Shown: in pieces, positions 1 to 64,000 of the stretch
How the letters are laid out: the number at the start of each line of letters is the position of its first letter
Numbering within the stretch: position 1 is the stretch's first letter
NCBI GenBank assembly: GCA_030168575.1
Contig: CP115555.1
Span: 806,001-870,000, forward strand
Length of the DNA: 64,000 nucleotides
Source of the DNA: Methanomassiliicoccales archaeon LGM-RCC1
Lineage (GTDB): Archaea; Thermoplasmatota; Thermoplasmata; Methanomassiliicoccales; Methanomethylophilaceae
Direction of reading: 5' to 3'
Notes under the pieces: model-generated
Seen by the model: the letters and a program-made list of their open reading frames with translations, nothing else
What the model was told of the DNA's origin: nothing
Databases searched by the model: none
Made by a program: the position numbers and the translations under genes

Positions 1-73
1 ACCCGTTGCGCTTCTTGTGCCAGACCATCAGGAACCTATCTCCGGAGAATGCTATTGCGTAGGCGGTGCGCAT
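1..73 (-). CDS. Nudix hydrolase-like protein, N-terminal fragment (cut by window edge)
   Basis: Only the first 24 codons are inside the window. They read MRTAYAIAFSGDRFLMVWHK and then KRNG, a pattern typical of the first strand of small archaeal Nudix hydrolases (a hydrophobic strand, then a short loop entering the WEMPGG segment). The Nudix box itself would lie beyond position 1, so the family is an inference from the N-terminus alone. The ATG sits one base after the stop codon of the fibrillarin gene, so the two are probably co-transcribed. It could be any other small alpha/beta protein. Confidence 0.5.
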   Translation of the reverse strand, partial: MRTAYAIAFSGDRFLMVWHKKRNG

Positions 74-74
74 A

Positions 75-734
75 TCATTCCCTTCCGATGACTATAATGG
101 CATGCGCCTTCTCGTACGGGTCCAAAGGCTCATCGTCGATGACCTTGTAACCTCTGTCGCGGATAACTTTCTCCGCATCCCTGAATATCGATTCCGGCGA
201 CGCGGTCACATCCTCGGAGCGCGCCTTCACGGCCACCATCCCGTACTCTGCGCTGAAGGCGTCCATGTTGTCGCATAGAATCTTCGCCTGCATCTTCTGG
301 GCCACGTCCTGGTAGACCACGTCCACGCTGTCGGCGAACATGGAGTATTCACTGGGCACTGTGGCATCCCCGAGTATGGGCATCATGTTGGGGCGGGTCT
401 CGCAAGTTCCGACCAGGTCCCTGAACATCCTCTGGGCGAACTCCACGCAGTAGACCTTCCCGTCAGCGCAGATATCTGCGACATGCGACGGAGTGGTGCC
501 GCTGGAAGCTCCCAGATAAAGGACCTTGGAGTCCTTCCTGAACGGGAACTGCTTCCCTCCCACGGTGAGATAGGCAGCGAGCTTGCTCCTCCTAGGATCC
601 CATTCGCGGTACTCGGTACCGGAGATGGTGAACAGCCTCTCTCCGTAGATCCTCCTGCCAGGGCAGAGGGATTCCGTGTAAAGCCTTCCCCTGTCGAGGA
701 AAACCCTGTCCGAAGTGAAGTTCAGTGGCTCCAT
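75..734 (-). CDS. flpA: Fibrillarin-like rRNA/tRNA 2'-O-methyltransferase
   Basis: This is the catalytic subunit of the archaeal C/D box sRNP, which methylates ribose 2'-OH groups of rRNA and tRNA from S-adenosylmethionine under guide-RNA control. The 219-residue protein has the usual size and shows the SAM-binding segment VLYLGASSGTTPSHVADI, followed by the acidic strand ending the second motif and the conserved DVVYQDVAQ segment. An in-frame ATG lies at 746, but the symmetric TATA box at 756-764 would place transcription initiation near 734, so the 734 ATG (MEPLNFTSDRVF) is preferred as a leaderless start. Its usual partner Nop5 is not in the window. The Nudix-like gene follows directly. 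Confidence 0.93.
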   Translation of the reverse strand: MEPLNFTSDRVFLDRGRLYTESLCPGRRIYGERLFTISGTEYREWDPRRSKLAAYLTVGGKQFPFRKDSKVLYLGASSGTTPSHVADICADGKVYCVEFAQRMFRDLVGTCETRPNMMPILGDATVPSEYSMFADSVDVVYQDVAQKMQAKILCDNMDAFSAEYGMVAVKARSEDVTASPESIFRDAEKVIRDRGYKVIDDEPLDPYEKAHAIIVIGRE

Positions 735-754
735 CGTCCTGTCCATGGTATATT

Positions 755-764
755 CTTTATAAAA
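755..764. promoter_or_regulatory. Shared divergent TATA box for flpA and the NAD kinase fusion
   Basis: The near-palindromic TTTATAAA lies between divergent genes. It is about 25 bases from ATG 784 on the plus strand and about 25 bases from ATG 734 on the minus strand, the spacing expected for leaderless archaeal transcripts both ways. One symmetric TATA element could therefore serve both genes; this is inferred from spacing only. Confidence 0.55.
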
Positions 765-783
765 TCCTGTCAATCGAGTGACC

Positions 784-2391
784 ATGATCACGATTGATAC
801 CCTCTCGGCTATCTCGGACGCAGTCCTCGAGGAGATCCGCAAGATCCCGGACTCCAACTGCAAGGGCGACGAGATATGCATAGGAGCGGACGGCACCCCC
901 ACCTCCAGGATAGACAAGGTGGCAGAGAACGCCGTCCTGATGTACCTTGAGAGGAACGGTGTGCCGCTGAACGTCCTGAGCGAGGAGATAGGCTTCGTCG
1001 ACAGGGGAGGGGAGGAGACCCTCGTGCTGGATCCGATAGACGGATCCAACAATGCGATCGCAGGCATACCTTACTATACCGTGTCATTGGGAGTCGGCAA
1101 GGACAACCTGTCGGGGATGAGGCTCGGATACATCCGCAACCTGGTCACCAGGGATTCCTACTGGGCCGAGAAAGGCAAGGGCGCTTTCAAGAACGGCGAG
1201 AGGATACATGTCCGCAAGCCCGATTTCAAGAACCTGTTCATCATGAACTACATCGGGAAGCACGCACATCCAGATGCGTTCCTGATGTCCAAGAAGGCAT
1301 CGTCCAGCCGTTGGATGGGATGCTCGTCTCTAGAGATCGTGGAGGTCGCGGAGGGACAGGCGGATGCGTTCTGCATGTACTCGGCTAATTACGTCCACTG
1401 CGAGAGGATTGTGGACATCGCGGCCGCTGTGCTGATCCTTAGGGAGGCCGGCGGCGAGATCTACGACATGGAAGGAAACGTCCTCGAGATGAAGTACGAT
1501 CTCGAGCACAGGAGCAACACCGTTGCTGTAGGCGACAAGACCGTGTTCGATTACCTGGTAAGGGGAAAGGACCCTGTCAGGGGCCACAGGTATGGAATCT
1601 ATGCAAACACCTCACTCTCCAAGGCTGTTGAGTACACGCAGCAGGTGATCGACGCGCTGAAAGGCCAGGAATACGTTGTTGACGATCAGATCGCCAAGAT
1701 AATGGGCATAGAAGGTACGCCGCTGAAGGACATGGATGTCGACATCGTCATAGTAGTTGGAGGAGACGGCACATTGCTGAGGGTACTCCAGCACACCGAT
1801 GCGATGGTCATCGGGATCAACGGCGGCAGCGTCGGATTCCTTGCGGAGATCGACCGCGATCACATCAAGGACGGCATAGACCGTCTCATCAGAGGAGACT
1901 ACACCATAGAGTCCCGTTTCAAGCTCAGCTCTTGGTACAACGGAGAGTACCTGAAGGACTCTGTCAACGAGGCATTGATACACACCTCGTCCGTGGCCAA
2001 GATCCGTCATTACAAGATCTACGTCGACGACGTCCTCGCCTGCGAGATGAGGTCCGACGGAGTGATAATCTCAACCCCTACCGGATCGACCTGCTACGCG
2101 ATGAGTCTCGGTGCGCCTTACATGGACCCCCATGTCGATGCGCTGATGGTCGTGCCCATGGCGGCATACAAGTCAACCTCCAGAGCGTTCGTGGTGCCTG
2201 CATCCAGCAAGATAACGGTGGAGTCTGTCCTGGACAAGGATTGCGTCATCGTACTGGACGGTCAGGAGGAGATCCCGATGGAAGGCCGCACAAAGGTGGA
2301 CTTCATGCTCTCGGACAAGAAGGCGAGGTTCATCAGGTTCGATATGGACTTCTTCTCCCGCGTCCGCGAGAAACTGGTGAATGCGCTATGA
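784..2391 (+). CDS. Bifunctional inositol-phosphatase-family phosphatase / NAD kinase fusion
   Basis: Two enzymes are joined in 535 residues. The N-terminal half (about 1-255) is an IMPase/FBPase-family phosphatase with the metal-binding motif DPIDGS near residues 83-88 and an upstream SEE segment. The C-terminal half (about 265-535) is an NAD kinase with GGDGTLLR near residue 325, NGGSVGFLAEID, and STPTGSTCYAMSLGAPYMDP. The same fusion is known from Methanocaldococcus jannaschii (MJ0917), where it phosphorylates NAD and dephosphorylates NADP. ATG 784 is favoured over GTG 778 by TATA spacing. Its last bases overlap the next ATG (ATGA), implying translational coupling to the JAMM gene. Confidence 0.92.
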   Translation: MITIDTLSAISDAVLEEIRKIPDSNCKGDEICIGADGTPTSRIDKVAENAVLMYLERNGVPLNVLSEEIGFVDRGGEETLVLDPIDGSNNAIAGIPYYTVSLGVGKDNLSGMRLGYIRNLVTRDSYWAEKGKGAFKNGERIHVRKPDFKNLFIMNYIGKHAHPDAFLMSKKASSSRWMGCSSLEIVEVAEGQADAFCMYSANYVHCERIVDIAAAVLILREAGGEIYDMEGNVLEMKYDLEHRSNTVAVGDKTVFDYLVRGKDPVRGHRYGIYANTSLSKAVEYTQQVIDALKGQEYVVDDQIAKIMGIEGTPLKDMDVDIVIVVGGDGTLLRVLQHTDAMVIGINGGSVGFLAEIDRDHIKDGIDRLIRGDYTIESRFKLSSWYNGEYLKDSVNEALIHTSSVAKIRHYKIYVDDVLACEMRSDGVIISTPTGSTCYAMSLGAPYMDPHVDALMVVPMAAYKSTSRAFVVPASSKITVESVLDKDCVIVLDGQEEIPMEGRTKVDFMLSDKKARFIRFDMDFFSRVREKLVNAL

Positions 2392-2762
2392 ACAAGATCA
2401 AGGGAGTCAGCATCCATTTCATCGATGGTTTCAATGAGGCCGCCAAATCGGCCTATCCCGATGAGTTCCTGTGCATGCACAGGGAGATTGACGGGGTCAT
2501 CTCAGAGATGGTCATGCTTCCCGGGACGGTGTTCGGAGATGAGCACAGCTTCCTCAACCAGTGGATGGAGCCAATAGATTACTCCATAGCCGGATCAGCG
2601 CATTCGCACCCGGGATATTCCAACGAGCCCTCTGATGCCGACAAGGACTTCTTCAGCAACACTGGCGGTGTCCATTTCATAACCTGCCAGCCTTACGACC
2701 GCAACAGCTGGGTGGCATACGATTCCCGCGGAGAGCCTGTGGATCTGGAGATTATTTACTGA
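2388..2762 (+). CDS. JAMM/MPN-domain metalloprotease-like protein
   Basis: A stand-alone JAB1/MPN domain of 124 residues. The zinc signature H-x-H-x7-S-x2-D is complete: H72, H74, S82 and D85 in HSHPGYSNEPSDAD. A candidate catalytic glutamate is E26 in the N-terminal strand. Archaeal JAMM proteins of this size cleave isopeptide or thiocarboxylate-linked ubiquitin-like SAMP conjugates, or release sulfur from sulfur carriers; the substrate here cannot be told. The start overlaps the NAD kinase stop as ATGA, so the two are co-translated. It is convergent with the next gene, with a 7-base overlap of the ends. Confidence 0.82.
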   Translation: MNKIKGVSIHFIDGFNEAAKSAYPDEFLCMHREIDGVISEMVMLPGTVFGDEHSFLNQWMEPIDYSIAGSAHSHPGYSNEPSDADKDFFSNTGGVHFITCQPYDRNSWVAYDSRGEPVDLEIIY

Positions 2763-4117
2763 CCCGCTTCGCACTTCTCCATGAGGCCGTCTATGACCTC
2801 CAGGAGGCTGATCAGGTAAAGCTTGTCGTTGGACTCAGCGAAGATGTTGACGACATCCTCCTGGTCCTTGTCGAACGCCACGAAGAATCCTCCGCTGGCC
2901 ATGTCGACCCTCCAGCACTTGTCCTCGTAGACAGCCATCGGGTTGATGTCGGGCAGGTTGGCGTCCATCATACGGGCGAAGTCCGCCTGGCTGCAGGAGA
3001 ATCTGAAGGTCTTCTTCTCGGAGAAGTACGTCGGGAGCTTGGAAAGCACCTCGCTCATGTTGTTGGAGCTTGAGAACTGCGACAGGAGAACGGATCCCAT
3101 GATCGCATCAGGGGACCACGAAATGCCCTTGAAGACGAATCCGCCCTGGTAGTACGTCAGGTCCGCATCCTTCTCGACCAGCATTCTGTGGATGGGTCCG
3201 ACCGAAGGGTTGGCGACGACGAACTCCATCTGTTCTGGATCGGGGTCAGGGAAGGGAGAATCGACCTCCACGGTCACCTTCCCTCTGAATACATCCTCGA
3301 TCAGCCAAGTGACGTCCATAGGGACGACGACCTTCTTCGGCTTCAGGTAGAGGATGAAAAGGCATAGGAGCTGCTCGTCGGTGATCGGTTCGCCGGTCTC
3401 ATCGAACACCCTCATCATCGTTCCCACACGGTTCATTGATATGCCGGTGGATCCGGGGCTGGCGAGGACCAGCGCCTTCATGTGACGGGTGTCGGCCTCT
3501 TTGGTGGAAAGGGGGTTGGAGATGAACTCACTGTCCTTCTGGGCGTTGATCGATATGATGTCGGTGCCGATCTTGTTGAGGATCTGCGGAGCCGAATCGG
3601 TCCCCAGTCCGCAGTTGCAGTCCAGGACGAGCGACCCTCCGGTGGCAGATCTGGAGAGCGCCATCAGTCTCATGTTGTAATCGTTGATGGCGTTGTAGTA
3701 TCTCTTGACCGTTCCCAGTTCCTTGAACGGAGGGCGTTTCCTGCCGACCTCGAAAATACGGTCCAGGCGTCTAACCTGGTCCATGCTGAAGAAGCTGCCG
3801 TCCTTCTCGATGAGAAGGTATCCGCTCATCAGGTCCTGCTGGCGGAACTCGGTGACGTAGACGCAGCAGTCTCCCAAGGATGCTGCCAGTCCTGCCACGG
3901 GCTCTGACACTTCACCTATGTCGATGACATCGGTGCCGCTCGAGACGAGTCCTGAGACCAATGCGTTCTTCATCATGGGGCTGCTCTGCATCAGGTCCCT
4001 TCCCACGACGACCTTGTCATAGTAGATGGCCAGGGCCTGACCGAGAATTATGCCCATCTCGGGAGTGACATCCTCCGAGGGTGATGACCTCAGAAGAAGC
4101 TTTTCCGAATGCTCCAT
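2756..4117 (-). CDS. Phosphohexomutase-family protein lacking catalytic residues (pseudoenzyme)
   Basis: The 453-residue protein has the length and domain order of phosphoglucomutase/phosphomannomutase. The N-terminal segment GRDLMQSSPMMKNALVSGL and then SSGTDVIDIGEVSEP matches the family entrance to the active site. The phosphoserine loop normally reading TASHNP is replaced by VTEFRQQDLMSGYLL, the metal loop DGDADR is replaced by SMNRVGTMMRVFDETGEPI, and the sugar-binding GEESGH segment becomes YQGGFVFKG. Mutase chemistry therefore looks impossible. A regulatory or sugar-phosphate-binding role is possible but unproved. Gene integrity is good: no stops or frameshifts, so it is maintained rather than decaying. 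Confidence 0.72.
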   Translation of the reverse strand: MEHSEKLLLRSSPSEDVTPEMGIILGQALAIYYDKVVVGRDLMQSSPMMKNALVSGLVSSGTDVIDIGEVSEPVAGLAASLGDCCVYVTEFRQQDLMSGYLLIEKDGSFFSMDQVRRLDRIFEVGRKRPPFKELGTVKRYYNAINDYNMRLMALSRSATGGSLVLDCNCGLGTDSAPQILNKIGTDIISINAQKDSEFISNPLSTKEADTRHMKALVLASPGSTGISMNRVGTMMRVFDETGEPITDEQLLCLFILYLKPKKVVVPMDVTWLIEDVFRGKVTVEVDSPFPDPDPEQMEFVVANPSVGPIHRMLVEKDADLTYYQGGFVFKGISWSPDAIMGSVLLSQFSSSNNMSEVLSKLPTYFSEKKTFRFSCSQADFARMMDANLPDINPMAVYEDKCWRVDMASGGFFVAFDKDQEDVVNIFAESNDKLYLISLLEVIDGLMEKCEAGQ

Positions 4118-4160
4118 ATTCCCTCGTTAGTGACGACAGGTAGAAAAAAGGTTTTCGGTC

Positions 4161-4577
4161 TCATTCTATCTCCCATTCATTCAATTTTCCCAGGGACCAG
4201 TTGTTATAGTACGCTCTAGCGGGCTTCTGCAGAAGGAGGACGATCGCGAGTCCAGATAGGACAATCTGTAGCCATATGTCGAATGCGAAGCTGCCCTGCA
4301 TGAGCATATCGGTCAACGTCAGAGCCAGGATGAGGAAGAGTGATAGGACGCAGAGCTTGTATGATATGCCCGATCCGATGAACAGGGTGACTGCCAACAG
4401 TACCTCCCAAATCGTCATTCCGATGTAGAAAGCGAGCAACATCTCGTAGGTGACCCTGGTAGGTTTGAACAGTTCGGGATAGAGGTAGCAAGAAATGGCG
4501 GTAAAAGCCATGTTAACGCCCATTACCAGTATCATGCCTATAGCATAGTTGGCGATGTAAGGGCGCTCCTCTTTCAT
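4161..4577 (-). CDS. Small four-helix membrane protein, unknown function
   Basis: The 138-residue product shows about four hydrophobic helices (near residues 8-32, 42-66, 72-92 and 98-118) and a short charged C-terminus, with no signal cleavage site or catalytic motif that can be recognised. It lies between the phosphohexomutase-like gene (same strand, 43 bases away) and a divergent ABC exporter. Its family was not recognised. The intergenic region to 4650 carries AT-rich segments that could hold promoters for both directions. Confidence 0.65.
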   Translation of the reverse strand: MKEERPYIANYAIGMILVMGVNMAFTAISCYLYPELFKPTRVTYEMLLAFYIGMTIWEVLLAVTLFIGSGISYKLCVLSLFLILALTLTDMLMQGSFAFDIWLQIVLSGLAIVLLLQKPARAYYNNWSLGKLNEWEIE

Positions 4578-4649
4578 GGATTCCCCATAATCGTTCCGAT
4601 ATTTGGCGGTGACGATATCGTTATTATGGCGATAAAGGATTGAGGCCCG

Positions 4650-6362
4650 ATGAGGAGACCTGAGGACTGGACGCTCGTGAGGCTCTTGAAGCCGTTCGTT
4701 CCCGCTGTAATCATTATAGCGGTCATTCAGGTCATAGGGGTCTTCTCACAGGTTATGGCCATCACCCTGTTGAAGCCGATGCTCAATCAAGGGGTCTACG
4801 ACCAGGATATGGGGAGCATACTCCACTACGGAATAATCCTGATAGTGCTGACGATAATATCGGCCATAGTCCTGATAACGACATCATACATGGCATCCAA
4901 GGTGTCCATGGCGGTCTCCGAGTTCCTTAGGAAGAACATAATGGAGGCCGCGGTGAGGACGGAGAACCTGGAGGCGCTGGGAAGCACCACCAACACCATG
5001 ACCTGTCTCATCAACGATGTAAATTTCGTACATAGATACGTCTTCGAGACACTGAGGACGTACTTGCCGATGCCGTTCCTGATGGCCGTCCTTTTTTGGT
5101 ATACATACAACATCAATCCTCAGATAGCACTCATCCTGATCTCCACGCTGGTCGTGGTCATACTGCTCACATATCTGGCCACGGCGCGTATAAACAAGCT
5201 GTACAGCACACAGATGGAGAAGATGGACAGGGTGAACCTCCTCCTCAGGGAGAAAATGACCGGAGCCCGTACGATCCGTACATACAACGCTTACGATTAC
5301 GAGAACAAGAAGTTCAGCGAGGCCAGTACGGAATTCGGGGCGATGAACTGGAAGGTCACCCTGAACAGCTACTTCATACCGAACATATCGACCGCCTTCA
5401 TGTGGGCGTTCATAACATTCATGTTCCTGGCGGCAGCATTGGACAGTTCTGAGACGATCGTCCCCGAGGACATCATTGTGTTCATGCAGTACGCGACCTA
5501 CATCGTATCGACCCTGGTCATAATCCCTTACCTCTGCATAGAATCCCCCAGGAGCCGTACGTGCTTCGACCGTATCAACAACATCATCCGTTCTGCCGTC
5601 GAGGAGGCGAAGGAGCCTGCGTCCCCGGTTATCACGGAGAAGCAGCTGGTGGTCAGAGACCTGAATCTCATCGACAACCTGGGAAGGAAGAGTCTGGACA
5701 ATGTCAACATGGAGATCAGAAGGGGATCGACGGTCACCATACTGGGAACCACCACCAGCGGGGTCTATTTCCTGTCGAGGATAATCTGGGGCTTCGGGAA
5801 GCCGGATTCCGGGAGCGTAACCATCGACGGGATGGACAAGACAAAGGTGGATCCTGCTGTCCTCCGTGAAAGGATGGCGTTTTCAGGCAACAACATGAAC
5901 ATCTTCAGGGGGACGCTGAGGTACAACCTGGATCCCCGCGGCAGGAAGACCGACGAGGAGATAATGGACGTGTGCGACCGTGTCGGACTGACCAGGATGA
6001 TGTCCGGTGATCTGGACACCGTGATCGATGATGAAACCATGTCCGGGGGACAGAGGCTTTTGGTCATCATGGCCCGCGGTCTCCTGAAGGACGCGGACAT
6101 AAACGTCTTCGACGACTGCTTCTTCTCGCTGGATCCCGAGACCAAAAATCTCGCTTTGAATGCCGTTCGGGAGATCTGCAGGGGTAGGACCGTGATATTC
6201 GTCATGCACGACACCTCCACTTGCGAGATTTCCGATGACATCATACTTATGAACAACGGCCGCGTGGAGGCCGAAGGCAGCCATCAGGCTTTGATGGACA
6301 CATCCGAGCTTTATAGGAGTATGTACGTCCACGCCAAGGGAGGGCAGGGAACATGGGCCTGA
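4650..6362 (+). CDS. ABC exporter half-transporter A, degenerate Walker A
   Basis: A type IV ABC exporter half: six-helix transmembrane domain (about 1-300) followed by a nucleotide-binding domain (about 335-570). The Walker A position reads GTTTSGVYFLSR, so the P-loop Gly-Lys-Ser/Thr is lost. The signature MSGGQRLLVIMARGLL is intact. Walker B reads NVFDDCFFSLD, with Asp in place of the catalytic Glu. It would therefore donate only its signature motif to the functional ATP site built by its partner. It overlaps the next gene by 10 bases, so they form one operon and one heterodimer. The substrate cannot be deduced. Confidence 0.85.
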   Translation: MRRPEDWTLVRLLKPFVPAVIIIAVIQVIGVFSQVMAITLLKPMLNQGVYDQDMGSILHYGIILIVLTIISAIVLITTSYMASKVSMAVSEFLRKNIMEAAVRTENLEALGSTTNTMTCLINDVNFVHRYVFETLRTYLPMPFLMAVLFWYTYNINPQIALILISTLVVVILLTYLATARINKLYSTQMEKMDRVNLLLREKMTGARTIRTYNAYDYENKKFSEASTEFGAMNWKVTLNSYFIPNISTAFMWAFITFMFLAAALDSSETIVPEDIIVFMQYATYIVSTLVIIPYLCIESPRSRTCFDRINNIIRSAVEEAKEPASPVITEKQLVVRDLNLIDNLGRKSLDNVNMEIRRGSTVTILGTTTSGVYFLSRIIWGFGKPDSGSVTIDGMDKTKVDPAVLRERMAFSGNNMNIFRGTLRYNLDPRGRKTDEEIMDVCDRVGLTRMMSGDLDTVIDDETMSGGQRLLVIMARGLLKDADINVFDDCFFSLDPETKNLALNAVREICRGRTVIFVMHDTSTCEISDDIILMNNGRVEAEGSHQALMDTSELYRSMYVHAKGGQGTWA

Positions 6363-8038
6363 TAAGGAATGGCATCGACACCCTTCTGCGCCTGGAGGAG
6401 TTCATCGGCTCCGAGAGGAGAACCATGCGCTTCTGCGCCATTTTGTCCCTGGTGGCAACCGTCATCCTGTACACAATCCCGTACATCTGCGGTTGGATGA
6501 TGGATGGGTTCATGGCCAAGCTGAAGGAGGGGAGCTTCATCAACTTAGCCGACGTTCTGGACATGTGCACAATCATAATCCTGATGATCACCCTTTGGTA
6601 TGTGTCCACCGCCCATGCGACCAGCAAGATGTCTAAGTTGTCTCTCTTGTTCTCAAGGAACCTGAGGGACAGGATCAATGACAAGCTCATGAGGATGCCC
6701 ATATCCTACATCGACAAGCTCCCACCCGGGGACCTGTCGTCGCGTTTCACCTCGGACATGCCCAAGGTGTCCAAGCTCATATCCGCGGACTATACGGGGT
6801 TCATAGTCCATATCACCATGATCCTGGCCATAGCGGTCATGATGCTGATCACGTCCCCGGTCCTGGCGGCCTTCTATCTGCTGCTGACGCCGGTGGTGTT
6901 CTTCGCATCCAAACGTCTGACCAAGCATTCGATGGAGGATTACGAGGAACAGAGGAGGAGGGTCGCGGAGATCAACTCCAAGATGAGCGACATCATCGCC
7001 GCACACCGCACCATCAAGGTGGAGAACATGCAGGAGCAGGTCCTCAAGGAGTTCGAGGAGTCCAACAAAGGGTTCTCCAAGGCATTTGTGTCGTCGAACA
7101 TACGCTCGAGTTACATCTCCCCTATCGTCAGCGTGATGGTCAATTCAGGTTACCTCACGACCGTGATCATCGGTGCGGTGCTCCTGTACTACGGTGAGCT
7201 CGACATAGGTATGTTCCTGACGTTTATGATCTACGTCAGGGTAGTGAACACCCCCTTGTTGATGACCGTGACCATCTACGACAGTGTGAAGGACGAGATG
7301 ATCTCGGTCCGGAGGATCATCGAGATATTGGACGCACCGGAGGAGCCCAAACCCGATCCCGGGAGTGGATACGGGATCAGGAAAGGGGAGGTGGAATTCG
7401 ACGATGTCTGCTTCTCATACGTGGAGGGCAAGCCCATTTTGAGGAACCTGTCTTTCAAGGTGCAGCCCGGCAAGTTCACCGTCATAGCGGGACCTACCGC
7501 TTCGGGCAAATCTACCACTGCGAACCTTCTCATGGGCCTTTACAAACCCGATTCAGGCCATGTCAGGATAGACGGCGTAGATATCGAGAGGATACGCGGA
7601 GAGACCACAGGCAGGGACATCTGCTACGTCATGCAGTATCCTTGGGTGATAGAAGGTTCGATCAGGGAGAACATAATCTACAACCGCCCGGACCTGACCG
7701 AGGAGGAGATGGTCAGGGTAGCCGAGAGGACGGGGCTCAACATCTATGTCGGTACGCTTCCCAACGGATACGATACGATGGTCGGAGAGGATATGCATCG
7801 TATTCCTCTGGCACAGCGCAGGATGCTGTCTATGTCGCGTGCGCTTATCAGCGATCCCAAGGTGCTCGTCCTCGACGAGACCGTCGCGGGTTTGGACCCG
7901 ATCACCGGTCAGGCGATCATCGATCAGCTCCAGGAATTGAAGAAGGATCGCACCATCATAATGATCAGTCACAACCAAGCCGTGATCAATCAGGCGGACG
8001 AAGTAATCTATCTTTCTAACGGTAGAGTGTTAGCGTAA
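6353..8038 (+). CDS. ABC exporter half-transporter B, intact Walker A and degenerate signature
   Basis: The partner subunit of 561 residues: transmembrane domain about 1-315, nucleotide-binding domain about 340-561. Walker A is canonical (AGPTASGKSTTANLL, near residue 380), Walker B is canonical with the catalytic Glu (VLVLDETVAGLD), and the switch histidine is present (MISHNQAV). The signature LSGGQ is replaced by IPLAQRR near residue 484. Together with half A the dimer keeps one complete ATP site (Walker A/B of B plus signature of A) and one doubly broken site. Translationally coupled to half A. Confidence 0.87.
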   Translation: MGLIRNGIDTLLRLEEFIGSERRTMRFCAILSLVATVILYTIPYICGWMMDGFMAKLKEGSFINLADVLDMCTIIILMITLWYVSTAHATSKMSKLSLLFSRNLRDRINDKLMRMPISYIDKLPPGDLSSRFTSDMPKVSKLISADYTGFIVHITMILAIAVMMLITSPVLAAFYLLLTPVVFFASKRLTKHSMEDYEEQRRRVAEINSKMSDIIAAHRTIKVENMQEQVLKEFEESNKGFSKAFVSSNIRSSYISPIVSVMVNSGYLTTVIIGAVLLYYGELDIGMFLTFMIYVRVVNTPLLMTVTIYDSVKDEMISVRRIIEILDAPEEPKPDPGSGYGIRKGEVEFDDVCFSYVEGKPILRNLSFKVQPGKFTVIAGPTASGKSTTANLLMGLYKPDSGHVRIDGVDIERIRGETTGRDICYVMQYPWVIEGSIRENIIYNRPDLTEEEMVRVAERTGLNIYVGTLPNGYDTMVGEDMHRIPLAQRRMLSMSRALISDPKVLVLDETVAGLDPITGQAIIDQLQELKKDRTIIMISHNQAVINQADEVIYLSNGRVLA

Positions 8039-8185
8039 AATTGGATGTTAACTCCAGTTAATACCTATGCAATACTGGGACAGTCGACAACCTTTCACCG
8101 ATACACTTACCTTTGTTCAGTATTCCCCATTTGGATGATTATTTGGCCATAATAGTCGAGCCAGATATCAAAAAATTAAAGAATC

Positions 8186-8193
8186 TTTAAATA
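8186..8193 (+). promoter_or_regulatory. Putative TATA box of the 70-residue protein gene
   Basis: TTTAAATA lies about 45 bases before ATG 8235, leaving a leader of about 20 bases that holds a run of five G residues at about 8217-8221. This run might act in ribosome binding. Confidence 0.4.
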
Positions 8194-8234
8194 CCGACTA
8201 ATCGGATACTTGTTCTGGGGGCATTCTATTGGTT

Positions 8235-8447
8235 ATGGAACGCATTGACCTGGAAAAAGCAAAGACAATTGCGAAGAACAAGGGATTGAAGCCCGGCAAA
8301 GTGAAGGGAACCTCTGGTATTCAGTTTACCAAGGGAAAGAACAACAGGCTTGACGTCATCGAGTGGTCGGAGTTCGAGCAGATCCTTGCAAAGAGGAAGC
8401 TCGCAATCTACGAGTCCGGCGGCTGGATGAAGATCATGAAAGCCTGA
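8235..8447 (+). CDS. Small basic protein, unknown function
   Basis: A 70-residue, lysine-rich soluble protein beginning MERIDLEKAKTIAKNKGLK and ending WMKIMKA. No cysteines or membrane segments are present. A TTG at 8229 is an alternative start, adding two residues. It has its own promoter-like TTTAAATA upstream and a hairpin directly after its stop, so it is probably a single-gene unit between the exporter operon and tRNA-Leu. Family not recognised; the charged composition would suit a nucleic-acid binder, but nothing in the sequence proves that. Confidence 0.65.
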   Translation: MERIDLEKAKTIAKNKGLKPGKVKGTSGIQFTKGKNNRLDVIEWSEFEQILAKRKLAIYESGGWMKIMKA

Positions 8448-8452
8448 TGGTT

Positions 8453-8470
8453 TTCTGAACTTCTTCAGAA
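8453..8470 (+). terminator. Hairpin after the 70-residue protein gene
   Basis: TTCTGAA CTTC TTCAGAA forms a perfect 7-bp stem with a 4-base loop, five bases after the stop codon. No long T-run follows at once, so termination is only likely. Confidence 0.4.
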
Positions 8471-8554
8471 CCTCGAAACCCTGTCCCGGGAACGGGGCGG
8501 GCCTTTCCATCTTACTTTTATACAAGGATGTATTCACAGTCATTGGCCTGACGT

Positions 8555-8639
8555 GCAAGGGTATCCGAGCCTGGCCAAAGGAGATAGGTTCAGGGCCTAT
8601 TCTCGTAGGAGTTCGAGGGTTCAAATCCCTTCCCTTGCA
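8555..8639 (+). tRNA. tRNA-Leu(CAG)
   Basis: Class II tRNA with acceptor strands GCAAGGG and CCCTTGC, an anticodon stem ATAGG/CCTAT around loop TTCAGGG (anticodon CAG, codon CTG), a long variable arm TCTCGTAGGAGTTC, and a T arm with loop TTCAAAT. The discriminator is A8639 and CCA is encoded at 8640-8642. A TATA-like TTTTATAC lies about 35 bases upstream. Its last 15 bases recur at 10395-10409, marking it as a probable integration site. Confidence 0.96.
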
Positions 8640-8642
8640 CCA
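8628..8642 (+). repeat. Left copy of 15-bp direct repeat at the tRNA-Leu 3' end (attL-like)
   Basis: CCTTCCCTTGCACCA, the T-stem 3' strand, acceptor 3' strand, discriminator and CCA of tRNA-Leu, recurs exactly at 10395-10409 in the same orientation. Confidence 0.6.
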
Positions 8643-8701
8643 CTTTTGATTATGACCTAATCGAGCATAATATTTAACCGATGTAGTTCTAACACAGGTT
8701 C

Positions 8702-9919
8702 ATGACAGAACAGATTGATAATGCTGGAAAACTGCGCAAGATTTCGCCTTTTGCGGTGACTGTGGCGGCAGTTGTGCTGGTGTTATTTGCTTCATTTATC
8801 GTCTACGACGGCGGACAGAAGGAGATGGATCTGGATGGCAATTGGCATCTAGCATCGTATGCCGAAGGGTACTATGACGATGACGGCAGCACCGTATACG
8901 AGACGTACGATCCGAAGTATCTGTGGGATGAGGTCGCGACCTTCGAGGAGATCGGAGACGGGATTTACTCCATGCATCTGGATGGCAGTGAATATATCTG
9001 TGTGGCCAACGGCAACACGATGATGACTGGTGGCATTTGGGATTTCACGAACACGTCCATATTGACCAAGATTGAGGATACAATCATAGTCTCATCGTTC
9101 CTTGACGGCTATATCGGTGTGGCCAGAATGATCTTCGAGCGTCAGGATCCCGGTGACAGGCTCGTGGCGGGATCGAGGGAGGCTTCATGGGGAGATTCCT
9201 ACGAATTCCAAGAAGGTGATGTGTACGAGGCTTTCATTGCGAACCAGTACACCGAAGATGGTATCATCGACCACCTTTCCGAGAACCGCTACCTGACGAT
9301 CAACGGGGTCAAGCCCGGTATTATGTTCTACAACTCTCACGGTGACCAAACCGACCTCGATTTCGTCGCGGTGAAGGTATCGCCTAATGACTGGATGGCA
9401 ATCTCAGATTATGATAGCGACACCTGCCTTATCGATATGGTGCATATCGAGGACGGGGTCATATATACAGCATCCTACGACAATACCAACGGCGATATCG
9501 AACTTTGGCAGGTATGTTACGGTGACGAGAGCAAAGTCGTGAAGGCCCCCAGCACCCTTTGGGGCAAGCGTTACGAGGGAACCTTCAACGCATATGTCGA
9601 GGAGAATGGAGTAGTTCTGAGGTCTATGGAGGACGAAGTGGCCATAACGTTCGACCTTGTCGATTCCAACACTAACGTTATAGAGGTCACCTTGTTTGCG
9701 CCCGAGGGGGATTCTTATTTTGGTGCGATGCTTTTCCCCAACGAATCTGGCTACAGTTTCTATATGGAATCGGTCTACGATAACAACGGAGAAACGTTCT
9801 GGGGATATTACTTCGGAACGATATCTAAGGACCTTAAGAAGATCACGATTGTCGGAACAGCGGATAACGCCGCTGGCACCTACATGATCTTCAACAATGT
9901 CTTCAAACTGGCAGAGTGA
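8702..9919 (+). CDS. Membrane-anchored extracellular protein, unknown function
   Basis: The 405-residue product has a short cytoplasmic N-terminus, one hydrophobic segment (about residues 17-38), and a long acidic, tyrosine- and aspartate-rich outer domain of probable beta structure with repeated short strands (for example LDGNWHLASY and YFGTISKDLKKI). It resembles lipocalin-like or META-like barrels in its opening GNWHLASYAEG, but that is only an impression. A TATA-like TAATATTTAA lies about 30 bases before ATG 8702, giving a nearly leaderless transcript, and a strong terminator follows. It is the sole complete gene between the two tRNA-Leu-derived repeats, hence a candidate cargo gene. Confidence 0.75.
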   Translation: MTEQIDNAGKLRKISPFAVTVAAVVLVLFASFIVYDGGQKEMDLDGNWHLASYAEGYYDDDGSTVYETYDPKYLWDEVATFEEIGDGIYSMHLDGSEYICVANGNTMMTGGIWDFTNTSILTKIEDTIIVSSFLDGYIGVARMIFERQDPGDRLVAGSREASWGDSYEFQEGDVYEAFIANQYTEDGIIDHLSENRYLTINGVKPGIMFYNSHGDQTDLDFVAVKVSPNDWMAISDYDSDTCLIDMVHIEDGVIYTASYDNTNGDIELWQVCYGDESKVVKAPSTLWGKRYEGTFNAYVEENGVVLRSMEDEVAITFDLVDSNTNVIEVTLFAPEGDSYFGAMLFPNESGYSFYMESVYDNNGETFWGYYFGTISKDLKKITIVGTADNAAGTYMIFNNVFKLAE

Positions 9920-9928
9920 AACCTTTCA

Positions 9929-9952
9929 GGGCGGGACCAGACGGTCCTGCCC
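9929..9952 (+). terminator. Strong hairpin terminator after the extracellular protein gene
   Basis: GGGCGGGACC AGAC GGTCCTGCCC gives a 10-bp stem (one G-T pair), nine bases after the stop, followed by TTCATTTTT. Confidence 0.8.
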
Positions 9953-10082
9953 TTCATTTTTACTTGACAAAAGCGAGCGTTATTACCGCATATTTTTGTT
10001 ACTGGCCATTCCTTCCTGCTTATGGGGCATCAAGTCTACATGAGCTGCGTTATACCCGAATCGAATAGAATTATAGGTCAGA

Positions 10083-10250
10083 TCACAGCGCCGCTAGTAC
10101 CGCCCCAGATACTACTATGGACAAGACTATGATCGCGATGAGTGCCCGGAACCAGTCCTTCACTCTGATTAGACCTATCAGCGCTGCTATGACTGCGAAT
10201 ATGACCTTTTCTTCACTCGTTTGTCCTGATAAATACTCGCAGGAGACTCG
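10083..10250 (-). pseudogene. Remnant of a small membrane protein (C-terminal part, no start codon)
   Basis: The minus strand has an open frame of 56 codons ending at TGA 10083. Its last 36 residues form two hydrophobic stretches, VIFAVIAALIGLI and then RVKDWFRALIAIIVLSIVVS, the pattern of a small membrane protein with a positive loop. Upstream the frame ends in TAG at 10251-10253 with no ATG, GTG or TTG before the hydrophobic part, so only a tail survives. It lies inside the tRNA-Leu-bounded segment and may be debris of the integrated element. Chance hydrophobic reading is possible. Confidence 0.3.
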
Positions 10251-10394
10251 CTACTCGATGGTCGGATTGTGATTGGAGTGGGTGTGCTTTGCACTAATAA
10301 ATGGTACTGGTTTTGGTGCAAGACGTTCGATGCGATTGGAGTCAAAAATCGGTGTTTTTGGTGTTTTTCGGAAATGCTAGGGGGGTTGTGCAAA

Positions 10395-10409
10395 CCTTCC
10401 CTTGCACCA
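10395..10409 (+). repeat. Right copy of tRNA-Leu 3'-end repeat (attR-like)
   Basis: Exact 15-base direct repeat of 8628-8642 about 1.77 kb downstream of tRNA-Leu. No other part of a tRNA is present here. The rest of 9953-10526 holds only the membrane-protein remnant and AT-rich sequence. Confidence 0.6.
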
Positions 10410-10526
10410 TTTATTCCATTTAATGTCCGATCGTACTGGCAATCCGTTCTCCATAACACCATATTGTTCATTTTTGTCACGAGCGAGACATAACCAATTT
10501 ATAGCGTATAGGCGGGTTTATTATTC

Positions 10527-11918
10527 ATGTCCGAGCTGTCGGTCAAGATAGACAATTTCTTCCACATAACCGAGAGGGGCTCGGACTTGAAGACCGAGAT
10601 CAAGGGAGGAGTCATAACCTTCCTTGCGATGTTCTACATCCTCGCGGTCAACCCGAGTATTCTGGCTCCGGCTGCGGGAGAAGAACTGTTCGGCCAGCTT
10701 GTAACCGCCACGGCACTGGCCTCATGCGTCTCATGTATACTCATGGGGCTGTATGCGAGATTCCCGATAGCTTTGGCCCCCGGAATGGGTATCAACGCAT
10801 TCGTCTCGTACACAGTCGTCCTGAGCATGGGATTCAGCTATCCCCAGGCATTGCTCATTGTCCTCATCTCCGGTATCGCCTTCTTCATCCTGACGGTCAG
10901 CGGTCTTAGAATGAAGATCCTTCAGGCCATACCGATGGTGATGAAACTGGCGATCACCGCAGGTATAGGATTCTTCATCGTGGTCGTCGGACTGTTTAAC
11001 GCAGGAATTATCATTCATGCGACCGGTTCCGCTCTGGAGCTCGGCGACCTATCTGCACCCGGTACGCTTCTCGCCTTGGCCTGCATCGTCATAACGATGT
11101 TCTTCTGGGCCAGGAATAGCTGGGGAGCCGTCCTGATCGGTATCATAGCGACCATCATCATCGGATTTGTCGGAGGGGCCCTGTTCGGTTGGGATACGGT
11201 CGTCAACGGGGCGCAGCTCATCCCAGGAGTGGGAACGGCCGCTATAACGGATCTCATCAGTATGCCTGATTTCGGGTTGTTCGGTGTCGTGTTCGATATA
11301 GGGTCGATCGAGGGCACGATGTGGTCGGCGTTCATAGTATCCATCATATCTCTGCTGATCATCGATATGTTCGATACTACGGGGACCATAGTCGGGGTCT
11401 CGCGTTCCGCCGGCATCATGGACGAGGACGGGGAGATCAAGGGCAACGAGAAGGCCCTGGAGGTCGACGCGGTAGCGACCGTCTTCGGTGCCGTCGCAGG
11501 TACTTCCACCACCACTTCTTTCATCGAGTCAAGCACCGGTATAGCCGCTGGGGCCAGGACGGGACTGATGGCGGTCGTTGTAGGACTGTTGTTCATGGCC
11601 ATGCTGTTCTTCGTACCGGCATTCGCCATAATCACGCCGGCATGTACGGTGGGTGCGTTGTTCCTCGTGGGTTTGGCCATGATCACCGCCCTGAGGGAGA
11701 TAGAATGGAACGATTACACCACCATCGCAACGGTGTTCGTCACGCTGTTCATGATGGGCTTGTCGGGATCGATAACCAATGGAATCGCTCTGGGAACGTT
11801 CGCTTACATCATCTGCATGGTGGCAGAGGGCAAATGGAGAGACATCTCACTGGTCCTGTGGGCATTCGAGATAATATTCCTGGTGCACTTCATTCTCCTT
11901 TACGAGTTCACACCCTGA
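10527..11918 (+). CDS. NCS2-family purine (adenine/guanine/hypoxanthine) permease, AzgA type
   Basis: A 463-residue polytopic membrane protein of the AzgA branch of the nucleobase:cation symporter-2 family. Diagnostic segments are the opening IDNFFHITERGSDLKTEIKGG, the AMFYILAVNP helix, the ALAPGMGINAF motif near residue 85, and GTSTTTSFIESSTGIAAGARTG near residue 330 where substrate and ion bind. It imports purine bases for salvage. A TATA-like TTTATAGC at about 10499-10506 lies 25 bases before the ATG, so the transcript is likely leaderless. It stands alone. Confidence 0.92.
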   Translation: MSELSVKIDNFFHITERGSDLKTEIKGGVITFLAMFYILAVNPSILAPAAGEELFGQLVTATALASCVSCILMGLYARFPIALAPGMGINAFVSYTVVLSMGFSYPQALLIVLISGIAFFILTVSGLRMKILQAIPMVMKLAITAGIGFFIVVVGLFNAGIIIHATGSALELGDLSAPGTLLALACIVITMFFWARNSWGAVLIGIIATIIIGFVGGALFGWDTVVNGAQLIPGVGTAAITDLISMPDFGLFGVVFDIGSIEGTMWSAFIVSIISLLIIDMFDTTGTIVGVSRSAGIMDEDGEIKGNEKALEVDAVATVFGAVAGTSTTTSFIESSTGIAAGARTGLMAVVVGLLFMAMLFFVPAFAIITPACTVGALFLVGLAMITALREIEWNDYTTIATVFVTLFMMGLSGSITNGIALGTFAYIICMVAEGKWRDISLVLWAFEIIFLVHFILLYEFTP

Positions 11919-11997
11919 TCCATCGGCAGGGCATTCAGCGTCAGGGGATCTGCTGAAAAAGGATGCTGTGCATCCGTAAGTGTGATTGATGATCGGA

Positions 11998-12285
11998 TCA
12001 GATCCTCTCCACGACCTCCGACCAGGATTTCAGCCTGTCGAAGGTCATCAGCCTGCAGCCGTCGCAGGTTGTGTAGGAATGGTCGATGTACTTCGATATC
12101 TTCAGAAGGGTCTCCGCATCCTCTGCGCTGATCTTCCCGGAATCGGCCGCCCTGTTGATGTAAGGGTCGAGGGTGCCGGCTATCCTTTCTTCGCCCAGAA
12201 GGGCTTTCAGCTTCTCTTCCAGCCTTATCCTGTACTGGCTGGCCGAACAGATGGATTTGGACGTGTTGCATGCTACTTCGGTCAT
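11998..12285 (-). CDS. Conserved-looking small cysteine-containing protein, unknown function
   Basis: The 95-residue helical protein begins MTEVACNTSKSICSASQYRI and carries four cysteines, the last two as CDGCR near the C-terminus (TTCDGCRLMTF). These could bind a metal. An ATG at 12330 is in frame, but a TATA box (TTTATACG on the minus strand, about 12310-12317) lies inside that longer frame and about 28 bases before ATG 12285, favouring the shorter start. Family not recognised. It faces the purine permease gene tail to tail. Confidence 0.6.
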   Translation of the reverse strand: MTEVACNTSKSICSASQYRIRLEEKLKALLGEERIAGTLDPYINRAADSGKISAEDAETLLKISKYIDHSYTTCDGCRLMTFDRLKSWSEVVERI

Positions 12286-12329
12286 GGGTAAAGGGACGTC
12301 ATAGGAGCGTATAAAGGGGGTCGGAAACA

Positions 12330-12741
12330 TTGGCCGTTAACCCGTGCAGGTACATAGTTGCGTTCGATAACAAGGTTTTGATACGATTAGAGTCGGACCG
12401 GAGATGTAAATCCCCTGCATCCAACTCTTCCATCATCAGTACTGAGTATACCACTAACATAAGCGGCACCGCTGTGACGGCGAAAGTACTTCTCGCTTCA
12501 TCGGACCCCATTTCTCTTACCTGGACCGTTGTGGGGGTTCGTTGTAACGTTGTTTTTCATCGATGTTTGAGCTGATTTTGTACAATCTAAAGTTTAGAAA
12601 TAAAACTCATTTAAAGTAAGTACTTACTATAAATGAACATAATAAATCATGTAAATTCATAATATATGCGGAAAAAGTGGCAAAATCATCATTATAATTT
12701 GGCTCGCTAAATACAATATACGAACCGTCGATCCAGCGTGG
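12330..12741. other. Intergenic stretch without a convincing gene
   Basis: About 410 bases. Open frames on both strands (12330-12575 plus, 12299-12511 minus) have composition and residues unlike proteins of this genome and overlap each other. The part from about 12580 to 12720 is strongly AT-rich and contains TATA-like stretches (ACTATAAATG), but no gene follows at the right distance on the plus strand. Confidence 0.5.
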
Positions 12742-12993
12742 TCACATCATGGCCAGGAATGCACCAGAGACAACAATCGCCACAACGACGCCTGCCACGG
12801 CAGCCCATTTCCAATCCTTCTCGAGGATAAGGCCTATGAATGCAGTCACAACTGCGAACATCGGGGACGTTATCAGGATTAGTACTCCGTAGTAAAGGAA
12901 AGGGTTGCCTTCCGTCATGAACTCCCCTATAACGATCAGGATCAGTCCCAATACGATTCCGATGCGGAGGGTCCATGCTATCGCCTTGTTCAT
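12742..12993 (-). CDS. DUF1634 family membrane protein
   Basis: An 83-residue protein with three hydrophobic helices (about residues 5-25, 32-57 and 62-82), size and layout matching DUF1634. Members of this family regularly sit beside TauE/SafE exporters and are thought to act with them. Here it begins two bases after the TauE gene stop, so the two form one operon. Its function, perhaps an accessory subunit of the anion exporter, is inferred from this association. Confidence 0.78.
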   Translation of the reverse strand: MNKAIAWTLRIGIVLGLILIVIGEFMTEGNPFLYYGVLILITSPMFAVVTAFIGLILEKDWKWAAVAGVVVAIVVSGAFLAMM

Positions 12994-12995
12994 GT

Positions 12996-13817
12996 TCACA
13001 GTATCCCTCCCACACGCAGAAGTACGAGAGTGGCCATAAAGAATAGGACCACCGAGAAGTATCTCCTGATGTATTTGGTGTCCAGCTTCCTCGCCAGGTA
13101 CGTTCCCAACAATGCACCTATGAATGCACCTATGGCCACGCCTCCCGCGAAGGTCAGGTCGAGTTGACCGCTGAAGAAGTAGGTTATGGCGCCGGAGAAC
13201 GCGGTGATCCCGATCATGTAGCTGCTCGTTGAACTGGCTGCTTTCATGGGGACGTGCATTATCAGATTCATCACGGGGACCTTGATGGCTCCCCCTCCGA
13301 CTCCAGTCATGGAGGACATCATTCCCGCGAACACACATGCCAAACTGCCTGTGCCGGCGTTTTGCACATGATACGAGATGCACTCGCCGCTGGCCTCGTC
13401 CTTGTATTCGAAGCACATCTTGCCCCCTTCCCCGTTGGGTTCCACGACCCTCTCTGGACTGAGTATCATCCTGACACCACTGTAGATCATCACGGCGCAG
13501 AAGATCAGGCTCAGCAGCCATTCCTGCAGATATCCCGCGATCAAAGCTCCGGCCACGGCACCTATGGTGGTGGTCACCTCGAGCATCAATCCGAGACGGA
13601 TGTTGGCCAGCCCTTTCTCCACGAATACGCTTGACGCTCCAACGGACCCTGCCACGATCCCCACAAGGCTGACGGCAGCCGCTTCGGCGGGCGCCATACC
13701 GAATGCGAGCATCAGAACGGGGACGAATATCACTCCCCCCCCCAATCCGAAGAGCGCACCCATGACGCCGGCTCCCGCTCCGAGGGCTATCAGTCCCAAA
13801 AGGATGAGGATCTCCAT
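12996..13817 (-). CDS. TauE/SafE family sulfite/organosulfonate exporter-type permease
   Basis: A 273-residue polytopic protein of the TauE/SafE/TSUP family. The two halves carry the related signatures GALFGLGGGVIFVPVLMLAFG and SMTGVGGGAIKVPVMNLIM, the inverted-repeat hallmark of the family. A loop of about 40 residues between them holds two cysteines (KMCFEYKDEASGECISYHV). ATG 13829 is also in frame, but the AT-rich box near 13842-13852 points to initiation near 13817. The substrate is a small sulfur-containing anion by family, not shown by the sequence. Confidence 0.87.
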   Translation of the reverse strand: MEILILLGLIALGAGAGVMGALFGLGGGVIFVPVLMLAFGMAPAEAAAVSLVGIVAGSVGASSVFVEKGLANIRLGLMLEVTTTIGAVAGALIAGYLQEWLLSLIFCAVMIYSGVRMILSPERVVEPNGEGGKMCFEYKDEASGECISYHVQNAGTGSLACVFAGMMSSMTGVGGGAIKVPVMNLIMHVPMKAASSTSSYMIGITAFSGAITYFFSGQLDLTFAGGVAIGAFIGALLGTYLARKLDTKYIRRYFSVVLFFMATLVLLRVGGIL

Positions 13818-13841
13818 GGAAAACAGCATCTAATCGGGCGA

Positions 13842-13852
13842 TATAGTTTTAT
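13842..13852. promoter_or_regulatory. Shared divergent TATA element for the TauE and ThiI-like genes
   Basis: TATAGTTTTAT between the divergent genes lies about 25 bases from GTG 13874 on the plus strand and about 28 bases from ATG 13817 on the minus strand, which supports both chosen starts. Confidence 0.45.
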
Positions 13853-13873
13853 CCGCAACCCCGATTCAAAGCC

Positions 13874-14719
13874 GTGGCCATATTACTCGTTAGATACGCT
13901 GAGATCGGGTTGAAGAGCACACCTGTCCGCAAGAGGTTCGAGAGCACGCTGAAGGATAACATGCTCAACATGCTCATGGAGGACGGGGTCGAGGCACTGG
14001 TCACCAACAAGGGTGCGAGATTCTACATAGAGGCCACAGATATCGATGCCGCGGTGAGATCCGCCAGGAAGGTCTTCGGAATCGCCTCCATATCCATTGC
14101 AGAAGAGTGCTCCTCCAAGATGGAGGACATGTGCCGCACCGGTGCGGAATATTCCCTGTCAAGGCTGTCCGAGGGGCAGTCCTTCGCTGTCAAGGCACGC
14201 AGGGAGGGAACACAGGGATACACAAGCCTCGACATGGGCAGGGAGATAGGCTCCGCCATATTCCTCGCCAATGAGGACAAGGGTATCAAGGTCGATCTCA
14301 CGGATCCCGACGTGGTGTTCTTCGTGGAGGCCCGCGACAACCGCGCGTTCATCTTCCAGGATTACATCAGATGCCACGCGGGACTCCCGGTGGGGACGCA
14401 GGGCAAGGTCATCGCAGACATCGACGGTTCTGAGAGGAGCATCGTGTCCGCGTGGCTGATGATGAAGCGTGGATGCAGGGTCATGATCAGAGGCGACGGG
14501 GACTTCTCTCCCCTGAAGCAGTACGATACCTACCTGAGGAAGTTCAATCCAGAGAAGGACGACGAGAAGAAGATCCTTGGAATCGTCATGGGGACCGACC
14601 TCAAGGACCTGGAGGGCGTGGATGTCAGTCAGTATGAGCTACCTGTATTCTTCCCGACCATCGGAATGACCGACGAAGAAGTCCATGTTTTTTTCGAGAC
14701 CATAATCAAAGGCCTCTGA
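13874..14719 (+). CDS. ThiI-like THUMP protein with degenerate, shortened PP-loop domain
   Basis: ThiI makes 4-thiouridine in tRNA and feeds sulfur to thiamine. The first 165 residues are a normal ferredoxin-like plus THUMP unit (MAILLVRYAEIGLKSTPVRK at the start, then RREGTQGYTSLDMGREIGSAI). The PP-loop that should read SGGxDS followed by WLMMKRGC is present only in its tail: IDGSERSIVSAWLMMKRGC. The glycine pair and the Asp of the ATP loop are lost, and the domain is about 110 residues instead of about 200. ATP-dependent adenylation is therefore unlikely; tRNA binding may remain. The GTG start is supported by a TATA box 27 bases upstream. Confidence 0.75.
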   Translation: MAILLVRYAEIGLKSTPVRKRFESTLKDNMLNMLMEDGVEALVTNKGARFYIEATDIDAAVRSARKVFGIASISIAEECSSKMEDMCRTGAEYSLSRLSEGQSFAVKARREGTQGYTSLDMGREIGSAIFLANEDKGIKVDLTDPDVVFFVEARDNRAFIFQDYIRCHAGLPVGTQGKVIADIDGSERSIVSAWLMMKRGCRVMIRGDGDFSPLKQYDTYLRKFNPEKDDEKKILGIVMGTDLKDLEGVDVSQYELPVFFPTIGMTDEEVHVFFETIIKGL

Positions 14720-14746
14720 ATCCTTTAGAGCAAAAACAAGAAATAT

Positions 14747-14762
14747 CCGCCCTTGCGGGCGG
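14747..14762. terminator. Bidirectional hairpin between ThiI-like gene and L15e
   Basis: CCGCCC TTGC GGGCGG is a perfect 6-bp GC stem between the two convergent genes, with A-rich sequence on its left and TTAAATGGTTTTA on its right. Confidence 0.6.
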
Positions 14763-14792
14763 TTAAATGGTTTTACCTGAACGTAAGTGAGA

Positions 14793-15416
14793 TCACTTGA
14801 TTCTTCTCTGGTTCGCCTTGACCGAGGGTCTGGCCTTCTCAGCACCCTTTCCGGTGTGCCTCATTCCACGTCCCTTCTGTCCGGCGGAGGTCTTTCCGCG
14901 GTAGACACGGTTGGTGTGTGTCTTCTCGCAGATCCAGTTGATCTTGGGGTCGGCCTTGATGACGGGGTGTGCGGGATCGACGAGGATGACCTCATACCAC
15001 TCCTGCTGTCCGTCTGCACCTACCCAGTAGGAGTTCAGAACCTCGAGGTTGGGGTATCTCTTCGCAGTCCTCTCCTCGGCCATCCTCTGGATGCTCTTGC
15101 CGGTGATGATCTGGTTGATTCCCTTCCTCTTTGCTCTCCTACCTGTGACGATGGCCCTCTTGCGGAAGGATCCCTTCCTGACCCTCGCCCTTACGATGAC
15201 GTATCCCTGCTTGGCCTTGTATCCGAGTGCTCTGGCCCTGTCCAGACGGGTTGGCTTGTCGACGCGGACGAAGTTCTCTTCCTTCCTCCACTTGATGCGG
15301 CGCTCGTAGTTCAATGCCTTGACGTATGATTTCTCGGGTACGTCCCATGCATCAGCGATGTAGCTGTACATGCTCTTCCCGTTGACCGGGCGTGTTTCCT
15401 GAGTCTCTTCGCTCAT
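14793..15416 (-). CDS. rpl15e: 50S ribosomal protein L15e
   Basis: A 207-residue basic protein with the family core KSMYSYIADAWDVPEKSYVK and the conserved tail HTNRVYRGKTSAGQKGRGMR. It binds 23S rRNA in the large subunit. An ATG at 15446 is in frame, but 15416 is preceded by a clear Shine-Dalgarno site (AGGTG, 6 bases before the ATG), and homologues begin near MYSYI with a short charged lead. A TATAT box at about 15504-15510 gives a leader of about 60 bases. Monocistronic here. Confidence 0.97.
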   Translation of the reverse strand: MSEETQETRPVNGKSMYSYIADAWDVPEKSYVKALNYERRIKWRKEENFVRVDKPTRLDRARALGYKAKQGYVIVRARVRKGSFRKRAIVTGRRAKRKGINQIITGKSIQRMAEERTAKRYPNLEVLNSYWVGADGQQEWYEVILVDPAHPVIKADPKINWICEKTHTNRVYRGKTSAGQKGRGMRHTGKGAEKARPSVKANQRRIK

Positions 15417-15503
15417 TTTAATCACCTTTACGGATTCACCTTTCACGGCACATTTCCGTTCGTGAGGCTAAACGTCTCACAGAGTAAGGGGATGCCTATG
15501 TCG

Positions 15504-15510
15504 TATATAA
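15504..15510 (-). promoter_or_regulatory. Putative TATA box for L15e
   Basis: TTATATA (minus strand) lies about 88 bases upstream of the L15e ATG in the divergent L15e-larE region. With the Shine-Dalgarno site it implies a leadered mRNA of about 60 bases. Confidence 0.45.
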
Positions 15511-15585
15511 AGAAAACAGTGCGCGCATATAGATTCGCGAATGAAGGGATAAAATCTCAGGACGGTTATACGCTGTCCGATCAAG

Positions 15586-16353
15586 ATGTCCTCCAACGTG
15601 CCCGAGAGTCTCCAGAAGGTCCTTTCCGACGTCAAGCGTCCGGCCATGGCTTTCTCAGGGGGCGTCGATTCCACATACGTCCTCTACGCATGCGGGGAGC
15701 TGGGATTGGACGTCATACACTACTTCGTCAAGGGGGCATTCCAGACCGAGAGGGAGATGAGGAGGGCGACGGAACTGGCATCCTCGTTGGGATTCGATCT
15801 GAGCGTCATCCATTTCGACGTGATGTCCAGGGACGAGATCCTGGAGAACACGGAGGAGCGTTGCTACCTCTGCAAGAAGATGATCATGAATCTGATATCC
15901 GAGGAGGCCAAGGGGGACGGTCGGGAGGTCATCCTCGACGGGACCAACGCATCGGATGATATCGGCGAGAGACCGGGAATGAGGGTCCTGGGGGAACTGG
16001 GCATAAGGTCCCCGCTGAAGGAGGCCGGGCTCTCCAAGCAGGACATCAGGGAACTTTCCAAGAAGGCGGGACTCCCTACATGGGACATGCCGTCCGATTC
16101 ATGTCTGGCCACGCGTATACCGCACGGTACCGCCATCACCCGCGAGCTTCTGATCCGTACCGAGGATGCCGAGGCGGACATCAGGGAGCTGGGCTTCAGG
16201 GACTTCAGGGTCCGTACCATAGGGGATGGAGCCTTGTTGGAGACGGAGATGGAACAGAGCGACCTGCTGGACAAGAAGCGCCACAAGGTCGAGAAGACTC
16301 TTCTGAAGTACTACGATTCCGTCTCATACGGAATAAGGAGGTCGCAGCTATGA
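15586..16353 (+). CDS. larE: LarE, sulfur transferase for nickel-pincer nucleotide synthesis
   Basis: LarE adenylates the biscarboxylated nicotinate nucleotide made by LarB and converts its carboxylates to thiocarboxylates. The 255-residue protein has the PP-loop FSGGVDST (SGGVDS at residues 24-29) and the conserved SDSCLATRIPHG segment holding C173, the position of the sulfur-donating cysteine. It also has C93 and C96 (RCYLCKK). Three cysteines in this arrangement characterise the [4Fe-4S]-cluster LarE class, which can act repeatedly, in contrast to the sacrificial-cysteine class. First gene of larE-larB-larC; overlaps larB as ATGA. Confidence 0.92.
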   Translation: MSSNVPESLQKVLSDVKRPAMAFSGGVDSTYVLYACGELGLDVIHYFVKGAFQTEREMRRATELASSLGFDLSVIHFDVMSRDEILENTEERCYLCKKMIMNLISEEAKGDGREVILDGTNASDDIGERPGMRVLGELGIRSPLKEAGLSKQDIRELSKKAGLPTWDMPSDSCLATRIPHGTAITRELLIRTEDAEADIRELGFRDFRVRTIGDGALLETEMEQSDLLDKKRHKVEKTLLKYYDSVSYGIRRSQL

Positions 16354-17093
16354 ATCCGAAGGAGATCCTGGAGGCCGTCAGGGACGGCAGCATGTCAGTC
16401 GATGATGCAGAGCGCATGCTGCGCTCCAGACCGTTCGTCGATCTTGGGTTCGCAAAGGTGGACACACAGAGGAGGTCCAGACAGGGTGCTTCGGAGGTCA
16501 TCTACGGCGCCAGCAAGACTCCGGAGCAGTGCGTCAAGATCGCCTCCACTCTGCTTGAGAACGGGTCGGAATGCGTAATGGTCACCCGCTGCGGGAAGGA
16601 GGTCCACGACCTCGCGGAATCATCCGGATTGGAATCATACTATCATCAGGACGCAAGGATCTGCATCTTGGGAAGGGTTCCCGATGCAGAGAGGGAATCA
16701 TACGTCTGCGTGGTCTGCGCAGGCACCAGCGACATACCTGTCGCCGAGGAGGCGGCGGTTACCGCCGAGATCCTCGGATGCAAGGTGAAGCGCCTGTACG
16801 ATGCCGGTGTGGCGGGTATACACCGTCTGCTCTCCGATGCGGATACCATCATGGGGGCCACCGCTGTAGTTGTGGCCGCAGGCATGGAGGGAGCTCTCCC
16901 GAGTGTCGTCGGAGGATTGGTTAGCGTACCGGTCATCGCAGTTCCGACATCGGTGGGATACGGGGCATCCTTCGAAGGATTGACAGCATTGCTGGCTATG
17001 ATGAATTCCTGTGCATCAACGGTCAGCGTCGTGAACATAGACAACGGCTTCGGTGCGGGCTATATCGCATCATTGATCGACAGGAAGGGATGA
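16350..17093 (+). CDS. larB: LarB, nicotinate-adenine dinucleotide carboxylase/hydrolase
   Basis: LarB opens nickel-pincer nucleotide synthesis by carboxylating the pyridinium of nicotinic acid adenine dinucleotide and releasing AMP. The 247-residue protein has a helical N-terminal part (about 1-60) and a PurE-like C-terminal domain with CAGTSDIPVAEEA near residues 123-135, YDAGVAGIHRLL, and VVAAGMEGALPSVVGGLV, all typical of LarB. The ATG overlaps the larE stop, and its own stop overlaps the larC ATG, so the three proteins are translationally coupled. Confidence 0.95.
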   Translation: MNPKEILEAVRDGSMSVDDAERMLRSRPFVDLGFAKVDTQRRSRQGASEVIYGASKTPEQCVKIASTLLENGSECVMVTRCGKEVHDLAESSGLESYYHQDARICILGRVPDAERESYVCVVCAGTSDIPVAEEAAVTAEILGCKVKRLYDAGVAGIHRLLSDADTIMGATAVVVAAGMEGALPSVVGGLVSVPVIAVPTSVGYGASFEGLTALLAMMNSCASTVSVVNIDNGFGAGYIASLIDRKG

Positions 17094-18274
17094 AGATGAA
17101 GGTGCTCTATCTAGAATGCAATGCTGGGGTATCGGGCGACATGCTGCTCGGAGCCCTATCCAATCTTCTCGAGGATCCCAAGGAGTTTGAGAAGATGATC
17201 GCATCGGCAGGCATCCCCGACGTGGAGGCGATAGTGGAGAAGGGCGAGAAATCGCACATCTCCGGTACAAGGGCGAAGATCATCGCTGCCGGACAGGAGG
17301 AAGGCGACTTCCACGACCATCACATTCAACATAGGACATTGCAGGATGTCCTGGACATCATCAAAGGGCTGAACGTCTCCGATTGGGTGAAGGAGCATGC
17401 CACTGCCATCTACAAGGATATGGCCGAGGCAGAATCAAAGGTTCACGGCGAATCCGTCGCCGAGATCCATTTCCACGAAGTAGGCATGTTAGATGCCATA
17501 GCGGACATAGTCGGTAGCTGCATGTTGATGGAGAGGTTGGCGCCAGAATATATCGTATCATCCGAACTCCGCACAGGATACGGTAACGTGGAATGCGCTC
17601 ACGGACTTCTTCCGATCCCGGCACCGGCTACGGCCTTGCTTCTCAGAGGAGTCCCTTCATACGCAGGGGATCTGGAGGGGGAGTTCACAACACCTACCGG
17701 CGCAGCCATTATCAGGCATTTCGCAGAGGATTACGGCCAGCGCCCCAAGATGGTAATCGACGAAATTGGAGTGGGCTTAGGCCGTAAGGACTTCAGCATA
17801 CCAAATATTATAAGAGCCTTCATCGGGGAATCGGATAACAAATTATTCGAAATCTATGAGATAAACTGTAACATCGACGATATGACCCCTGAGGATTTGG
17901 GTAGCATGATCGACATGCTTCTGGAGCAGGGGGCTCTCGATGCCACCATCTCTCAGACGATAATGAAGAAGGGAAGGCCGGGACAGAGGCTCACCTGCCT
18001 TTGCCGTCAGGATGATAAGGAGAGGTTAGCTAAGCTCATCCTCGAGAACACATCCACCATCGGTCTCAGGATCTGGAAAGCGGAGAGGTTCGAGATGGCA
18101 TCGCATATGGAGGTCTGCCATACGCAGTATGGCGATATTCGCGTGAAGGTGTCCGAAGGCTACGGTATAAGGAAATGGAAGCCAGAGCACGACGATCTCC
18201 TGAAGGCCGCTGAAGCCCATGGAGTGACCGTCAGGGATGTCAGGGCAGGAATACGTTTCGATCCTGACCAGTGA
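17090..18274 (+). CDS. larC: LarC, CTP-dependent nickel insertase
   Basis: LarC inserts Ni into the thiocarboxylated pyridine nucleotide to complete the nickel-pincer cofactor. The 394-residue frame is uninterrupted (in some bacteria larC needs a programmed frameshift). It begins LYLECNAGVSGDMLLGALS, has a histidine cluster DFHDHHIQH near residue 75, the AEIHFHEVGMLDAIADIVG motif near residue 125, and EINCNIDDMTPEDLGSMID near residue 260. ATG 17096 is an alternative start two codons in. The operon lacks larA, so the enzyme that uses the cofactor must be encoded elsewhere. Confidence 0.95.
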   Translation: MKMKVLYLECNAGVSGDMLLGALSNLLEDPKEFEKMIASAGIPDVEAIVEKGEKSHISGTRAKIIAAGQEEGDFHDHHIQHRTLQDVLDIIKGLNVSDWVKEHATAIYKDMAEAESKVHGESVAEIHFHEVGMLDAIADIVGSCMLMERLAPEYIVSSELRTGYGNVECAHGLLPIPAPATALLLRGVPSYAGDLEGEFTTPTGAAIIRHFAEDYGQRPKMVIDEIGVGLGRKDFSIPNIIRAFIGESDNKLFEIYEINCNIDDMTPEDLGSMIDMLLEQGALDATISQTIMKKGRPGQRLTCLCRQDDKERLAKLILENTSTIGLRIWKAERFEMASHMEVCHTQYGDIRVKVSEGYGIRKWKPEHDDLLKAAEAHGVTVRDVRAGIRFDPDQ

Positions 18275-19336
18275 TCAGAACACCGAGTTGCGGCTCCTGT
18301 ATAACAGGTATACCAGAACGGGTCCGCCGATCACGGCGGTTATTGCACCGACTGGGAGCATGATGGGATTCACCAGATCCTTCGATATTATGTCGGCCAC
18401 CGTCAGCAGGAGTGCTCCAGTAATAGCAGATGCAGGGATCAGGAATCTGAGATTGCCTCCTCCTATCAGTCTGGAGATGTGAGGCGCCAGCAGGCAGATG
18501 AATCCGATGGCTCCGACGAAACTGACGATAATGGCAGTGGATAGACAGGCCAGGATCATCAGGATGATCCTCGTTCTGTGAACGTTGACTCCCAAGGAAA
18601 GTGCGGTGTCATCTCCCATACGTAATGCATCCATATCCTTAGTCATGTACATGGTCACAATCAGCGTGAGAACCATGGTTATCGCTACGTACGGGATGAA
18701 TTCTAGGAGAACGCTGTTCAGGTCACCGACAGTCCAGAACATGGCAGCTTTGGTGGCTTCCGCATCACCGAAGTACTGAGAAAGCGTAGTACAGGCGCTG
18801 AACACGTATGATATGGCGACTCCGATCAAGACCATCGATGCAGGGGACATGTTCCTTCTCGAAGAGGCGAACAGGATCAGCATCGCGGGAACCAGTGAGA
18901 ATGCGAACGCATTCAGGATGGTGCCGTATCTTCCGGCGACGGCAGTGAATCCGAACAGGATGGAGAGCGATGCTCCGAACGCAGCGCTTGAAGACACTCC
19001 GAGCGTGTATGGTGTTGCAAGGCTGTTCCTCAATATGGTCTGAGTGATCGCTCCGCCTATGGCCAGGGTGGCACCTGCGAAGAGTCCCATGAGCACTCTT
19101 GGTAGGTAGGTGTTCATGACGATGTGGCTGGTACGGTAGGGGACATCAAAGGTTCCCGGGAAGAATTGGTTGATGATGACCTCGTAAACCTGGACGGGAG
19201 TGATATTCGTGGAGCTGATTGTGACCGACCACGACATGAGTCCAAAGGTCATGATGGTCACGATGGCGACGTATGCGATCCTGCGTTTACTCTGACGTTT
19301 GATCTCTTCCCTGGAATCGCTCACTTTCTCTTCCAT
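18275..19336 (-). CDS. FecCD/BtuC-family ABC importer permease
   Basis: A 353-residue permease of the iron-siderophore/haem/cobalamin importer family, with about nine or ten membrane helices. Family hallmarks are NTYLPRVLMGLFAGATLAIGGA near residue 75, RNSLATPYTLGVSSSAAFGA, and VGAIGFICLLAPHISRLIGGGN near residue 285, the segment that contacts the ATPase. Its start overlaps the stop of the methyltransferase gene by 16 bases, and it ends directly against larC (convergent, no gap). The last gene of the binding protein-methyltransferase-permease operon. Confidence 0.93.
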   Translation of the reverse strand: MEEKVSDSREEIKRQSKRRIAYVAIVTIMTFGLMSWSVTISSTNITPVQVYEVIINQFFPGTFDVPYRTSHIVMNTYLPRVLMGLFAGATLAIGGAITQTILRNSLATPYTLGVSSSAAFGASLSILFGFTAVAGRYGTILNAFAFSLVPAMLILFASSRRNMSPASMVLIGVAISYVFSACTTLSQYFGDAEATKAAMFWTVGDLNSVLLEFIPYVAITMVLTLIVTMYMTKDMDALRMGDDTALSLGVNVHRTRIILMILACLSTAIIVSFVGAIGFICLLAPHISRLIGGGNLRFLIPASAITGALLLTVADIISKDLVNPIMLPVGAITAVIGGPVLVYLLYRSRNSVF

Positions 19337-20085
19337 CTCACTGCCCCCACGTTTACTTTGTCCCTCTGCTCCTTGCGGTAGTCCGAACGGATGTAGCTGA
19401 GGAGATCTGGATTGTCGGCATCGATGTCGAAGACCTCAGCGAGCCTGATCGCTGTCTGTTCTTCGGTCTCGTCCGGTACCGGGCGACTGAAGGTTTTGGT
19501 CTCGAATTCCGGTTCTAGTCCAAGTTCCTCGCATATGTTGTGGATCATCTCGATATCCGTATGTTTGCTAACAATGTCGTTGAAAATGGCCTGTTGGGCT
19601 GCGATAGGGATCCGCAGATCGTTGGATGCGAATACGACCCCGCGTTCTGAGCAGTCTGCCATTCTTTGAAGATGCTTGTGTATATCCTCCATGAATATGG
19701 AGAACGAAGCGAATGCGACAGCATAGTTTGAGTCAGGTGAGAATGCCTGCCATGTGCTGCGCACGATGTCGATGTTGGATATTCCGCAGCTCTGAGCCTC
19801 TGCTCTGAGAGCTTCTAGCATGGGTTGGGATCCGTCGATGGCTGTTACTCTTTTGCAGGTCTTTGCCAGCGGTAAGGCCAGACGTCCGGTGCCGCATCCG
19901 ATGTCCAGACAGATGTCGTCTTTTTCTGCGGAGATTAGCGAAAGCTGCCATTCCGTCATCTCGGCGAATATGGAGTTCTTGCGGACCGATTCGACCCTGT
20001 CATCCCAGAAACCTTCCTTATCAAGATTCTTCCTGGATGTGGACGAGACCTCGTGGTTCCACACGCTGTTCCAATCTTTCGACAT
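19321..20085 (-). CDS. Class I SAM-dependent methyltransferase in the importer operon
   Basis: A 254-residue methyltransferase. The SAM motif is ICLDIGCGTGRLALPLAK near residue 65, followed by VTAIDGSQPMLEALR. The beginning DWNSVWNHE and the region around residues 20-50 match small-molecule methyltransferases that occur inside metal and cofactor uptake operons. The target is unknown; modifying a metallophore, a corrinoid or an imported haem-like ligand would suit the context, but nothing in the sequence decides. ATG 20085 was chosen because upstream in-frame sequence runs into the binding-protein gene. It overlaps the permease gene. Confidence 0.82.
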   Translation of the reverse strand: MSKDWNSVWNHEVSSTSRKNLDKEGFWDDRVESVRKNSIFAEMTEWQLSLISAEKDDICLDIGCGTGRLALPLAKTCKRVTAIDGSQPMLEALRAEAQSCGISNIDIVRSTWQAFSPDSNYAVAFASFSIFMEDIHKHLQRMADCSERGVVFASNDLRIPIAAQQAIFNDIVSKHTDIEMIHNICEELGLEPEFETKTFSRPVPDETEEQTAIRLAEVFDIDADNPDLLSYIRSDYRKEQRDKVNVGAVRWKRK

Positions 20086-20120
20086 GATATCATATGGGAG
20101 GGGCGTTGGCCCCTCCGGTT

Positions 20121-21533
20121 TCAAAGCTGTTTGTAGATGACTACAGCGTCTTCCGTGACGTCGTATCCGGATACTCCGAGCCACTCCTTGACGTAGCTGT
20201 TGTGGAGCTTGTAGGGGTTCAGGTCGCTGAAGATATCGGGGTTGATGATCTTGGCGATGTACGCTGCCAGGAGAACTCCTCCGCTGCAACCGTTCCTCAA
20301 GTCTCCCGAGTCGATGTGCAGATAATCGGGGCCGTCCAGTTCGGCTTTGACCATTTCCTTGTTGTTGGCGTAGGTCCATGCAACCTCGAAGTCAGAGTAG
20401 TCGTTGGTACAGTATCCGTGAGAGACTCCGGACATCGCGGTTCCGGCATAGGTGTATTCGACGGTGTGGCAGAAGATGTAATCCACATATACTGCGGGAT
20501 CGTCGTTGAATACAGCGTCGTATTGTACGGCCAGACTGTATTTTCCCTTTTCTGAGTAGCCGCTCTCGCTGATATCCTGAAGGACGTTGTGTCCTCCGGC
20601 GACTATGACCGCCTGTCCCTGAGGATCGTTCTTGTTGTACAGGGTCATGTTGGTACGGGCATCGTCCGAGAGGTAGCTGTTCTGATAGTTGGTCATGATG
20701 ACGTGGGGCTTGTCCTCCTCAGCAATGTTCTTGGTCTTGTCCATGAGATAGTTGAGCTGACCGAGAATCCAGTCGACGTAGGCCTCTGCGCGGTCAACTT
20801 TGTTGAGAATGTATCCCGCCTTGAGGATTCCGTGAACGTACGAGGAGTTCTCTGCTGCGATGAGGTCAGGGGTGTACAGTCCGAGGTACACAACATCGCA
20901 GTCCACGAGCTTTGTCTGCTTGGTGTAGATGAGGTCAGGATCGTAGCTGAAGCTGAAGAGAATGTCCAGCTCGTAGCTGTTGATCAAGTCGTAGTCAGGG
21001 GTGTTCATCGAATGCATATTCAAAACTGCGTCCCTCTGGGCCTCGTTCTGGAAGTAGAAGTCCTTCAGCTGGTAGGGAGCGTAATCCACCGCCACAACCT
21101 TATCAATGACTCCGAGGATCATACACAGTTCAGTGTTACAGAAATATTCAGCACCGATACGGCTGATGTCGGTTGATACAGTCATGTCCTTTCCGTTTCC
21201 GTCGAGGAAGCGTATCTCCGTTGCCTTTCCAGATGCGATCTTCTTGATGCATTCTACATCCTTACTGTCGATCTTCGAATCGTTGTTCACATCCGCAAAC
21301 TCGGTTGTGATCTTAGGGACAGTTGTTCCCTTTTCTTTTGCATCGATGTAATCCTGAAGGAGCTTGGCGTCCTTCTCGTCCACATCGTTGTCTCCGTCGA
21401 CGTTTCCGAATACTTCCAATCCGTATCCTCCAACGTCTTTCTTGCCGAAGGCACCGCTCATTATGAGGTAAGCGGCGACTCCACCGATGACCACGATCGC
21501 GGCCACGATGATTACGATGAGCTTAGAGTTCAT
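20121..21533 (-). CDS. ABC importer substrate-binding protein with N-terminal dockerin-type EF-hands
   Basis: The 470-residue protein starts with an uncleaved-looking anchor (LIVIIVAAIVVIGGVAAYLIM). Residues about 38-105 hold two dockerin-like calcium loops, NVDGDNDVDEKDA and ADVNNDSKIDSKDV, each with an adjoining helix. The rest is a class III periplasmic-binding fold (IDKVVAVDYAPYQL, then PHVIMTNYQNS and VIVAGGHNVL). Dockerin type I domains normally bind cohesins; in archaeal binding proteins they may serve in local attachment or calcium-dependent folding. The start 21533 is set by a TATA box (TATAAATA on the minus strand) about 27 bases upstream. Confidence 0.87.
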   Translation of the reverse strand: MNSKLIVIIVAAIVVIGGVAAYLIMSGAFGKKDVGGYGLEVFGNVDGDNDVDEKDAKLLQDYIDAKEKGTTVPKITTEFADVNNDSKIDSKDVECIKKIASGKATEIRFLDGNGKDMTVSTDISRIGAEYFCNTELCMILGVIDKVVAVDYAPYQLKDFYFQNEAQRDAVLNMHSMNTPDYDLINSYELDILFSFSYDPDLIYTKQTKLVDCDVVYLGLYTPDLIAAENSSYVHGILKAGYILNKVDRAEAYVDWILGQLNYLMDKTKNIAEEDKPHVIMTNYQNSYLSDDARTNMTLYNKNDPQGQAVIVAGGHNVLQDISESGYSEKGKYSLAVQYDAVFNDDPAVYVDYIFCHTVEYTYAGTAMSGVSHGYCTNDYSDFEVAWTYANNKEMVKAELDGPDYLHIDSGDLRNGCSGGVLLAAYIAKIINPDIFSDLNPYKLHNSYVKEWLGVSGYDVTEDAVVIYKQL

Positions 21534-21560
21534 AGGGAGGGAAAGTATGTCCAATTATTT

Positions 21561-21592
21561 ATAGTAACACTAAAACTAAAATAGTAACACTA
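21561..21592. promoter_or_regulatory. Tandem operator-like repeats between divergent importer genes
   Basis: ATAGTAACACTA occurs twice, at 21561-21572 and 21581-21592, exactly 20 bases apart (two helical turns). Each contains the dyad TAGT-N3-ACTA. The left copy overlaps the TATA box of the binding-protein gene and the right copy abuts the ATG of the ATPase gene, so one repressor could shut both directions. A metal-responsive regulator is the natural guess for such an importer. Confidence 0.6.
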
Positions 21593-21596
21593 CTAT

Positions 21597-22370
21597 ATGG
21601 CCAGTATGGGCCTATCAGTCAAGGATATGCACTTCGGGTACGCCGAATATGACACCCTAAAGGGCATAGAGTTGGATGTATCTGACGGCGAGGTATTGGG
21701 TATCGTTGGACCGAACGGATCCGGCAAAACCACGTTAATCCGTTGCATTTCTCGCATCTTGGAGCCATCACTAGGAACTATGCTCTTGGACGGCCAGGAC
21801 CTTATGTCCATGTCCCGCAAGGAGATTGCCAAGAACATCTCCTTCGTCCCGCAGAACATCGTGTCTGATCAGGTCCCCCCTTCTGTTTTCGAAGTGGTGC
21901 TGATGGGCAGACTGCCTTACATCACATGGGATTATTCCGATGAGGACAAGGAGATCGCCTGGAAGGCTATGGAGGAGATGAATGTCATGGAGTTCGCTTC
22001 TAGGCCCTTCAACAGACTGAGCAGCGGCCAGTCGCAGAGGGTGCTGATCGCACGTGCAATCGCACAGGGAGCGAAGCTTATCATGCTCGATGAGCCCACC
22101 AGCAATCTGGATGTCCGCTATCAGTTGGATGTACTCGAGACGATCAACACAACCGTGAAGGAGAAGAACCTCTGCGGATGCATGATCCTACACGATCTGA
22201 ATCTGGCCATGAGGTTCTGTGACCGCATCCTGATGTTGAATGATGGAAAGGTAGAGGCCTTGGGCCGTACAGAGGATGTATTGACTCCTGAGAATGTGGA
22301 GAAGGTCTTCGGCATCTCAATAGATGTGAACCGGGAATACGGAAGACCAAGAATAATTGTGCTGGACTGA
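21597..22370 (+). CDS. ABC importer ATP-binding protein, FecE/BtuD type
   Basis: A 257-residue ATPase with Walker A GIVGPNGSGKTTLIRC near residue 40, signature RLSSGQSQRVLIARAIAQ near residue 145, Walker B LIMLDEPTSNLD and switch histidine MILHDLNLAMRF. The spacing DVxPPSVFEVVLMGRLPYI after the Q-loop is typical of FecE/BtuD proteins that pair with FecCD permeases. It is transcribed away from the rest of the importer, with shared operator repeats in between. ATG 21606 is an alternative start three codons in. Confidence 0.93.
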   Translation: MASMGLSVKDMHFGYAEYDTLKGIELDVSDGEVLGIVGPNGSGKTTLIRCISRILEPSLGTMLLDGQDLMSMSRKEIAKNISFVPQNIVSDQVPPSVFEVVLMGRLPYITWDYSDEDKEIAWKAMEEMNVMEFASRPFNRLSSGQSQRVLIARAIAQGAKLIMLDEPTSNLDVRYQLDVLETINTTVKEKNLCGCMILHDLNLAMRFCDRILMLNDGKVEALGRTEDVLTPENVEKVFGISIDVNREYGRPRIIVLD

Positions 22371-22371
22371 A

Positions 22372-22815
22372 TCAGTACTTGAACTTCCCGTCGACGAACT
22401 CTACCTCGGACCTCTCGCCGTCCGGCCAGGTATGGTATCCGACTCCCTGTGCCTTTCCGCACTTGAAGTATGCCTCGTCCTTCGATCCGTCAGGGTAGGT
22501 GATTATGCCCTTTCCGTGGTACATGTTCTCCCTGAATTCGCCCTCGTACTTCTCTCCGGTCGCCTTCAGGTAGATGCCGTAGCCCTCGAACATGTTGCTG
22601 ACGAACTCGCCGGTGTAGCGGTCCCCGTCAGCGCAGATGTAGACGCCCTTGCCATGGAACATCCCGTCCCTGAACTGGCCTTCGTACCTGGCGCCGGATG
22701 CGAACTTGTAGATCCCGTGTCCGTTGAAGTTACCGTACTCGATCTCTCCGTCGTAGACGTCGCCGTTGGGCATCTTAATCTCTTGAAGCTTTGGCATTCT
22801 CTCACCTATGGACAT
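22372..22815 (-). CDS. MORN-repeat protein
   Basis: Almost the whole 147-residue protein is made of five to six MORN repeats of about 23 residues, with the pattern Y-x-G-E/Q-F-x-x-x-x-x-x-G-x-G-x-Y, for example YEGQFRDGMFHGKGVYIC and YEGEFRENMYHGKGIITY. MORN repeats fold as an elongated beta sheet and often bind lipids or other proteins. No enzyme domain is attached. ATG 22815 fits a TATA-like TGTTTATT about 25 bases upstream; ATG 22797 is an alternative. It is convergent with the importer ATPase gene with a one-base gap. Confidence 0.88.
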   Translation of the reverse strand: MSIGERMPKLQEIKMPNGDVYDGEIEYGNFNGHGIYKFASGARYEGQFRDGMFHGKGVYICADGDRYTGEFVSNMFEGYGIYLKATGEKYEGEFRENMYHGKGIITYPDGSKDEAYFKCGKAQGVGYHTWPDGERSEVEFVDGKFKY

Positions 22816-22887
22816 GGTATCCTGTCTCCCTCTAATAAACAGTATTGCTGTTCAGCGGCATCGTGAACCGATGAACGATGCGGTCGA

Positions 22888-25302
22888 TCAGAAGAAGTCA
22901 TCCAAGCTCTTCGTTTTCGGCTTGGGTTTCTCCGGAGGAGCGGGTTCCGATTTCTTCTTAGGCGTGTCCGTGCTGGAAGCGAATTTGCCGCTGAAGAGCG
23001 TCGCCTGCTGATTGCCCATGAGGAGGTCCTTCTCCTCCCATCCGAACACCTCTGTGATGCGGGAGGCAGTCTGAGAAAGGCGCTCGGCATAGTACTTGTA
23101 ATCCGGTTTGCCGGTGAACTCCACACCGCTGATGTACGGCTCCACCGTCTGAGGTGCGGATTTGGAATCGGTGACGATCCACGATACCTTCATCCCTGGG
23201 ATGAAGTCGTATCCCATTTCGATCATCTTCTTGGCGGCCTGGACGTTCGCCATCCTGTCCGGATTCTCATACGCATTGAGGTCCTTGCAGGTCTTTGAGA
23301 TGACGAGCTCGTCTATGTCCACCTTCCCGCTCTTGACGGATTGGATCGTGTTCTTCACCATCGTCAGGGCCTCGTCGTTCCTCTCCTCGAGAATCATCTC
23401 GAAGAGATCGGTCAGCATCCTGCTCTGAAGGTCGAAGGAATCCGATCTCCTGATCTCATAACCCCTGACGAGGAGCTCGTCCTCGGCCTTGGGCCAGACT
23501 ACCTTTCCGACATACCTCTTCTTCATTCCGTGCGTGAACATGGGCTCGAGGATCTTCTCGAACTCTAACACCCCGCCTTCAACAGAAAATCTCTCTGCCA
23601 TCTTTTTCCCGAACTCCACTGATCCTTCCAGATTGTTCTCCGGGGACTGCATGAATATGGAATCCGTATCGGAGTAGATCACGTGGGTTCCCTCGGATTC
23701 CACCTGGTTGATGATCCCTTTGGTATTCGCTCTGGCGAATGCCGTGATGGCGGCTCCGATGCTCTTGTCGGTGAACCTGTAGAATGTGGATGCGAACACA
23801 CCGTAGAACGTGTTCATCAGCACCTTGACCGCAGCCTGAAGTCCGTCCAGATAGTTGTGTTCGTGAGGGTCCTCGGTCAGCTTCATCAGTTTCTTGATGC
23901 GGTCCCTCTCGTCCATCAGGTCCGATAGGATCCTCGGCAGGAGTCCTTCCCTGCGTTCCTTGGACATGAACCTCGCGCCGGAGGGACTGACGATTTCCCC
24001 GTCCTCGCAGAGCGTCGTGAAGCAGATGTTCTTCGCTATGATCAGCGACGGGTACATGGACTTGAAGTCCTCTACGCAGACCCAATGGTAGAGCCCAGGG
24101 GTCATGCTGTGGACATACCCGCCCTCGATTTGGTCGGCCCCTGCGATTCTTGCGCCCATGAGGGGCACTGCGACCTTGCTCCTGTCCGCCGCACGGATGA
24201 GGAGCGAATCGGCCAGCTGCGACGATCCGGATGTCATGACATCCTCTATCGTCAGCTTGGACACGGCGGCTAGATCCATGTCCTTGCGGACGGTTCCCAC
24301 CTCAAGAAGAATGCGCAGTGCCAGCTCCGCATCCTTGAAGCAGTATTCTATGACCTTCTCTCTGTTGTTGATCCATTCGGAATCCATGTTCTTCGGATCA
24401 ACGTCGAGCTTGCCCTCGCCGAGCAGCATCATTGAGACGGCGTTGAGCGTCTCCTGTTTAGGGCGCAACTGCTTCTTCACAGCCCACCATGCATCACAGA
24501 CGAGACGTCCCTTCACTCTCCAGAACCTGTCGCTGATGAGGCGCGGCTGGCTTCCGTCGCGTCCCCACGGGAGGGCATCCTTCATCTTCAGGGCCTTGGC
24601 CCTCTCCATGATTTTCCTGATGTCATAGTTGTCGATGTTGTAACCGGTTATGACGTCAGGGTCCTCCCTGTCGATTAGTTCCGCGAATCCTTCTATGATC
24701 GCGTTCTCTTTTCCGGTCAGGGGTTCGCAGTTGCGCATCTCATCCCCGTCCTTGACGACGGAGCAGATGGTGTAGATGAACTCGTGCTCTATCGAGTTCT
24801 CGATATCGAACGAGAGTATCTTCAGACCGGGGTCGAAGGAGTCTATGTTCTCGAAGGATTCCATCCTGGCCACGATCTGTGTGTGGTAGGGTTTGTCAAT
24901 CCTCTCTCCCGTGACCCTGATGCAGGATCCCATGTCCTTGTCGTAGAAGAACCTGTGATGGAAGGAGATGTCCGCGGAGAGAACCTTGTAGCCTTTCCTC
25001 TGGAAGCGGTTCTTGAACTCGGAGACCTTCCATGGACTCTTGATAGTGACTTTCAGCACGTCGTGCATCTCGGACTTATACAGCAGTTCGTCGTGCTCAG
25101 CCGTGATGACCTCCGGGTCGTCCTTCATCTGCTGCTCCAGATCCGGTCTAGGGTCCACTGCGAACAGATAAGGTTTGTAGCCGTACGCCAGGATGGTTAT
25201 GGATTCCCTGTCGCGGGTCTTCCCGAACAGCTCTACCACAGGTTCCTCCCCGTCCTGCGAAGAGGAGGCGCTGATCAGCCTGACGTCCCAAGTCTCCATC
25301 AT
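22888..25302 (-). CDS. polB: Family B replicative DNA polymerase
   Basis: The 804-residue polymerase carries the N-terminal domain, a 3'-5' exonuclease with motif I LSFDIENS near residue 170, and the polymerase motifs A (EDFKSMYPSLI), B (KVLMNTFYGVFAS) and C (IYSDTDSIF). The C-terminus TKSLDDFF is a PCNA-interacting (PIP) box, preceded by a lysine/proline-rich linker. All catalytic acids are present, and no intein interrupts the motifs, a frequent feature elsewhere. It ends the ychF-polB side of the strand; ychF lies one base downstream. Confidence 0.96.
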   Translation of the reverse strand: MMETWDVRLISASSSQDGEEPVVELFGKTRDRESITILAYGYKPYLFAVDPRPDLEQQMKDDPEVITAEHDELLYKSEMHDVLKVTIKSPWKVSEFKNRFQRKGYKVLSADISFHHRFFYDKDMGSCIRVTGERIDKPYHTQIVARMESFENIDSFDPGLKILSFDIENSIEHEFIYTICSVVKDGDEMRNCEPLTGKENAIIEGFAELIDREDPDVITGYNIDNYDIRKIMERAKALKMKDALPWGRDGSQPRLISDRFWRVKGRLVCDAWWAVKKQLRPKQETLNAVSMMLLGEGKLDVDPKNMDSEWINNREKVIEYCFKDAELALRILLEVGTVRKDMDLAAVSKLTIEDVMTSGSSQLADSLLIRAADRSKVAVPLMGARIAGADQIEGGYVHSMTPGLYHWVCVEDFKSMYPSLIIAKNICFTTLCEDGEIVSPSGARFMSKERREGLLPRILSDLMDERDRIKKLMKLTEDPHEHNYLDGLQAAVKVLMNTFYGVFASTFYRFTDKSIGAAITAFARANTKGIINQVESEGTHVIYSDTDSIFMQSPENNLEGSVEFGKKMAERFSVEGGVLEFEKILEPMFTHGMKKRYVGKVVWPKAEDELLVRGYEIRRSDSFDLQSRMLTDLFEMILEERNDEALTMVKNTIQSVKSGKVDIDELVISKTCKDLNAYENPDRMANVQAAKKMIEMGYDFIPGMKVSWIVTDSKSAPQTVEPYISGVEFTGKPDYKYYAERLSQTASRITEVFGWEEKDLLMGNQQATLFSGKFASSTDTPKKKSEPAPPEKPKPKTKSLDDFF

Positions 25303-25303
25303 A

Positions 25304-26491
25304 TCACTTGTTTGCGACTATCCTGATGACGTCTCCGTCCTCGAGGATGTAGTCCGCACCTACGGTGCGCTTGGTCTTCGCGTTGACCGCACGGATGAAC
25401 TTGTCGCCCAGATCTGAATGGACCTTGTATGCGAGGTCCTTGGCAGTTGATCCGCGGGGCAGCAGGAACGCATCCGGAAGGACGCGTCCGAAATGGTCGG
25501 TGAACTTGTTCTCGTCTTCGACGGGGTATACGGTGATGAGATCCAGCATCTTGAACGCCGCATCCTCTATGCATTTCTGGACTCCGGTTCCGCCATACTT
25601 CTCCATGTTGGCCTTCATGTAGTCCAGAGCCTTCTTCTGGCCCTCGCTGAGAGTTACTCCCTCCTTGACGGTGAATGTAGAGTCCCCGGGGGTGTAGTCG
25701 ATGAGTCCCGCGGCCGCCGCCTTCTTCAAGGCGAGCTCGGTCTCGGCCATGGTCACGACGCAGATGTCGTTGATGGCCTCGACCTTCTCGATGTTGCCCT
25801 CAGGAGCTATGTCCGCCTTGTTCATGGCGGCGATCATGGGCTTGGATTGCGCCCTGATGTTGATGCATAGGTTCAGCAGGTCGTCGTCTGTCCAATTCAC
25901 GATATCGGGGGGCATCTCCACCGACATCAGTGCCTTCTTGACCTGAGCCTCGGTAACGTTGAGTCCTGCGAGCCTGTCCTGTATGATCTGCTCGGGCTTC
26001 TGACCGGTCATCCTGGATGCTCTGGCCATCTTGTTGAACCCGTTCTTGAGGATCTCCCTCATCCAGTACTCGATCTCCTTCCTGAGGAACGTGATGTCCT
26101 CCGTGGGATCGTGGGATCCGACATCTCCGGGAACTCCTTCAATATCGGTGGATCCGCTGACGTCTATGACGTTGATCAGGGCATCCGCCTGCCTGAGGTC
26201 GTCCAGGAACTGGTTTCCAAGTCCCTTGCCCTGCCACGCGTCTGGAACCAGTCCCGCGACGTCTAGAAGCTCGACAGGGACCATCCTGGTTCCGTTCACG
26301 CAGAGCGAGTTGTGAGGCGTGCATGTGACCCCGAGGGTTTTGCACGGACAGGGGGTGCGCACGTATGCCACTCCCTTGTTGGGTTCGATGGTTGTGAAGG
26401 GATAGTTGGCGATCTCCACGGGTGCCATGGTGGCCGCTCCGAAGAACGTTGATTTTCCAACGTTCGGTTTCCCTACTATGCCTATCTGCAT
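25304..26491 (-). CDS. ychF: YchF/Obg-family P-loop NTPase with TGS domain
   Basis: A 395-residue translation-associated GTPase-superfamily protein. It has the P-loop IGIVGKPNVGKSTFFGAAT, the switch II region DVAGLVPDAWQGKGLGNQFLDD, NKAD near residue 225, a helical middle domain, and a C-terminal TGS domain (RGSTAKDLAYKVHSDLGDKFIRA). The archaeal insertion between the switches contains three cysteines (CPCKTLGVTC), perhaps a metal site. Gene order polB-ychF with a one-base gap suggests co-transcription, although polB is downstream. Confidence 0.93.
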   Translation of the reverse strand: MQIGIVGKPNVGKSTFFGAATMAPVEIANYPFTTIEPNKGVAYVRTPCPCKTLGVTCTPHNSLCVNGTRMVPVELLDVAGLVPDAWQGKGLGNQFLDDLRQADALINVIDVSGSTDIEGVPGDVGSHDPTEDITFLRKEIEYWMREILKNGFNKMARASRMTGQKPEQIIQDRLAGLNVTEAQVKKALMSVEMPPDIVNWTDDDLLNLCINIRAQSKPMIAAMNKADIAPEGNIEKVEAINDICVVTMAETELALKKAAAAGLIDYTPGDSTFTVKEGVTLSEGQKKALDYMKANMEKYGGTGVQKCIEDAAFKMLDLITVYPVEDENKFTDHFGRVLPDAFLLPRGSTAKDLAYKVHSDLGDKFIRAVNAKTKRTVGADYILEDGDVIRIVANK

Positions 26492-26580
26492 TGCTATCGT
26501 CCAGGGTATGCCTTACCGCTTTATTGTCCTTTGGTATCGAAAAGGCTTATTTTGCTGCCAGCAATATCGATTCAGATACC

Positions 26581-27654
26581 ATGCCAGGTTCTGATGTCAG
26601 ATGGAAAGCGGCTACCGCTGTAGCGGTATGCCTGCTGTTGATAGTTAGCGGATTGTATATCTCCGAACTCTCGTCGAAAGGCGGGAACTCAGGATATGTC
26701 GAGACCGACATGTCCTACTGGGTGGACGGCTCAGACTCTAAGGAGGAGTTCGTCACATACCTCAAGGCGATCACCGATGAGAAGAACAACGATTACATCC
26801 TTCCTGAGGACCGTATAGCGGTCTTCGATCTGGACGGAACATTGTTCTGTGAGCGCGATCCATGGTATTTCGACCTATGTTTGTTCATCTACCGTGTCCT
26901 GGAGGATCCCGATTACAAGGACAAGGCATCCCAGTTCGAGATTGATGAGGCACTGATCCAGAAGGCTGCGCCTTCCCCGGGAATCCTGGATGACAATCTG
27001 GAGGCGGCCAGGGCACTTGCCTTCGCTGGAATGACAATCGAAGAGATGAATGACTACATACAGGCGTTCAAGAAGACATCGATGCCCAGCTACACCGGTA
27101 TGCTCCGCGGAGAAGGATTCTACAAGCCCATGCTCCAGATGGTGGATGCGTTGGAGGCCAACGGTTTCACCATCTACGTCATCAGCGGTACAGACAGGCT
27201 GACCGTACGCGGTCTGCTGCAGGATTCCGCTTTGGACCTTCCGGCCGACAGGATAATCGGATCCGACAAGCTTCTGGTCTCAGAGAATCAGGGGAACACA
27301 GATGGTTCCAAATACGTCTACAAGGACGGAGAGGAGATCATCTACGGCGGGGAGCATCTGGTCAAGGATCTGAACATGAACAAGGTCCTCTCGATAATCA
27401 ACGAGATCGGCAAGCAGCCTGTCCTCGCATTCGGAAACTCCTCATCAGATTCCAGCATGGCGACCTACACCACCTACGGCAACGAGCACAGGAGCATGGC
27501 CTACTTCCTCTGCTGCGATGACCTGGAGAGGGAGAATGGTAACATGGAGGCCGCACAGAAGATGTACGACCTGTGCGACCAGAACGACTGGACCCCTATC
27601 TCCATGAAGAACGACTGGACCACCATCTACGGTGACGGTGTCAAGAAGAAGTGA
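26581..27654 (+). CDS. Membrane-anchored extracellular HAD-superfamily phosphatase
   Basis: The 357-residue protein has an N-terminal anchor (residues about 7-26) followed by a HAD fold facing outside. HAD motif I is AVFDLDGTLFCE near residue 82, motif II is YVISGTDR near residue 200, and the last motif is GNSSSDSSM near residue 280 (GDxxxD with Asn in place of the first Asp). A helical cap lies between motifs I and II. Such exported phosphoserine-phosphatase-like HADs are uncommon. Substrate unknown. ATG 26581 was chosen because upstream in-frame sequence overlaps the divergent ychF gene. Confidence 0.8.
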   Translation: MPGSDVRWKAATAVAVCLLLIVSGLYISELSSKGGNSGYVETDMSYWVDGSDSKEEFVTYLKAITDEKNNDYILPEDRIAVFDLDGTLFCERDPWYFDLCLFIYRVLEDPDYKDKASQFEIDEALIQKAAPSPGILDDNLEAARALAFAGMTIEEMNDYIQAFKKTSMPSYTGMLRGEGFYKPMLQMVDALEANGFTIYVISGTDRLTVRGLLQDSALDLPADRIIGSDKLLVSENQGNTDGSKYVYKDGEEIIYGGEHLVKDLNMNKVLSIINEIGKQPVLAFGNSSSDSSMATYTTYGNEHRSMAYFLCCDDLERENGNMEAAQKMYDLCDQNDWTPISMKNDWTTIYGDGVKKK

Positions 27655-27655
27655 A

Positions 27656-28438
27656 TCAATGCTTCAGCCTGTAGACAGCATCGGCGATCTCGCCGATCTG
27701 CTCAGGCTTTAGTCTCTCGACTCTGTCGTCGATATAGGGGACGTCATCCCCTGATTCCATCATGTGAGCGGATTTCAGCGATGTCCCGATCTTCTTCCTG
27801 CGGTGGTTGAATGTGACCTCCACCACCTTGAAGAACGTCTTTTCGTCCAGCACCTTGAAGGGTGGTTCCCTCGGAGTGATCCTGACCAGTGCGGAGTCCA
27901 CCTTGGGCCTGGGATTGAATCTGGATGCGGGAACGGTCTCCATTATCTCGCATTCGGACCTGTAGTAGAGGTTGACTGTGAGCCTAGAGTAATCGGGGCT
28001 TCCGACCATGGCTACCATGCGGTCAGCGAACTCCTTCTGGACCATCACGACCGCAGTCCTGAAGTCATACTCCAGGAGCTTGAAGATTATGGGCGTGGAA
28101 ACGCTGTAGGGGAGGTTGCTGACGAAGACGTCGAAGTCCGGGAAGGGCTCCTTCACGGCATCAGCGTGGATGAGGTTGAGGGAATCCCCGTAGGTCTGAG
28201 AGATGTAATCCGCCAGGATGTCGTCGATCTCGATGCAGGTGACGTCGTCCGAGACCCCGATCAGCCTTTTGGTCAGTATTCCGAGTCCGGGACCGACCTC
28301 CAGGACCTTGTCCTCCTTGGCGATGTTGGCGTACCCGATGTGCCTGTCGGCCACACGGTCGTCTATCAGGAAATTCTGTCCCTTGCTCTTCTTGGGGACT
28401 ATGCCGGTATCGGCTATGAGTCTGCCTGTATCGTTCAT
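27656..28438 (-). CDS. rsmA: 16S rRNA N6,N6-dimethyladenosine methyltransferase KsgA/Dim1
   Basis: A 260-residue enzyme that dimethylates the two adjacent adenosines in the 3' terminal loop of 16S rRNA. It has SAM motif EVGPGLGILTKRL near residue 47, the catalytic NLPYSVSTPIIFKLLE (NLPY) near residue 110, and the C-terminal RNA-binding segment RRKKIGTSL. It is the last gene of the ribosome-maturation cluster read leftward from aIF1A and overlaps the DUF655 gene by four bases. Confidence 0.96.
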   Translation of the reverse strand: MNDTGRLIADTGIVPKKSKGQNFLIDDRVADRHIGYANIAKEDKVLEVGPGLGILTKRLIGVSDDVTCIEIDDILADYISQTYGDSLNLIHADAVKEPFPDFDVFVSNLPYSVSTPIIFKLLEYDFRTAVVMVQKEFADRMVAMVGSPDYSRLTVNLYYRSECEIMETVPASRFNPRPKVDSALVRITPREPPFKVLDEKTFFKVVEVTFNHRRKKIGTSLKSAHMMESGDDVPYIDDRVERLKPEQIGEIADAVYRLKH

Positions 28439-28986
28439 CTGGACACGAACAGGTAGCGCTTCCTCTCGGGATCCTCGATCTCAAGGAGGATGCGTGCGAC
28501 TATGAGCTTCTCGGGCGTCTTGATGCCGGCTCTCGTGGCCAGGTCCTCGAAGTCCTTGAAGTTGCCCTTCTTCCTCTCGTCGAGGATGGCCGTCATGGAC
28601 TTCTTTCCCAGGCCGGGGAGCTCCTCCAGCAGGTGCTTACGCATGCTGATGGCCTCTGCCTCGTTGAAGAACTTGATGTACTTGTCCTGATGGGACATGA
28701 CGATGTCGGTGATCGCGAACTCGAGTTCCGATACCGCATTGCTGGTAAGCTCGTTGAACGTGATACGGCGCTTGACATGGTCAATCATGTCGCGCTTCTG
28801 CGTCTCCGAGTCCTTGCCGATGAAAGTCCTTGCACCGATAGCTACGACTGCATTGGGCTTCGTGACAAGCTCGAACAGCTTGAACTCCTCCTCGCCCACG
28901 GCGTAGCACAGAGGCTCCTTCTTGGAGAAGCCAGCAGACGGTGCTCCTTGGGGCAGGAAATCAAGAATATAAGCGAACTCTTCCAT
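28435..28986 (-). CDS. DUF655 archaeal nucleic-acid-binding protein
   Basis: The 183-residue protein matches the archaeal DUF655 family: N-terminal OB-like part beginning EEFAYILDFLPQGAPSAGF and a C-terminal helix-hairpin-helix region (LEELPGLGKKSMTAILDERKK and ATRAGIKTPEKLI). It is always found near rpoF and ksgA in Euryarchaeota and is thought to act in ribosome biogenesis or transcription, without direct proof. An ATG at 29001 overlaps the rpoF stop (TGATG), adding five residues, but family members begin at the MEE position. Confidence 0.9.
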   Translation of the reverse strand: MEEFAYILDFLPQGAPSAGFSKKEPLCYAVGEEEFKLFELVTKPNAVVAIGARTFIGKDSETQKRDMIDHVKRRITFNELTSNAVSELEFAITDIVMSHQDKYIKFFNEAEAISMRKHLLEELPGLGKKSMTAILDERKKGNFKDFEDLATRAGIKTPEKLIVARILLEIEDPERKRYLFVSR

Positions 28987-29000
28987 GGGAAAAACCCCCA

Positions 29001-29351
29001 TCAGATGTACTTACCTACGATCTCAATGATCTGGTTGATTTCGTCATTGCTGAGGTTGATCCTCTCCTTGGAGAAGATGGCACGGACATCCTCGGGATAT
29101 TTCGGGAGGATGTCCGCGATCTTCACAGCAATGGCATCTGTAACTTCCTCGAGCGCGCTGACCTCTTCGATGATCTTGTTAGCGTCCTCGGGGGAAATGT
29201 TTGAGACCTTCTGCGCGTGGTCAAGTGCTGCTTTCTGTGATGCGAGGAGAACGTCCTCGTCCTCGAGCAATCCAGCTGTTCCTTTCCTGCTCTCGGCTAC
29301 CTCCTCCAGGAGGGTCCTTACTTCTGCCAGTGTGACGTAGCGCTCGGTCAT
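29001..29351 (-). CDS. rpoF: DNA-directed RNA polymerase subunit F (Rpb4 homologue)
   Basis: A 116-residue all-helical subunit that pairs with RpoE (Rpb7) to form the RNA polymerase stalk. It starts MTERYVTLAEVRTLLEEV and ends with the HRDC-like segment ILPKYPEDVRAIFSKERI. Lies 10 bases downstream of L21e in the conserved archaeal operon and overlaps the alternative start of DUF655. Confidence 0.95.
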   Translation of the reverse strand: MTERYVTLAEVRTLLEEVAESRKGTAGLLEDEDVLLASQKAALDHAQKVSNISPEDANKIIEEVSALEEVTDAIAVKIADILPKYPEDVRAIFSKERINLSNDEINQIIEIVGKYI

Positions 29352-29361
29352 GTCTATACCT

Positions 29362-29658
29362 TCAGTTGTCGATGTTCCTTACAAGGTGCTCGGGGCGTGC
29401 GACGACCATCTTGGTCTTGTTTCCGTCCTTGACGGAGACCTCGTACGCTGCTCCCCTCTCTCCGACGACGACTCCGGTGAGTCCGTGGAATCTGGAGAAG
29501 GGCATGCCCTTGTGGATGCTGGGGTCGATGATGATGTTGACTTTCTCTCCTGCCTCGAAGGTTTGGAAACCTTTCGTGATGGGTGAGAGCCCGCGTGCCC
29601 TAACTGACTTCTTCAGCTTGTTGCGGGTCTTTGTCCTTGTTCCGCTGGATGCCTGCAT
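29362..29658 (-). CDS. rpl21e: 50S ribosomal protein L21e
   Basis: A 98-residue SH3-like ribosomal protein with the hallmark GTRTKTRNKLKKSVRARGLSP at the N-terminus and HKGMPFSRFHGLTGVVVGERG in the middle. It lies between pus10 and rpoF with gaps of about 10 bases, the usual archaeal order. Confidence 0.97.
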   Translation of the reverse strand: MQASSGTRTKTRNKLKKSVRARGLSPITKGFQTFEAGEKVNIIIDPSIHKGMPFSRFHGLTGVVVGERGAAYEVSVKDGNKTKMVVARPEHLVRNIDN

Positions 29659-29669
29659 AGCTTATCCCT

Positions 29670-30896
29670 TCATTGTTCTTCGAATTTGATCGCCAATACA
29701 TCGAGGGTCTCGACTTTGCATTGTATCCCGAGCCTCTCAGAGAAGCTTGGGACGCTTCTGCCCTCGTCACCGGACACGAATTCCTTCACGTACGTACCCG
29801 AGTCGGTCTCGAGTTCGAGATCGAACGAGTCGTCGGAGATCCATTCCGCCTTGCACCAGTGGATTTTTCTCTTTCTCACAAGGTCAGCACGTCTGTGCTC
29901 GACCCTGCGTGGAGTCCTCTGGTCTATATTGACGTCCTTGAACGATAGGGCAACCTTAACTAACTCCTCTTTATTAACTTTGCCCTCAGCTATAATGTGC
30001 ACGTGATATATTTTATCAGAAGCAGCGGCTTTGTAGCGCTCTACGGCCTCTCTCTGAACGAAGTGCAGGCTGTTGTATCCTGCCATGTCGTTCATGTTCG
30101 CCCTTCTCTCGAGCTCGTCGAGGTCGATGTCCCTGTGCTTGGGCTGACTGATCTCCAGCACGAAGGGCCTTCCGTCGCCCAGCATGCAGGCGTCGATGTC
30201 CTCGCGGCCCATGCCGTGGAAGAAGTGCTCCTGTCCGCCGGCCATCTCAAGTGCGATGTCTCCGATGATCTCCTGGACGGAGGTCTCGTACATCTTCCCT
30301 TTCCCGTTGCAGTGGTCGCAGCCCTTTCCGTGGCAGATCCTGCAGGGCCATATCGTCTGGGGGATCTCCCTGCTGTACTTGGTGTAGCGTCCGGCAATGA
30401 ACACGGGCGATATGTCCAGGGTGACGTCGGCGAAACGGGTGTCCACAAGAGCTACGACCTGAGGGTTCTTGAACTCCACAGGACGGTGAATCATTGGAAG
30501 TGCCAGTTTTCCGATCTCACGGTTGAGCTCGCCTTTTATGGTCTCGGCGTTCTCGAGGTTGTACTGGGCTACGAGCTCCTTCTCCCTCTCGACTATCTCA
30601 GGCTCTATCCTGCTGCCGATGAGGAAGTTCTCGGAGTCGACCTCGTTGATCTTCTCCGCAGCAGCCTCGGCGAATCTCGGGAGCATCTCGAAGATGCCCT
30701 CGCACAGAGGGCAGAAATCCTCGGCAGGCGCTTCGGCGCCGGTCTCTTTCAGAGCATCGCGGATCATCTGTCCGCGGTACTCGTTGGTCATCCCGCTGCC
30801 GAACTTCCCGAACATGCGTCCGAGACAGTGGTCACAGAGCCCGGTCTCCGCCAGGGCTCTCGCTGTATCAAGATTGTCCGCAATCCAGGATTCCAT
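29670..30896 (-). CDS. pus10: tRNA pseudouridine 54/55 synthase Pus10
   Basis: Pus10 makes pseudouridine at positions 54 and 55 of archaeal tRNA. The 408-residue protein has an N-terminal THUMP-containing domain with two pairs of zinc-type cysteines (CDHCLG and CPLCEG), a second zinc site (CRICHGKGCDHCNGKG), and the catalytic domain with GREDIDACMLGDGRPFVLEI, in which the first Asp of DID is the catalytic nucleophile. The start at 30896 was chosen because the longer frame to 31082 runs through the KH protein gene. Confidence 0.95.
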   Translation of the reverse strand: MESWIADNLDTARALAETGLCDHCLGRMFGKFGSGMTNEYRGQMIRDALKETGAEAPAEDFCPLCEGIFEMLPRFAEAAAEKINEVDSENFLIGSRIEPEIVEREKELVAQYNLENAETIKGELNREIGKLALPMIHRPVEFKNPQVVALVDTRFADVTLDISPVFIAGRYTKYSREIPQTIWPCRICHGKGCDHCNGKGKMYETSVQEIIGDIALEMAGGQEHFFHGMGREDIDACMLGDGRPFVLEISQPKHRDIDLDELERRANMNDMAGYNSLHFVQREAVERYKAAASDKIYHVHIIAEGKVNKEELVKVALSFKDVNIDQRTPRRVEHRRADLVRKRKIHWCKAEWISDDSFDLELETDSGTYVKEFVSGDEGRSVPSFSERLGIQCKVETLDVLAIKFEEQ

Positions 30897-30904
30897 GTTA
30901 TCCC

Positions 30905-31453
30905 TCAGAGGTCGAATCCCATCTCGGTGATCCTGAGCATCGGGCGTTGGCTCTCGAGATAGTGGTATACGGTGGCGTGCTCGCTTCCGTTGATCAGAAG
31001 CTCGACGGCGTGCTTCGCCACGGGAAGGCTGACGGAGTTCCCGATCAATCCCACGGTGTTCCCGTAGATGACCATGTCGCATCCCGTGAGCTCCTCGATG
31101 AGCTTGCGGGTCTTACCGTTCTTGCCTATGAGGCGTCCCCTCACGCGGGGCATCTGGCTGGAGCGGTCTCCGATGGCCTCCTTCACGTCTATGAGCTCGA
31201 AGTACTCGTCATCGTCGAACAGCCTCATGGCCTTGTCGGGGTTGAATCCCCTTCCAACCGCCTTCACGACATCCATGAGCTGGAGCGCCTTCAGCGGGTC
31301 CTCGAGCTCGACGTCGTCGTGCAGAATTACCTCTCCCTCTTCCGTGTCGATGTCCATCTTGATCCCAGAAATGTTCTGTAGGATCTTCTTGGTCTCCCCG
31401 TTCTTGCCGATGAGTGTACCGACCCTGTCGGCGGGTATCCTGATAGATCTCAT
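30905..31453 (-). CDS. Archaeal Pno1/Dim2-type double KH-domain protein
   Basis: The 182-residue protein has two KH domains, each with the GxxG loop: VGTLIGKNGETKKIL near residue 15 and RGRLIGKNGKTRKLIEEL near residue 108. Eukaryotic Pno1/Dim2 escorts Dim1 (KsgA) to the 3' end of small-subunit rRNA, and here KsgA lies six genes downstream in the same cluster, with the RIO1 kinase just upstream. Overlaps rio1 by four bases (ATGA). Confidence 0.93.
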   Translation of the reverse strand: MRSIRIPADRVGTLIGKNGETKKILQNISGIKMDIDTEEGEVILHDDVELEDPLKALQLMDVVKAVGRGFNPDKAMRLFDDDEYFELIDVKEAIGDRSSQMPRVRGRLIGKNGKTRKLIEELTGCDMVIYGNTVGLIGNSVSLPVAKHAVELLINGSEHATVYHYLESQRPMLRITEMGFDL

Positions 31454-32244
31454 TCCTCTTCCTCTCCGTCTTCTTTGCCGTTAAGTGTCTCTTCAAGGAC
31501 CTCGGCGTCCGTCCGGACGTCCGCGTCCCTCTTCCTGAAGAAGCTGTTTATGTTGTGGATGTCCCTTTCCAGGAGCTCCTTTGCATTGTAATGGTCTCTG
31601 GTCATGGCCTGGCCGACATCGATCATGATCGGCTCGCCGTCCAGCATGAGGATGTTGTACTCGCTCAGGTCTCCGTGGACCAGGTGGGCCTCCTGCCATC
31701 CGTCGATGATGAAGGACAGCACATCCTCGTATGTCTCGTCGGGATCGTCCAGGATCACGTCCTTGAGCTGCGGTGCAGGTCCCGATTCGTCGCCTATGTA
31801 CTCCATGAGCAGGCAGTTCTGATTGAATGTTATGGGTTCCGGCACGGGTATCCCTGCCTGGTTGTACCTGTCCAGGTTCTTGAACTCCTTGTTCACCCAT
31901 GCGTAGATCAGCTTCCAGCGGTTGCCAGTGACCCCTCTGAATCTAGGGTCTCCCTCGACGTACTTCGCCACCCTTTTGAACGTGGATGTGGAGGTCCTGA
32001 AGATCTTCAGGGCCATACCCTCATCGTTCTCGTCAGTGGCGTAGAATACATTGCCCTCCTTTCCGGTGGAGATGGGGTAGTGGACGGCGTCGATATACCC
32101 GCTGGTCATGAAGTCGTAGATCGTCATCAGGGTCTTCTTGTCGAAGACCTCTGCCTCGGTCTCCCTCTCATCGCCGGTCTTGTTGGTCTTGAGGGCATCC
32201 ACACGCCTTTCCAGGTATGCATACGCCTCCTCGTACGAGGACAT
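31450..32244 (-). CDS. rio1: RIO1-type atypical serine protein kinase/ATPase
   Basis: A 264-residue RIO1 kinase with the flexible-loop motif STGKEGNVFYA near residue 60, the catalytic loop VHGDLSEYNIL near residue 190 and the metal-binding IDVGQAM. It acts in late small-subunit maturation. The C-terminal tail is very acidic. It lies 14 bases downstream of aIF1A and is coupled to the KH protein. Confidence 0.95.
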   Translation of the reverse strand: MSSYEEAYAYLERRVDALKTNKTGDERETEAEVFDKKTLMTIYDFMTSGYIDAVHYPISTGKEGNVFYATDENDEGMALKIFRTSTSTFKRVAKYVEGDPRFRGVTGNRWKLIYAWVNKEFKNLDRYNQAGIPVPEPITFNQNCLLMEYIGDESGPAPQLKDVILDDPDETYEDVLSFIIDGWQEAHLVHGDLSEYNILMLDGEPIMIDVGQAMTRDHYNAKELLERDIHNINSFFRKRDADVRTDAEVLEETLNGKEDGEEEE

Positions 32245-32258
32245 GCGGAGTCACCTAA

Positions 32259-32588
32259 TCAGAAAATGTCCAGGTTCTTGGGGACCTTGTTCCTCTTGCT
32301 GAGGTTGATGGCCTGCGTCTTGGTGTATCTGAACCTGACGTCGCACTTGTCGGGCTGGAAATCCCATACGGATATGATCAGCAGGTCGCCTTCCCTGATC
32401 CACATCCTCTTCTTTATCTTTCCAGGGATGCGTCCTACGCGGGATACTCCGTCCTCGCACATGACTTTGATCTTGGATGCGCCGAGCAGCTGATCCGCTA
32501 TCCCGAACATCTCTGCTTCCTTGATGTTAGGCAGACGTACGCGTGTTACGTCCTCATCAGGCATTTCAAGCGGTTCATTGTCGCTCAT
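32259..32588 (-). CDS. eif1A: Translation initiation factor aIF1A
   Basis: A 109-residue S1/OB-fold factor with RVRLPNIKEAEMFGIADQLLG and the RIPGKIKKRMWIREGDLLI core, plus the terminal VWDFQPDKCDVRFRY. It binds the A site of the small subunit during initiation. It is the first gene of the aIF1A-rio1-pno1-pus10-L21e-rpoF-DUF655-ksgA cluster. TTTATAA boxes lie at about 32613-32633 on the minus strand and a Shine-Dalgarno GGAAGGA lies about 5 bases before the ATG. Confidence 0.97.
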   Translation of the reverse strand: MSDNEPLEMPDEDVTRVRLPNIKEAEMFGIADQLLGASKIKVMCEDGVSRVGRIPGKIKKRMWIREGDLLIISVWDFQPDKCDVRFRYTKTQAINLSKRNKVPKNLDIF

Positions 32589-32695
32589 TTTTATCCTTCC
32601 AATATTAATCGCATTATAAAGGGCCTTATAAAAACTTAATGCGGATTATTTGGCTAGTAACCGTTATAAAGGAGTTTGCGATGGTCTCCTTCATA

Positions 32696-32768
32696 GCTCC
32701 AGTAGTGTAGCGGCCAATCATTCAGCCCTTTCGAGGCTGACACACGGGTTCGAATCCCGTCTGGAGCA
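32696..32768 (+). tRNA. tRNA-Glu(TTC)
   Basis: Acceptor GCTCCAG/CTGGAGC, anticodon stem CAGCC/GGCTG around loop CTTTCGA (anticodon TTC), T arm with GGTTCGAATCC. Discriminator A; CCA is not encoded. A TATA box (GTTATAAAG) lies about 29 bases upstream. Confidence 0.96.
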
Positions 32769-32802
32769 CTCACTTTCTTTCACGGAATCATTCGGAGCAT
32801 CA

Positions 32803-33933
32803 TCAGTTCTTCAGGATTCTCTTGCGGTACTCATCACTCTTCTTCGAGATCTCGTCCACATTGGAATCCGTCACCCTGTATACCTCCGGAAGCTCGTTCG
32901 GATGCTCCCTCAGGAAGGTGTCCATGAGGGGTTGGTCGGGGAACTCCAGGTTCTCGAGGTACTCCCTGTTCCAGTTCTCGGCAATTTCAAGTGCATGAAG
33001 AGGGCCCTTGTCCATGAACATGGCAGCGAAGATCGATGCGACGGTGGTGTCCTCCGATAGGACGGCGACGTTGCTGCCCCTGACCGCGAATTCCTCTCCG
33101 TTGAACGATACGGCGAGTCCGTTGGCGTCGCGGATCAGGTCCAGCGGCTGGAAGTCCGTGGCGCTGCTGCCGATGTACATCGTGCAGTCCAGATCTATGG
33201 CGGTGAGCCTCCTGATGTCCAACATGCGATAGGCCTTCTTGTGAGAGGTCATCGCATCCGTAGCCTCCATCAGACCCATGGCGCCCGCCTCTGCGATCCT
33301 GGTGCTGATGACCGAATCCATCAGCTTGATGATCTCTATATCCTCTTCCAGCAGTTCCGTGGGAACATTCAGCTCATAGAAGGTCTCCGGCACGTCCAGA
33401 TGGTTAATCTCTTTGGCGATGTCTTTGAGCTTGCGGGCATCTGCGCGCCCCATCATCATCTGGTCTATGCAGAGCTTGGAGTCGGTGACATGGAGCATGT
33501 TGGTCCCCAGTCTTTCCACGAGCTCCATGGTGCCGTGCTCGAGCATGGATGTTGTGATGTACGTCTCCATCTGACCTGAGATGTGCTTCATGGTCCTGGC
33601 TGCGTTGGGCATCATCTCCAGATCCTGTGCGCTGTACTTGTGGATCAGATGGTCGGTGGCCCCGAAGGCCTTCAGGAACGGGACGCACCATTTGTAGTAG
33701 CTGCCGGCTGTGGCGTCCTCTCTGTTGAGGACATAGGATGTGAGCCTGTCGTATCTCTCGAGGACATCAAAGAAATGCTCCCCGTCATCTATGAAGCGTC
33801 CGCAGAGCTGCCTGATATCGTTGTTCCTGGTCAGGAATCCCCAGCATGAGCAGAGGACATATCTGTCCGGCGGGAGTCCGAGGTCGACTGTCGGGTCGAA
33901 TTCGTCCGGCACGGGATCACTCCAGCGACTCAT
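32803..33933 (-). CDS. HAD-like protein with lost catalytic motifs (COG4030/EhaR-type pseudoenzyme)
   Basis: The 376-residue protein resembles a group of archaeal HAD hydrolases in its order of segments: GEHFFDVLERYDRL after motif I, then the helical middle, and MYIGSSATDFQPLDLIRDANGLAVSFNGEEFAV near the end. Motif I, usually DCEGP, reads YVLCSCWGFLTRNND, so the nucleophile Asp is absent. The motif IV position GDSxTD reads GSSATD, losing the first Asp. Hydrolysis is therefore unlikely. It overlaps the formyltransferase-like gene by 17 bases and is presumably co-expressed. Family assignment rests on the C-terminal segment. Confidence 0.6.
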   Translation of the reverse strand: MSRWSDPVPDEFDPTVDLGLPPDRYVLCSCWGFLTRNNDIRQLCGRFIDDGEHFFDVLERYDRLTSYVLNREDATAGSYYKWCVPFLKAFGATDHLIHKYSAQDLEMMPNAARTMKHISGQMETYITTSMLEHGTMELVERLGTNMLHVTDSKLCIDQMMMGRADARKLKDIAKEINHLDVPETFYELNVPTELLEEDIEIIKLMDSVISTRIAEAGAMGLMEATDAMTSHKKAYRMLDIRRLTAIDLDCTMYIGSSATDFQPLDLIRDANGLAVSFNGEEFAVRGSNVAVLSEDTTVASIFAAMFMDKGPLHALEIAENWNREYLENLEFPDQPLMDTFLREHPNELPEVYRVTDSNVDEISKKSDEYRKRILKN

Positions 33934-34738
33934 CGACCTGTCTCGACAGGTCGTATGGCGAATCCAGCTTCTTCCCGTTCTCGTAGAGGCACTTGTCCTT
34001 GATCTCGACCCTACCATTCGCGAACTCACGTATGGTGGCGACGATCAGCGGGAGCTCGCGCTTCGCGCCGTCCTCCCTGATCCTCTTGAAGAGGGGCTCA
34101 TCCTGTCCCTCTTCCTCTTTGATCTGCTCCAGGGTCTTCGTTTTCAGCTTGGATTCCATCCCTTCCCAGAGCTTGTCGTAGTCTCCTCCGCGGATGGGGA
34201 AGCCGCAGTATGTGAGTGCCGCGCCCCTGTCCCATTCCTCGGTGCAGATGTGCATCATTATTCCCTGCTTGTCAGCTTTCTCCGAGATGAGCTGCCAGAT
34301 GACCTCCTGCCATGTGCCCTTGGGGCCGGTGGGCAGAGCGGGATGCAGGTTCAGCATGTCGTATTGCCTGCAGGTCTCATCGTCCATCCACAGCATGTAT
34401 CCTGCGAGGATCCCCAGGTCGAACTCGTACTTCCCGGTGAGCTCCCTCAGGAGCTTGCCGTACTCGTCGCGCCAGGCCTTCTCATCCTGCTTCCACAGCT
34501 CGGGCTTGAACTTCTTCCAGGAAGCGGTGACCAAGGGTATGCCGTAGCCCTTGACCATGTCGAAGAACATCTGCCTCTGCTCCCTCTTGGGGTTGTCCTC
34601 TTCATTATTGTCCCAATTGCAGAAGACGAATGCGATCTCCACATCGAGACCACCCTTCTCCTTCTGGTCCATGACCGTTTTCAAAAGGTTGCGGGATCCG
34701 GGACCCCTGCCTGTAGAGAACCAACCGAGTCTGAGCAT
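33917..34738 (-). CDS. Formyltransferase-family (PurN-like) protein
   Basis: The 273-residue protein has the Rossmann-type fold of 10-formyltetrahydrofolate-dependent transferases. The opening LGWFSTGRGPGSRNLLKTV corresponds to the phosphate-binding loop, and the core NLHPALPTGPKGTWQEV matches the catalytic Asn-His motif (NxHPSLLPxFxG), with a conserved Asp in EEWDRGAAL. It is longer than PurN (about 200 residues), with an insertion of about 30 residues near position 60 and a C-terminal extension. The substrate may be an amino-sugar or a purine precursor; not decided. It overlaps the HAD-like gene downstream. Confidence 0.72.
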   Translation of the reverse strand: MLRLGWFSTGRGPGSRNLLKTVMDQKEKGGLDVEIAFVFCNWDNNEEDNPKREQRQMFFDMVKGYGIPLVTASWKKFKPELWKQDEKAWRDEYGKLLRELTGKYEFDLGILAGYMLWMDDETCRQYDMLNLHPALPTGPKGTWQEVIWQLISEKADKQGIMMHICTEEWDRGAALTYCGFPIRGGDYDKLWEGMESKLKTKTLEQIKEEEGQDEPLFKRIREDGAKRELPLIVATIREFANGRVEIKDKCLYENGKKLDSPYDLSRQVDESLE

Positions 34739-34837
34739 CGTGACGGCTATGGGAGAGGTGCGATAAAAGGGATGCTACACTCCAAGTCATGTCCAGAACC
34801 ATACCCTTTAAAACAGTGTTGAATGTTATGGTCTAAC

Positions 34838-35344
34838 ATGGTTAGATTTAATCCGGTGATCTCGAAGATCATCGTAGCTGCGTTCCTGATCGCGTTCTTC
34901 GCGGTATTCATCTGGGCCGCGTTCTTCCTGGAGCCTGCAGAAACGGATGTGGAGAGTGCAACGTACGATGGTGCCGAGGGAGTGATCACCGTCACGATGA
35001 AGGTCCCGCTGGCGGACGGAAGCTGGGTGGCTTCAGTCTATGTCTCGGATTCCGATGAAGGCACCAAGTACTACACCACCTCAGGCATAGTGACCCCTTC
35101 GGCGGACCGCATGAGCTTCACCATAACGGATTCCCAAGGTTGTCTGCTGAACCTGCCGAACGGCAGCAAGCATGTGGATGTCCATTCTCTGGCCGTTCCG
35201 CCGCATGATACGATCTTTTTCACGTTGGAGGTCTCCGATCACGTCTACTCCACGGAGGAGATGATAATGATCGGGATCGCTGTGGCCTTCATGGTCTTCG
35301 CGGTGGTGCTGGCCGTCATCAGGAGAATAGTCCGCGGCCGCTGA
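34838..35344 (+). CDS. Membrane protein with two end helices and an outer beta domain, unknown
   Basis: The 168-residue product has a membrane helix at residues about 10-32, an outer domain of about 95 residues rich in Thr, Ser and Val, and a second helix at about 140-160 before a basic tail (RRIVRGR). ATG 34838 is favoured by a TATA-like CCTTTAAAA about 30 bases upstream; ATG-like starts further up would lie between box and transcription start. Family not recognised. It ends directly against the archease gene. Confidence 0.65.
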   Translation: MVRFNPVISKIIVAAFLIAFFAVFIWAAFFLEPAETDVESATYDGAEGVITVTMKVPLADGSWVASVYVSDSDEGTKYYTTSGIVTPSADRMSFTITDSQGCLLNLPNGSKHVDVHSLAVPPHDTIFFTLEVSDHVYSTEEMIMIGIAVAFMVFAVVLAVIRRIVRGR

Positions 35345-35752
35345 TCAGACATCGAAGAGAACGGTCACTGAAGGAGTGGATCTGTCCACTTCCATCATGT
35401 GATACGTGACGGCCTTCACCTCGGACTTTATGCGGTGCCTGGCCCTGTCCAGGGTCTCCCCCTTGGCATGGCATACCACATCGTCACCTTCGAAGGACAC
35501 CACGAATTCCTTCAGGATGAGATTGTCAGCATCCTCTATGAAAAGCAGCTCGGAGAGGAACGAGTACAGTCTGTCCTCGTCATCGATCCCGGTGACACGG
35601 ATCTCCGTCTCCTCGGAAGTGCCGATATCTGACAGATCCACCGTCTGGTCGAACAGGGCGTATGCCGCATTGGCATAGCATTCCTCCAGGGTCTTCCCGA
35701 AGGCCTTGACCATCATGTCGGCCGTGTGATCTATGAGGATGTACCTCTCCAT
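35345..35752 (-). CDS. Archease (RtcB tRNA ligase activator)
   Basis: The 135-residue protein begins MERYILIDHTADMMVKAFGK, the archease signature with the metal-binding DHTAD, and continues with ANAAYALFDQTVDL and a C-terminal VKAVTYHMMEVDRS. Archease speeds guanylylation of the RtcB RNA ligase and permits many turnovers during tRNA splicing. RtcB itself is not in the window. The gene is monocistronic and convergent with the preceding one. Confidence 0.94.
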   Translation of the reverse strand: MERYILIDHTADMMVKAFGKTLEECYANAAYALFDQTVDLSDIGTSEETEIRVTGIDDEDRLYSFLSELLFIEDADNLILKEFVVSFEGDDVVCHAKGETLDRARHRIKSEVKAVTYHMMEVDRSTPSVTVLFDV

Positions 35753-35823
35753 AAGTGGGTGAAGGCATTCCGGATTATTGTACCCATCGTTCGTTTTTAT
35801 ATCATGGAAATAATGGCCAGTAC

Positions 35824-36072
35824 ATGAAGACGAAGAATGCGCTGTTCGCAGTCGCGGCAGTCATGCTGATGGTCATGCCCATCATCCCCGCAGCAGATTA
35901 TGATGCGGAAGAGGATGAGAGGCTTCTGGTCTCGACCGGACCTCTTTCCGATGACGATGACAGGAATTACCTTTTCGAAGCACTCTTGATCATAGTCATA
36001 GTGCTGGTGTTCGCAGGAGCCCTCCATGTGAAGGTCCGTGGCGTACCGAAACTTCCCAAACGCAGGAAGTAA
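35824..36072 (+). CDS. Small secreted or membrane protein, unknown
   Basis: An 82-residue product with a signal-like N-terminus (TKNALFAVAAVMLMVMPIIPAA), a short acidic outer stretch with the run DDDDR, and one membrane helix (LFEALLIIVIVLVFAGALHV) ending in a basic tail. Family not recognised. It lies one base upstream of the HD hydrolase gene, so the two are probably co-transcribed. Confidence 0.6.
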   Translation: MKTKNALFAVAAVMLMVMPIIPAADYDAEEDERLLVSTGPLSDDDDRNYLFEALLIIVIVLVFAGALHVKVRGVPKLPKRRK

Positions 36073-36073
36073 G

Positions 36074-36712
36074 ATGGAAGAAGCGGTATTCGAAAGGGCC
36101 AAGGATTTCGCCAGAGGGATATTCGAAGGCGACAGCAGCGGCCATGACGTATACCATACCATCCGGGTCCATGATCTGGCCCGTACGATCTGCATGAAAG
36201 AGGGCGGGGAGATGGACATAGTCCGTCTCGCTGCTCTACTGCATGACGTCGACGACCGCAAGCTGTTCGGTGGGAACGGCTTCGCCAACGCGAGACGCTT
36301 CATGGATTCTGAAAACATACCGATAGATGACCAGCTTTTCGTCTGCGACATAATCTCGCAGGTATCATTCAAGGGTAAGGATTCCGTCACGCCCTCTACG
36401 CTGGAAGGCAAGATAGTCCAGGATGCCGACCGCATGGATGCGATAGGAGCCATCGGAATCGCAAGGGCATTCGCATACGGCGGTAGCAAGGGCAGGGCGA
36501 TCTACATCCCCGGAGAGTCCCCGAAGGAGGGCATGTCCGAGAAGGAGTACTTCAGCAATCAGGGCACCTCCGTGAACCACTTCTACGAGAAGCTCCTGCT
36601 CCTCAAGGACATGATGAACACAGAGACGGCCAAGAGGATGGCCCAGGCACGCCACGACTACATGGTCGGGTATCTGGAGGAGTTCATGTCCGAATGGGAA
36701 GGCACCCGCTGA
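36074..36712 (+). CDS. HD-domain phosphohydrolase (YedJ-like)
   Basis: The 212-residue protein has the HD signature: H at GHDVYHTIRVHDLAR near residues 24-38, HDVDD (LAALLHDVDDRK) near residue 60, and a later D in IVQDADRMDAIGAIG near residue 120. It closely resembles the YedJ/YpgQ group of small HD hydrolases, which act on nucleotides. The ATG follows the previous stop by one base. Confidence 0.88.
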   Translation: MEEAVFERAKDFARGIFEGDSSGHDVYHTIRVHDLARTICMKEGGEMDIVRLAALLHDVDDRKLFGGNGFANARRFMDSENIPIDDQLFVCDIISQVSFKGKDSVTPSTLEGKIVQDADRMDAIGAIGIARAFAYGGSKGRAIYIPGESPKEGMSEKEYFSNQGTSVNHFYEKLLLLKDMMNTETAKRMAQARHDYMVGYLEEFMSEWEGTR

Positions 36713-36787
36713 AAACGCGTTAACACTTTCAGAGTCTGCGACTTACCGCCAGTTCTTTTTTTAACCAATGAATGGGTAAGGGAAGCT

Positions 36788-37594
36788 ATGCGCATAACGA
36801 TTGTAGGCTGCGGCTCCAGAGGTTCAAAGCTCGCGGAAGCGGCCGATAAGATGATGGAAGTCAAGAGGATCTATCTCGTTGACACGGACAAGAAACGTGC
36901 CGAAGCGGTAGCAGCCAGCCTCAACAAGGCCGAACTGGTCGAGGATGTGGAGGAGGAGCTCTACCATTGCGACCTGGTCATCGAATGCGCAACACAGGAT
37001 GCCGCCAAGATGGTCATCCCCAAGGTCGTCTCCAGGGGAGTCGACATCATGATCATGTCGGTGGGAGCGCTTGTGGACGATGAGTTCAGGGCGATGGTCA
37101 CGGACAAGGCCTCGCAATGCGATGCCAAGATCTACATCCCGTCCGGTGCGATATGCGGTACCGACGGTCTCAGGTCATCCACAGTGGGAGCGGTGCAGGA
37201 GGTCGAGCTGATCACCACCATGCCCCCGCTCAGCTTCGAGTGCATCAAGTACGTCGAGGACAAGGGAGTGGACGTCAAGACGATCAAGGACACCACCGTC
37301 CTGTTCAAGGGAACCGCCAGGGAGGCTGTGCAGTACTTCCCTAGGAACGTCAACGTCGCGGCTATCGTCAGCATCATGGGAATCGGATTCGACAAGACCA
37401 TGGTGACAATCCAGGCCGATCCTGCGATCAAGACCAACTCCCACGAGCTGAGGATCAAGGGAGAGTTCGGAGAGATGACCACGCACACGTTCAACGTCCC
37501 CTCGCCGATCAACCCCAGGACATCCAACCTCTCAGTATTCTCCGCGATCTCTGCGCTGCAGAGGATCGTCAGGAACGAGTGGATAGGGATCTGA
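36788..37594 (+). CDS. nadX: Aspartate dehydrogenase (NAD biosynthesis)
   Basis: NadX oxidises L-aspartate to iminoaspartate, the first step of de novo NAD synthesis in archaea lacking NadB. The 268-residue protein has the NAD-binding GCGSRGSKLAEAA at residues 8-20, VIECATQDAAK near residue 65, and the catalytic domain with IYIPSGAICGTDGLRS near residue 120 and AREAVQYFPRNVNVAA near residue 180. It links with the NAD kinase fusion at the start of the window only by pathway. A TTTTTTTAACC stretch lies about 25-30 bases upstream. Confidence 0.93.
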   Translation: MRITIVGCGSRGSKLAEAADKMMEVKRIYLVDTDKKRAEAVAASLNKAELVEDVEEELYHCDLVIECATQDAAKMVIPKVVSRGVDIMIMSVGALVDDEFRAMVTDKASQCDAKIYIPSGAICGTDGLRSSTVGAVQEVELITTMPPLSFECIKYVEDKGVDVKTIKDTTVLFKGTAREAVQYFPRNVNVAAIVSIMGIGFDKTMVTIQADPAIKTNSHELRIKGEFGEMTTHTFNVPSPINPRTSNLSVFSAISALQRIVRNEWIGI

Positions 37595-37599
37595 TCCCG

Positions 37600-38691
37600 A
37601 TGTCCGCCACAAGGGCCGAGAGGCTCATCTCCAATGCCGAAGGCATGGATGCTATAGTGATAATGAACGATGGGGAACCGTTCCTGGATTCCACGTTCTG
37701 GTATCTGTGCGAGCAGCCCGGAGGTTGCTTTGAAGGTTCATTCGCCATTGTTCGCAAGGACGGGACGCTGGATGTCATCGTCAGTCCTCTGGAAGCCGAA
37801 TCGGCTGAGGACGGAGTGGGCAACATTTGCGTCTACCATGACGGAAAGGAGCGCGAGAACTTCATCAAGGAATCCCTGAAGGGATGCAAGAAGGTCGGTT
37901 TCAACACCCACTCCAGCACGTACGCCATGGTGCAGTACGTAAAGAAGGTCGTCGGTGAGATCGAGGCGGTCGATGCAGGAAAGGCGATCGACAGCACGGT
38001 ATCCGTCAAGGATGCGAAGGAGATCGAGGCCACTAGGCAGGCATGCAAGATCTCATCCACGGTAGCGAAGGAGCTTCCGGATTATCTTTCCGAGGGAGTC
38101 TCGGAGAAGGAGGTCGCCTCCAGGATGGACAACAGGATGCGCGAGCTGGGCGGAACTGGTAACGCATTCGACACCATCGCGGCTTTCGGAGCATACTCAT
38201 CACAGCCCCATCACATGCCTTGCGACTACAGGCTCAAGAAGGGAGACACCGCACTTTTCGACTTCGGAACTAAATATGCCAGATACTGCTCTGATATGAC
38301 GAGGACATTGTTCCTCGGCAACCCTCCTGAGGTATTGGAGAGAGCGTACGAGGTCGTCAGGGAGGCGCAGCTCGCAGGCATCGCGGAGTATCGCGATGGG
38401 GCCAACGCCAACGCCGCTGATCTCGCAGCAAGGAAGCTCATCGACGAGACCGAGTTCAAGGGAACATTCATACATTCTTTCGGCCACGGTATCGGCCAGG
38501 ATGTCCACCAGGCGATATCGGTATCGCCGAAATCTGAGCAGATCCTGCACGCGGGGAACATAGTGTCCGCAGAGCCCGGGATATACATCCCCGGCGTAGG
38601 CGGGATAAGGATAGAGGACACCGTGCTGGTCACGGAGAAAGGCTACGAGATCCTCACGGATTTCGACCACTCATTCACCGTAGTCCAATGA
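37600..38691 (+). CDS. M24-family Xaa-Pro aminopeptidase/dipeptidase-like protein
   Basis: A 363-residue protein with creatinase N-terminal domain (about 1-120) and pita-bread catalytic domain. All five metal ligands are visible: two Asp in FDFGTKYARYCSDMTRTLF, His in FGHGIGQDVHQ, and two Glu in SAEPGIYIPGVGGIRIEDTV. It would release N-terminal residues before proline or split Xaa-Pro dipeptides. GTG 37579 upstream is an alternative start; ATG 37600 lies six bases after the nadX stop. It overlaps the radical SAM gene as ATGA. Confidence 0.9.
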   Translation: MSATRAERLISNAEGMDAIVIMNDGEPFLDSTFWYLCEQPGGCFEGSFAIVRKDGTLDVIVSPLEAESAEDGVGNICVYHDGKERENFIKESLKGCKKVGFNTHSSTYAMVQYVKKVVGEIEAVDAGKAIDSTVSVKDAKEIEATRQACKISSTVAKELPDYLSEGVSEKEVASRMDNRMRELGGTGNAFDTIAAFGAYSSQPHHMPCDYRLKKGDTALFDFGTKYARYCSDMTRTLFLGNPPEVLERAYEVVREAQLAGIAEYRDGANANAADLAARKLIDETEFKGTFIHSFGHGIGQDVHQAISVSPKSEQILHAGNIVSAEPGIYIPGVGGIRIEDTVLVTEKGYEILTDFDHSFTVVQ

Positions 38692-39473
38692 CTCTGCCGA
38701 CCCTTCTGGACTTCGAGGTAGAATCCGTCCCTTGGGATGGGGAGTTCGAGATCATACAGTGCAAGAAGGCATTGAATCCGTCCGTGATGTATCCCGTCAG
38801 GTACAGTCTCAATCCGTATGGGGGATGCGAGCACGGATGCATCTACTGTTTCGCACCCAGATACACTCATTCCGACCCCGCCAAATGGCGTGTGGTCCGT
38901 GTGAAGGCTAATATCGTGGACCGTCTGGCCAAGGAGATAGGCAACACGGAAGGGACCATAGGATTGGGAACGGTCACCGACGCGTATCAGGCAGCCGAGG
39001 GAAGGTTCAGGCTCAGCAGGATGTGCCTGGAGTTGATCCACAGCAAGGGCAGGAGCGTGTTCATAACGACGAAATCTCCGCTGGTGCTGAGGGATCTCGA
39101 TCTTCTGAAGGATATGGATTCAACAGTGGCCGTATCCGTCTCGAATCCCGACGAGAGGTTCTGTAAGATGACTGAGCCTGGCGCGCCATCGTTCGAGGAG
39201 CGCTTGGATACCATAAGGAGACTTGTGGATAGCGGAGTGAAGACATGCGTCTTCATCGCACCTGTACTCTCATCATTGGAGGGCCGTGAAGAAGAGTTGG
39301 CACGCCGTCTTTCGGAGACTGGTGTGAAGAAGGTCTTCATCGACAACTACATGCGTCGCGACACAGACTACGAGAGGCTTGTAAGGATGGGGATAGACGG
39401 TTCCGTGGAAGCGGAACGCAAGGTCCGCGAAGCATGCCTGAGAGAAGGCCTGGAGCTAATCTCAGAACGTTGA
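38688..39473 (+). CDS. Radical SAM protein, SplB-like
   Basis: The 261-residue protein carries CEHGCIYC (C47, C51, C54), the CxxxCxxC ligand set for the radical-SAM [4Fe-4S] cluster, in the context SLNPYGGCEHGCIYCFAPRY, which matches the spore-photoproduct-lyase-like group (COG1533). IGLGTVTDAYQAAEGRFRLSR follows. It is shorter than true SplB and lacks its C-terminal cysteine, so repair of spore photoproduct is not implied. Translationally coupled to the M24 peptidase gene; its end overlaps the convergent cyclophilin-like gene by 12 bases. Confidence 0.87.
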   Translation: MTLPTLLDFEVESVPWDGEFEIIQCKKALNPSVMYPVRYSLNPYGGCEHGCIYCFAPRYTHSDPAKWRVVRVKANIVDRLAKEIGNTEGTIGLGTVTDAYQAAEGRFRLSRMCLELIHSKGRSVFITTKSPLVLRDLDLLKDMDSTVAVSVSNPDERFCKMTEPGAPSFEERLDTIRRLVDSGVKTCVFIAPVLSSLEGREEELARRLSETGVKKVFIDNYMRRDTDYERLVRMGIDGSVEAERKVREACLREGLELISER

Positions 39474-39842
39474 TTCGAGCACGAGGCGCTGCCTGTCGCC
39501 GGCATCTTCGAGTTCGGAGCAGTCGCCGTTGATCCTTCCGATCTTTATCATCTCGTAAGGTGCGACCGGTTTGCGGTCCTCGCCGCTCAGCGGGGTCGGT
39601 CCGAAGAACAGGCAGAATGCCCCGACCTTCGGCCAGTATGCGATGTCACCGACCTCCATCTCTGTGGTGCGGTTCTCCTTGGGGAGGACGACATCGAGGG
39701 GCATGTCGCAGTAGATCATTCCTCCGAGCATGTTGATGTCCAGCTTGTGCGGGCAGGACAGCCAGATGGAATTCGATATGTCCGAATCGTCCAGTTCTCC
39801 CTCGAATACAGCGTTCCTTGCCCTGATGATAATCTTGTTCAT
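39462..39842 (-). CDS. Cyclophilin-like (TM1367/DUF369-type) protein
   Basis: The 126-residue protein resembles the small cyclophilin-like barrel of the TM1367 type, with VGDIAYWPKVGAFCLFFGPTP in the centre and DMPLDVVLPKENRTTEMEVGD before it. True prolyl isomerase residues are not evident, and the function of this family is unknown. ATG 39842 is preceded by a strong Shine-Dalgarno site (GAGGAGG, about 5 bases upstream), and the longer frame to 39965 overlaps ilvC. It follows ilvC by 11 bases. Confidence 0.8.
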   Translation of the reverse strand: MNKIIIRARNAVFEGELDDSDISNSIWLSCPHKLDINMLGGMIYCDMPLDVVLPKENRTTEMEVGDIAYWPKVGAFCLFFGPTPLSGEDRKPVAPYEMIKIGRINGDCSELEDAGDRQRLVLESTF

Positions 39843-39853
39843 TCGATCCCTCC

Positions 39854-40843
39854 TCAGTTGTTCCTCTTCAGGAAGAGCTCGCGGATCTCCTTGCCGACCT
39901 TCTCGATCTGGAGGTTCCTCTCTTCCTCTTCCATCTTCTTGAGATTCGGTAGGCCTGCGTTCCATTCAGCGACCCATTGGCCGGCGAATGTGCCGTCCTC
40001 GATCTCCTTGAGTATCTTCTTCATCTCTGCTCTGGAATCATCGTTGACGATCCTGTCCCTTCTGGTAAGACCGCCGTACTCGGCGGTGTTGGAGACTTCC
40101 TGCCACATGTAGTCCAGGCCTCCCCTGTTGATCAGGTCGACGACCAGCTTGGTCTCGTGGAGTACCTCGAAATAGGCCATCTCGGGAGGATATCCCGCTT
40201 CCACCAATGTGTCGAAGCCGGCCTTGATCAGAGCTGTGATCCCTCCGCAGAGAACCGCCTGCTCTCCGAACAGGTCGGTGCAGGCCTCCCTCTGGAAAGT
40301 GGATTCGAACACACCGGCACGGGTGCAACCCATTCCCTTCGCGAGGGCGAGTGCGATGTCCTTCGCCTTTCCGGAGACATCCTGATGGATGCAGACCATT
40401 GCGGGGACCCCGAATCCTTCTTGATAGATGTTCCTGATCATGTTGCCGGGGCCTTTGGGGGCCATCATTATGACGTCCACGTCATCCGGCGGTACGATTG
40501 TCTTGAAAGTGATGGCGAATCCGTGGGCGAATTCCAATGCACAGCCCTTCTTCAGATTGGGTTCCACGAACTCCTTGTAGATCTCCGGCTGGACCTCGTC
40601 CGGCAGGAGCATCATGACGACATCGGCATCCTTCACCGCGTCCACGAAATCAGTGACCTTCATCCCATCCTCCTTGGCCTGTTTCCAAGAAGGGCCGTTA
40701 ATCCTGACACCGACCGTTACGTCGAGTCCGGAATCCTTGAAGCACAGTGCCTGCGCTCTGCCTTGGGAGCCATAGCCCAGGACAGCGATCTTCTTGCCGT
40801 CGAATATGCTCAGGTCAACGTCCTTGTCGCGATAGATCTGCAT
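39854..40843 (-). CDS. ilvC: Ketol-acid reductoisomerase
   Basis: IlvC performs the isomeroreduction step of valine, leucine and isoleucine synthesis. The 329-residue class I enzyme has the nucleotide-binding VLGYGSQGRAQALCFKDSG near residue 20, the LLPDEVQPEIY segment, GPGNMIRN, and the metal-binding acids in DLFGEQAVLCGGI near residue 190 and in EVLHETKLVVDLI near residue 225. No other branched-chain genes lie next to it here. Confidence 0.96.
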   Translation of the reverse strand: MQIYRDKDVDLSIFDGKKIAVLGYGSQGRAQALCFKDSGLDVTVGVRINGPSWKQAKEDGMKVTDFVDAVKDADVVMMLLPDEVQPEIYKEFVEPNLKKGCALEFAHGFAITFKTIVPPDDVDVIMMAPKGPGNMIRNIYQEGFGVPAMVCIHQDVSGKAKDIALALAKGMGCTRAGVFESTFQREACTDLFGEQAVLCGGITALIKAGFDTLVEAGYPPEMAYFEVLHETKLVVDLINRGGLDYMWQEVSNTAEYGGLTRRDRIVNDDSRAEMKKILKEIEDGTFAGQWVAEWNAGLPNLKKMEEEERNLQIEKVGKEIRELFLKRNN

Positions 40844-40904
40844 GAAGCTGCCTCTATCCTCGCTACCAGTGACGTACGATTAATAATTTATCAGAAACAG
40901 TCGG

Positions 40905-40922
40905 CCCTCCCTGAGGGGAGGG
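40905..40922 (-). terminator. GC hairpin between the transglutaminase-like gene and ilvC
   Basis: CCCTCCC TGAG GGGAGGG is a perfect 7-bp stem; flanking GGC...GCC could extend it. It lies 26 bases after the stop of the minus-strand secreted protein gene and is followed on that strand by a moderately T-rich stretch. Confidence 0.5.
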
Positions 40923-40947
40923 TGAGGGCCGTCAGGCCCTGAAATGT

Positions 40948-42753
40948 TTATGGGATCTCTACCAACGTGTACCTCTTGTCGCTGATGTAGCTCTTCATTC
41001 CAGACGGGATCTCTTCCAGCTTGTAATCCGTTGAGGTAGTCTCGCAGTAGCTCCATTCAGTACTGCCGGTCTGCTTGACCGCTCCAGCCATGTGACTGGG
41101 CAGAAGCAGGAGCGCGGTCTTGTAGTTCAGGTTCACCTTTTCCCTGCACTGATGTGCGATGGCACAGAACAGGATCGAAGTGTCTTCACAGTCTCCTCCT
41201 TGGTCGTATAGAGTCTCTAGAGGGAGCTTCCAATACTCTGTATAGCCCATGTATTCCTCATCGGACTGATATGTGATGTATTGTGTGAACTTAAGGATGT
41301 AATTCAGTAGCAAATCTTCTGTTATATTGGAGTGCTTCTCCCTGAGGGCAGACAGCATCTTATCCACTAGCTCCTCCATGTAAGGAGCCATTGTGGTATC
41401 AGTGTAGCTTAGGGTTACAAAATCTTTGTCATGAACATGGTCTGAGCTCTGCTGCCTCTGACTTATAGTGTAGTACTCTCTGGCATACTGTAAATCATTA
41501 TAATCGATTCCAATCGTGACAGTGTAAAGCTCGTTTTCGAAATACCACTTGAATGTACGGTCAACGTTTCCATTGACTGTGACGATATAGTATGATCCAA
41601 TGGCGCTCTCAGTAGAGGCGACAACAGTATATTTCCCGCCGTCGGGGAAGCTGTACTCTCCAGATACGGTGATTGTTTCTCCAGTATCGAGATTCTTGAT
41701 GGTATATGTCGCATCAGTCAATCCGAATACTTCATCCAGATCGAGTTCTGTATCGGATTCAAGAGTCAAGTCATTGTCTTTGCCGTTGAGAGCGTAGACG
41801 GTCATGGAGCCTCCAATGATGATGTCTACCTCTAGATCCTTCGAGATGAGATTGAAACTAGAGTCGTACCATCCTGCGAACTCTACTTCGGAATCCACAC
41901 TGGCTTTCAATCTTGCAGTCGCCCCAATCTTGTAGGGGCTTTCGTTACCCGTGACCTCGATTCCACATCCCGTGAGAACGGTAAGCTCGCACGATTTCTC
42001 GATTTCGATGATCTCATCGTAGGCATACTCGTATATGAAGCGGTAGAGGTAATTATCATCGGTTCCGTAGTAGCTCACGATTTTGTAGGTTATCCATCCA
42101 TTGGCATCTGTCCACTGCTTTTCTTTAGAACCGTTATTGTTGAGGTATTCCACGACATTGCATAGGATCTCGTCGCCGTTGTCAGTGGTAATTGTTTCGG
42201 TGTAGTGGTCTATTATGGTGCGCGGTATTTCCGATGACCAATATGTGCTGGAATCGGTGAGGGTCATCTCGCTTCCAGTATACAGGTACTTGTATGTGGT
42301 AACGTCATCGTTCTGGATGTAGTAGGAGCGTTTATCTTCGTTGAAGTAGAGGTATGTGCATGTGAGGGTTCCTGATATAGAGTAGGGGTTGATGCCTCTC
42401 TTATATTCTCCACTCTTGCTGAACGTGATGGAGTGGCCAGACAGGTCGTCCCCCCAGAGCGCGTACAGAGTGATGTTGCCGGTGAGGTCCGTGGTGTCAC
42501 CGGTGAAACGTGTCTCATGATCCTTGTCCAGGAACCATCCGTCGAATATCAGATCCGTCTTAGAAGGGTTGGGGATCTCCAGTTCATCGCCAGGGGTGTA
42601 CTGTTTAGGCGCATCCTCCGAAATGGTGCCTCCATCCAGTTCGTACGTGATGGAATAATGCTTGTTCGGCGGTTCGTTCACCACAAGCGATGCCCCAAGC
42701 ACACAGGCTAGGGCGATTACTATGACAATCGAGACTGTCGCTACTCTGTTCAT
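40948..42753 (-). CDS. Secreted transglutaminase-like protein with InlB-type repeat
   Basis: The 601-residue protein starts with a hydrophobic export segment (TVSIVIVIALACVLGASLVV). Residues about 33-96 form a Listeria-Bacteroides (InlB B) repeat: ITYELDGGTI, then DLIFDGWFLDKD and NITLYALW; a second, weaker one is near residue 270 (FAGWYDSSFNLISKD). The C-terminal part has the transglutaminase-like core GGDCEDTSILFCAIAH with the candidate catalytic Cys near residue 519 and His in PSHMAGAV near residue 553. Such proteins are common on host-associated microbes. Codon use and AT content appear somewhat higher than in neighbours. Role in adhesion or surface crosslinking is inferred. Confidence 0.82.
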   Translation of the reverse strand: MNRVATVSIVIVIALACVLGASLVVNEPPNKHYSITYELDGGTISEDAPKQYTPGDELEIPNPSKTDLIFDGWFLDKDHETRFTGDTTDLTGNITLYALWGDDLSGHSITFSKSGEYKRGINPYSISGTLTCTYLYFNEDKRSYYIQNDDVTTYKYLYTGSEMTLTDSSTYWSSEIPRTIIDHYTETITTDNGDEILCNVVEYLNNNGSKEKQWTDANGWITYKIVSYYGTDDNYLYRFIYEYAYDEIIEIEKSCELTVLTGCGIEVTGNESPYKIGATARLKASVDSEVEFAGWYDSSFNLISKDLEVDIIIGGSMTVYALNGKDNDLTLESDTELDLDEVFGLTDATYTIKNLDTGETITVSGEYSFPDGGKYTVVASTESAIGSYYIVTVNGNVDRTFKWYFENELYTVTIGIDYNDLQYAREYYTISQRQQSSDHVHDKDFVTLSYTDTTMAPYMEELVDKMLSALREKHSNITEDLLLNYILKFTQYITYQSDEEYMGYTEYWKLPLETLYDQGGDCEDTSILFCAIAHQCREKVNLNYKTALLLLPSHMAGAVKQTGSTEWSYCETTSTDYKLEEIPSGMKSYISDKRYTLVEIP

Positions 42754-42877
42754 TTCCTGCTCCTTGCTGTTTTAACCCTCATTAAGTAAAAAAAGCCTAC
42801 TGAAACCTGAGCGGAAAAAGTGTAAGGCCGTGCGCTCCGACTGAGGGATTATATTGTCCAACATTGCTATCTCGGGC

Positions 42878-43429
42878 ATGATCGTTGAATCCATCTGGGG
42901 GAAGAAGATGGCCCTCGTCATCATAGATCCCCAGCGCAAGTTCTCCTTGGACATCCCCGATTGGGAAGACAGGGCGCGGCCGGCCGTGGAGGCCATCAAT
43001 TCCTTCGCGAAGGAGTTCCGCAGCCGCGGCAGACCAGTGATCTTCATCCATTTCGACGGTCCGTCCCATACCGGTTACTCGGGGGACGATGCGGATTCGT
43101 GGCTGCCTGGATTGGAGTCCTTCGATTCGGATATCGTGGTGCACAAGTGTCACATGAACTGCTTCAAGGAGACGGATCTCGAGAAGGTCCTCAGGGATTC
43201 AGGATCGGACTGCGCTTTGTTCACAGGCATGCTGACGGAATACTGCGTCATCAGCACGTACTTCGCTGCTTCGGAAAGGGGAATAGTACCTTATCTGGGG
43301 AAGGACGCGCTGATCCCTTACAACTCCAAGGGCAACGAGGCCGCAGAGCTGATATGCAGCACCGCAGGCATGGAGACCGTCAGGAGATTCCTGGACGGCG
43401 AGCAGGCACCGATCAGGATGGTGCACTGA
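42878..43429 (+). CDS. Isochorismatase-family cysteine hydrolase (nicotinamidase-like)
   Basis: The 183-residue protein has the catalytic triad expected of the family: Asp in ALVIIDPQRKF near residue 17, Lys in VVHKCHMNCF near residue 90, and Cys in GMLTEYCVISTYFAA near residue 125. Family members hydrolyse nicotinamide or related amides; the substrate here is not certain. A TATA-like GATTATATTG near 42846 would start transcription near ATG 42878, so the ORF extension to TTG 42854 is rejected, and ATG 42908 is an alternative. Confidence 0.85.
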   Translation: MIVESIWGKKMALVIIDPQRKFSLDIPDWEDRARPAVEAINSFAKEFRSRGRPVIFIHFDGPSHTGYSGDDADSWLPGLESFDSDIVVHKCHMNCFKETDLEKVLRDSGSDCALFTGMLTEYCVISTYFAASERGIVPYLGKDALIPYNSKGNEAAELICSTAGMETVRRFLDGEQAPIRMVH

Positions 43430-43442
43430 GAAGAAAGAATCG

Positions 43443-43458
43443 GCCGGCTTTCGCCGGC
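43443..43458. terminator. GC hairpin between convergent genes
   Basis: GCCGGC TTTC GCCGGC, a perfect 6-bp stem, lies between the isochorismatase-family gene and the convergent 147-residue protein gene. On the plus strand TTGTTAGGGTTTTC follows. Confidence 0.6.
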
Positions 43459-43475
43459 AAAGGTTGTTAGGGTTT

Positions 43476-43919
43476 TCATTCGAGCGTGATGGACTTCTTC
43501 ACCATGCCGTTCACGCATGTGCCTGTGAACGCATTGACGTTGGAATCCGTTCCGCGCTGGACGTTGCCGAAGAGGGCTTTCACGTCCACGGGTTTGTATG
43601 TCTCGACGCTCTCGATCTCCATCGAGGGTCTGGGCCTGCATACGCCGACACGGTTGGCGGATCCAGCCTTGACAGCGACGGCCTCGCCGTTGTTGAAGGT
43701 TGTCCTCTCGCTGACCTTCATGATGTATATCTCGGGGCCATCGTCGATGTTGTACGTCTCATACCCATACTTGCTGAGCTGACGCACTCCCCTGGAGTAC
43801 TCCGTGGTCACACGGGGCTCCTCCATCTTAGGCGCAGGCACTTTGTTGGCATTAACCGACTTCATGCGGCTGAACATGCTTTGAAGGCTAGCGCTGCAGC
43901 TACTTGAGTTTTCACTCAT
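43476..43919 (-). CDS. Conserved-looking soluble protein, unknown
   Basis: The 147-residue protein begins MSENSSSCSASLQSMFSRMK and has a later part rich in beta strands (YETYNIDDGPEIYIMKVSER and VAVKAGSANRVGVCRPRP). No membrane segment or catalytic motif can be named. Its promoter region has a TTATAAG stretch near 43967-43973. It stands alone between two hairpins or promoters. Family not recognised. Confidence 0.62.
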   Translation of the reverse strand: MSENSSSCSASLQSMFSRMKSVNANKVPAPKMEEPRVTTEYSRGVRQLSKYGYETYNIDDGPEIYIMKVSERTTFNNGEAVAVKAGSANRVGVCRPRPSMEIESVETYKPVDVKALFGNVQRGTDSNVNAFTGTCVNGMVKKSITLE

Positions 43920-44129
43920 ACTATCCCATCCGTCGGAGTTATCTTGTCTTCCAAATAAAAGCCCTGCCTTATAAGTGATGGTCGTTGGAAGATTTACTTA
44001 CTATTTTGATCGATAAAATGTGATCTATGTCTCCAAAAACTAATAGTTCATGTATTTTAACCATTATGGTAAGGTGTTCGGTGAATACATCCGACATCAA
44101 TTAATACTAACTACAGCAATTTAGACTTC

Positions 44130-44504
44130 ATGGGAAAATTTATCGTCAAGAAGACGTCAAATGACGGATTTGCCTTCAGCCTTGCAGCTAACAACCACGA
44201 GGTCATCGGAGTCTCTCAGACCTACTCGTCCATGTCCGCTCTGAAGAACGGAATCGAGTCTGTTAAGAAGAACGCAGATGTCGAGATCGAGGACCAGACC
44301 GTCCAGGACTTCGAGGAGCTCAAATGCCCCAAGTGGGAGATCTACACCGACAAAGCCGGTGAGTTCAGATTCAGGCTCAAAGCCTCCAACGGCGAGATCA
44401 TCCTTGCAGCATCCGAGGGATACACTGCAAAGGCCAACGCCAAGAAGGGAATCGAGTCCGTCAGGAACAACAAGGACTCTGAGACCGAAGTGGTCGAGGA
44501 GTGA
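44130..44504 (+). CDS. DUF1508/YegP-family protein with two repeats
   Basis: The 124-residue protein consists of two DUF1508 units: GKFIVKKTSNDGFAFSLAANN...SALKNGIESVKKNA and WEIYTDKAGEFRFRLKASNGEII...NAKKGIESVRNN. Each is a small beta-beta-beta-alpha motif. The family is mostly bacterial and of unknown function, so this gene may have been acquired. A TATA-like ATTAATAC lies about 26 bases before the ATG, and a strong terminator follows. Confidence 0.9.
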   Translation: MGKFIVKKTSNDGFAFSLAANNHEVIGVSQTYSSMSALKNGIESVKKNADVEIEDQTVQDFEELKCPKWEIYTDKAGEFRFRLKASNGEIILAASEGYTAKANAKKGIESVRNNKDSETEVVEE

Positions 44505-44513
44505 TCCCATCAA

Positions 44514-44541
44514 GGCTGTCCGCGACCAATCGCGGACGGCC
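44514..44541 (+). terminator. Terminator after the DUF1508 gene
   Basis: GGC-T-GTCCGCG ACCAAT CGCGGAC-G-GCC gives a stem of 10 pairs with one mismatch, followed by CTTTCCACTTTTT. Confidence 0.78.
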
Positions 44542-44625
44542 CTTTCCACTTTTTACATCGAATTTTGAATTCAACGGAATCCCATTTTATCCGTTATACC
44601 GTTCTGTTTACCGCACGGTGATGTC

Positions 44626-44922
44626 ATGACTCTCGTCAACGGCACTGGAGATCGCAAGGAAGCGTTGGAGTTCATGATCAGGGCGCACTGCGTCCGCAAG
44701 CATGGCACCAGCGAGATATGCGATCAATGCGCAGCATTGCTGGAGTACGCCTTCGACCGCATCGACTCCTGTCCGAATCACGAGACAGGGGTAAGGTGCA
44801 AAGGATGTCCGACCCGCTGTTACAACCGCGATATGGCCAGTATGATGGAGGATGTCCTTGATTCCGAGTTGCCAAGATTGATCCTTCATCCTGTCATGCT
44901 GAAGAAATACCGTAACTGGTAA
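44626..44922 (+). CDS. Nitrous-oxide-stimulated-promoter family cysteine-rich protein
   Basis: The 98-residue protein matches the family named for a nitrous oxide-stimulated promoter: MIRAHCVRKHGTSEICDQCAALLEYAFDRIDSCPNH, then RCKGCPTRCYNRDMASMM and PRLILHPVMLKKY. Seven conserved cysteines suggest zinc or iron-sulfur binding. The family is largely bacterial, and its function is not known. It is the last ordinary gene before the tRNA-Pro-bounded island. Confidence 0.85.
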   Translation: MTLVNGTGDRKEALEFMIRAHCVRKHGTSEICDQCAALLEYAFDRIDSCPNHETGVRCKGCPTRCYNRDMASMMEDVLDSELPRLILHPVMLKKYRNW

Positions 44923-44985
44923 ACAGAACCATCAGGGCGAGAATGAAACGAAAATGCCTGCATCCAAGTTACTCTCATGGGTTAG

Positions 44986-45008
44986 GATGAGTGGGTCTGC
45001 CCGGGTTT
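44986..45008 (-). repeat. Degenerate copy of the tRNA-Pro 3' end (att-like)
   Basis: The 23 bases match 49260-49282 at 20 positions; the three differences are all transitions. The match covers the 3' acceptor strand and part of the T arm of tRNA-Pro, plus five flanking bases (GATGA) outside the tRNA. Same orientation as the intact tRNA. Confidence 0.55.
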
Positions 45009-45029
45009 AATTTTTCGCGAGCCGACAAA

Positions 45030-45596
45030 GTGGTTCCGGAGGCAATAAAAAAACGGATTTTGAAATCATTGAAGGCGCGTAAGTCGAACTCGACCTGCAA
45101 ACATAGGTGTGGTTTTTCGGTGAGATTGAGCACGGGTGAAGTGGCTAGGAAAGATGTATTCCAGAACCCGGATGGGAACTGCAGGAAGGACAACGAAGAG
45201 ACAGGATCATACGGTGCGGCCACAGGCAGAGCATTCAGATATTCCGACGAGGACTATGCGAACGAGGTCCTCGGCAATGGAAGGATGGTCGGGGACATCC
45301 CATGGATCGACTGGCTGCAGTTCACAATGGATTCGTTGCATTCGCTGATTGGTAACAACTATTTCGGTCAACTGTCTAATAGGAGCATCAAGACAGTCAT
45401 AACCGAAAACTATGGGGTCACTAGGACATGCACATGTTGTGGAGGGCCGCTCAACGTTTACACGCGGATGTGTGATCATTGCGGAGAGGTTGTGACGCAT
45501 ATATTCAACAACAGCGTTCATTGTTTTCACAAGAGCTACCCAGTGGTGAAGCTAGAGGTGATCGAAATTAAAACGCAGCTCAAGGCTCCGATCTGA
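45030..45596 (+). CDS. Zinc-ribbon orphan protein at the left island end
   Basis: The 188-residue protein has a C-terminal treble-clef or ribbon-like unit with CTCCGG...MCDHCGE (two CxxC pairs about 14 residues apart), and an N-terminal basic region with STCKHRCGF. The frame opens at GTG 44991, but those first codons are the tRNA-derived repeat; GTG 45030 lies about 25 bases after TTTAATTTTT and is preferred. ATG starts are absent nearby, so the true start is uncertain. No family recognised; it could be a nucleic-acid-binding regulator of the island. Confidence 0.5.
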   Translation: MVPEAIKKRILKSLKARKSNSTCKHRCGFSVRLSTGEVARKDVFQNPDGNCRKDNEETGSYGAATGRAFRYSDEDYANEVLGNGRMVGDIPWIDWLQFTMDSLHSLIGNNYFGQLSNRSIKTVITENYGVTRTCTCCGGPLNVYTRMCDHCGEVVTHIFNNSVHCFHKSYPVVKLEVIEIKTQLKAPI

Positions 45597-45648
45597 GATG
45601 GGAAAAAGTCACCCGGAAGTGGCATTGGTGGTGTCCATGTAGGAAGTA

Positions 45649-46380
45649 ATGGACAACACCGCCGCATCCAAGCTAAAGATGAGCAACTATGCGTTCCAGG
45701 ATTCAGCGGAACCGCGTCAGGCGGCAGAAGTGACGGCTCTAAAATATTTTGTGGCAGTGGAAAAACGACTTGAATTGACTCTGATGTCAACCCGTTTCAG
45801 GAAAATCGATGAAGAGTCGACACTTGGTTACAAATATGAAAGAAACAATCGGATTATGGTGATGCACATGGAAGATACTGAGGAACTGTCCCCGAAAGGC
45901 AGGCCTATATTGAAGGAAGATTTCGTCGATGAATTGGTCAGGATTCCGAAGTATGTTCCGAGAGGTTCGAAGGATCTGTTCAAGATGAAGGAGGATAACG
46001 GACATCTTAGGTCATCCGTAGAGCTGATCAGCGATCGTGCAAATTACAGTTTCAAATTGTCTACCAGGAAGTCGATCAAAGATCCGGTGGACTTTTCTGT
46101 TGTTTTCACATATTCGGACATCAACGGGAGAGAATACATAATCCGTAGATTCAATGGAGACCATGGCAGACACTATTATAAGAACACGAACAGGTACATA
46201 TCAGGCCCCCACATCCACACCATAACTGAGGCTGCACAAAAAGAATACCATAAAGATGAGACAGAAGCTGTCGAAACCGACCAGTATAAGACTCTTGAAC
46301 AGGCGATCGAATTTGCAATGAAAGAATTGAATATTAGATACGAAGAGGCTAAGGGGACGAAAGATTTATCACAATGGTGA
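45649..46380 (+). CDS. DUF6978-like protein, first gene of a putative two-gene system
   Basis: The 243-residue protein carries, in its C-terminal half, the pattern of the DUF6978 family: YSFKLSTRKSIKDPVDFSVVFTYSD (a beta-rich core) followed by RRFNGDHGRHYYKN and GPHIHTITEAAQKEY with a conserved HxH. The first 70 residues are less typical and several later ATGs (45784, 45856, 45871) could be the start; 45649 has an AGGA sequence four bases upstream. The next gene begins five bases after its stop and encodes DUF1828. Such pairs recur in mobile elements and are suspected toxin-antitoxin or anti-phage units. Confidence 0.6.
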   Translation: MDNTAASKLKMSNYAFQDSAEPRQAAEVTALKYFVAVEKRLELTLMSTRFRKIDEESTLGYKYERNNRIMVMHMEDTEELSPKGRPILKEDFVDELVRIPKYVPRGSKDLFKMKEDNGHLRSSVELISDRANYSFKLSTRKSIKDPVDFSVVFTYSDINGREYIIRRFNGDHGRHYYKNTNRYISGPHIHTITEAAQKEYHKDETEAVETDQYKTLEQAIEFAMKELNIRYEEAKGTKDLSQW

Positions 46381-46384
46381 TGAC

Positions 46385-47146
46385 ATGGACGCAGACGAGT
46401 TGATAGGTTATCTAAAGAAATCCATATGCTCGGGATTGGAGGTCGAGCCCCGTACTGTGAACAGATTCATGGTCCATACAGGTTACACATATCCAGATGG
46501 TGATGAATTGCACATCCTGATGATCAATGAGGATGGCGGTTGGATGTTTTCTGATGAGGGCCACACCATGATGTGGCTTTCGTATGAGGATTTCAATCTC
46601 ACAGACTTGAGAAAGGATCTGTTAGAAAGGACGCTGAAAACTAACGGTGTGTCATTTAAAGACGGTGCTTTGTACATCCCAATCGATACCAGTGCTGTCG
46701 ATTCAATAGGGCTGTCTTTGAAAAGTCTCATCCAAGCCGAGATTCAGGTCGCAGACCTTCTGTATCTGGACAAAGAGACTGTTAAAGATACATTCATAGA
46801 CGATCTTAAGGCAGCGTTTAGCATCTCATCTTTATCCGATAGGTGTTCCTATGATTACAGGATTACGGGCGATGGAGATACTGAATACTATGCAGATGTT
46901 TATGTTAAGAGCAAGATTCCGATCTTGGTTTTTGGGATTCATACAGCATTGCAGTGCTCCAGAGCAACCGTGGCCATGTTGGCGCTCGATAAGAGCGGTT
47001 CACAGTATATGTTCATGGCAGTTTTCGATAACAATACACAGGTCCCTGCAAGAGATCGTAACACAGCGATAAATGCTGCCATAAAGACCACGATAGGGTT
47101 GGAAGGGGCTGTGGAGGGTGCGGAGAGGCTCATCAGTCTGCAATGA
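46385..47146 (+). CDS. DUF1828/DUF1829 protein, partner of the DUF6978-like gene
   Basis: The 253-residue protein fits DUF1828 at the N-terminus (residues about 20-110): VHTGYTYPDGDELHILMINEDGGWMFSDEGHTMMWLSYE, with the family feature of a strand pair ending in D-x-G. The C-terminal part (about 130-250) fits DUF1829, with DYRITGDGDTEYYADVYVKS. The two-domain layout is known from bacteria and phages. It lies five bases downstream of the DUF6978-like gene and is surely co-transcribed. Function unknown. Confidence 0.72.
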   Translation: MDADELIGYLKKSICSGLEVEPRTVNRFMVHTGYTYPDGDELHILMINEDGGWMFSDEGHTMMWLSYEDFNLTDLRKDLLERTLKTNGVSFKDGALYIPIDTSAVDSIGLSLKSLIQAEIQVADLLYLDKETVKDTFIDDLKAAFSISSLSDRCSYDYRITGDGDTEYYADVYVKSKIPILVFGIHTALQCSRATVAMLALDKSGSQYMFMAVFDNNTQVPARDRNTAINAAIKTTIGLEGAVEGAERLISLQ

Positions 47147-47280
47147 TGTGAACGATATTATGTACTAATCGAGCAGAATCATCGACCTTCTCCAATATCA
47201 CATGAGGCTAGTAATGGTTGATCGTTGTGTCAATCGATTATCAAAATCATGTGCTTGTGAAGTCGCGTCTAAGTCTGCAA

Positions 47281-47495
47281 CACTCCCGGCATTTTGGGAG
47301 AGTCATCGTGTTCTTGGCAGCTCTAGAGAGAAGACGGTAAAGGTAGTATCCATCCTAACAGAGTTGCCCGGCGGACGATTGAGCGGACGACGCGCATACG
47401 AGTGAGCTGTTAGCGAAGCGAAGTATGCGGTCGACACTGAAGCGCGCTGTGCGGCACGTCGGGTCTCGGCCCAGTGCCCGTCGCTGGCTTTCTTT
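47281..47495 (+). ncRNA. Candidate structured RNA or structured non-coding segment
   Basis: The 400 bases from 47147 to 47552 hold no credible gene, yet the segment from about 47281 to 47485 is much richer in GC than its surroundings. Stems: CTCCC/GGGAG at about 47283-47300; CGCATAC (47393-47399) with GTATGCG (47423-47429); and GGCAC-gtc-GGG / CCC-a-GTGCC (47453-47478). TTTCTTTTTATT follows at about 47489-47500 like a terminator. No known RNA family was recognised. A decayed foreign gene is the alternative. Confidence 0.3.
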
Positions 47496-47552
47496 TTATT
47501 GTCACTCCACTATCTTCATTTTTTTGGAGATAATTATATCCACCCATTTCTA

Positions 47553-47903
47553 ATGCCTATATCAATGAAGGGTATTGTCTTTAATGGGCCTGTTGGTTCT
47601 GCTCAAGTTCAACAAGAAACTACCGACTCGGTTATGGTTAATTCCATCATTGTTAATTATTGTACTAATGCCCAAGAGACTCTAGATGCTTTATTGGAGT
47701 ACAAGAGTTCTTTCGATGATGTATTTGGAATTAAAGCATCAGATGTTTCTAAATCAATAGAAATGATACAAGATGGAATCGATTGTAAAAACGAATCCAG
47801 AATTAAAAAGGGATTTGGCATTTTGAAAAATATTCTCTTAGGTGTTCCACCGGGATTGATAAGCAATGCATTATCAACAATACTAACAAACGGAGGTTTT
47901 TGA
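47553..47903 (+). CDS. Small AT-rich partner gene of the AbiTii module
   Basis: The 116-residue protein has a beta-like N-terminus (SMKGIVFNGPVGSAQVQQETTD), a helical middle and an amphipathic or hydrophobic end (GFGILKNILLGVPPGLISNALSTIL) that could contact membranes. Family not recognised. ATG 47553 lies about 25 bases after ATAATTATATCC, suiting a leaderless transcript. Its stop is followed immediately by the AbiTii ATG, so both proteins are made from one message. Codons are strongly AT-biased against neighbours, a sign of recent transfer. Confidence 0.65.
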   Translation: MPISMKGIVFNGPVGSAQVQQETTDSVMVNSIIVNYCTNAQETLDALLEYKSSFDDVFGIKASDVSKSIEMIQDGIDCKNESRIKKGFGILKNILLGVPPGLISNALSTILTNGGF

Positions 47904-48560
47904 ATGATAGATTTCATTCAAGATATTCAGTCTTCCTGTGTTAATCAATCTGATGATGTTATTGCCCTTCTGCGCAAAGCCTATATTGTTGCTAGAAAAC
48001 TAAGTCAATCAGAATTTCAATCTTGGATAGACAATGAGCTAAAAGGATACCCCAGCACAGATAAAGTTCCTCAGTATAGGAAAGTATCTGGAATGATATA
48101 TGCACGTTGGATAAGCGGGAACTACATTCCTGTTCAATTGGATGATGAAAGTACAAAGCGTCTAACTCGTAGATCGATTACACACTCAATTCCAGAAATA
48201 ATATCTCTATTGGATAATAACAAGCAACAATATTTTGAGTTGCCATTCATGGGCGACATTAATCAAGCCATTGGCGTTTTAACTGGTCATGAAGCACAAT
48301 ATTATCTCTTTGTAGGTAAGGACCAATTTCAGGGGATTATTGAGGAAGTAATAAACACAATTCTTCGTTGGTCATTTACAATAGAAGAAAACGGTACCAA
48401 AGAATGTCAATTACCAGACTTAATAGTAAACAAAGAGGATGGTAAGAATCAATCTGAATCGAATTGTGTTCCCTCACTAATTTTTAATAATGAGGTAGCT
48501 TCCGTGCAGATTCAGGTAAACAGTTCAAATTCTTGTCAGAAAACAGGTAAAGAGGACTAA
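47904..48560 (+). CDS. AbiTii-domain protein
   Basis: The 218-residue protein opens with an AbiTii-type domain: SDDVIALLRKAYIVARKLSQSEFQSWIDNELKGYPSTDKVPQYR matches the characteristic pattern of an ArkL-helix followed by W-x-x-x-E-L-x-G-Y and P-x-Y-R. AbiTii domains are linked with abortive-infection and other defence loci. The rest (about 90-218) is beta-rich and unassigned. The ATG has a strong GGAGGT eight bases upstream, lying inside the preceding gene, and abuts its stop. Strong AT bias as in the partner gene. Confidence 0.75.
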   Translation: MIDFIQDIQSSCVNQSDDVIALLRKAYIVARKLSQSEFQSWIDNELKGYPSTDKVPQYRKVSGMIYARWISGNYIPVQLDDESTKRLTRRSITHSIPEIISLLDNNKQQYFELPFMGDINQAIGVLTGHEAQYYLFVGKDQFQGIIEEVINTILRWSFTIEENGTKECQLPDLIVNKEDGKNQSESNCVPSLIFNNEVASVQIQVNSSNSCQKTGKED

Positions 48561-48653
48561 ATCGAGACTATCTCACTCATATTATGTTGAAACGAACTGA
48601 AAAAGACGAGTTATTGAACTGAATTGATAAAGGCTTTCAGTATCCTGCCTTAT

Positions 48654-48677
48654 ATGTACCGTGTAAAATCGGTACAT
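48654..48677. promoter_or_regulatory. Perfect 8-bp inverted repeat downstream of the AbiTii gene
   Basis: ATGTACCG TGTAAAAT CGGTACAT could be an operator or an RNA hairpin. It lies about 95 bases after the AbiTii stop and overlaps a TATA-like TTATATG. It may regulate a plus-strand transcript or end one. Confidence 0.4.
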
Positions 48678-48708
48678 TATGAAGATGATTGGAATCATCT
48701 GCATAGCT

Positions 48709-48942
48709 TCATTCACGACTTCTAATCATCTTAGATGTAAAAAATAAAAAGGCACCGAGTGCCAACAAAATCAAGGTTACCTCCGGAGATATGACGTCTG
48801 CTATTACATTGATAAGACTGCCTTCAACACCGCCTACCTCTGATCCCATTCCTCTTATTATTTCGACTAGTACAGATACTACCAGTAACAGAACCAGAAA
48901 AGACTCGACGTAGTTTTCTGCAGAAGCGCCTATTTTTCCCAT
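48709..48942 (-). CDS. Small two-helix membrane protein in the island
   Basis: The 77-residue product has two hydrophobic helices (YVESFLVLLLVVSVLVEII and PEVTLILLALGAFLFFTSKM) joined by a loop of about 25 residues, with a basic tail. ATG 48942 is favoured over 48984 by an AT-rich box about 28 bases upstream. It is AT-rich like the AbiTii module, but on the other strand. Small membrane proteins in defence islands may be pore-forming effectors; this is only a possibility. Confidence 0.5.
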   Translation of the reverse strand: MGKIGASAENYVESFLVLLLVVSVLVEIIRGMGSEVGGVEGSLINVIADVISPEVTLILLALGAFLFFTSKMIRSRE

Positions 48943-48984
48943 GATTGAGACTATAGATTGAGCTAGAATAATGTTTTTCCGCAC

Positions 48985-49263
48985 TGTTCAGTTTTTCTGA
49001 AGAATCTGTCAGAATAAGGAATGAAGGGATATTTGGGCCCAAACCGAAAAACCATATTATCCCCATCATACACTCAAACGGAGTCGAAATGAAGATCTAT
49101 CTTGACAATTAATGATATGGTCACCCATTGGGTCCAAAGCGGGTTCGGGTCGACCTTTAGGTAAGATCGGACTCAAGCCCGCCAAAAACCCTTTAGATCA
49201 TACGAAAAAACATGGCCAGACTTCAAAGTCAGCCCTCGAATTATGTAAATAAGCATAAAGATG
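48985..49263. other. Gene-poor island end with one long hairpin
   Basis: No credible gene. The segment holds an imperfect 13-bp stem, GCGGGTTCGGGTC (49139-49151) with GACTCAAGCCCGC (49170-49182), with two G-T pairs and one mismatch, and an inner ACCT/AGGT. No T-run follows on the plus strand. Confidence 0.4.
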
Positions 49264-49340
49264 AGTGGGCCTACCCGGATTTGAACCGGGGTCAATGGCT
49301 CCCAAAGCCACAAGTATACCAAGCTAGCCCATAGGCCCAC
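49264..49340 (-). tRNA. tRNA-Pro(TGG)
   Basis: On the minus strand the acceptor GTGGGCC pairs with GGCCCAC, the anticodon stem GTGGC/GCCAT encloses TTTGGGA (anticodon TGG), and the T arm is CCGG-TTCAAAT-CCGG. CCA is not encoded, and the discriminator would be U, unusual for tRNA-Pro. No intron. Fragments of both ends recur nearby: 3' end at 44986-45008 and 5' end at 50437-50459. Confidence 0.93.
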
Positions 49341-49386
49341 TGATTCCTCGGATTTATCGACGGTATATAAAACGTTTTGATAGAAT

Positions 49387-50379
49387 TCATTCCGTTCTTT
49401 TGTACCGTTGTTTGGTGGTGCGTGGACTGTCCGGATACTCCATCTCTATCAGTCCATGTTCCCTTGCTGGTTTGATGTAAGATCTGAGGAAAGATGGGCG
49501 TGATTTGTAGGATTGGAGTTCCATGAGCTCTTTGACGCTGTAGTACTTACCAGATTCCATCTTTAGGATGAATTTCGTCAGATGTCTTGGAGGCGCTTCC
49601 GTGGCTGTTCTGATCTCGGCCATCGAATCCTCAAGTGCATTCAGTATCATCCTCAGCATGAATTCTATGAATCTGTTGGAATTTCCTGCTGAATTGCAGA
49701 AGTTGATCGAATCATAGTATTCCTGCTGGGCCTTCAGGATTCTGTTCTCTATGGGGATCCAATGGAAGATAGCCTTCCATTTCCCGAGCAGTGCGGTCTG
49801 CCAGAGTCTTGCCATCCTCCCGTTGCCGTCGGAGAACGGATGTATGAAGACCATCTCATAATGGAATACGCAAGATGCAATCAGGGGATTGACTGTGGAT
49901 GATGACTCATTCAGCCATGCGAATAGGTTCTCCATATGGGACGGTACGAATTCCGGGGGCGGGCACATGTACACGAACCTGTCTCCGGCGAACACTCCCT
50001 CCGCACCAGAACGGAACCTCCCAGCTTCTTTCTCCAGATTCCTTACGATTATCCCATGGAGTTTGAGAAAATCATCCATACTGTATGGGTCGAAATCACC
50101 TAGAAGGGAATAGGCCTCGATAGCGTTCTTCACCTCCAATACCTCGTCTTTGGGGCCGATAACCTTGCGACCGTCGATTATATCCTCTACTTGGCCGACG
50201 GAAAGGGAGTTGGCCTCGATAGCGCACGATGAATGGATGGACCTGATACGATTTTGCTTTCTCAGTTTCGGATGGGGGTCTAGAAGCTCATAATGCTCTA
50301 TGCTGTTGACAAGTTCGCCTATGCGGAACACCATGTCCAACATAGTCTGTGAGATCGTGAAAGGAGGAGCTTCAGACAT
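49387..50379 (-). CDS. Fic-domain protein (class II-like) with winged-helix end
   Basis: The 330-residue protein has the Fic active-site motif HPFSDGNGRMAR near residue 175 (His plus the phosphate-binding loop), so AMP transfer or a related reaction is possible. Before it lies SSCAIEANSLSV near residue 50, close to the inhibitory motif S/T-x-x-x-E-G-N of class II Fic proteins, with Ala for Gly. The C-terminal 70 residues look like a winged helix (YSVKELMELQSYKSRPSFLRSYI), common in Fic regulators. ATG 50379 was chosen since promoter repeats lie just upstream. It sits between tRNA-Pro and its 5' fragment. Confidence 0.88.
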   Translation of the reverse strand: MSEAPPFTISQTMLDMVFRIGELVNSIEHYELLDPHPKLRKQNRIRSIHSSCAIEANSLSVGQVEDIIDGRKVIGPKDEVLEVKNAIEAYSLLGDFDPYSMDDFLKLHGIIVRNLEKEAGRFRSGAEGVFAGDRFVYMCPPPEFVPSHMENLFAWLNESSSTVNPLIASCVFHYEMVFIHPFSDGNGRMARLWQTALLGKWKAIFHWIPIENRILKAQQEYYDSINFCNSAGNSNRFIEFMLRMILNALEDSMAEIRTATEAPPRHLTKFILKMESGKYYSVKELMELQSYKSRPSFLRSYIKPAREHGLIEMEYPDSPRTTKQRYKRTE

Positions 50380-50407
50380 ATATCTCACATATATCTTACA
50401 TATATCT
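50376..50407. repeat. Three tandem 10-mers at the Fic promoter
   Basis: ACATATATCT occurs at 50376-50385, 50387-50396 and 50398-50407, an 11-base period, with single bases in between. The block covers the likely TATA and start region of the Fic gene. A fourth exact copy is at 50458-50467, next to the tRNA fragment. An autoregulatory operator is likely. Confidence 0.65.
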
Positions 50408-50436
50408 AAAATTATCGTCAATCTGCAACCAAAATG

Positions 50437-50459
50437 ACCAAGCCAGCATATAGGCCCAC
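50437..50459 (-). repeat. Degenerate copy of the tRNA-Pro 5' end
   Basis: The 23 bases match 49318-49340 (5' acceptor strand and D arm of tRNA-Pro) at 20 positions. It has the same orientation as the intact tRNA and no remaining tRNA body, and lies upstream of the Fic gene. Confidence 0.6.
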
Positions 50460-50487
50460 ATATATCTTTGCAAGCCGATGAAAACCA

Positions 50488-51825
50488 TCAGTTCTCCCAA
50501 GGATACTTCGGGTCGAGGAGCTCCGTTAGCAGACCGGTTTCTATCGATGACATGGTCTGGAAGTGGTCGTAGATGACTTTTGTCGAAGGATCGACGTTCC
50601 TTCCTATTCCGGATACCGCTATCTCCTTCTCCAGGAACTCTGTGGCCTTCCTTATTGGCCTAGGGGCGGTCACATACCAGTGCCCATCCTTCTCATAGGG
50701 TTCTCCGTACAGGTTCCCTTTCCAGAACTCCTTGAAGTCCTCGGAGGCCTTCTTCACCTTCGCCGGCGGGCCGATGTGCTCTAAGGTCTCCGGCAATAGG
50801 TCGGTCTCCAGCTCGAACACCACCGTCATGCGGAGATCATCCAATCTGTGAACCGCATTCAGGACGTTGAATTCGAATTCGCCGAACTTCTTGATCAGGG
50901 CGTACTGCGTCCTCCAGAGCTGTGCCTGGAGGTTGTCTTCTACCACATCGGCGGGCCTATCGAACTGAACAGATGAGAGCCTGCTGCCGTGCTTGGAGCA
51001 GATCCATTCCAGCTCTTCAGGGGCCAGAGGCTCTCTCTTATTGGGGAAGAAGAACTTCTCGTCCGGATTTTCCAGGTATACCTTGGCAGCGGTTATGAAT
51101 AGGTCGAAGGTGTCCTCGTGAACTGCTGATGCGGCGTTCCTGTTCCTGTCCACGGGATCGTAGACCACCAGTGCGGACTTGAAATGCGGACCCTCCTTCT
51201 CGATGACGATAGTCTCGCCCTTCTTCCATTGGGTGGCGGCTTCTAGTACCTTCCTGAACGAACCGTACTTCACGATGAGGATCTCGCACATGTATCCTGA
51301 GAATCCCCTGGAGTCCTGCTCGGCTCCGTACGCGCCGATGCCCTTCATGAACTTCTTCAGCAGACGAACCTGATCCTTCTGATAATCGTCCAGATGGGAG
51401 TTGATGTACTCAGTGTGGAACGGGGTGCGGTCGACTGCGGTCTGTATGTGCTCCGTGGAAGCTAGATGGTAGCAGGGCACCATATCAACTTCCACGCCCT
51501 CGAAGAATCCTGTTGTGTAGGGGTGCTCGGAGTACACCAATTCGCCGTTTATGATGTCCTTCCCGGCTTGGAGGCCGATTTCGGTCATCTCCTCGCGGGG
51601 CATCTCCAGTGGGAAAAGCATGAAGAGGTCGAAATCCTGGTCCGTGAGGTAGCTTCCCTTGGCATAGGAGCCTGCCAGTCTCACGTCTACGTCCAGTCTC
51701 TTCTCTTCGAAGTACTTTCTGACTTTATCGAGCAGATGCGATGCTACACCGTTCAGGAAGTCCATCTCCTTCTGCGAGGGAACGATCTTCCCTAAAACCG
51801 ACAGCTCGACTAATTCTGCATCCAT
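50488..51825 (-). CDS. cca: Archaeal CCA-adding enzyme (class I)
   Basis: This 445-residue enzyme adds or repairs the CCA end of tRNA; the tRNA-Glu and tRNA-Pro genes in this window do not encode CCA. It has the nucleotidyltransferase signature RLAGSYAKGSYLTDQDFDLFM near residues 50-70 with the two catalytic Asp, a third Asp in VEVDMVPCYH, and the class I layout with KGIGAYGAEQDSRGFSGYMCEILI. Length is normal for archaea. It lies just outside the island on the right. Confidence 0.95.
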   Translation of the reverse strand: MDAELVELSVLGKIVPSQKEMDFLNGVASHLLDKVRKYFEEKRLDVDVRLAGSYAKGSYLTDQDFDLFMLFPLEMPREEMTEIGLQAGKDIINGELVYSEHPYTTGFFEGVEVDMVPCYHLASTEHIQTAVDRTPFHTEYINSHLDDYQKDQVRLLKKFMKGIGAYGAEQDSRGFSGYMCEILIVKYGSFRKVLEAATQWKKGETIVIEKEGPHFKSALVVYDPVDRNRNAASAVHEDTFDLFITAAKVYLENPDEKFFFPNKREPLAPEELEWICSKHGSRLSSVQFDRPADVVEDNLQAQLWRTQYALIKKFGEFEFNVLNAVHRLDDLRMTVVFELETDLLPETLEHIGPPAKVKKASEDFKEFWKGNLYGEPYEKDGHWYVTAPRPIRKATEFLEKEIAVSGIGRNVDPSTKVIYDHFQTMSSIETGLLTELLDPKYPWEN

Positions 51826-51925
51826 GAAGGTCGCCTGATAGGATGGATATTGATGATCGATATGATAAAAATGTGCGCCTGATTGTTCACAAAAGGAAGG
51901 GGTTTGGTAAGAGGTTTCGGATGGA

Positions 51926-52933
51926 TCAGAATTCCCTTCTGACGAATCTTATCCAGGCTACGAAGTATCCTGCGATTCCCCATACTAGCAGTACGAGGAA
52001 TTCCTTGAGAAGATCAGGATTTTCCATTGGAGCCAAAAGGGCCGAACCACTCATCATTTTCAAGACGAATATCATTCCGTAAAGGTTCTGAGAGTAGGAT
52101 GTATTAAGATACTCCAACAAGGGAGCAAAAGCCGCTTGGCTTTCTGGATCTAATGTCTGGTAGTAGTCCATAAAGGCCTGTACTGCTATCTGTACATCTT
52201 GGTCAGTGAACCCTTCCAGAATAGCGATTGCTTGACCTATAACATCACCGAACTGGTCCAGCGTCTCGTTGTATCTGTCCACGTACTCGGGGATACAGGT
52301 GTAGATGGTCTCTCCGGCTTGGTCGATCATGTACCAACTCTCGCCATCGTTGGCCTCCACCATCGTGGACACGATGGGGAAGATGACCAGCATCAGCAGG
52401 ATCGAGATGACGGTACAAACGCTGCTCTTTTTGAGGAAGGCACTGATGACGAACGCGACCCCGGATGTTGCGAAGGCATACATTACGGCGAAACCGAAGG
52501 AAGTCAGGAAGTTCAGGGACATTCCGTCGATCTTGAGGAAACCGATGGTGGCCACCAGGATGTAGTAGACTAGGATGATCAGAGCTTCGACGATCGTGCA
52601 GGCCAGGATCTTTCCGATGAGTATGGATGTGCGCCTGACCGGTCTGGTGAAGAGGATCAGTGCGGTCCTCTCCTCGAATTCGGACACCAATGCGATGGAC
52701 GACAGGAGTGCGACTATGAGTACGATGACCATCGGGAAGGTGCTGAGATATGCTTCAGTCAGAGCCCCTATGCTGTCCAGATTGTCCCAGCTATCCATGA
52801 CGAACTGCAGTCCGGTGATCAGCAGGAACACCAGGAAGACTATCACAACGCTGACGAGGAACTTCCTTCCGCGGGCGCACTTGATGATCTCGTTCTTCGC
52901 GACGACTCCGATCTGAGAAATGTCGTTGGCCAT
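51926..52933 (-). CDS. ABC-2 type transporter permease
   Basis: The 335-residue protein has one N-terminal helix (FLVSVVIVFLVFLLITGLQFV), a group of four to five helices from about residue 80 to 200, a large outer loop (about 210-300) and a last helix before the C-terminus, the topology of ABC-2 exporters. It begins with QIGVVAKNEIIKCARGRKFL, a typical amphipathic interface segment. It pairs with the ATPase gene one base upstream. Substrate not known. Confidence 0.87.
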   Translation of the reverse strand: MANDISQIGVVAKNEIIKCARGRKFLVSVVIVFLVFLLITGLQFVMDSWDNLDSIGALTEAYLSTFPMVIVLIVALLSSIALVSEFEERTALILFTRPVRRTSILIGKILACTIVEALIILVYYILVATIGFLKIDGMSLNFLTSFGFAVMYAFATSGVAFVISAFLKKSSVCTVISILLMLVIFPIVSTMVEANDGESWYMIDQAGETIYTCIPEYVDRYNETLDQFGDVIGQAIAILEGFTDQDVQIAVQAFMDYYQTLDPESQAAFAPLLEYLNTSYSQNLYGMIFVLKMMSGSALLAPMENPDLLKEFLVLLVWGIAGYFVAWIRFVRREF

Positions 52934-52934
52934 T

Positions 52935-53873
52935 TTACCTCGACTCCTTGATGAGGTCCAGATAGGTTTCCTCCAGTGCGTTCTCCTCGGTCAGTCCGTA
53001 CACGTTCAGGTTCATCTCGCTGAGGTCCTTGTACAACCTGGACCTGAGCGACACTTCGGAACCGATGTTTATCACTATGTCGTTGCCCAGACGCTCCGCG
53101 GATATGACGTAGTCCAGCGAATCGATCTGTGCGATGTCGTCGTCGGAAGGTATGCCGTCGATCCTCGCTATGAGGCTCCTGGTCCCGCCGTTGGACTCGA
53201 ATGCCGATATATCATCGTCCCTCAGCAGCGTGCCGTGGTTGATGAAAGCGATCCTGTCGCAGAGGTCCTGGACCTCCGGCAGTATGTGCGAGCTCATGAC
53301 GATGGTCAGGTCCTTGGATTCGTTCCTGAGGTTCTTCAGGACCTCCCTGATCTCCGCCATTCCCCTGGGATCGAGTCCGGATGTGGGCTCGTCCAGGATG
53401 ATTATTCTTGGATCGTTCAGCAGGGCCTGGCCCAGGGCGATCCTCTGCCTCATTCCCTTTGAGAATGTTCCGAGCCTCTTGTCCTGCCAGTCTGTCATCT
53501 TCACTTTCTCCAGGATCTCCTGCGTCTCTGCTGCGATCTGCTCCCTCCTCATCCCGATGAGCTCCCCCACGTACCTGAAGGTCTCCCTCGGTGTGAGGTA
53601 AGGGTAGAACTCAGGTGTCTCAATGACCGTACCCACGTCCGTCAGTGCCCCTTTGGGGTTCTTCGTGACATCGATACCGTTGAGGTAGGCCTCCCCGGAT
53701 GTGGCGTTGATGAGATGGGTGAGGATCTTCAGCGTGGTGCTCTTACCTGCGCCGTTCGGCCCCAGGAGCCCGGTGAAGCTGTTCTTCTTGATCGTGAGGT
53801 TCAGGTCGTTCACGGCGGTGAACTTGCCGTACTCCTTCCTGAGGTCCACGATCTCTATGGGGTTCTCTCTCAT
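52935..53873 (-). CDS. ABC transporter ATP-binding protein (ABC-2 exporter partner)
   Basis: The 312-residue ATPase has Walker A GLLGPNGAGKSTTLKIL near residue 42, signature FSKGMRQRIALGQALL near residue 138, Walker B IIILDEPTSGLD, and switch His MSSHILPEV, plus a C-terminal extension of about 85 residues (from IARIDGIPSDDDIA) as in CcmA-type exporters. ATG 53873 (MRENPIEIVDL) is chosen over 53957. The permease gene starts one base after its stop. Confidence 0.93.
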   Translation of the reverse strand: MRENPIEIVDLRKEYGKFTAVNDLNLTIKKNSFTGLLGPNGAGKSTTLKILTHLINATSGEAYLNGIDVTKNPKGALTDVGTVIETPEFYPYLTPRETFRYVGELIGMRREQIAAETQEILEKVKMTDWQDKRLGTFSKGMRQRIALGQALLNDPRIIILDEPTSGLDPRGMAEIREVLKNLRNESKDLTIVMSSHILPEVQDLCDRIAFINHGTLLRDDDISAFESNGGTRSLIARIDGIPSDDDIAQIDSLDYVISAERLGNDIVINIGSEVSLRSRLYKDLSEMNLNVYGLTEENALEETYLDLIKESR

Positions 53874-54037
53874 GTCGATCACTCTCAAATGGTAGTAGCA
53901 CAGCCGCTCTGTTATTAAAAATTGGTCAGAAAAGCACCGCGAAAAACGTCTTTTCATTGCGACTATCCGCCCTCCAAAACGCCTGTGCTCAGATACTTTA
54001 TTATGGGCTAGGGCGATGCCCCGAACAGGTTATTATC

Positions 54038-55054
54038 ATGGCGAAGATCAGGGTCGGAGTCAACGGATACGGTACCATCGGAAAGAGGGTGGCATCGGCA
54101 GTCGCATTGCAGGACGATATGGAATTGGTCGGTGTCACTAAGACACGTCCTTCCTTCGAGGCCAAGGCGGCCGTAGAGAAGGGATTCAACCTCTACGTTC
54201 CTGCTGACAGCGTGCAGGCGTTCAAGGATGCCGGCATCAAGGTCAATGGAACTATCGATGATATGCTCAAGAGCGTCGACATCGTCGTGGACTGCACTCC
54301 CGGTAACGTCGGAGAGGAGTACAAGGCCAAGTATCAGGCCGCAGGCGTCAAGGCCATCTTCCAGGGTGGAGAGGACCACGCCCTCACAGGACTGTCCTTC
54401 AACTCGACCGCCAACTACTCCGAGTCATGGGGAGCCCAGCTGTCCCGTGTCGTATCGTGCAACACAACCGGTCTCCTGAGGACCCTGAATCCGCTCGACA
54501 AGAAGCTCAAGATCAAGAACGCGTTCGTCACCATCGTCAGGCGTGCCGCCGATCCCGGCGACTCCAAGACCGGACCGGTCAACGCGCTGGAGCCTTCTGT
54601 TAAGCTCCCGACCCACCACGGACCCGATGTGCAGAGCATCATGCCCTGGCTGAACATCAACACAATGGCTGTCAAGGCATCCACGACCCTGATGCACATA
54701 CAGACAGTAGTAGTCCAGCTCGAGCAGGAGACCACCACCGAGAACGTCCTGGAGATCTTCAGGAGCGCACCCCGTGTCAGGCTGGTCAAGAGCAAGGACG
54801 GAATCAAATCCACAGCGAACGTCATGGAACTGGCCAGGGAGCTCGGCCGCGACAGGTCCGACATGTACGAGATCGTCGTTTGGGAGGACGGAGTTAAGGT
54901 AGTCGGCAACACACTGTACTACTATCAGGCCGTCCACCAGGAGTCCGATGTGATCCCGGAGAATATAGACTGCATCAGGTCCATGTGCAAGCTCGAGCAG
55001 GACGGGGCCGCATCCCAGGCCAAGACGAACAAGTCCATGGGAATCCCTCAGTGA
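54038..55054 (+). CDS. gap: Archaeal type II glyceraldehyde-3-phosphate dehydrogenase
   Basis: The 338-residue enzyme oxidises glyceraldehyde-3-phosphate in the phosphorylating route or reverses it in gluconeogenesis. Features are the nucleotide-binding VGVNGYGTIGKRVA at residues 5-18 and the catalytic Cys in RVVSCNTTGLLRTL near residue 141, with the archaeal-specific HHGPDVQ near residue 190. It is followed at 11 bases by pgk, so the two consecutive glycolytic steps share an operon. Confidence 0.96.
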   Translation: MAKIRVGVNGYGTIGKRVASAVALQDDMELVGVTKTRPSFEAKAAVEKGFNLYVPADSVQAFKDAGIKVNGTIDDMLKSVDIVVDCTPGNVGEEYKAKYQAAGVKAIFQGGEDHALTGLSFNSTANYSESWGAQLSRVVSCNTTGLLRTLNPLDKKLKIKNAFVTIVRRAADPGDSKTGPVNALEPSVKLPTHHGPDVQSIMPWLNINTMAVKASTTLMHIQTVVVQLEQETTTENVLEIFRSAPRVRLVKSKDGIKSTANVMELARELGRDRSDMYEIVVWEDGVKVVGNTLYYYQAVHQESDVIPENIDCIRSMCKLEQDGAASQAKTNKSMGIPQ

Positions 55055-55064
55055 AGGTCTGAAG

Positions 55065-56312
55065 ATGCAGAAGGACTTCAACACCCTCGAGGACTTCAAC
55101 TACAGGGATAAGACCGTCCTCCTCAGGGTGGATATCAACTGTCCCCTTGACAAGCAGACCCTCCAGATCGTCAACGATTCGAGGATCAGGAGAGTGGTCC
55201 CCACCATCAGGGAGCTGATGGGAAAGAAGGCCAAGCTGGTCATCCTGGCGCATCAGAGCAGGAAGGACAAGTGGGACTTCATCAACCTGGAGCAGCACGC
55301 AGAGCATCTCGCAAAGCACCTCAACGCTCCCGTCCAGTACGTCGACGATGTCCTGGGGGACAAGGCGATGGAGGCCATCAGGAACCTCAAGCCCGGACAG
55401 GCGCTGCTCCTCGGGAACGTCAGGGCCATCGACAGCGAGACCGCCAAAGGCGATATGATGGCGCATTCCGAGGGAGAGATAGTCCAGAAGCTCGCCCCAG
55501 TTATCGATTACTACGTCTGCGACGCGTTCGGGGCATCCCACAGGTCGCAGTGCTCACTGGTCGGATTCTCCGCCAAGGTGCCCTCTGCATCCGGAAGGCT
55601 CATGGCCAAGGAGATGTCCGCCCTGAAGGCCATCTTCGAGAACCCCCGCAGGCCCTCCGTGTTCATACTGGGAGGGGCAAAGTTCGGTGATGTCTCGATC
55701 ATGATCGACCGCGTCCTGGGCAACAACACAGCCGACACCGTCATCCTCACAGGACTGGCAGGCAACGCTTTCCTGCTGGCCAGGGGAATCGACATCGGAG
55801 AGGCCAGCTCGCAGATCCTGTCTGAGGAGCTCACGGAGGAGAACCTCCAGGCAGCAAAGGATGTCATGTCCAAGTACGGACAGAGGATCCTGCTTCCCGT
55901 CGATGTGGCGGTGGAGAGGGACGGCAAGCGCGTCTCCGTCAACATCGGAGACCTGCCCACAAAGGAGCCCGCATTGGATATCGGAGACGCATCCGCTGAG
56001 AAGTTCGCAAAGGTCATCCAGTCATCCAGGACCAGCTTCATGTCCGGTCCTGCAGGGATGATAGAGAAGCCCGATTTCGCCATAGGCACCAGGGTCCTCA
56101 TGACCGCTATGGTCGACAGCGGAGGTCAGTCAGTGATTGGCGGAGGACACACCGGCGGAGCCGCTGAGAAGTTCGATCTCGCGGACAGGTTCTCCTACGT
56201 CAGCACCGGAGGCGGAGCGCTGGAGACCTTCCTTCTGGGAGAGCCGCTGCCAGTCATCGAGGCGCTGAAGTACTCCAAGAACAAGTTCGGTGCCGAAGCC
56301 CAAAAGCTTTAA
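55065..56312 (+). CDS. pgk: Phosphoglycerate kinase
   Basis: The 415-residue enzyme interconverts 1,3-bisphosphoglycerate and 3-phosphoglycerate. It has the N-terminal substrate motif VLLRVDINCPLD near residue 20, basic-patch residues in HQSRKDKW, the VCDAFGASHRSQCS segment, FILGGAKFGD near residue 205, and the C-terminal SVIGGGHTGGAAEKF ATP site. Length is normal. Operon with gap. Confidence 0.96.
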   Translation: MQKDFNTLEDFNYRDKTVLLRVDINCPLDKQTLQIVNDSRIRRVVPTIRELMGKKAKLVILAHQSRKDKWDFINLEQHAEHLAKHLNAPVQYVDDVLGDKAMEAIRNLKPGQALLLGNVRAIDSETAKGDMMAHSEGEIVQKLAPVIDYYVCDAFGASHRSQCSLVGFSAKVPSASGRLMAKEMSALKAIFENPRRPSVFILGGAKFGDVSIMIDRVLGNNTADTVILTGLAGNAFLLARGIDIGEASSQILSEELTEENLQAAKDVMSKYGQRILLPVDVAVERDGKRVSVNIGDLPTKEPALDIGDASAEKFAKVIQSSRTSFMSGPAGMIEKPDFAIGTRVLMTAMVDSGGQSVIGGGHTGGAAEKFDLADRFSYVSTGGGALETFLLGEPLPVIEALKYSKNKFGAEAQKL

Positions 56313-56337
56313 GTGTAGAACTAAGGATGCGGTTGCG

Positions 56338-56715
56338 ATGGCTAAAAAGAAGAGGCGCATATTGGAAGAACCCGAGGAAGAGTACGAGTTCACGCCGACC
56401 GAGTTCAACGAGAGGGAGTTCATCCTCAAAGAGATCTACATCTCCAAGATATTCGCTGTCTCCATGGTTCTCGCAGTAGTCATCGGAATCATCGATGCGA
56501 TCCTCATCAAGACCTGGCCGATGGAGAGCGGAGGATACTACCTCATGTCCATCCCCGCAACGATCCTGGCCTTCTTCGGAATCTTCCTGACCAAGAAGAT
56601 CTCGTCGGTCCTCGGACTCCACCCGGAGCTCATAGAGGTCAAGTCGCTGGCGGGAACGTACCTCATGTACCTCGCCATGGCTCTTGGTATCTGCATCGTC
56701 GGAGTCCAGTTCTGA
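56338..56715 (+). CDS. Membrane protein with three helices, unknown
   Basis: The 125-residue product has a charged N-terminus (AKKKRRILEEPEEEYEF) and three hydrophobic helices near residues 35-55, 68-88 and 102-122. Family not recognised. It lies 25 bases after pgk, possibly in the same transcript, and starts at ATG 56338 (a GTG at 56290 overlaps pgk). Confidence 0.65.
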   Translation: MAKKKRRILEEPEEEYEFTPTEFNEREFILKEIYISKIFAVSMVLAVVIGIIDAILIKTWPMESGGYYLMSIPATILAFFGIFLTKKISSVLGLHPELIEVKSLAGTYLMYLAMALGICIVGVQF

Positions 56716-56743
56716 GACTCCGTTGATCAAACGATTTCAAAAA

Positions 56744-57289
56744 TCACTTCTTAAATTCTTCTATCAGAAGCTTGACTGCATTGCCACGGTGAGACATGGT
56801 GTTCTTCTCGTCGATTGGTATCTCCGAGAACGTGAGCTTCCCGTCAGGGGAGAATATGGGGTCGAATCCGAAACCCCCGTCGCCCTGCTCCGACTGGGTG
56901 ATGACTCCGCGGCACTTGCCCATGACGATGATGCGCCTTCCGTCGATGTCGCATCCGATGCAGCACCTGAACTCTGCGCCACGGTCCTCGACACCTTCCA
57001 TGAGCTTCAGTATCCCTTTGTTGCCGATGGTCTTCTGGGCGTAGGCCGACCACACGCCGGGGAATCCTTTCAACGCATCCACGAACAATCCAGAATCATC
57101 GATGATGAAGTTCCTGACGCCTTGACGGATGATCTCATCCATCCCTTTGTTGACGACCTCCTCCAGATCGCTTGTCTGGACCTCGTCGTAGGGCAGTCTG
57201 TAGTGCTCCATCTCGATCCCCAGGGAATCGAACGCTTTCTGGTATTCGGCAACCTTTCCGGGATTCGACGTGATGACTTTGAGCTTCAT
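56744..57289 (-). CDS. rdgB: XTP/dITP diphosphatase (RdgB/HAM1)
   Basis: The 181-residue house-cleaning enzyme removes deaminated purine nucleotides. It begins KLKVITSNPGKVAEYQKAF, has FIIDDSGLFVDALKGFPGVWSAY near residues 63-85 with catalytic acids, then GDGGFGFDPIFSPDG and the terminal MSHRGNAVKLL. It overlaps bud32 by four bases, the frequent euryarchaeal pairing. Confidence 0.96.
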   Translation of the reverse strand: MKLKVITSNPGKVAEYQKAFDSLGIEMEHYRLPYDEVQTSDLEEVVNKGMDEIIRQGVRNFIIDDSGLFVDALKGFPGVWSAYAQKTIGNKGILKLMEGVEDRGAEFRCCIGCDIDGRRIIVMGKCRGVITQSEQGDGGFGFDPIFSPDGKLTFSEIPIDEKNTMSHRGNAVKLLIEEFKK

Positions 57290-57903
57290 GTGTACCTGCC
57301 CCTGTTCTTGATGTCGGCGAGCTTCCTCTTCACTGCCTTGGGATCGGAGATGTTGGAGTAGTATGTGTCCATGAGCTTTTCGAAGGATGATTCCAGGCCC
57401 ACATGGGCTGAGCTGAAGGCCCTCTCCAGCAACCTGAGGTCCACTCCGATGTCCTCGAGCTCCGCGTTGGCGCAGCCCATGGAGAAATCGATCAGGCATA
57501 CCTCTCCGTTCTCTAGGATCATGTTGGATGTGGTGAGGTCACCGTGGCAGATCTTCGCAGAATGTATCTTGGCCACAGCCAGCCCTATCTTCTCGCAGAT
57601 CTCGTCCGCCTTTTCAGGGTTGGAATCCAGGAAATCCTTCACCGATTCACCCTCGATGAACTCCATGGTCAGTTCGGCCTTGGAGAGGTCGATGTCGTAG
57701 ATGCAAGGCGTTCTGACTCCAGCTTCCCTTGCATCGCGCATGATCCTTGCCTCGTTGCGGGTCCTGGAGTTGCGGATGCTGGAATCGATCTCCGGGAGCC
57801 TGTAGGATTTCTCCGGCCTCGTCTTTATCAAAGCCTTCCTTCCCAGGAACTCACCCATCGAAACTGTGGCCTCTGCACCTTGGATCATGCTGTTTTTGAC
57901 CAT
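57286..57903 (-). CDS. bud32: KEOPS subunit Bud32 protein kinase
   Basis: Bud32 is the small kinase/ATPase of the KEOPS complex, which makes N6-threonylcarbamoyladenosine in tRNA with Kae1. The 205-residue protein has the shortened kinase fold with RNSRTRNEARIMRDAREAGV near residue 45, the catalytic loop ICHGDLTTSNMIL near residue 130 and LIDFSMG as the metal site. In some archaea Kae1 and Bud32 are fused, but here Bud32 is alone. ATG 57936 is in frame, but the TTTATATC box near 57950 supports initiation close to ATG 57903. Confidence 0.95.
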   Translation of the reverse strand: MVKNSMIQGAEATVSMGEFLGRKALIKTRPEKSYRLPEIDSSIRNSRTRNEARIMRDAREAGVRTPCIYDIDLSKAELTMEFIEGESVKDFLDSNPEKADEICEKIGLAVAKIHSAKICHGDLTTSNMILENGEVCLIDFSMGCANAELEDIGVDLRLLERAFSSAHVGLESSFEKLMDTYYSNISDPKAVKRKLADIKNRGRYT

Positions 57904-57954
57904 TCCATCACAAGTCTTAATTTTATGGAGTCTCATTCCGTTTCGGGGATATAA

Positions 57955-58632
57955 ATGAAGTACACAATAACAGGAGACAACCTCCAGTTCGTGAATGTAG
58001 AACTCAGTCCCGGAGAGGAGTTGAGCTCCGTTGCTGGAGCAATGGCCTACATGACAGGAAACATGAGAATGGAAGCCGTCATGGAAGGAGGTCTGTTCTC
58101 CGGTATCAAGCGCTCGCTCGCGGGATCGTCACTGTTCCTCGTCAAATACAGGCCCGAGAACGGAACCGGAGTCGTAGGACTCGGCGGACAGGTTCCCGGA
58201 AAGATCCTGGATGTGGACGTCGGCAAGGGAGCATGGATCGTCCAGAAGACTGGATACCTGGGATCCCAGCCCACGGTCAAACTGGACATGGCTTTCCAGA
58301 AGAAGATTGGATCGATATTCTTCGGAGGAGAGGGACTGATCCTCCAGAAACTCTCTGGATCCGGAATGGCATTCATCGGTGCATGCGGTGACCTGAACGT
58401 CGTCGAGCTGAAGCCCGGCGAGCAGTACAAGGTATCCACATCGAACGCAGTGGCATGGGAGGATACCGTACAGTATGATATCTCTGCAGCAGGAGGAATC
58501 AAGACATCTCTGTTCGGAGGAGAGGGACTGTTCGTCACCACCCTCACCGGACCTGGAAAAATCGTCATCCAGTCGATGACCCTCGGAGATCTCGCTAACG
58601 CACTGATCCCTTACTTGCCCAACAACAGCTGA
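57955..58632 (+). CDS. AIM24/TIGR00266-family protein
   Basis: The 225-residue protein begins MKYTITGDNLQFVNVELSPGEEL and repeats beta-strand units typical of the AIM24 family, with SLAGSSLFLVKYRPENGTG, FQKKIGSIFFGGEGLILQKLSGSG and SLFGGEGLFVTTLTGPG. The family forms a beta-helix-like barrel and is found near membrane-stress genes, without enzyme activity known. It is the first gene of the cluster with the small membrane protein. A TAATTTTAT box lies about 30 bases upstream. The bud32 gene is divergent. Confidence 0.92.
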   Translation: MKYTITGDNLQFVNVELSPGEELSSVAGAMAYMTGNMRMEAVMEGGLFSGIKRSLAGSSLFLVKYRPENGTGVVGLGGQVPGKILDVDVGKGAWIVQKTGYLGSQPTVKLDMAFQKKIGSIFFGGEGLILQKLSGSGMAFIGACGDLNVVELKPGEQYKVSTSNAVAWEDTVQYDISAAGGIKTSLFGGEGLFVTTLTGPGKIVIQSMTLGDLANALIPYLPNNS

Positions 58633-58642
58633 GGTGATTGAA

Positions 58643-58963
58643 ATGGCAGACAATGAAGTTCGCAACATGAAGAAGACAGGCACCGGAAAGTCCGCAATCG
58701 GACTCGTCCTCGTCGGTATCGGAATCGTAGCGCTTATCGGACTGATCATATGGTTCCTCACGGTCCCTGGAGTCCTGGAGTCGCTCCTTTTCATCGCACT
58801 CGCGATCGTGGTGATCGTGGCGATCATCGCCGGTATCATCTGCATCATCGCACTCCCGATGTACGCCTACAAGGGCGAGCAGTACCAGGAAGGCGTTGAG
58901 TATAGTCTCAGCGATGTCAAGCCCGTCAAGGAATCCTCTTCCGAGGACAACGACGACGAGTGA
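58643..58963 (+). CDS. Two-helix membrane protein in the AIM24-SPFH cluster
   Basis: The 106-residue product has a basic N-terminus, two long hydrophobic helices (SAIGLVLVGIGIVALIGLII and LLFIALAIVVIVAIIAGIIC) and an acidic tail (ESSSEDNDDE). GTG 58634 is in frame, but the GAGGTG there more likely serves as Shine-Dalgarno site for ATG 58643. It follows the AIM24 gene by 10 bases and is followed by a terminator. Family not recognised. Confidence 0.72.
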   Translation: MADNEVRNMKKTGTGKSAIGLVLVGIGIVALIGLIIWFLTVPGVLESLLFIALAIVVIVAIIAGIICIIALPMYAYKGEQYQEGVEYSLSDVKPVKESSSEDNDDE

Positions 58964-58979
58964 GCCTTCACAGAAAACA

Positions 58980-58994
58980 GGGGGCTAGTCCCCC
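58980..58994 (+). terminator. Terminator after the AIM24 operon
   Basis: GGGGG CTAGT CCCCC forms a 5-bp GC stem, followed by TTCTTCCTTCATTCCATTTTTAT. Confidence 0.65.
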
Positions 58995-59050
58995 TTCTTC
59001 CTTCATTCCATTTTTATCGTTCCTATGCGTTCATCAATTGCTGAAAGGTG

Positions 59051-59920
59051 ATGGATTTGGCAGGTACTGCGATATTCTGTCCGGCATGCGGTGCACCCGC
59101 GCAGATCCCGTTTGGTAAGGCCTCTTGCATCTGCGAGTACTGCGGAAGCATGGTCCAGAGGAACATGACCGAGGCGGAAGCGGCGCACATCGTGAAGAAC
59201 AAGGAAGCCGTCGACGACATCAAAGCAGCCATCCACAGCATTGCCAACAGGGATTACAAGTCGGCCCTCAAATACGCTGATAAGGCGGTGGAGATCACCT
59301 ACGAAGATCCCGGACCGTACTTCGTCAGATACCTCGCCTGTCTGGACCTCGATTACAAGAAGGCCAAATCATCATTGAACATGGCCAGATCCATGTCCTC
59401 ATCGAAGGATTCTGTTCTATCGGATTCCGAGTACGACGAGGCCAAGATGGCGTTCGCGCAATCCTATCTGGCTGCAAAGGGCGACGATATCAAACGCATG
59501 TTCCTCTCGATGAGGTCCGTAGGGCCGAAGGAGCTCGAGAACGTCAGGAACTATGAGCGCATCAGGAAGGTGGAGGATTTCTTCGCTGACAGCGATCTGA
59601 AGGACACTTTCATCGAGGCCATCAACTCCCAGATGGATGAATGCAAGAGGAGAAGCAGATTCTCCATGGAGACCACACAGTCCAACTGGGATGCGCTGCA
59701 GCAGTTCCGCAAGGAATGCTTCTACATCACAGCAGCGACGATGATACTGGACAAGTCATCGGCACCACTCATGGCGACTGCATTGAAGGGATACAGCGAT
59801 GCGCTCAGCCTCAAATGGGAGGCAGCCTTCAAGCACGGTGTCTCCGGGAGCAAGGATCGGCTGAAAGCCATGCGTGCCGAGTCCGACTCCATTCTGGCCT
59901 GGGCCAAATCGATCAGATGA
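59051..59920 (+). CDS. Zinc-ribbon plus helical-repeat protein
   Basis: The 289-residue protein starts with a zinc ribbon: FCPACGAPAQIPFGKASCICEYCG (four Cys in two CxxC pairs, residues about 10-33). The remainder is all-helical and TPR-like, with ALKYADKAVEITYEDPGPYF near residue 75 as the clearest repeat and a coiled-coil-prone C-terminal part. Similar ribbon-headed proteins accompany SPFH and PspA-type loci in bacteria. Probably cytoplasmic adaptor. ATG 59051 follows a GGTG; GTG 59048 is the alternative. Confidence 0.75.
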   Translation: MDLAGTAIFCPACGAPAQIPFGKASCICEYCGSMVQRNMTEAEAAHIVKNKEAVDDIKAAIHSIANRDYKSALKYADKAVEITYEDPGPYFVRYLACLDLDYKKAKSSLNMARSMSSSKDSVLSDSEYDEAKMAFAQSYLAAKGDDIKRMFLSMRSVGPKELENVRNYERIRKVEDFFADSDLKDTFIEAINSQMDECKRRSRFSMETTQSNWDALQQFRKECFYITAATMILDKSSAPLMATALKGYSDALSLKWEAAFKHGVSGSKDRLKAMRAESDSILAWAKSIR

Positions 59921-59958
59921 GAAGGATGCGGCCGGGCGGACCCGACCGTTGAAATGTT

Positions 59959-60318
59959 TTATGCGTTCCTCTTCCTGAATAGGGAATACACGACGTACAG
60001 GATTATCACGACGAGCGCGAATACTATCGGGATGATGATGCTGTCCGCGTACTGGTAGACCACTATGGCCCCTCCGGCAGCAACCATCAGGAACCCGAAC
60101 AGCGCAGCGGCGCCGGATTCGTTGGTCCCCCATCTGTCGTCCTGTGTGCTCCTGAAAAAGGAGCTGAGGAGCTCATAGACTCCCACCACGAGGAGGAACA
60201 GTCCGATCGCCGGGAGCCAGTTGGACGTGTAATAATAGTAGACCAGAGAAACGATCGCTCCCAACAGGATCGCTATGACCGTCATCTTTCCGAAGCTCTT
60301 CTGTGTTTCCTCAGCCAT
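59959..60318 (-). CDS. Four-helix membrane protein in the AIM24-SPFH cluster
   Basis: The 119-residue product has hydrophobic helices at about residues 12-28, 34-50, 68-85 and 92-110, joined by short loops, with a basic end (FRKRNA). Family not recognised. It lies nine bases downstream of the SPFH gene and is surely co-transcribed with it, so a membrane partner of the SPFH protein is plausible. Confidence 0.7.
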   Translation of the reverse strand: MAEETQKSFGKMTVIAILLGAIVSLVYYYYTSNWLPAIGLFLLVVGVYELLSSFFRSTQDDRWGTNESGAAALFGFLMVAAGGAIVVYQYADSIIIPIVFALVVIILYVVYSLFRKRNA

Positions 60319-60327
60319 GCCACCGCC

Positions 60328-61653
60328 TCACTGAACGATGTCCTCATCCCCGAACGGGTCCCCGCACTCCGGGCAGAACTTCGGGGGCTTGGTCGGGTCC
60401 TTGGGTTCCCATCCGCATTTGTCGCAACGGTACTGGCGAGCTCCAGACGGTTTCTTGGCTCCGCATTCCTGGCAGAACTTGCCGCGGTTCACGGTCTTGC
60501 AGGATGGGCATTCCCAACCGTCCTCGGGCTTCTTCTTCCCGCACTCCGGGCAGAACTTGCCTTTGGCCATAGCGCCGCATGTGCACTGCCATCCCGGAGC
60601 TCCGTCCGAGGCGGCCTTTGCAGGCTGCTGCTGTTTCTGCTGGTTCGCCATGTCGTAGTAGTTCTGGGCGTTCATGTTTCCGCCGCCCATCTGACCTACC
60701 ATTCCGAATCCCATGAGTCCAGTCATCGCTCCGGCCTCGTTGGAGGCAGCCGATTTCAGAGCGGATGCCTGAGCTTCCACAAGGGTGGCTCCGGCCATCG
60801 AGGGGTCGCGAAGAATAGCGGCCTTCTGAGCGTTCTTGATGAGCTCTGCATCCTCTGGTGGCAACGATACCGATCCGAGGGCGACGCTGATGACCTCGAG
60901 TCCGCGCAGCTGCGACCACTTCTTGGACAGGGCGTCGTTCATGGCCTCCTGTAGCTCCTCGGTGTGGTTCATGACCTCGTTGGGGCGCAGTCCCATTCCG
61001 GACAGCTTCCCGAATCCGGGCTGAAGCGCGGAGATGAACTCCGTTTTGAGCTGGTCGTCGATCTCCGACCTGTAGTATGATTCCTGCACGTTACCGCATA
61101 CGTTCGCGTAGAACAGGATGGGGTCCGTGATCTTGTAAGAGAATGTTCCGAAGCAGCGGATGGACACATCGATATCGAGTCCGATGTTCCTGTCCACGAC
61201 GCGGAACGGTATGGGCGTCGACGTTCCGAACTTGTTGTCGATGAGTTCCTTGATGTTGATGTAGTAGACACGCTGGTCCTTTCCGGTGTCACCGCCGTAT
61301 CCGACACGCCTTCCGATTGTCTTGAAGGTGTTGATGACACCCGATCCCAATCCTCCGGAGAAGATGCTGGGTTCGGTCGATGAGTCGAACGTGTACTGTC
61401 CGGGTTCAGCGCTGAGCGCCACGACCTTTCCCTGCTCGACGATTATCATGCACTGTCCGTCCGCGACCGCGATACCTGAACCGTTGCTGATGATGTTGTC
61501 GTTACCTTTGGTGTTGGTCGAACGTGATCCCGTGCGCTTGACACCCTTGACCACTAGGACATCCTTGGGCATCGACTCGCAATAGAAGAACTCCTTCCAC
61601 TGGTCAGCCAATGCGCCTCCGGTAGCTCCTGTTATTGCCTTGATTAGTCCCAT
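60328..61653 (-). CDS. SPFH/Band 7 protein with three C-terminal zinc ribbons (YdjI-like)
   Basis: The 441-residue protein has an SPFH domain (about 20-290) of the kind annotated as virion core-like: opening LADQWKEFFYCESMPKDVLVVKG, then VEQGKVVALSAEPGQYTFD and VDRNIGLDIDVSIRCFGTFSY. A Gly/Met/Gln-rich linker follows (about 315-350), then three zinc ribbons, CTCGAMAKGKFCPECG, CPSCKTVNRGKFCQECG and CDKCGW...KFCPECG. Bacillus YdjI in the ydjFGHI locus has related architecture. ATG 61653 is supported by a GTTAAATC box about 24 bases upstream. Probably a membrane-associated scaffold. Confidence 0.88.
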   Translation of the reverse strand: MGLIKAITGATGGALADQWKEFFYCESMPKDVLVVKGVKRTGSRSTNTKGNDNIISNGSGIAVADGQCMIIVEQGKVVALSAEPGQYTFDSSTEPSIFSGGLGSGVINTFKTIGRRVGYGGDTGKDQRVYYINIKELIDNKFGTSTPIPFRVVDRNIGLDIDVSIRCFGTFSYKITDPILFYANVCGNVQESYYRSEIDDQLKTEFISALQPGFGKLSGMGLRPNEVMNHTEELQEAMNDALSKKWSQLRGLEVISVALGSVSLPPEDAELIKNAQKAAILRDPSMAGATLVEAQASALKSAASNEAGAMTGLMGFGMVGQMGGGNMNAQNYYDMANQQKQQQPAKAASDGAPGWQCTCGAMAKGKFCPECGKKKPEDGWECPSCKTVNRGKFCQECGAKKPSGARQYRCDKCGWEPKDPTKPPKFCPECGDPFGDEDIVQ

Positions 61654-61759
61654 GAAAAAGGGTATGCACATACGAGATTTAACCAGTTCCCTGGTAGTTC
61701 GCCGCAGCAGAGCGAACCGATGAGAATAGCATTATTACCGCCCCTTACATTACAGGTGC

Positions 61760-62419
61760 GTGGATAGGATACCTCTGGGATGCTCCCAATTCGACCAGCT
61801 CTTGGGGGGCGGGATCGAGAAGGGGAGCGTCACGCTGATCTACGGAGAGGCCGGTGCCGGCAAGACCAATGTTTGTCTTCAGCTAGCGCGCAATATGGCC
61901 ATCTCCGGACAGAAGGTGGCCTACATCGATTCTGAAGGTCTCTCATCGGACCGTCTGGGCCAGGTCTTCCTGGGGCAGGAGGAATCCATCAAAAATCTGC
62001 TCATCTTCGAGGTCCACAGCTTCACCGAGCAGTCCGACCGCATAGACAAGATCGAGAAGCTGGCGGCCACGGGGACGATATCCTTGGTGATCATAGATTC
62101 CCTCACGATGTTCTACCGTCTCAATTATGAGGACGCCTATGTGAGGAACGATTTCATCAGGCAGACCGAGGTGCTGCTGAACATGGCCCGCCAGTACAAC
62201 ATAGCGGTCATGCTCACGTCGCAGGTGTACTCCAACATCACCAACGGCGGAGTGGAGTTCCTCGGCGGTCATGCTCTGCATCACAACGCGAAGACCATCA
62301 TCCGTCTCGACAAGAGGACGGAGGGCAGACGCGCTGCTGTGATAATCAAGCACAGGAGCCTTCCAGAGGGAAGGGCGGCGATGTACCGCATCACCGAGAA
62401 CGGAATCTCGGATATCTGA
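61760..62419 (+). CDS. radB: RadB, RecA-family recombination protein
   Basis: The 219-residue euryarchaeal RadA paralogue consists of the ATPase core only. It has Walker A IYGEAGAGKTNVCLQLA near residue 35, Walker B LVIIDSLTMFYRL near residue 115, and QVYSNITNGGVEFLGGHALHHNAKTIIRL as the DNA-binding/ATP-linked segment. RadB is a mediator in homologous recombination. The start is GTG 61760. It is convergent with idsA with a one-base gap. Confidence 0.95.
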   Translation: MDRIPLGCSQFDQLLGGGIEKGSVTLIYGEAGAGKTNVCLQLARNMAISGQKVAYIDSEGLSSDRLGQVFLGQEESIKNLLIFEVHSFTEQSDRIDKIEKLAATGTISLVIIDSLTMFYRLNYEDAYVRNDFIRQTEVLLNMARQYNIAVMLTSQVYSNITNGGVEFLGGHALHHNAKTIIRLDKRTEGRRAAVIIKHRSLPEGRAAMYRITENGISDI

Positions 62420-62420
62420 T

Positions 62421-63407
62421 TCAGACGTCCCTGTCTATAGCGTATCTCGCAAGGGAGATCATGAACTCCTTATCCTCGCTCTCCGGCAGGAACTGGATCT
62501 TGGCGATGGCGTTCTCCACCTTCTTCTTCGCGAGGTCGAGGTTGTACTGGATCGCTCCGCAGTCCTCCATGATCTGCTTGGCACGGGCGCACTGCTCGTC
62601 GGTGGCGTCCATGTTCCCCAGTATCGACTTGAACTCATCGAGGAGCTTCTGGTCCTTCAGGACGGAGATCGTGTGGGTGACCATGCAGGTGCATTTGCCC
62701 TTGCGGATGTCGTTCCCGACGGACTTGCCGGTCTTGGATGAGTCCCCGGCGATGCCCAGGTAGTCGTCGAACATCTGGAATCCCAACCCGAGATCCATGG
62801 CATACTCGTTAATGGCCTTGACCTCCTCGGGTTTCGCTCCGCCGATGATCGCTCCTCCTGCAGCGGCTGCTGCGAATAGGACGCTGGTCTTCAGCTTGAT
62901 GGTCTCGAGATAGACCTCCTCGGAGACTATCTGTCCCTCGTTGTTGATGTCCATCTGCTGACCGCGTGCGAGGTCCCAAACGGCCTTCGCTACGTACTTC
63001 AGGACATCCCTCATCCTGTCAGCGGGCACATCCAGGTCCGCGATGATCTGGTATGCCTTTGCGAAAAGGGCATCTCCCGCGAGGACCGCGGTGGGCATGC
63101 CGTATCCAATGTGGATGGTGGTCATTCCCCTGCGCTTCTCGTCGCCGTCCATGAGGTCGTCGTGTATGAGCGTGAAGTTGTGTATGTACTCGATGGCGAC
63201 TGCGAGGGGGACGGCCTTCGAGGCGTCCCCTCCCACTGCCCTGCAGCATGCGACGGCCATAGCCGGGCGCATCCTCTTGCCTCCGGCGAAGGGATACTGC
63301 TTGGACGCATCCATCAGCACCTTGGGCTCCTCGTCCCCGATGTAGCTCTTTATAGGCCCGTCCAGTTCGGCGGACATCTTCTTCAGGTATTCTTTGGCGT
63401 CAATCAT
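62421..63407 (-). CDS. idsA: Geranylgeranyl/farnesyl diphosphate synthase
   Basis: The 328-residue trans-prenyltransferase supplies the C20 chain of archaeal ether lipids. It has the first Asp-rich motif LIHDDLMDGDEKRRG near residue 85, the substrate site GGKRMRPA near residue 43, and the second motif FQMFDDYLGIAGD near residue 215. It overlaps the IPP isomerase gene by four bases, so both isoprenoid steps are co-expressed. ATG 63422 is an alternative start. Confidence 0.95.
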   Translation of the reverse strand: MIDAKEYLKKMSAELDGPIKSYIGDEEPKVLMDASKQYPFAGGKRMRPAMAVACCRAVGGDASKAVPLAVAIEYIHNFTLIHDDLMDGDEKRRGMTTIHIGYGMPTAVLAGDALFAKAYQIIADLDVPADRMRDVLKYVAKAVWDLARGQQMDINNEGQIVSEEVYLETIKLKTSVLFAAAAAGGAIIGGAKPEEVKAINEYAMDLGLGFQMFDDYLGIAGDSSKTGKSVGNDIRKGKCTCMVTHTISVLKDQKLLDEFKSILGNMDATDEQCARAKQIMEDCGAIQYNLDLAKKKVENAIAKIQFLPESEDKEFMISLARYAIDRDV

Positions 63408-64000
63408 ATCTGGTCCATCCATTCCTTGGTCTCGCCAAGCACGACGTACCTGGCCTTCGAAAGCTGTTTGAGGTTCTTGGAACCGGTGAGCAGCATGGCT
63501 GCCTTCAGTTCCTGGATTATGATGTTGAGCTTCTCCTTGACCGCATCAGCGGATTCGGAGGCCTCTTTGAGGATGACGTTCGCGACTCCCGCGGCATCGG
63601 CGCCCATAGCTATCGATGATGCGACGTGGATCCCATCCAATATTCCTCCGGAGGAGATCAGCTGCATGCCGCATTCTGCGCATTGGGAGAGCGAGACCGG
63701 GGACGGTATGCCCCAATCGAAGAATGTGTCGCCGAGGCTCGTCCTGACGGGGTCCTCGGTCTCCAGCGCACGGTAGAATTCCACTGCTGAGAAGCTGGTG
63801 CCTCCCATTCCGGAGATGTCCAGTCCCTGCACTCCGATCCCTTTGAGCCTGTCAGTGACGGACTTGGAGATCCCTGCACCGGTCTCCTTGACCATGACCG
63901 GACCCTTCCTGGCGAGGTTGCGTATGGATTCGTAGCATCCGTCGAAGTTCGTGTCGCCCTCGGGCTGAACGATCTCCTGGAGGGGGTTGAGATGCACGGC
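63404..64000 (-). CDS. fni: Type 2 isopentenyl-diphosphate isomerase, C-terminal part (cut by window edge)
   Basis: FMN-dependent enzyme that interconverts IPP and DMAPP. The 198 visible residues begin in HLNPLQEIVQPEGDTNF, the conserved catalytic region with Gln and Glu, followed by GPVMVKETGAGISKS, VQGLDISGMGGTSF and the flavin phosphate site SSGGILDGIHVASSIAMGAD. The N-terminal third lies beyond 64000. Operon with idsA. Confidence 0.94.
   Translation of the reverse strand, partial: AVHLNPLQEIVQPEGDTNFDGCYESIRNLARKGPVMVKETGAGISKSVTDRLKGIGVQGLDISGMGGTSFSAVEFYRALETEDPVRTSLGDTFFDWGIPSPVSLSQCAECGMQLISSGGILDGIHVASSIAMGADAAGVANVILKEASESADAVKEKLNIIIQELKAAMLLTGSKNLKQLSKARYVVLGETKEWMDQI

Follow-up and report, generated by a model that had tools for sequence, protein, structure and literature searches.

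The abiTi-abiTii gene pair

The window analyzed here, a 64,000-nucleotide stretch of contig CP115555.1 (positions 806,001 to 870,000) from the 1.66-Mb genome of the Methanomassiliicoccales archaeon LGM-RCC1, carries two small genes, abiTi and abiTii, that lie next to each other on the plus strand and in the same reading frame. According to the list of open reading frames (ORFs), abiTi (47553 to 47903, plus strand) encodes a 116-aa protein that matches the AbiTi profile PDLC02333 of PADLOC with an E value of 2e-13; an alternative start ATG at position 47565 (plus strand) would yield a product of 112 aa. Its TGA stop codon (47901 to 47903) directly abuts the ATG of abiTii (47904 to 48560, plus strand), whose ribosome-binding site, GGAGGT (47892 to 47897, plus strand), is located within abiTi, 6 nt 5' of that ATG. 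The 218-aa AbiTii protein matches the Pfam profile PF18864 (121.8 bits at a cut-off of 27.6 bits; E value of 5e-35) and the PADLOC profile PDLC02334 (E value of 3.9e-38). An initial annotation made from the DNA sequence had listed these ORFs, the stop-ATG junction, and the internal GGAGGT exactly as they are found, and the AbiTii domain that it placed at the N terminus of the second protein was borne out by the profile search. The assignment of the 116-residue protein to an unknown family is ruled out by the PADLOC match to AbiTi. The AT richness of the pair, also pointed out in that annotation, is pronounced, with GC contents of 34.5% (abiTi) and 35.6% (abiTii) in a window of 53.3% GC and with third-position GC contents (GC3) of 26% and 28%, respectively, compared with 73 to 76% in the neighboring core genes cca and ilvC.

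The first protein consists of an N-terminal motif, IVFNGPVGSAQVQQETTDS (residues 8 to 26; 47574 to 47630, plus strand), followed by a helical domain that is hydrophobic at its C-terminal end (approximately residues 40 to 116; 47670 to 47900, plus strand), a putative effector delineated by the helices in AlphaFold2 (AF2) models and by homology to the C-terminal domain of fused AbiTii proteins (see below). As initially noted, the C-terminal region is the most hydrophobic part of AbiTi; the best 19-residue Kyte-Doolittle mean, however, is only 1.47 (residues 94 to 112), which is short of the standard transmembrane score and leaves it uncertain whether there is a clear transmembrane helix. AbiTii contains an alpha+beta domain (residues 5 to 164 by Pfam coordinates; 47916 to 48395, plus strand), modeled with pLDDT values mostly of 92 to 98, and a C-terminal motif, LIFNNEVASVQIQVNSSNS (residues 192 to 210; 48477 to 48533, plus strand), modeled with low confidence. 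The alpha+beta domain includes the conserved Glu45; in alignments with relatives, Trp41, Glu45, Leu46, Gly48, and Tyr49 are invariant. A conserved glutamate of AbiTii is named in PMC3710099, and it is our reading that this residue is Glu45 of the window protein.

The AbiT abortive-infection system of Lactococcus lactis, encoded by abiTi and abiTii, was described by Bouchard et al. in 2002 (cited in PMC3985639). Like the window pair, it consists of two genes, for a small AbiTi and a larger AbiTii, that are matched by curated PADLOC and Pfam profiles; unlike it, the window pair resides in an archaeal host, on an AT-rich island at a tRNA-Pro gene. Since the matches to the AbiTi and AbiTii profiles adjoin each other in one orientation, both halves of lactococcal AbiT are present, and, judging from these profiles, the window pair is almost certainly a complete two-gene AbiT system. 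The presence of AbiT in an archaeon is thus an ordinary identification, with the mechanism proposed below as its unusual by-product.

Genomic context

The two genes belong to a 4.27-kb accessory island bracketed by 23-nt att-like direct repeats at positions 44986 to 45008 and 49260 to 49282 (both on the plus strand; 87% identical over 23 nt), the right one of which overlaps the 3' end of the tRNA-Pro gene (49265 to 49338, minus strand) that adjoins the AT-rich stretch with abiTi and abiTii. No integrase gene was found within this ∼4.3-kb interval (44986 to 49282). Further cargo of the island consists of a DUF6978-like gene and a DUF1828 gene (45649 to 47146, plus strand), recognized by Pfam and PADLOC profile matches; the DUF1828 protein matches the PADLOC candidate defense family PDC-M24B with an E value of 5.8e-16. 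Within the AT-rich island there is also a GC-rich noncoding stretch (47340 to 47490), present in one copy in the genome; it was rejected as a candidate RNA element on account of its single copy and the absence of any Rfam match. A gene for a Fic-domain protein related to SoFic (49387 to 50421, minus strand) adjoins the island.

The island stretch is absent from another genome of the same species (G223), where a YgbA-like gene directly adjoins the tRNA gene and where profile searches found neither AbiTi nor AbiTii. The left boundary of this variable region can be placed only approximately, because the YgbA stretch is only 83% alike and is on a separate contig from the region further left. In related species, the same spot at tRNA-Pro holds other genes (loci L099 and L100). 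In profile searches, AbiTii was present in 3 of the 147 genomes of the methanogen order to which the window belongs, and a search of the non-subscription literature yielded no description of archaeal AbiT. Accordingly, the view of the initial annotation that this system is little described holds for its archaeal occurrence, which is real and rare, but not for the AbiTi/AbiTii pairing, known from the lactococcal system since 2002.

Fused and split relatives

Scanning 84,980 species genomes yielded 37 related loci. At 32 of them, a single protein comprises AbiTii and a C-terminal domain; 2 others (L031 and L036, the latter from Methanomassiliicoccaceae archaeon Lab288P1bin1) have two separate genes, and the remaining 3 look like broken fused genes. 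The fused proteins share the same order of parts: the AbiTii domain, a motif of ∼20 residues, and a helical domain, hydrophobic at its end and AbiTi-like in many of them. The AbiTi profile of PADLOC matches the C-terminal halves of fused AbiTii homologs (E values of 2e-17 in L019, 6e-14 in L020, and 3e-12 in L041), and a comparison of AbiTi with the fused C-terminal domain by hhalign gives a probability of 98.3 and an E value of 2.1e-14 even with the motif omitted; AbiTi therefore corresponds to the detached C-terminal half of the fused proteins. Some fused proteins keep the N-terminal AbiTii part but have a different C-terminal domain, together with a changed motif. As to the question, raised in the initial annotation, of whether the 116-residue family always precedes AbiTii, two-gene loci do exist, but a separate AbiTi is not always located 5' of AbiTii, and in most homologs AbiTii is fused to an AbiTi-like or another effector domain on its C-terminal side.

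Among the split loci, the pair in L002 (genome G056, from the same family as the window genome) is the same as that in L036. Another methanogen of the family (L102; 1399 to 2264, minus strand) encodes AbiTii next to a 64-aa hydrophobic protein with a single helix, whose N terminus resembles the C terminus of AbiTii (an IGDNN-type motif) and which is a possible alternative effector. Genes of the AbiTii-motif-effector type are arranged in tandem on the Aeromonas plasmid pAER-f909 (L071; 2278 to 9624), where the motifs are 71% alike and the AbiTii parts 44%. Three consecutive AbiTii paralogs are encoded in Fibrobacter (L055; 3347 to 5792), the first of which has the motif at its end and no effector domain. 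In L031 (3335 to 3991) and L083 (2480 to 3106), the AbiTi-like effector and the motif are joined to an additional N-terminal domain, a combination that also occurs without AbiTii in Agrobacterium; this extra domain alone matches enterobacterial plasmid proteins that are named nucleotide-binding proteins. Searches of plasmids for additional two-gene loci with short AbiTi queries gave no useful match, scans of viral contigs with closer queries added few further loci, and surveys of Bacillota produced 2 to 3 hits in 398 genomes.

A motif shared by the two proteins

The motif between the fused halves (∼20 residues) is rich in Asn, Ser, Ile, Gln, Val, Gly, and Thr; its most common type is NxxGxVxxSQIQxxSxxSxQ. 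In the two-gene loci, the motif is found in both proteins, at or near the C terminus of AbiTii and at the N terminus of the effector or ahead of its helical domain. The PADLOC AbiTi profile covers the N-terminal motif region, with the matches starting at profile positions 2 to 5, and the only invariant columns in an alignment of 13 AbiTi sequences, two Gln and one Ser, are all within the motif. The mean information content of the motif is 2.31 bits, compared to 2.35 bits for the folded AbiTii domain.

In 5 of the 5 two-gene loci compared (the window, L002, L031, L080 from Synechococcus, and the methanogen locus L102), the top-scoring local alignment between the two full-length proteins pairs motif with motif, although the partner in L080 matches PDC-M14B rather than AbiTi and the partner in L102 (64 aa, with one hydrophobic stretch) has no AbiTi match. 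When the whole proteins were shuffled, the observed score was reached in 40 of 2,000 shuffles for the window pair (40 to 49 across runs), in 17 for each of L002 and L031, in none for L080, and in 121 for L102; shuffles that preserved local composition within the motif segments, which were picked by eye, gave P values of ≤2e-4 for four loci and of 0.011 for L102. Summed over six loci, a small sample made up of these five and a Fibrobacter pair of tandem AbiTii paralogs, the cognate assignment of motifs outscores every other one of the 720 possible pairings; it also ranks first of 24 for the four strongest loci alone. The motif types of L080 and L102 are unlike the common one, and each matches its own partner. 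Cognate motifs are not always the top match: of 41 motifs from fused relatives, 2 score at least as high as the cognate motif for the window, 8 for L002, and 4 for L031. The motifs of the window pair, which also align with those of the relatives, are divergent, being identical at 7 of 19 positions. In the non-subscription literature that was searched, the passages of the papers that name AbiTii do not mention the shared motif, so the novelty of this observation is provisional.

Structural models

In the AF2 model of a natural fusion protein, L020, the AbiTii part forms a confident alpha+beta domain and the effector part consists of four confident helices, while the pLDDT drops below 50 exactly at residues 190 to 212, which constitute the motif. 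In monomer models, the motif is thus predicted to be disordered, although it is conserved like the folded AbiTii domain. The structure of the pair, foreseen in the initial annotation, was modeled as a read-through chain, solely to view both parts together: AbiTii was predicted with confidence, but residues 1 to 40 of AbiTi and the tail of AbiTii were not, and no motif-motif contact was predicted with confidence in this chain (a contact that monomer AF2 is not expected to reveal). The models searched had no match among PDB or BFVD structures at an E value of 0.001, nor did any PDB sequence match significantly, so that the fold of AbiTii offers no functional clue.

Proposed mechanism and alternative explanations

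The AbiT system has been known since 2002, and its mechanism is unknown according to a 2023 review (PMC10286901), which maps phage escape from AbiT to the capsid and two early genes. Together, the shared motif, the fusions among the relatives, and the exchange of effectors allow a concrete, testable scheme of sensor, coupler, and killer. The alpha+beta domain of AbiTii would sense a cue of infection and oligomerize, and its C-terminal motif would pair homotypically, through beta-strands, with the N-terminal motif of AbiTi. Oligomerized AbiTii would thereby nucleate the assembly of AbiTi, a putative killer built as a small bundle of helices whose C-terminal end is hydrophobic; once assembled, AbiTi would act on the membrane and stop the cell. 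For the majority of bacterial relatives, these parts would operate within a single chain, in the order AbiTii, motif, effector. We infer the sensing, the membrane action, the physical pairing, and its beta or amyloid form from the features described above, and we put the probability of this division of labor (AbiTii as the sensor, AbiTi as the membrane-acting killer, and the motif as their homotypic coupler) at roughly 55%. The lactococcal AbiTi and AbiTii are both nontoxic in Escherichia coli, according to PMC3985639, which we count against this mechanism. The motifs may pair as an amyloid or through a simpler interface; that the coupler is a true amyloid is a tentative suggestion, which we would not favor over its negation. 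The broadest version of the proposal is slightly more tentative still, namely that AbiT might be an NLR-free amyloid-signaling death system in which AbiTii templates AbiTi by matching cross-beta motifs, and that its cassette of sensor, motif, and effector, whether in one protein or two and with effectors that can be exchanged, might extend across bacteria and methanogenic archaea.

The simpler interface could be a constitutive tether or a small oligomerization element, for instance a beta trimer, keeping AbiTi and AbiTii in a stable complex, from which AbiTii altered by infection would release or expose AbiTi without any templated polymer. Natural fusions, which combine both halves and a single motif in one chain, suit a permanent complex as well as they suit templating, and cognate matching is to be expected of any specific interface. 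Nevertheless, the composition of the motif and its disorder in monomer models argue against a tether, as does the presence of the motif in both partners of split genes, similar to known amyloid couplers, and we regard this explanation as unlikely, if the strongest of the alternatives. The doubt raised by the island copy itself is of a different kind: the motifs of the window pair have diverged further than in most other pairs, AbiTii residues 165 to 190 depart from the GEGMTF consensus, and the pair is missing in the same-species genome, all of which would fit a decaying, nonworking copy whose motif resemblance is a relic of a split fused ancestor. Given that both ORFs are intact, that the ribosome-binding site and its spacing are good, and that the motif resemblance has been retained despite wide divergence elsewhere, such decay appears improbable.

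A toxin-antitoxin module, with AbiTi as the toxin and AbiTii as a neutralizer whose inhibition is relieved by infection, would also fit two small genes that abut and share an orientation. As reported in PMC3985639, AbiTi from C. catus alone inhibits E. coli, but AbiTii from C. catus did not neutralize it; this result, along with the predominance of single-chain fusions among the relatives, makes a toxin-antitoxin arrangement quite improbable. Fusions of AbiTii to the HEPN families Ymh and c2405 (described in PMC3710099) have led to the proposal of a HEPN-type RNase, which could be considered for AbiTi and the C-terminal part of the fused proteins as well. However, c2405 itself lacks the Arg residue, according to the same paper, conservation in the AbiTi-like domain is highest for Ile, Pro, Ala, Glu, Lys, and Gly residues, and the window AbiTi contains no histidine at all, making an R-X4-6-H active site impossible in this protein; a HEPN-type RNase was rejected as a candidate for the window AbiTi, and we consider such an activity very improbable for this part in general.

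Comparison with other signaling systems

The proposed coupling by matching motifs has its closest precedents in the bacterial amyloid signaling motifs BASS1 to BASS10, which link NLR sensors to Bell effectors (Dyrka 2020, described in PMC7889193). According to the latter paper, matching motifs are found there in adjacent NLR and Bell genes, and the small Bell domain is helical and includes a hydrophobic helix. Pairwise alignment of neighboring genes has likewise revealed an archaeal motif of the BASS sort on the NLR side (PMC8086366). AbiT resembles these pairs in having a short matching motif in adjoining genes for the putative sensor and effector, and in an effector that is modeled as a helical bundle. 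In contrast to them, the candidate sensor is AbiTii, no NLR domain was matched, and the motif is at the C terminus of the sensor and the N terminus of the effector, which is the reverse of the BASS arrangement. The amyloid form of AbiT is proposed by likeness of logic, and no sequence kinship with the BASS motifs is claimed. A similar analogy can be drawn with the fungal HET-S/NLR system, as the motif of a sensor would template that of an effector and unleash a membrane-active helical domain; AbiT differs from it in the lack of an NLR, and neither a sequence relationship nor a structural match between the two was found. If the proposed mechanism is true, death signaling by homotypic motifs would no longer be confined to NLR systems and would include an archaeal locus.

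Parts of the same scheme recur in PDC-M14B of PADLOC, a candidate system. Its N-terminal part differs from that of AbiTii, but, similarly to the fused AbiTii proteins, it has a C-terminal motif and an effector region related to AbiTi, with the PDC-M14B profile PDLC04451 matching L020 at an E value of 3.6e-10.
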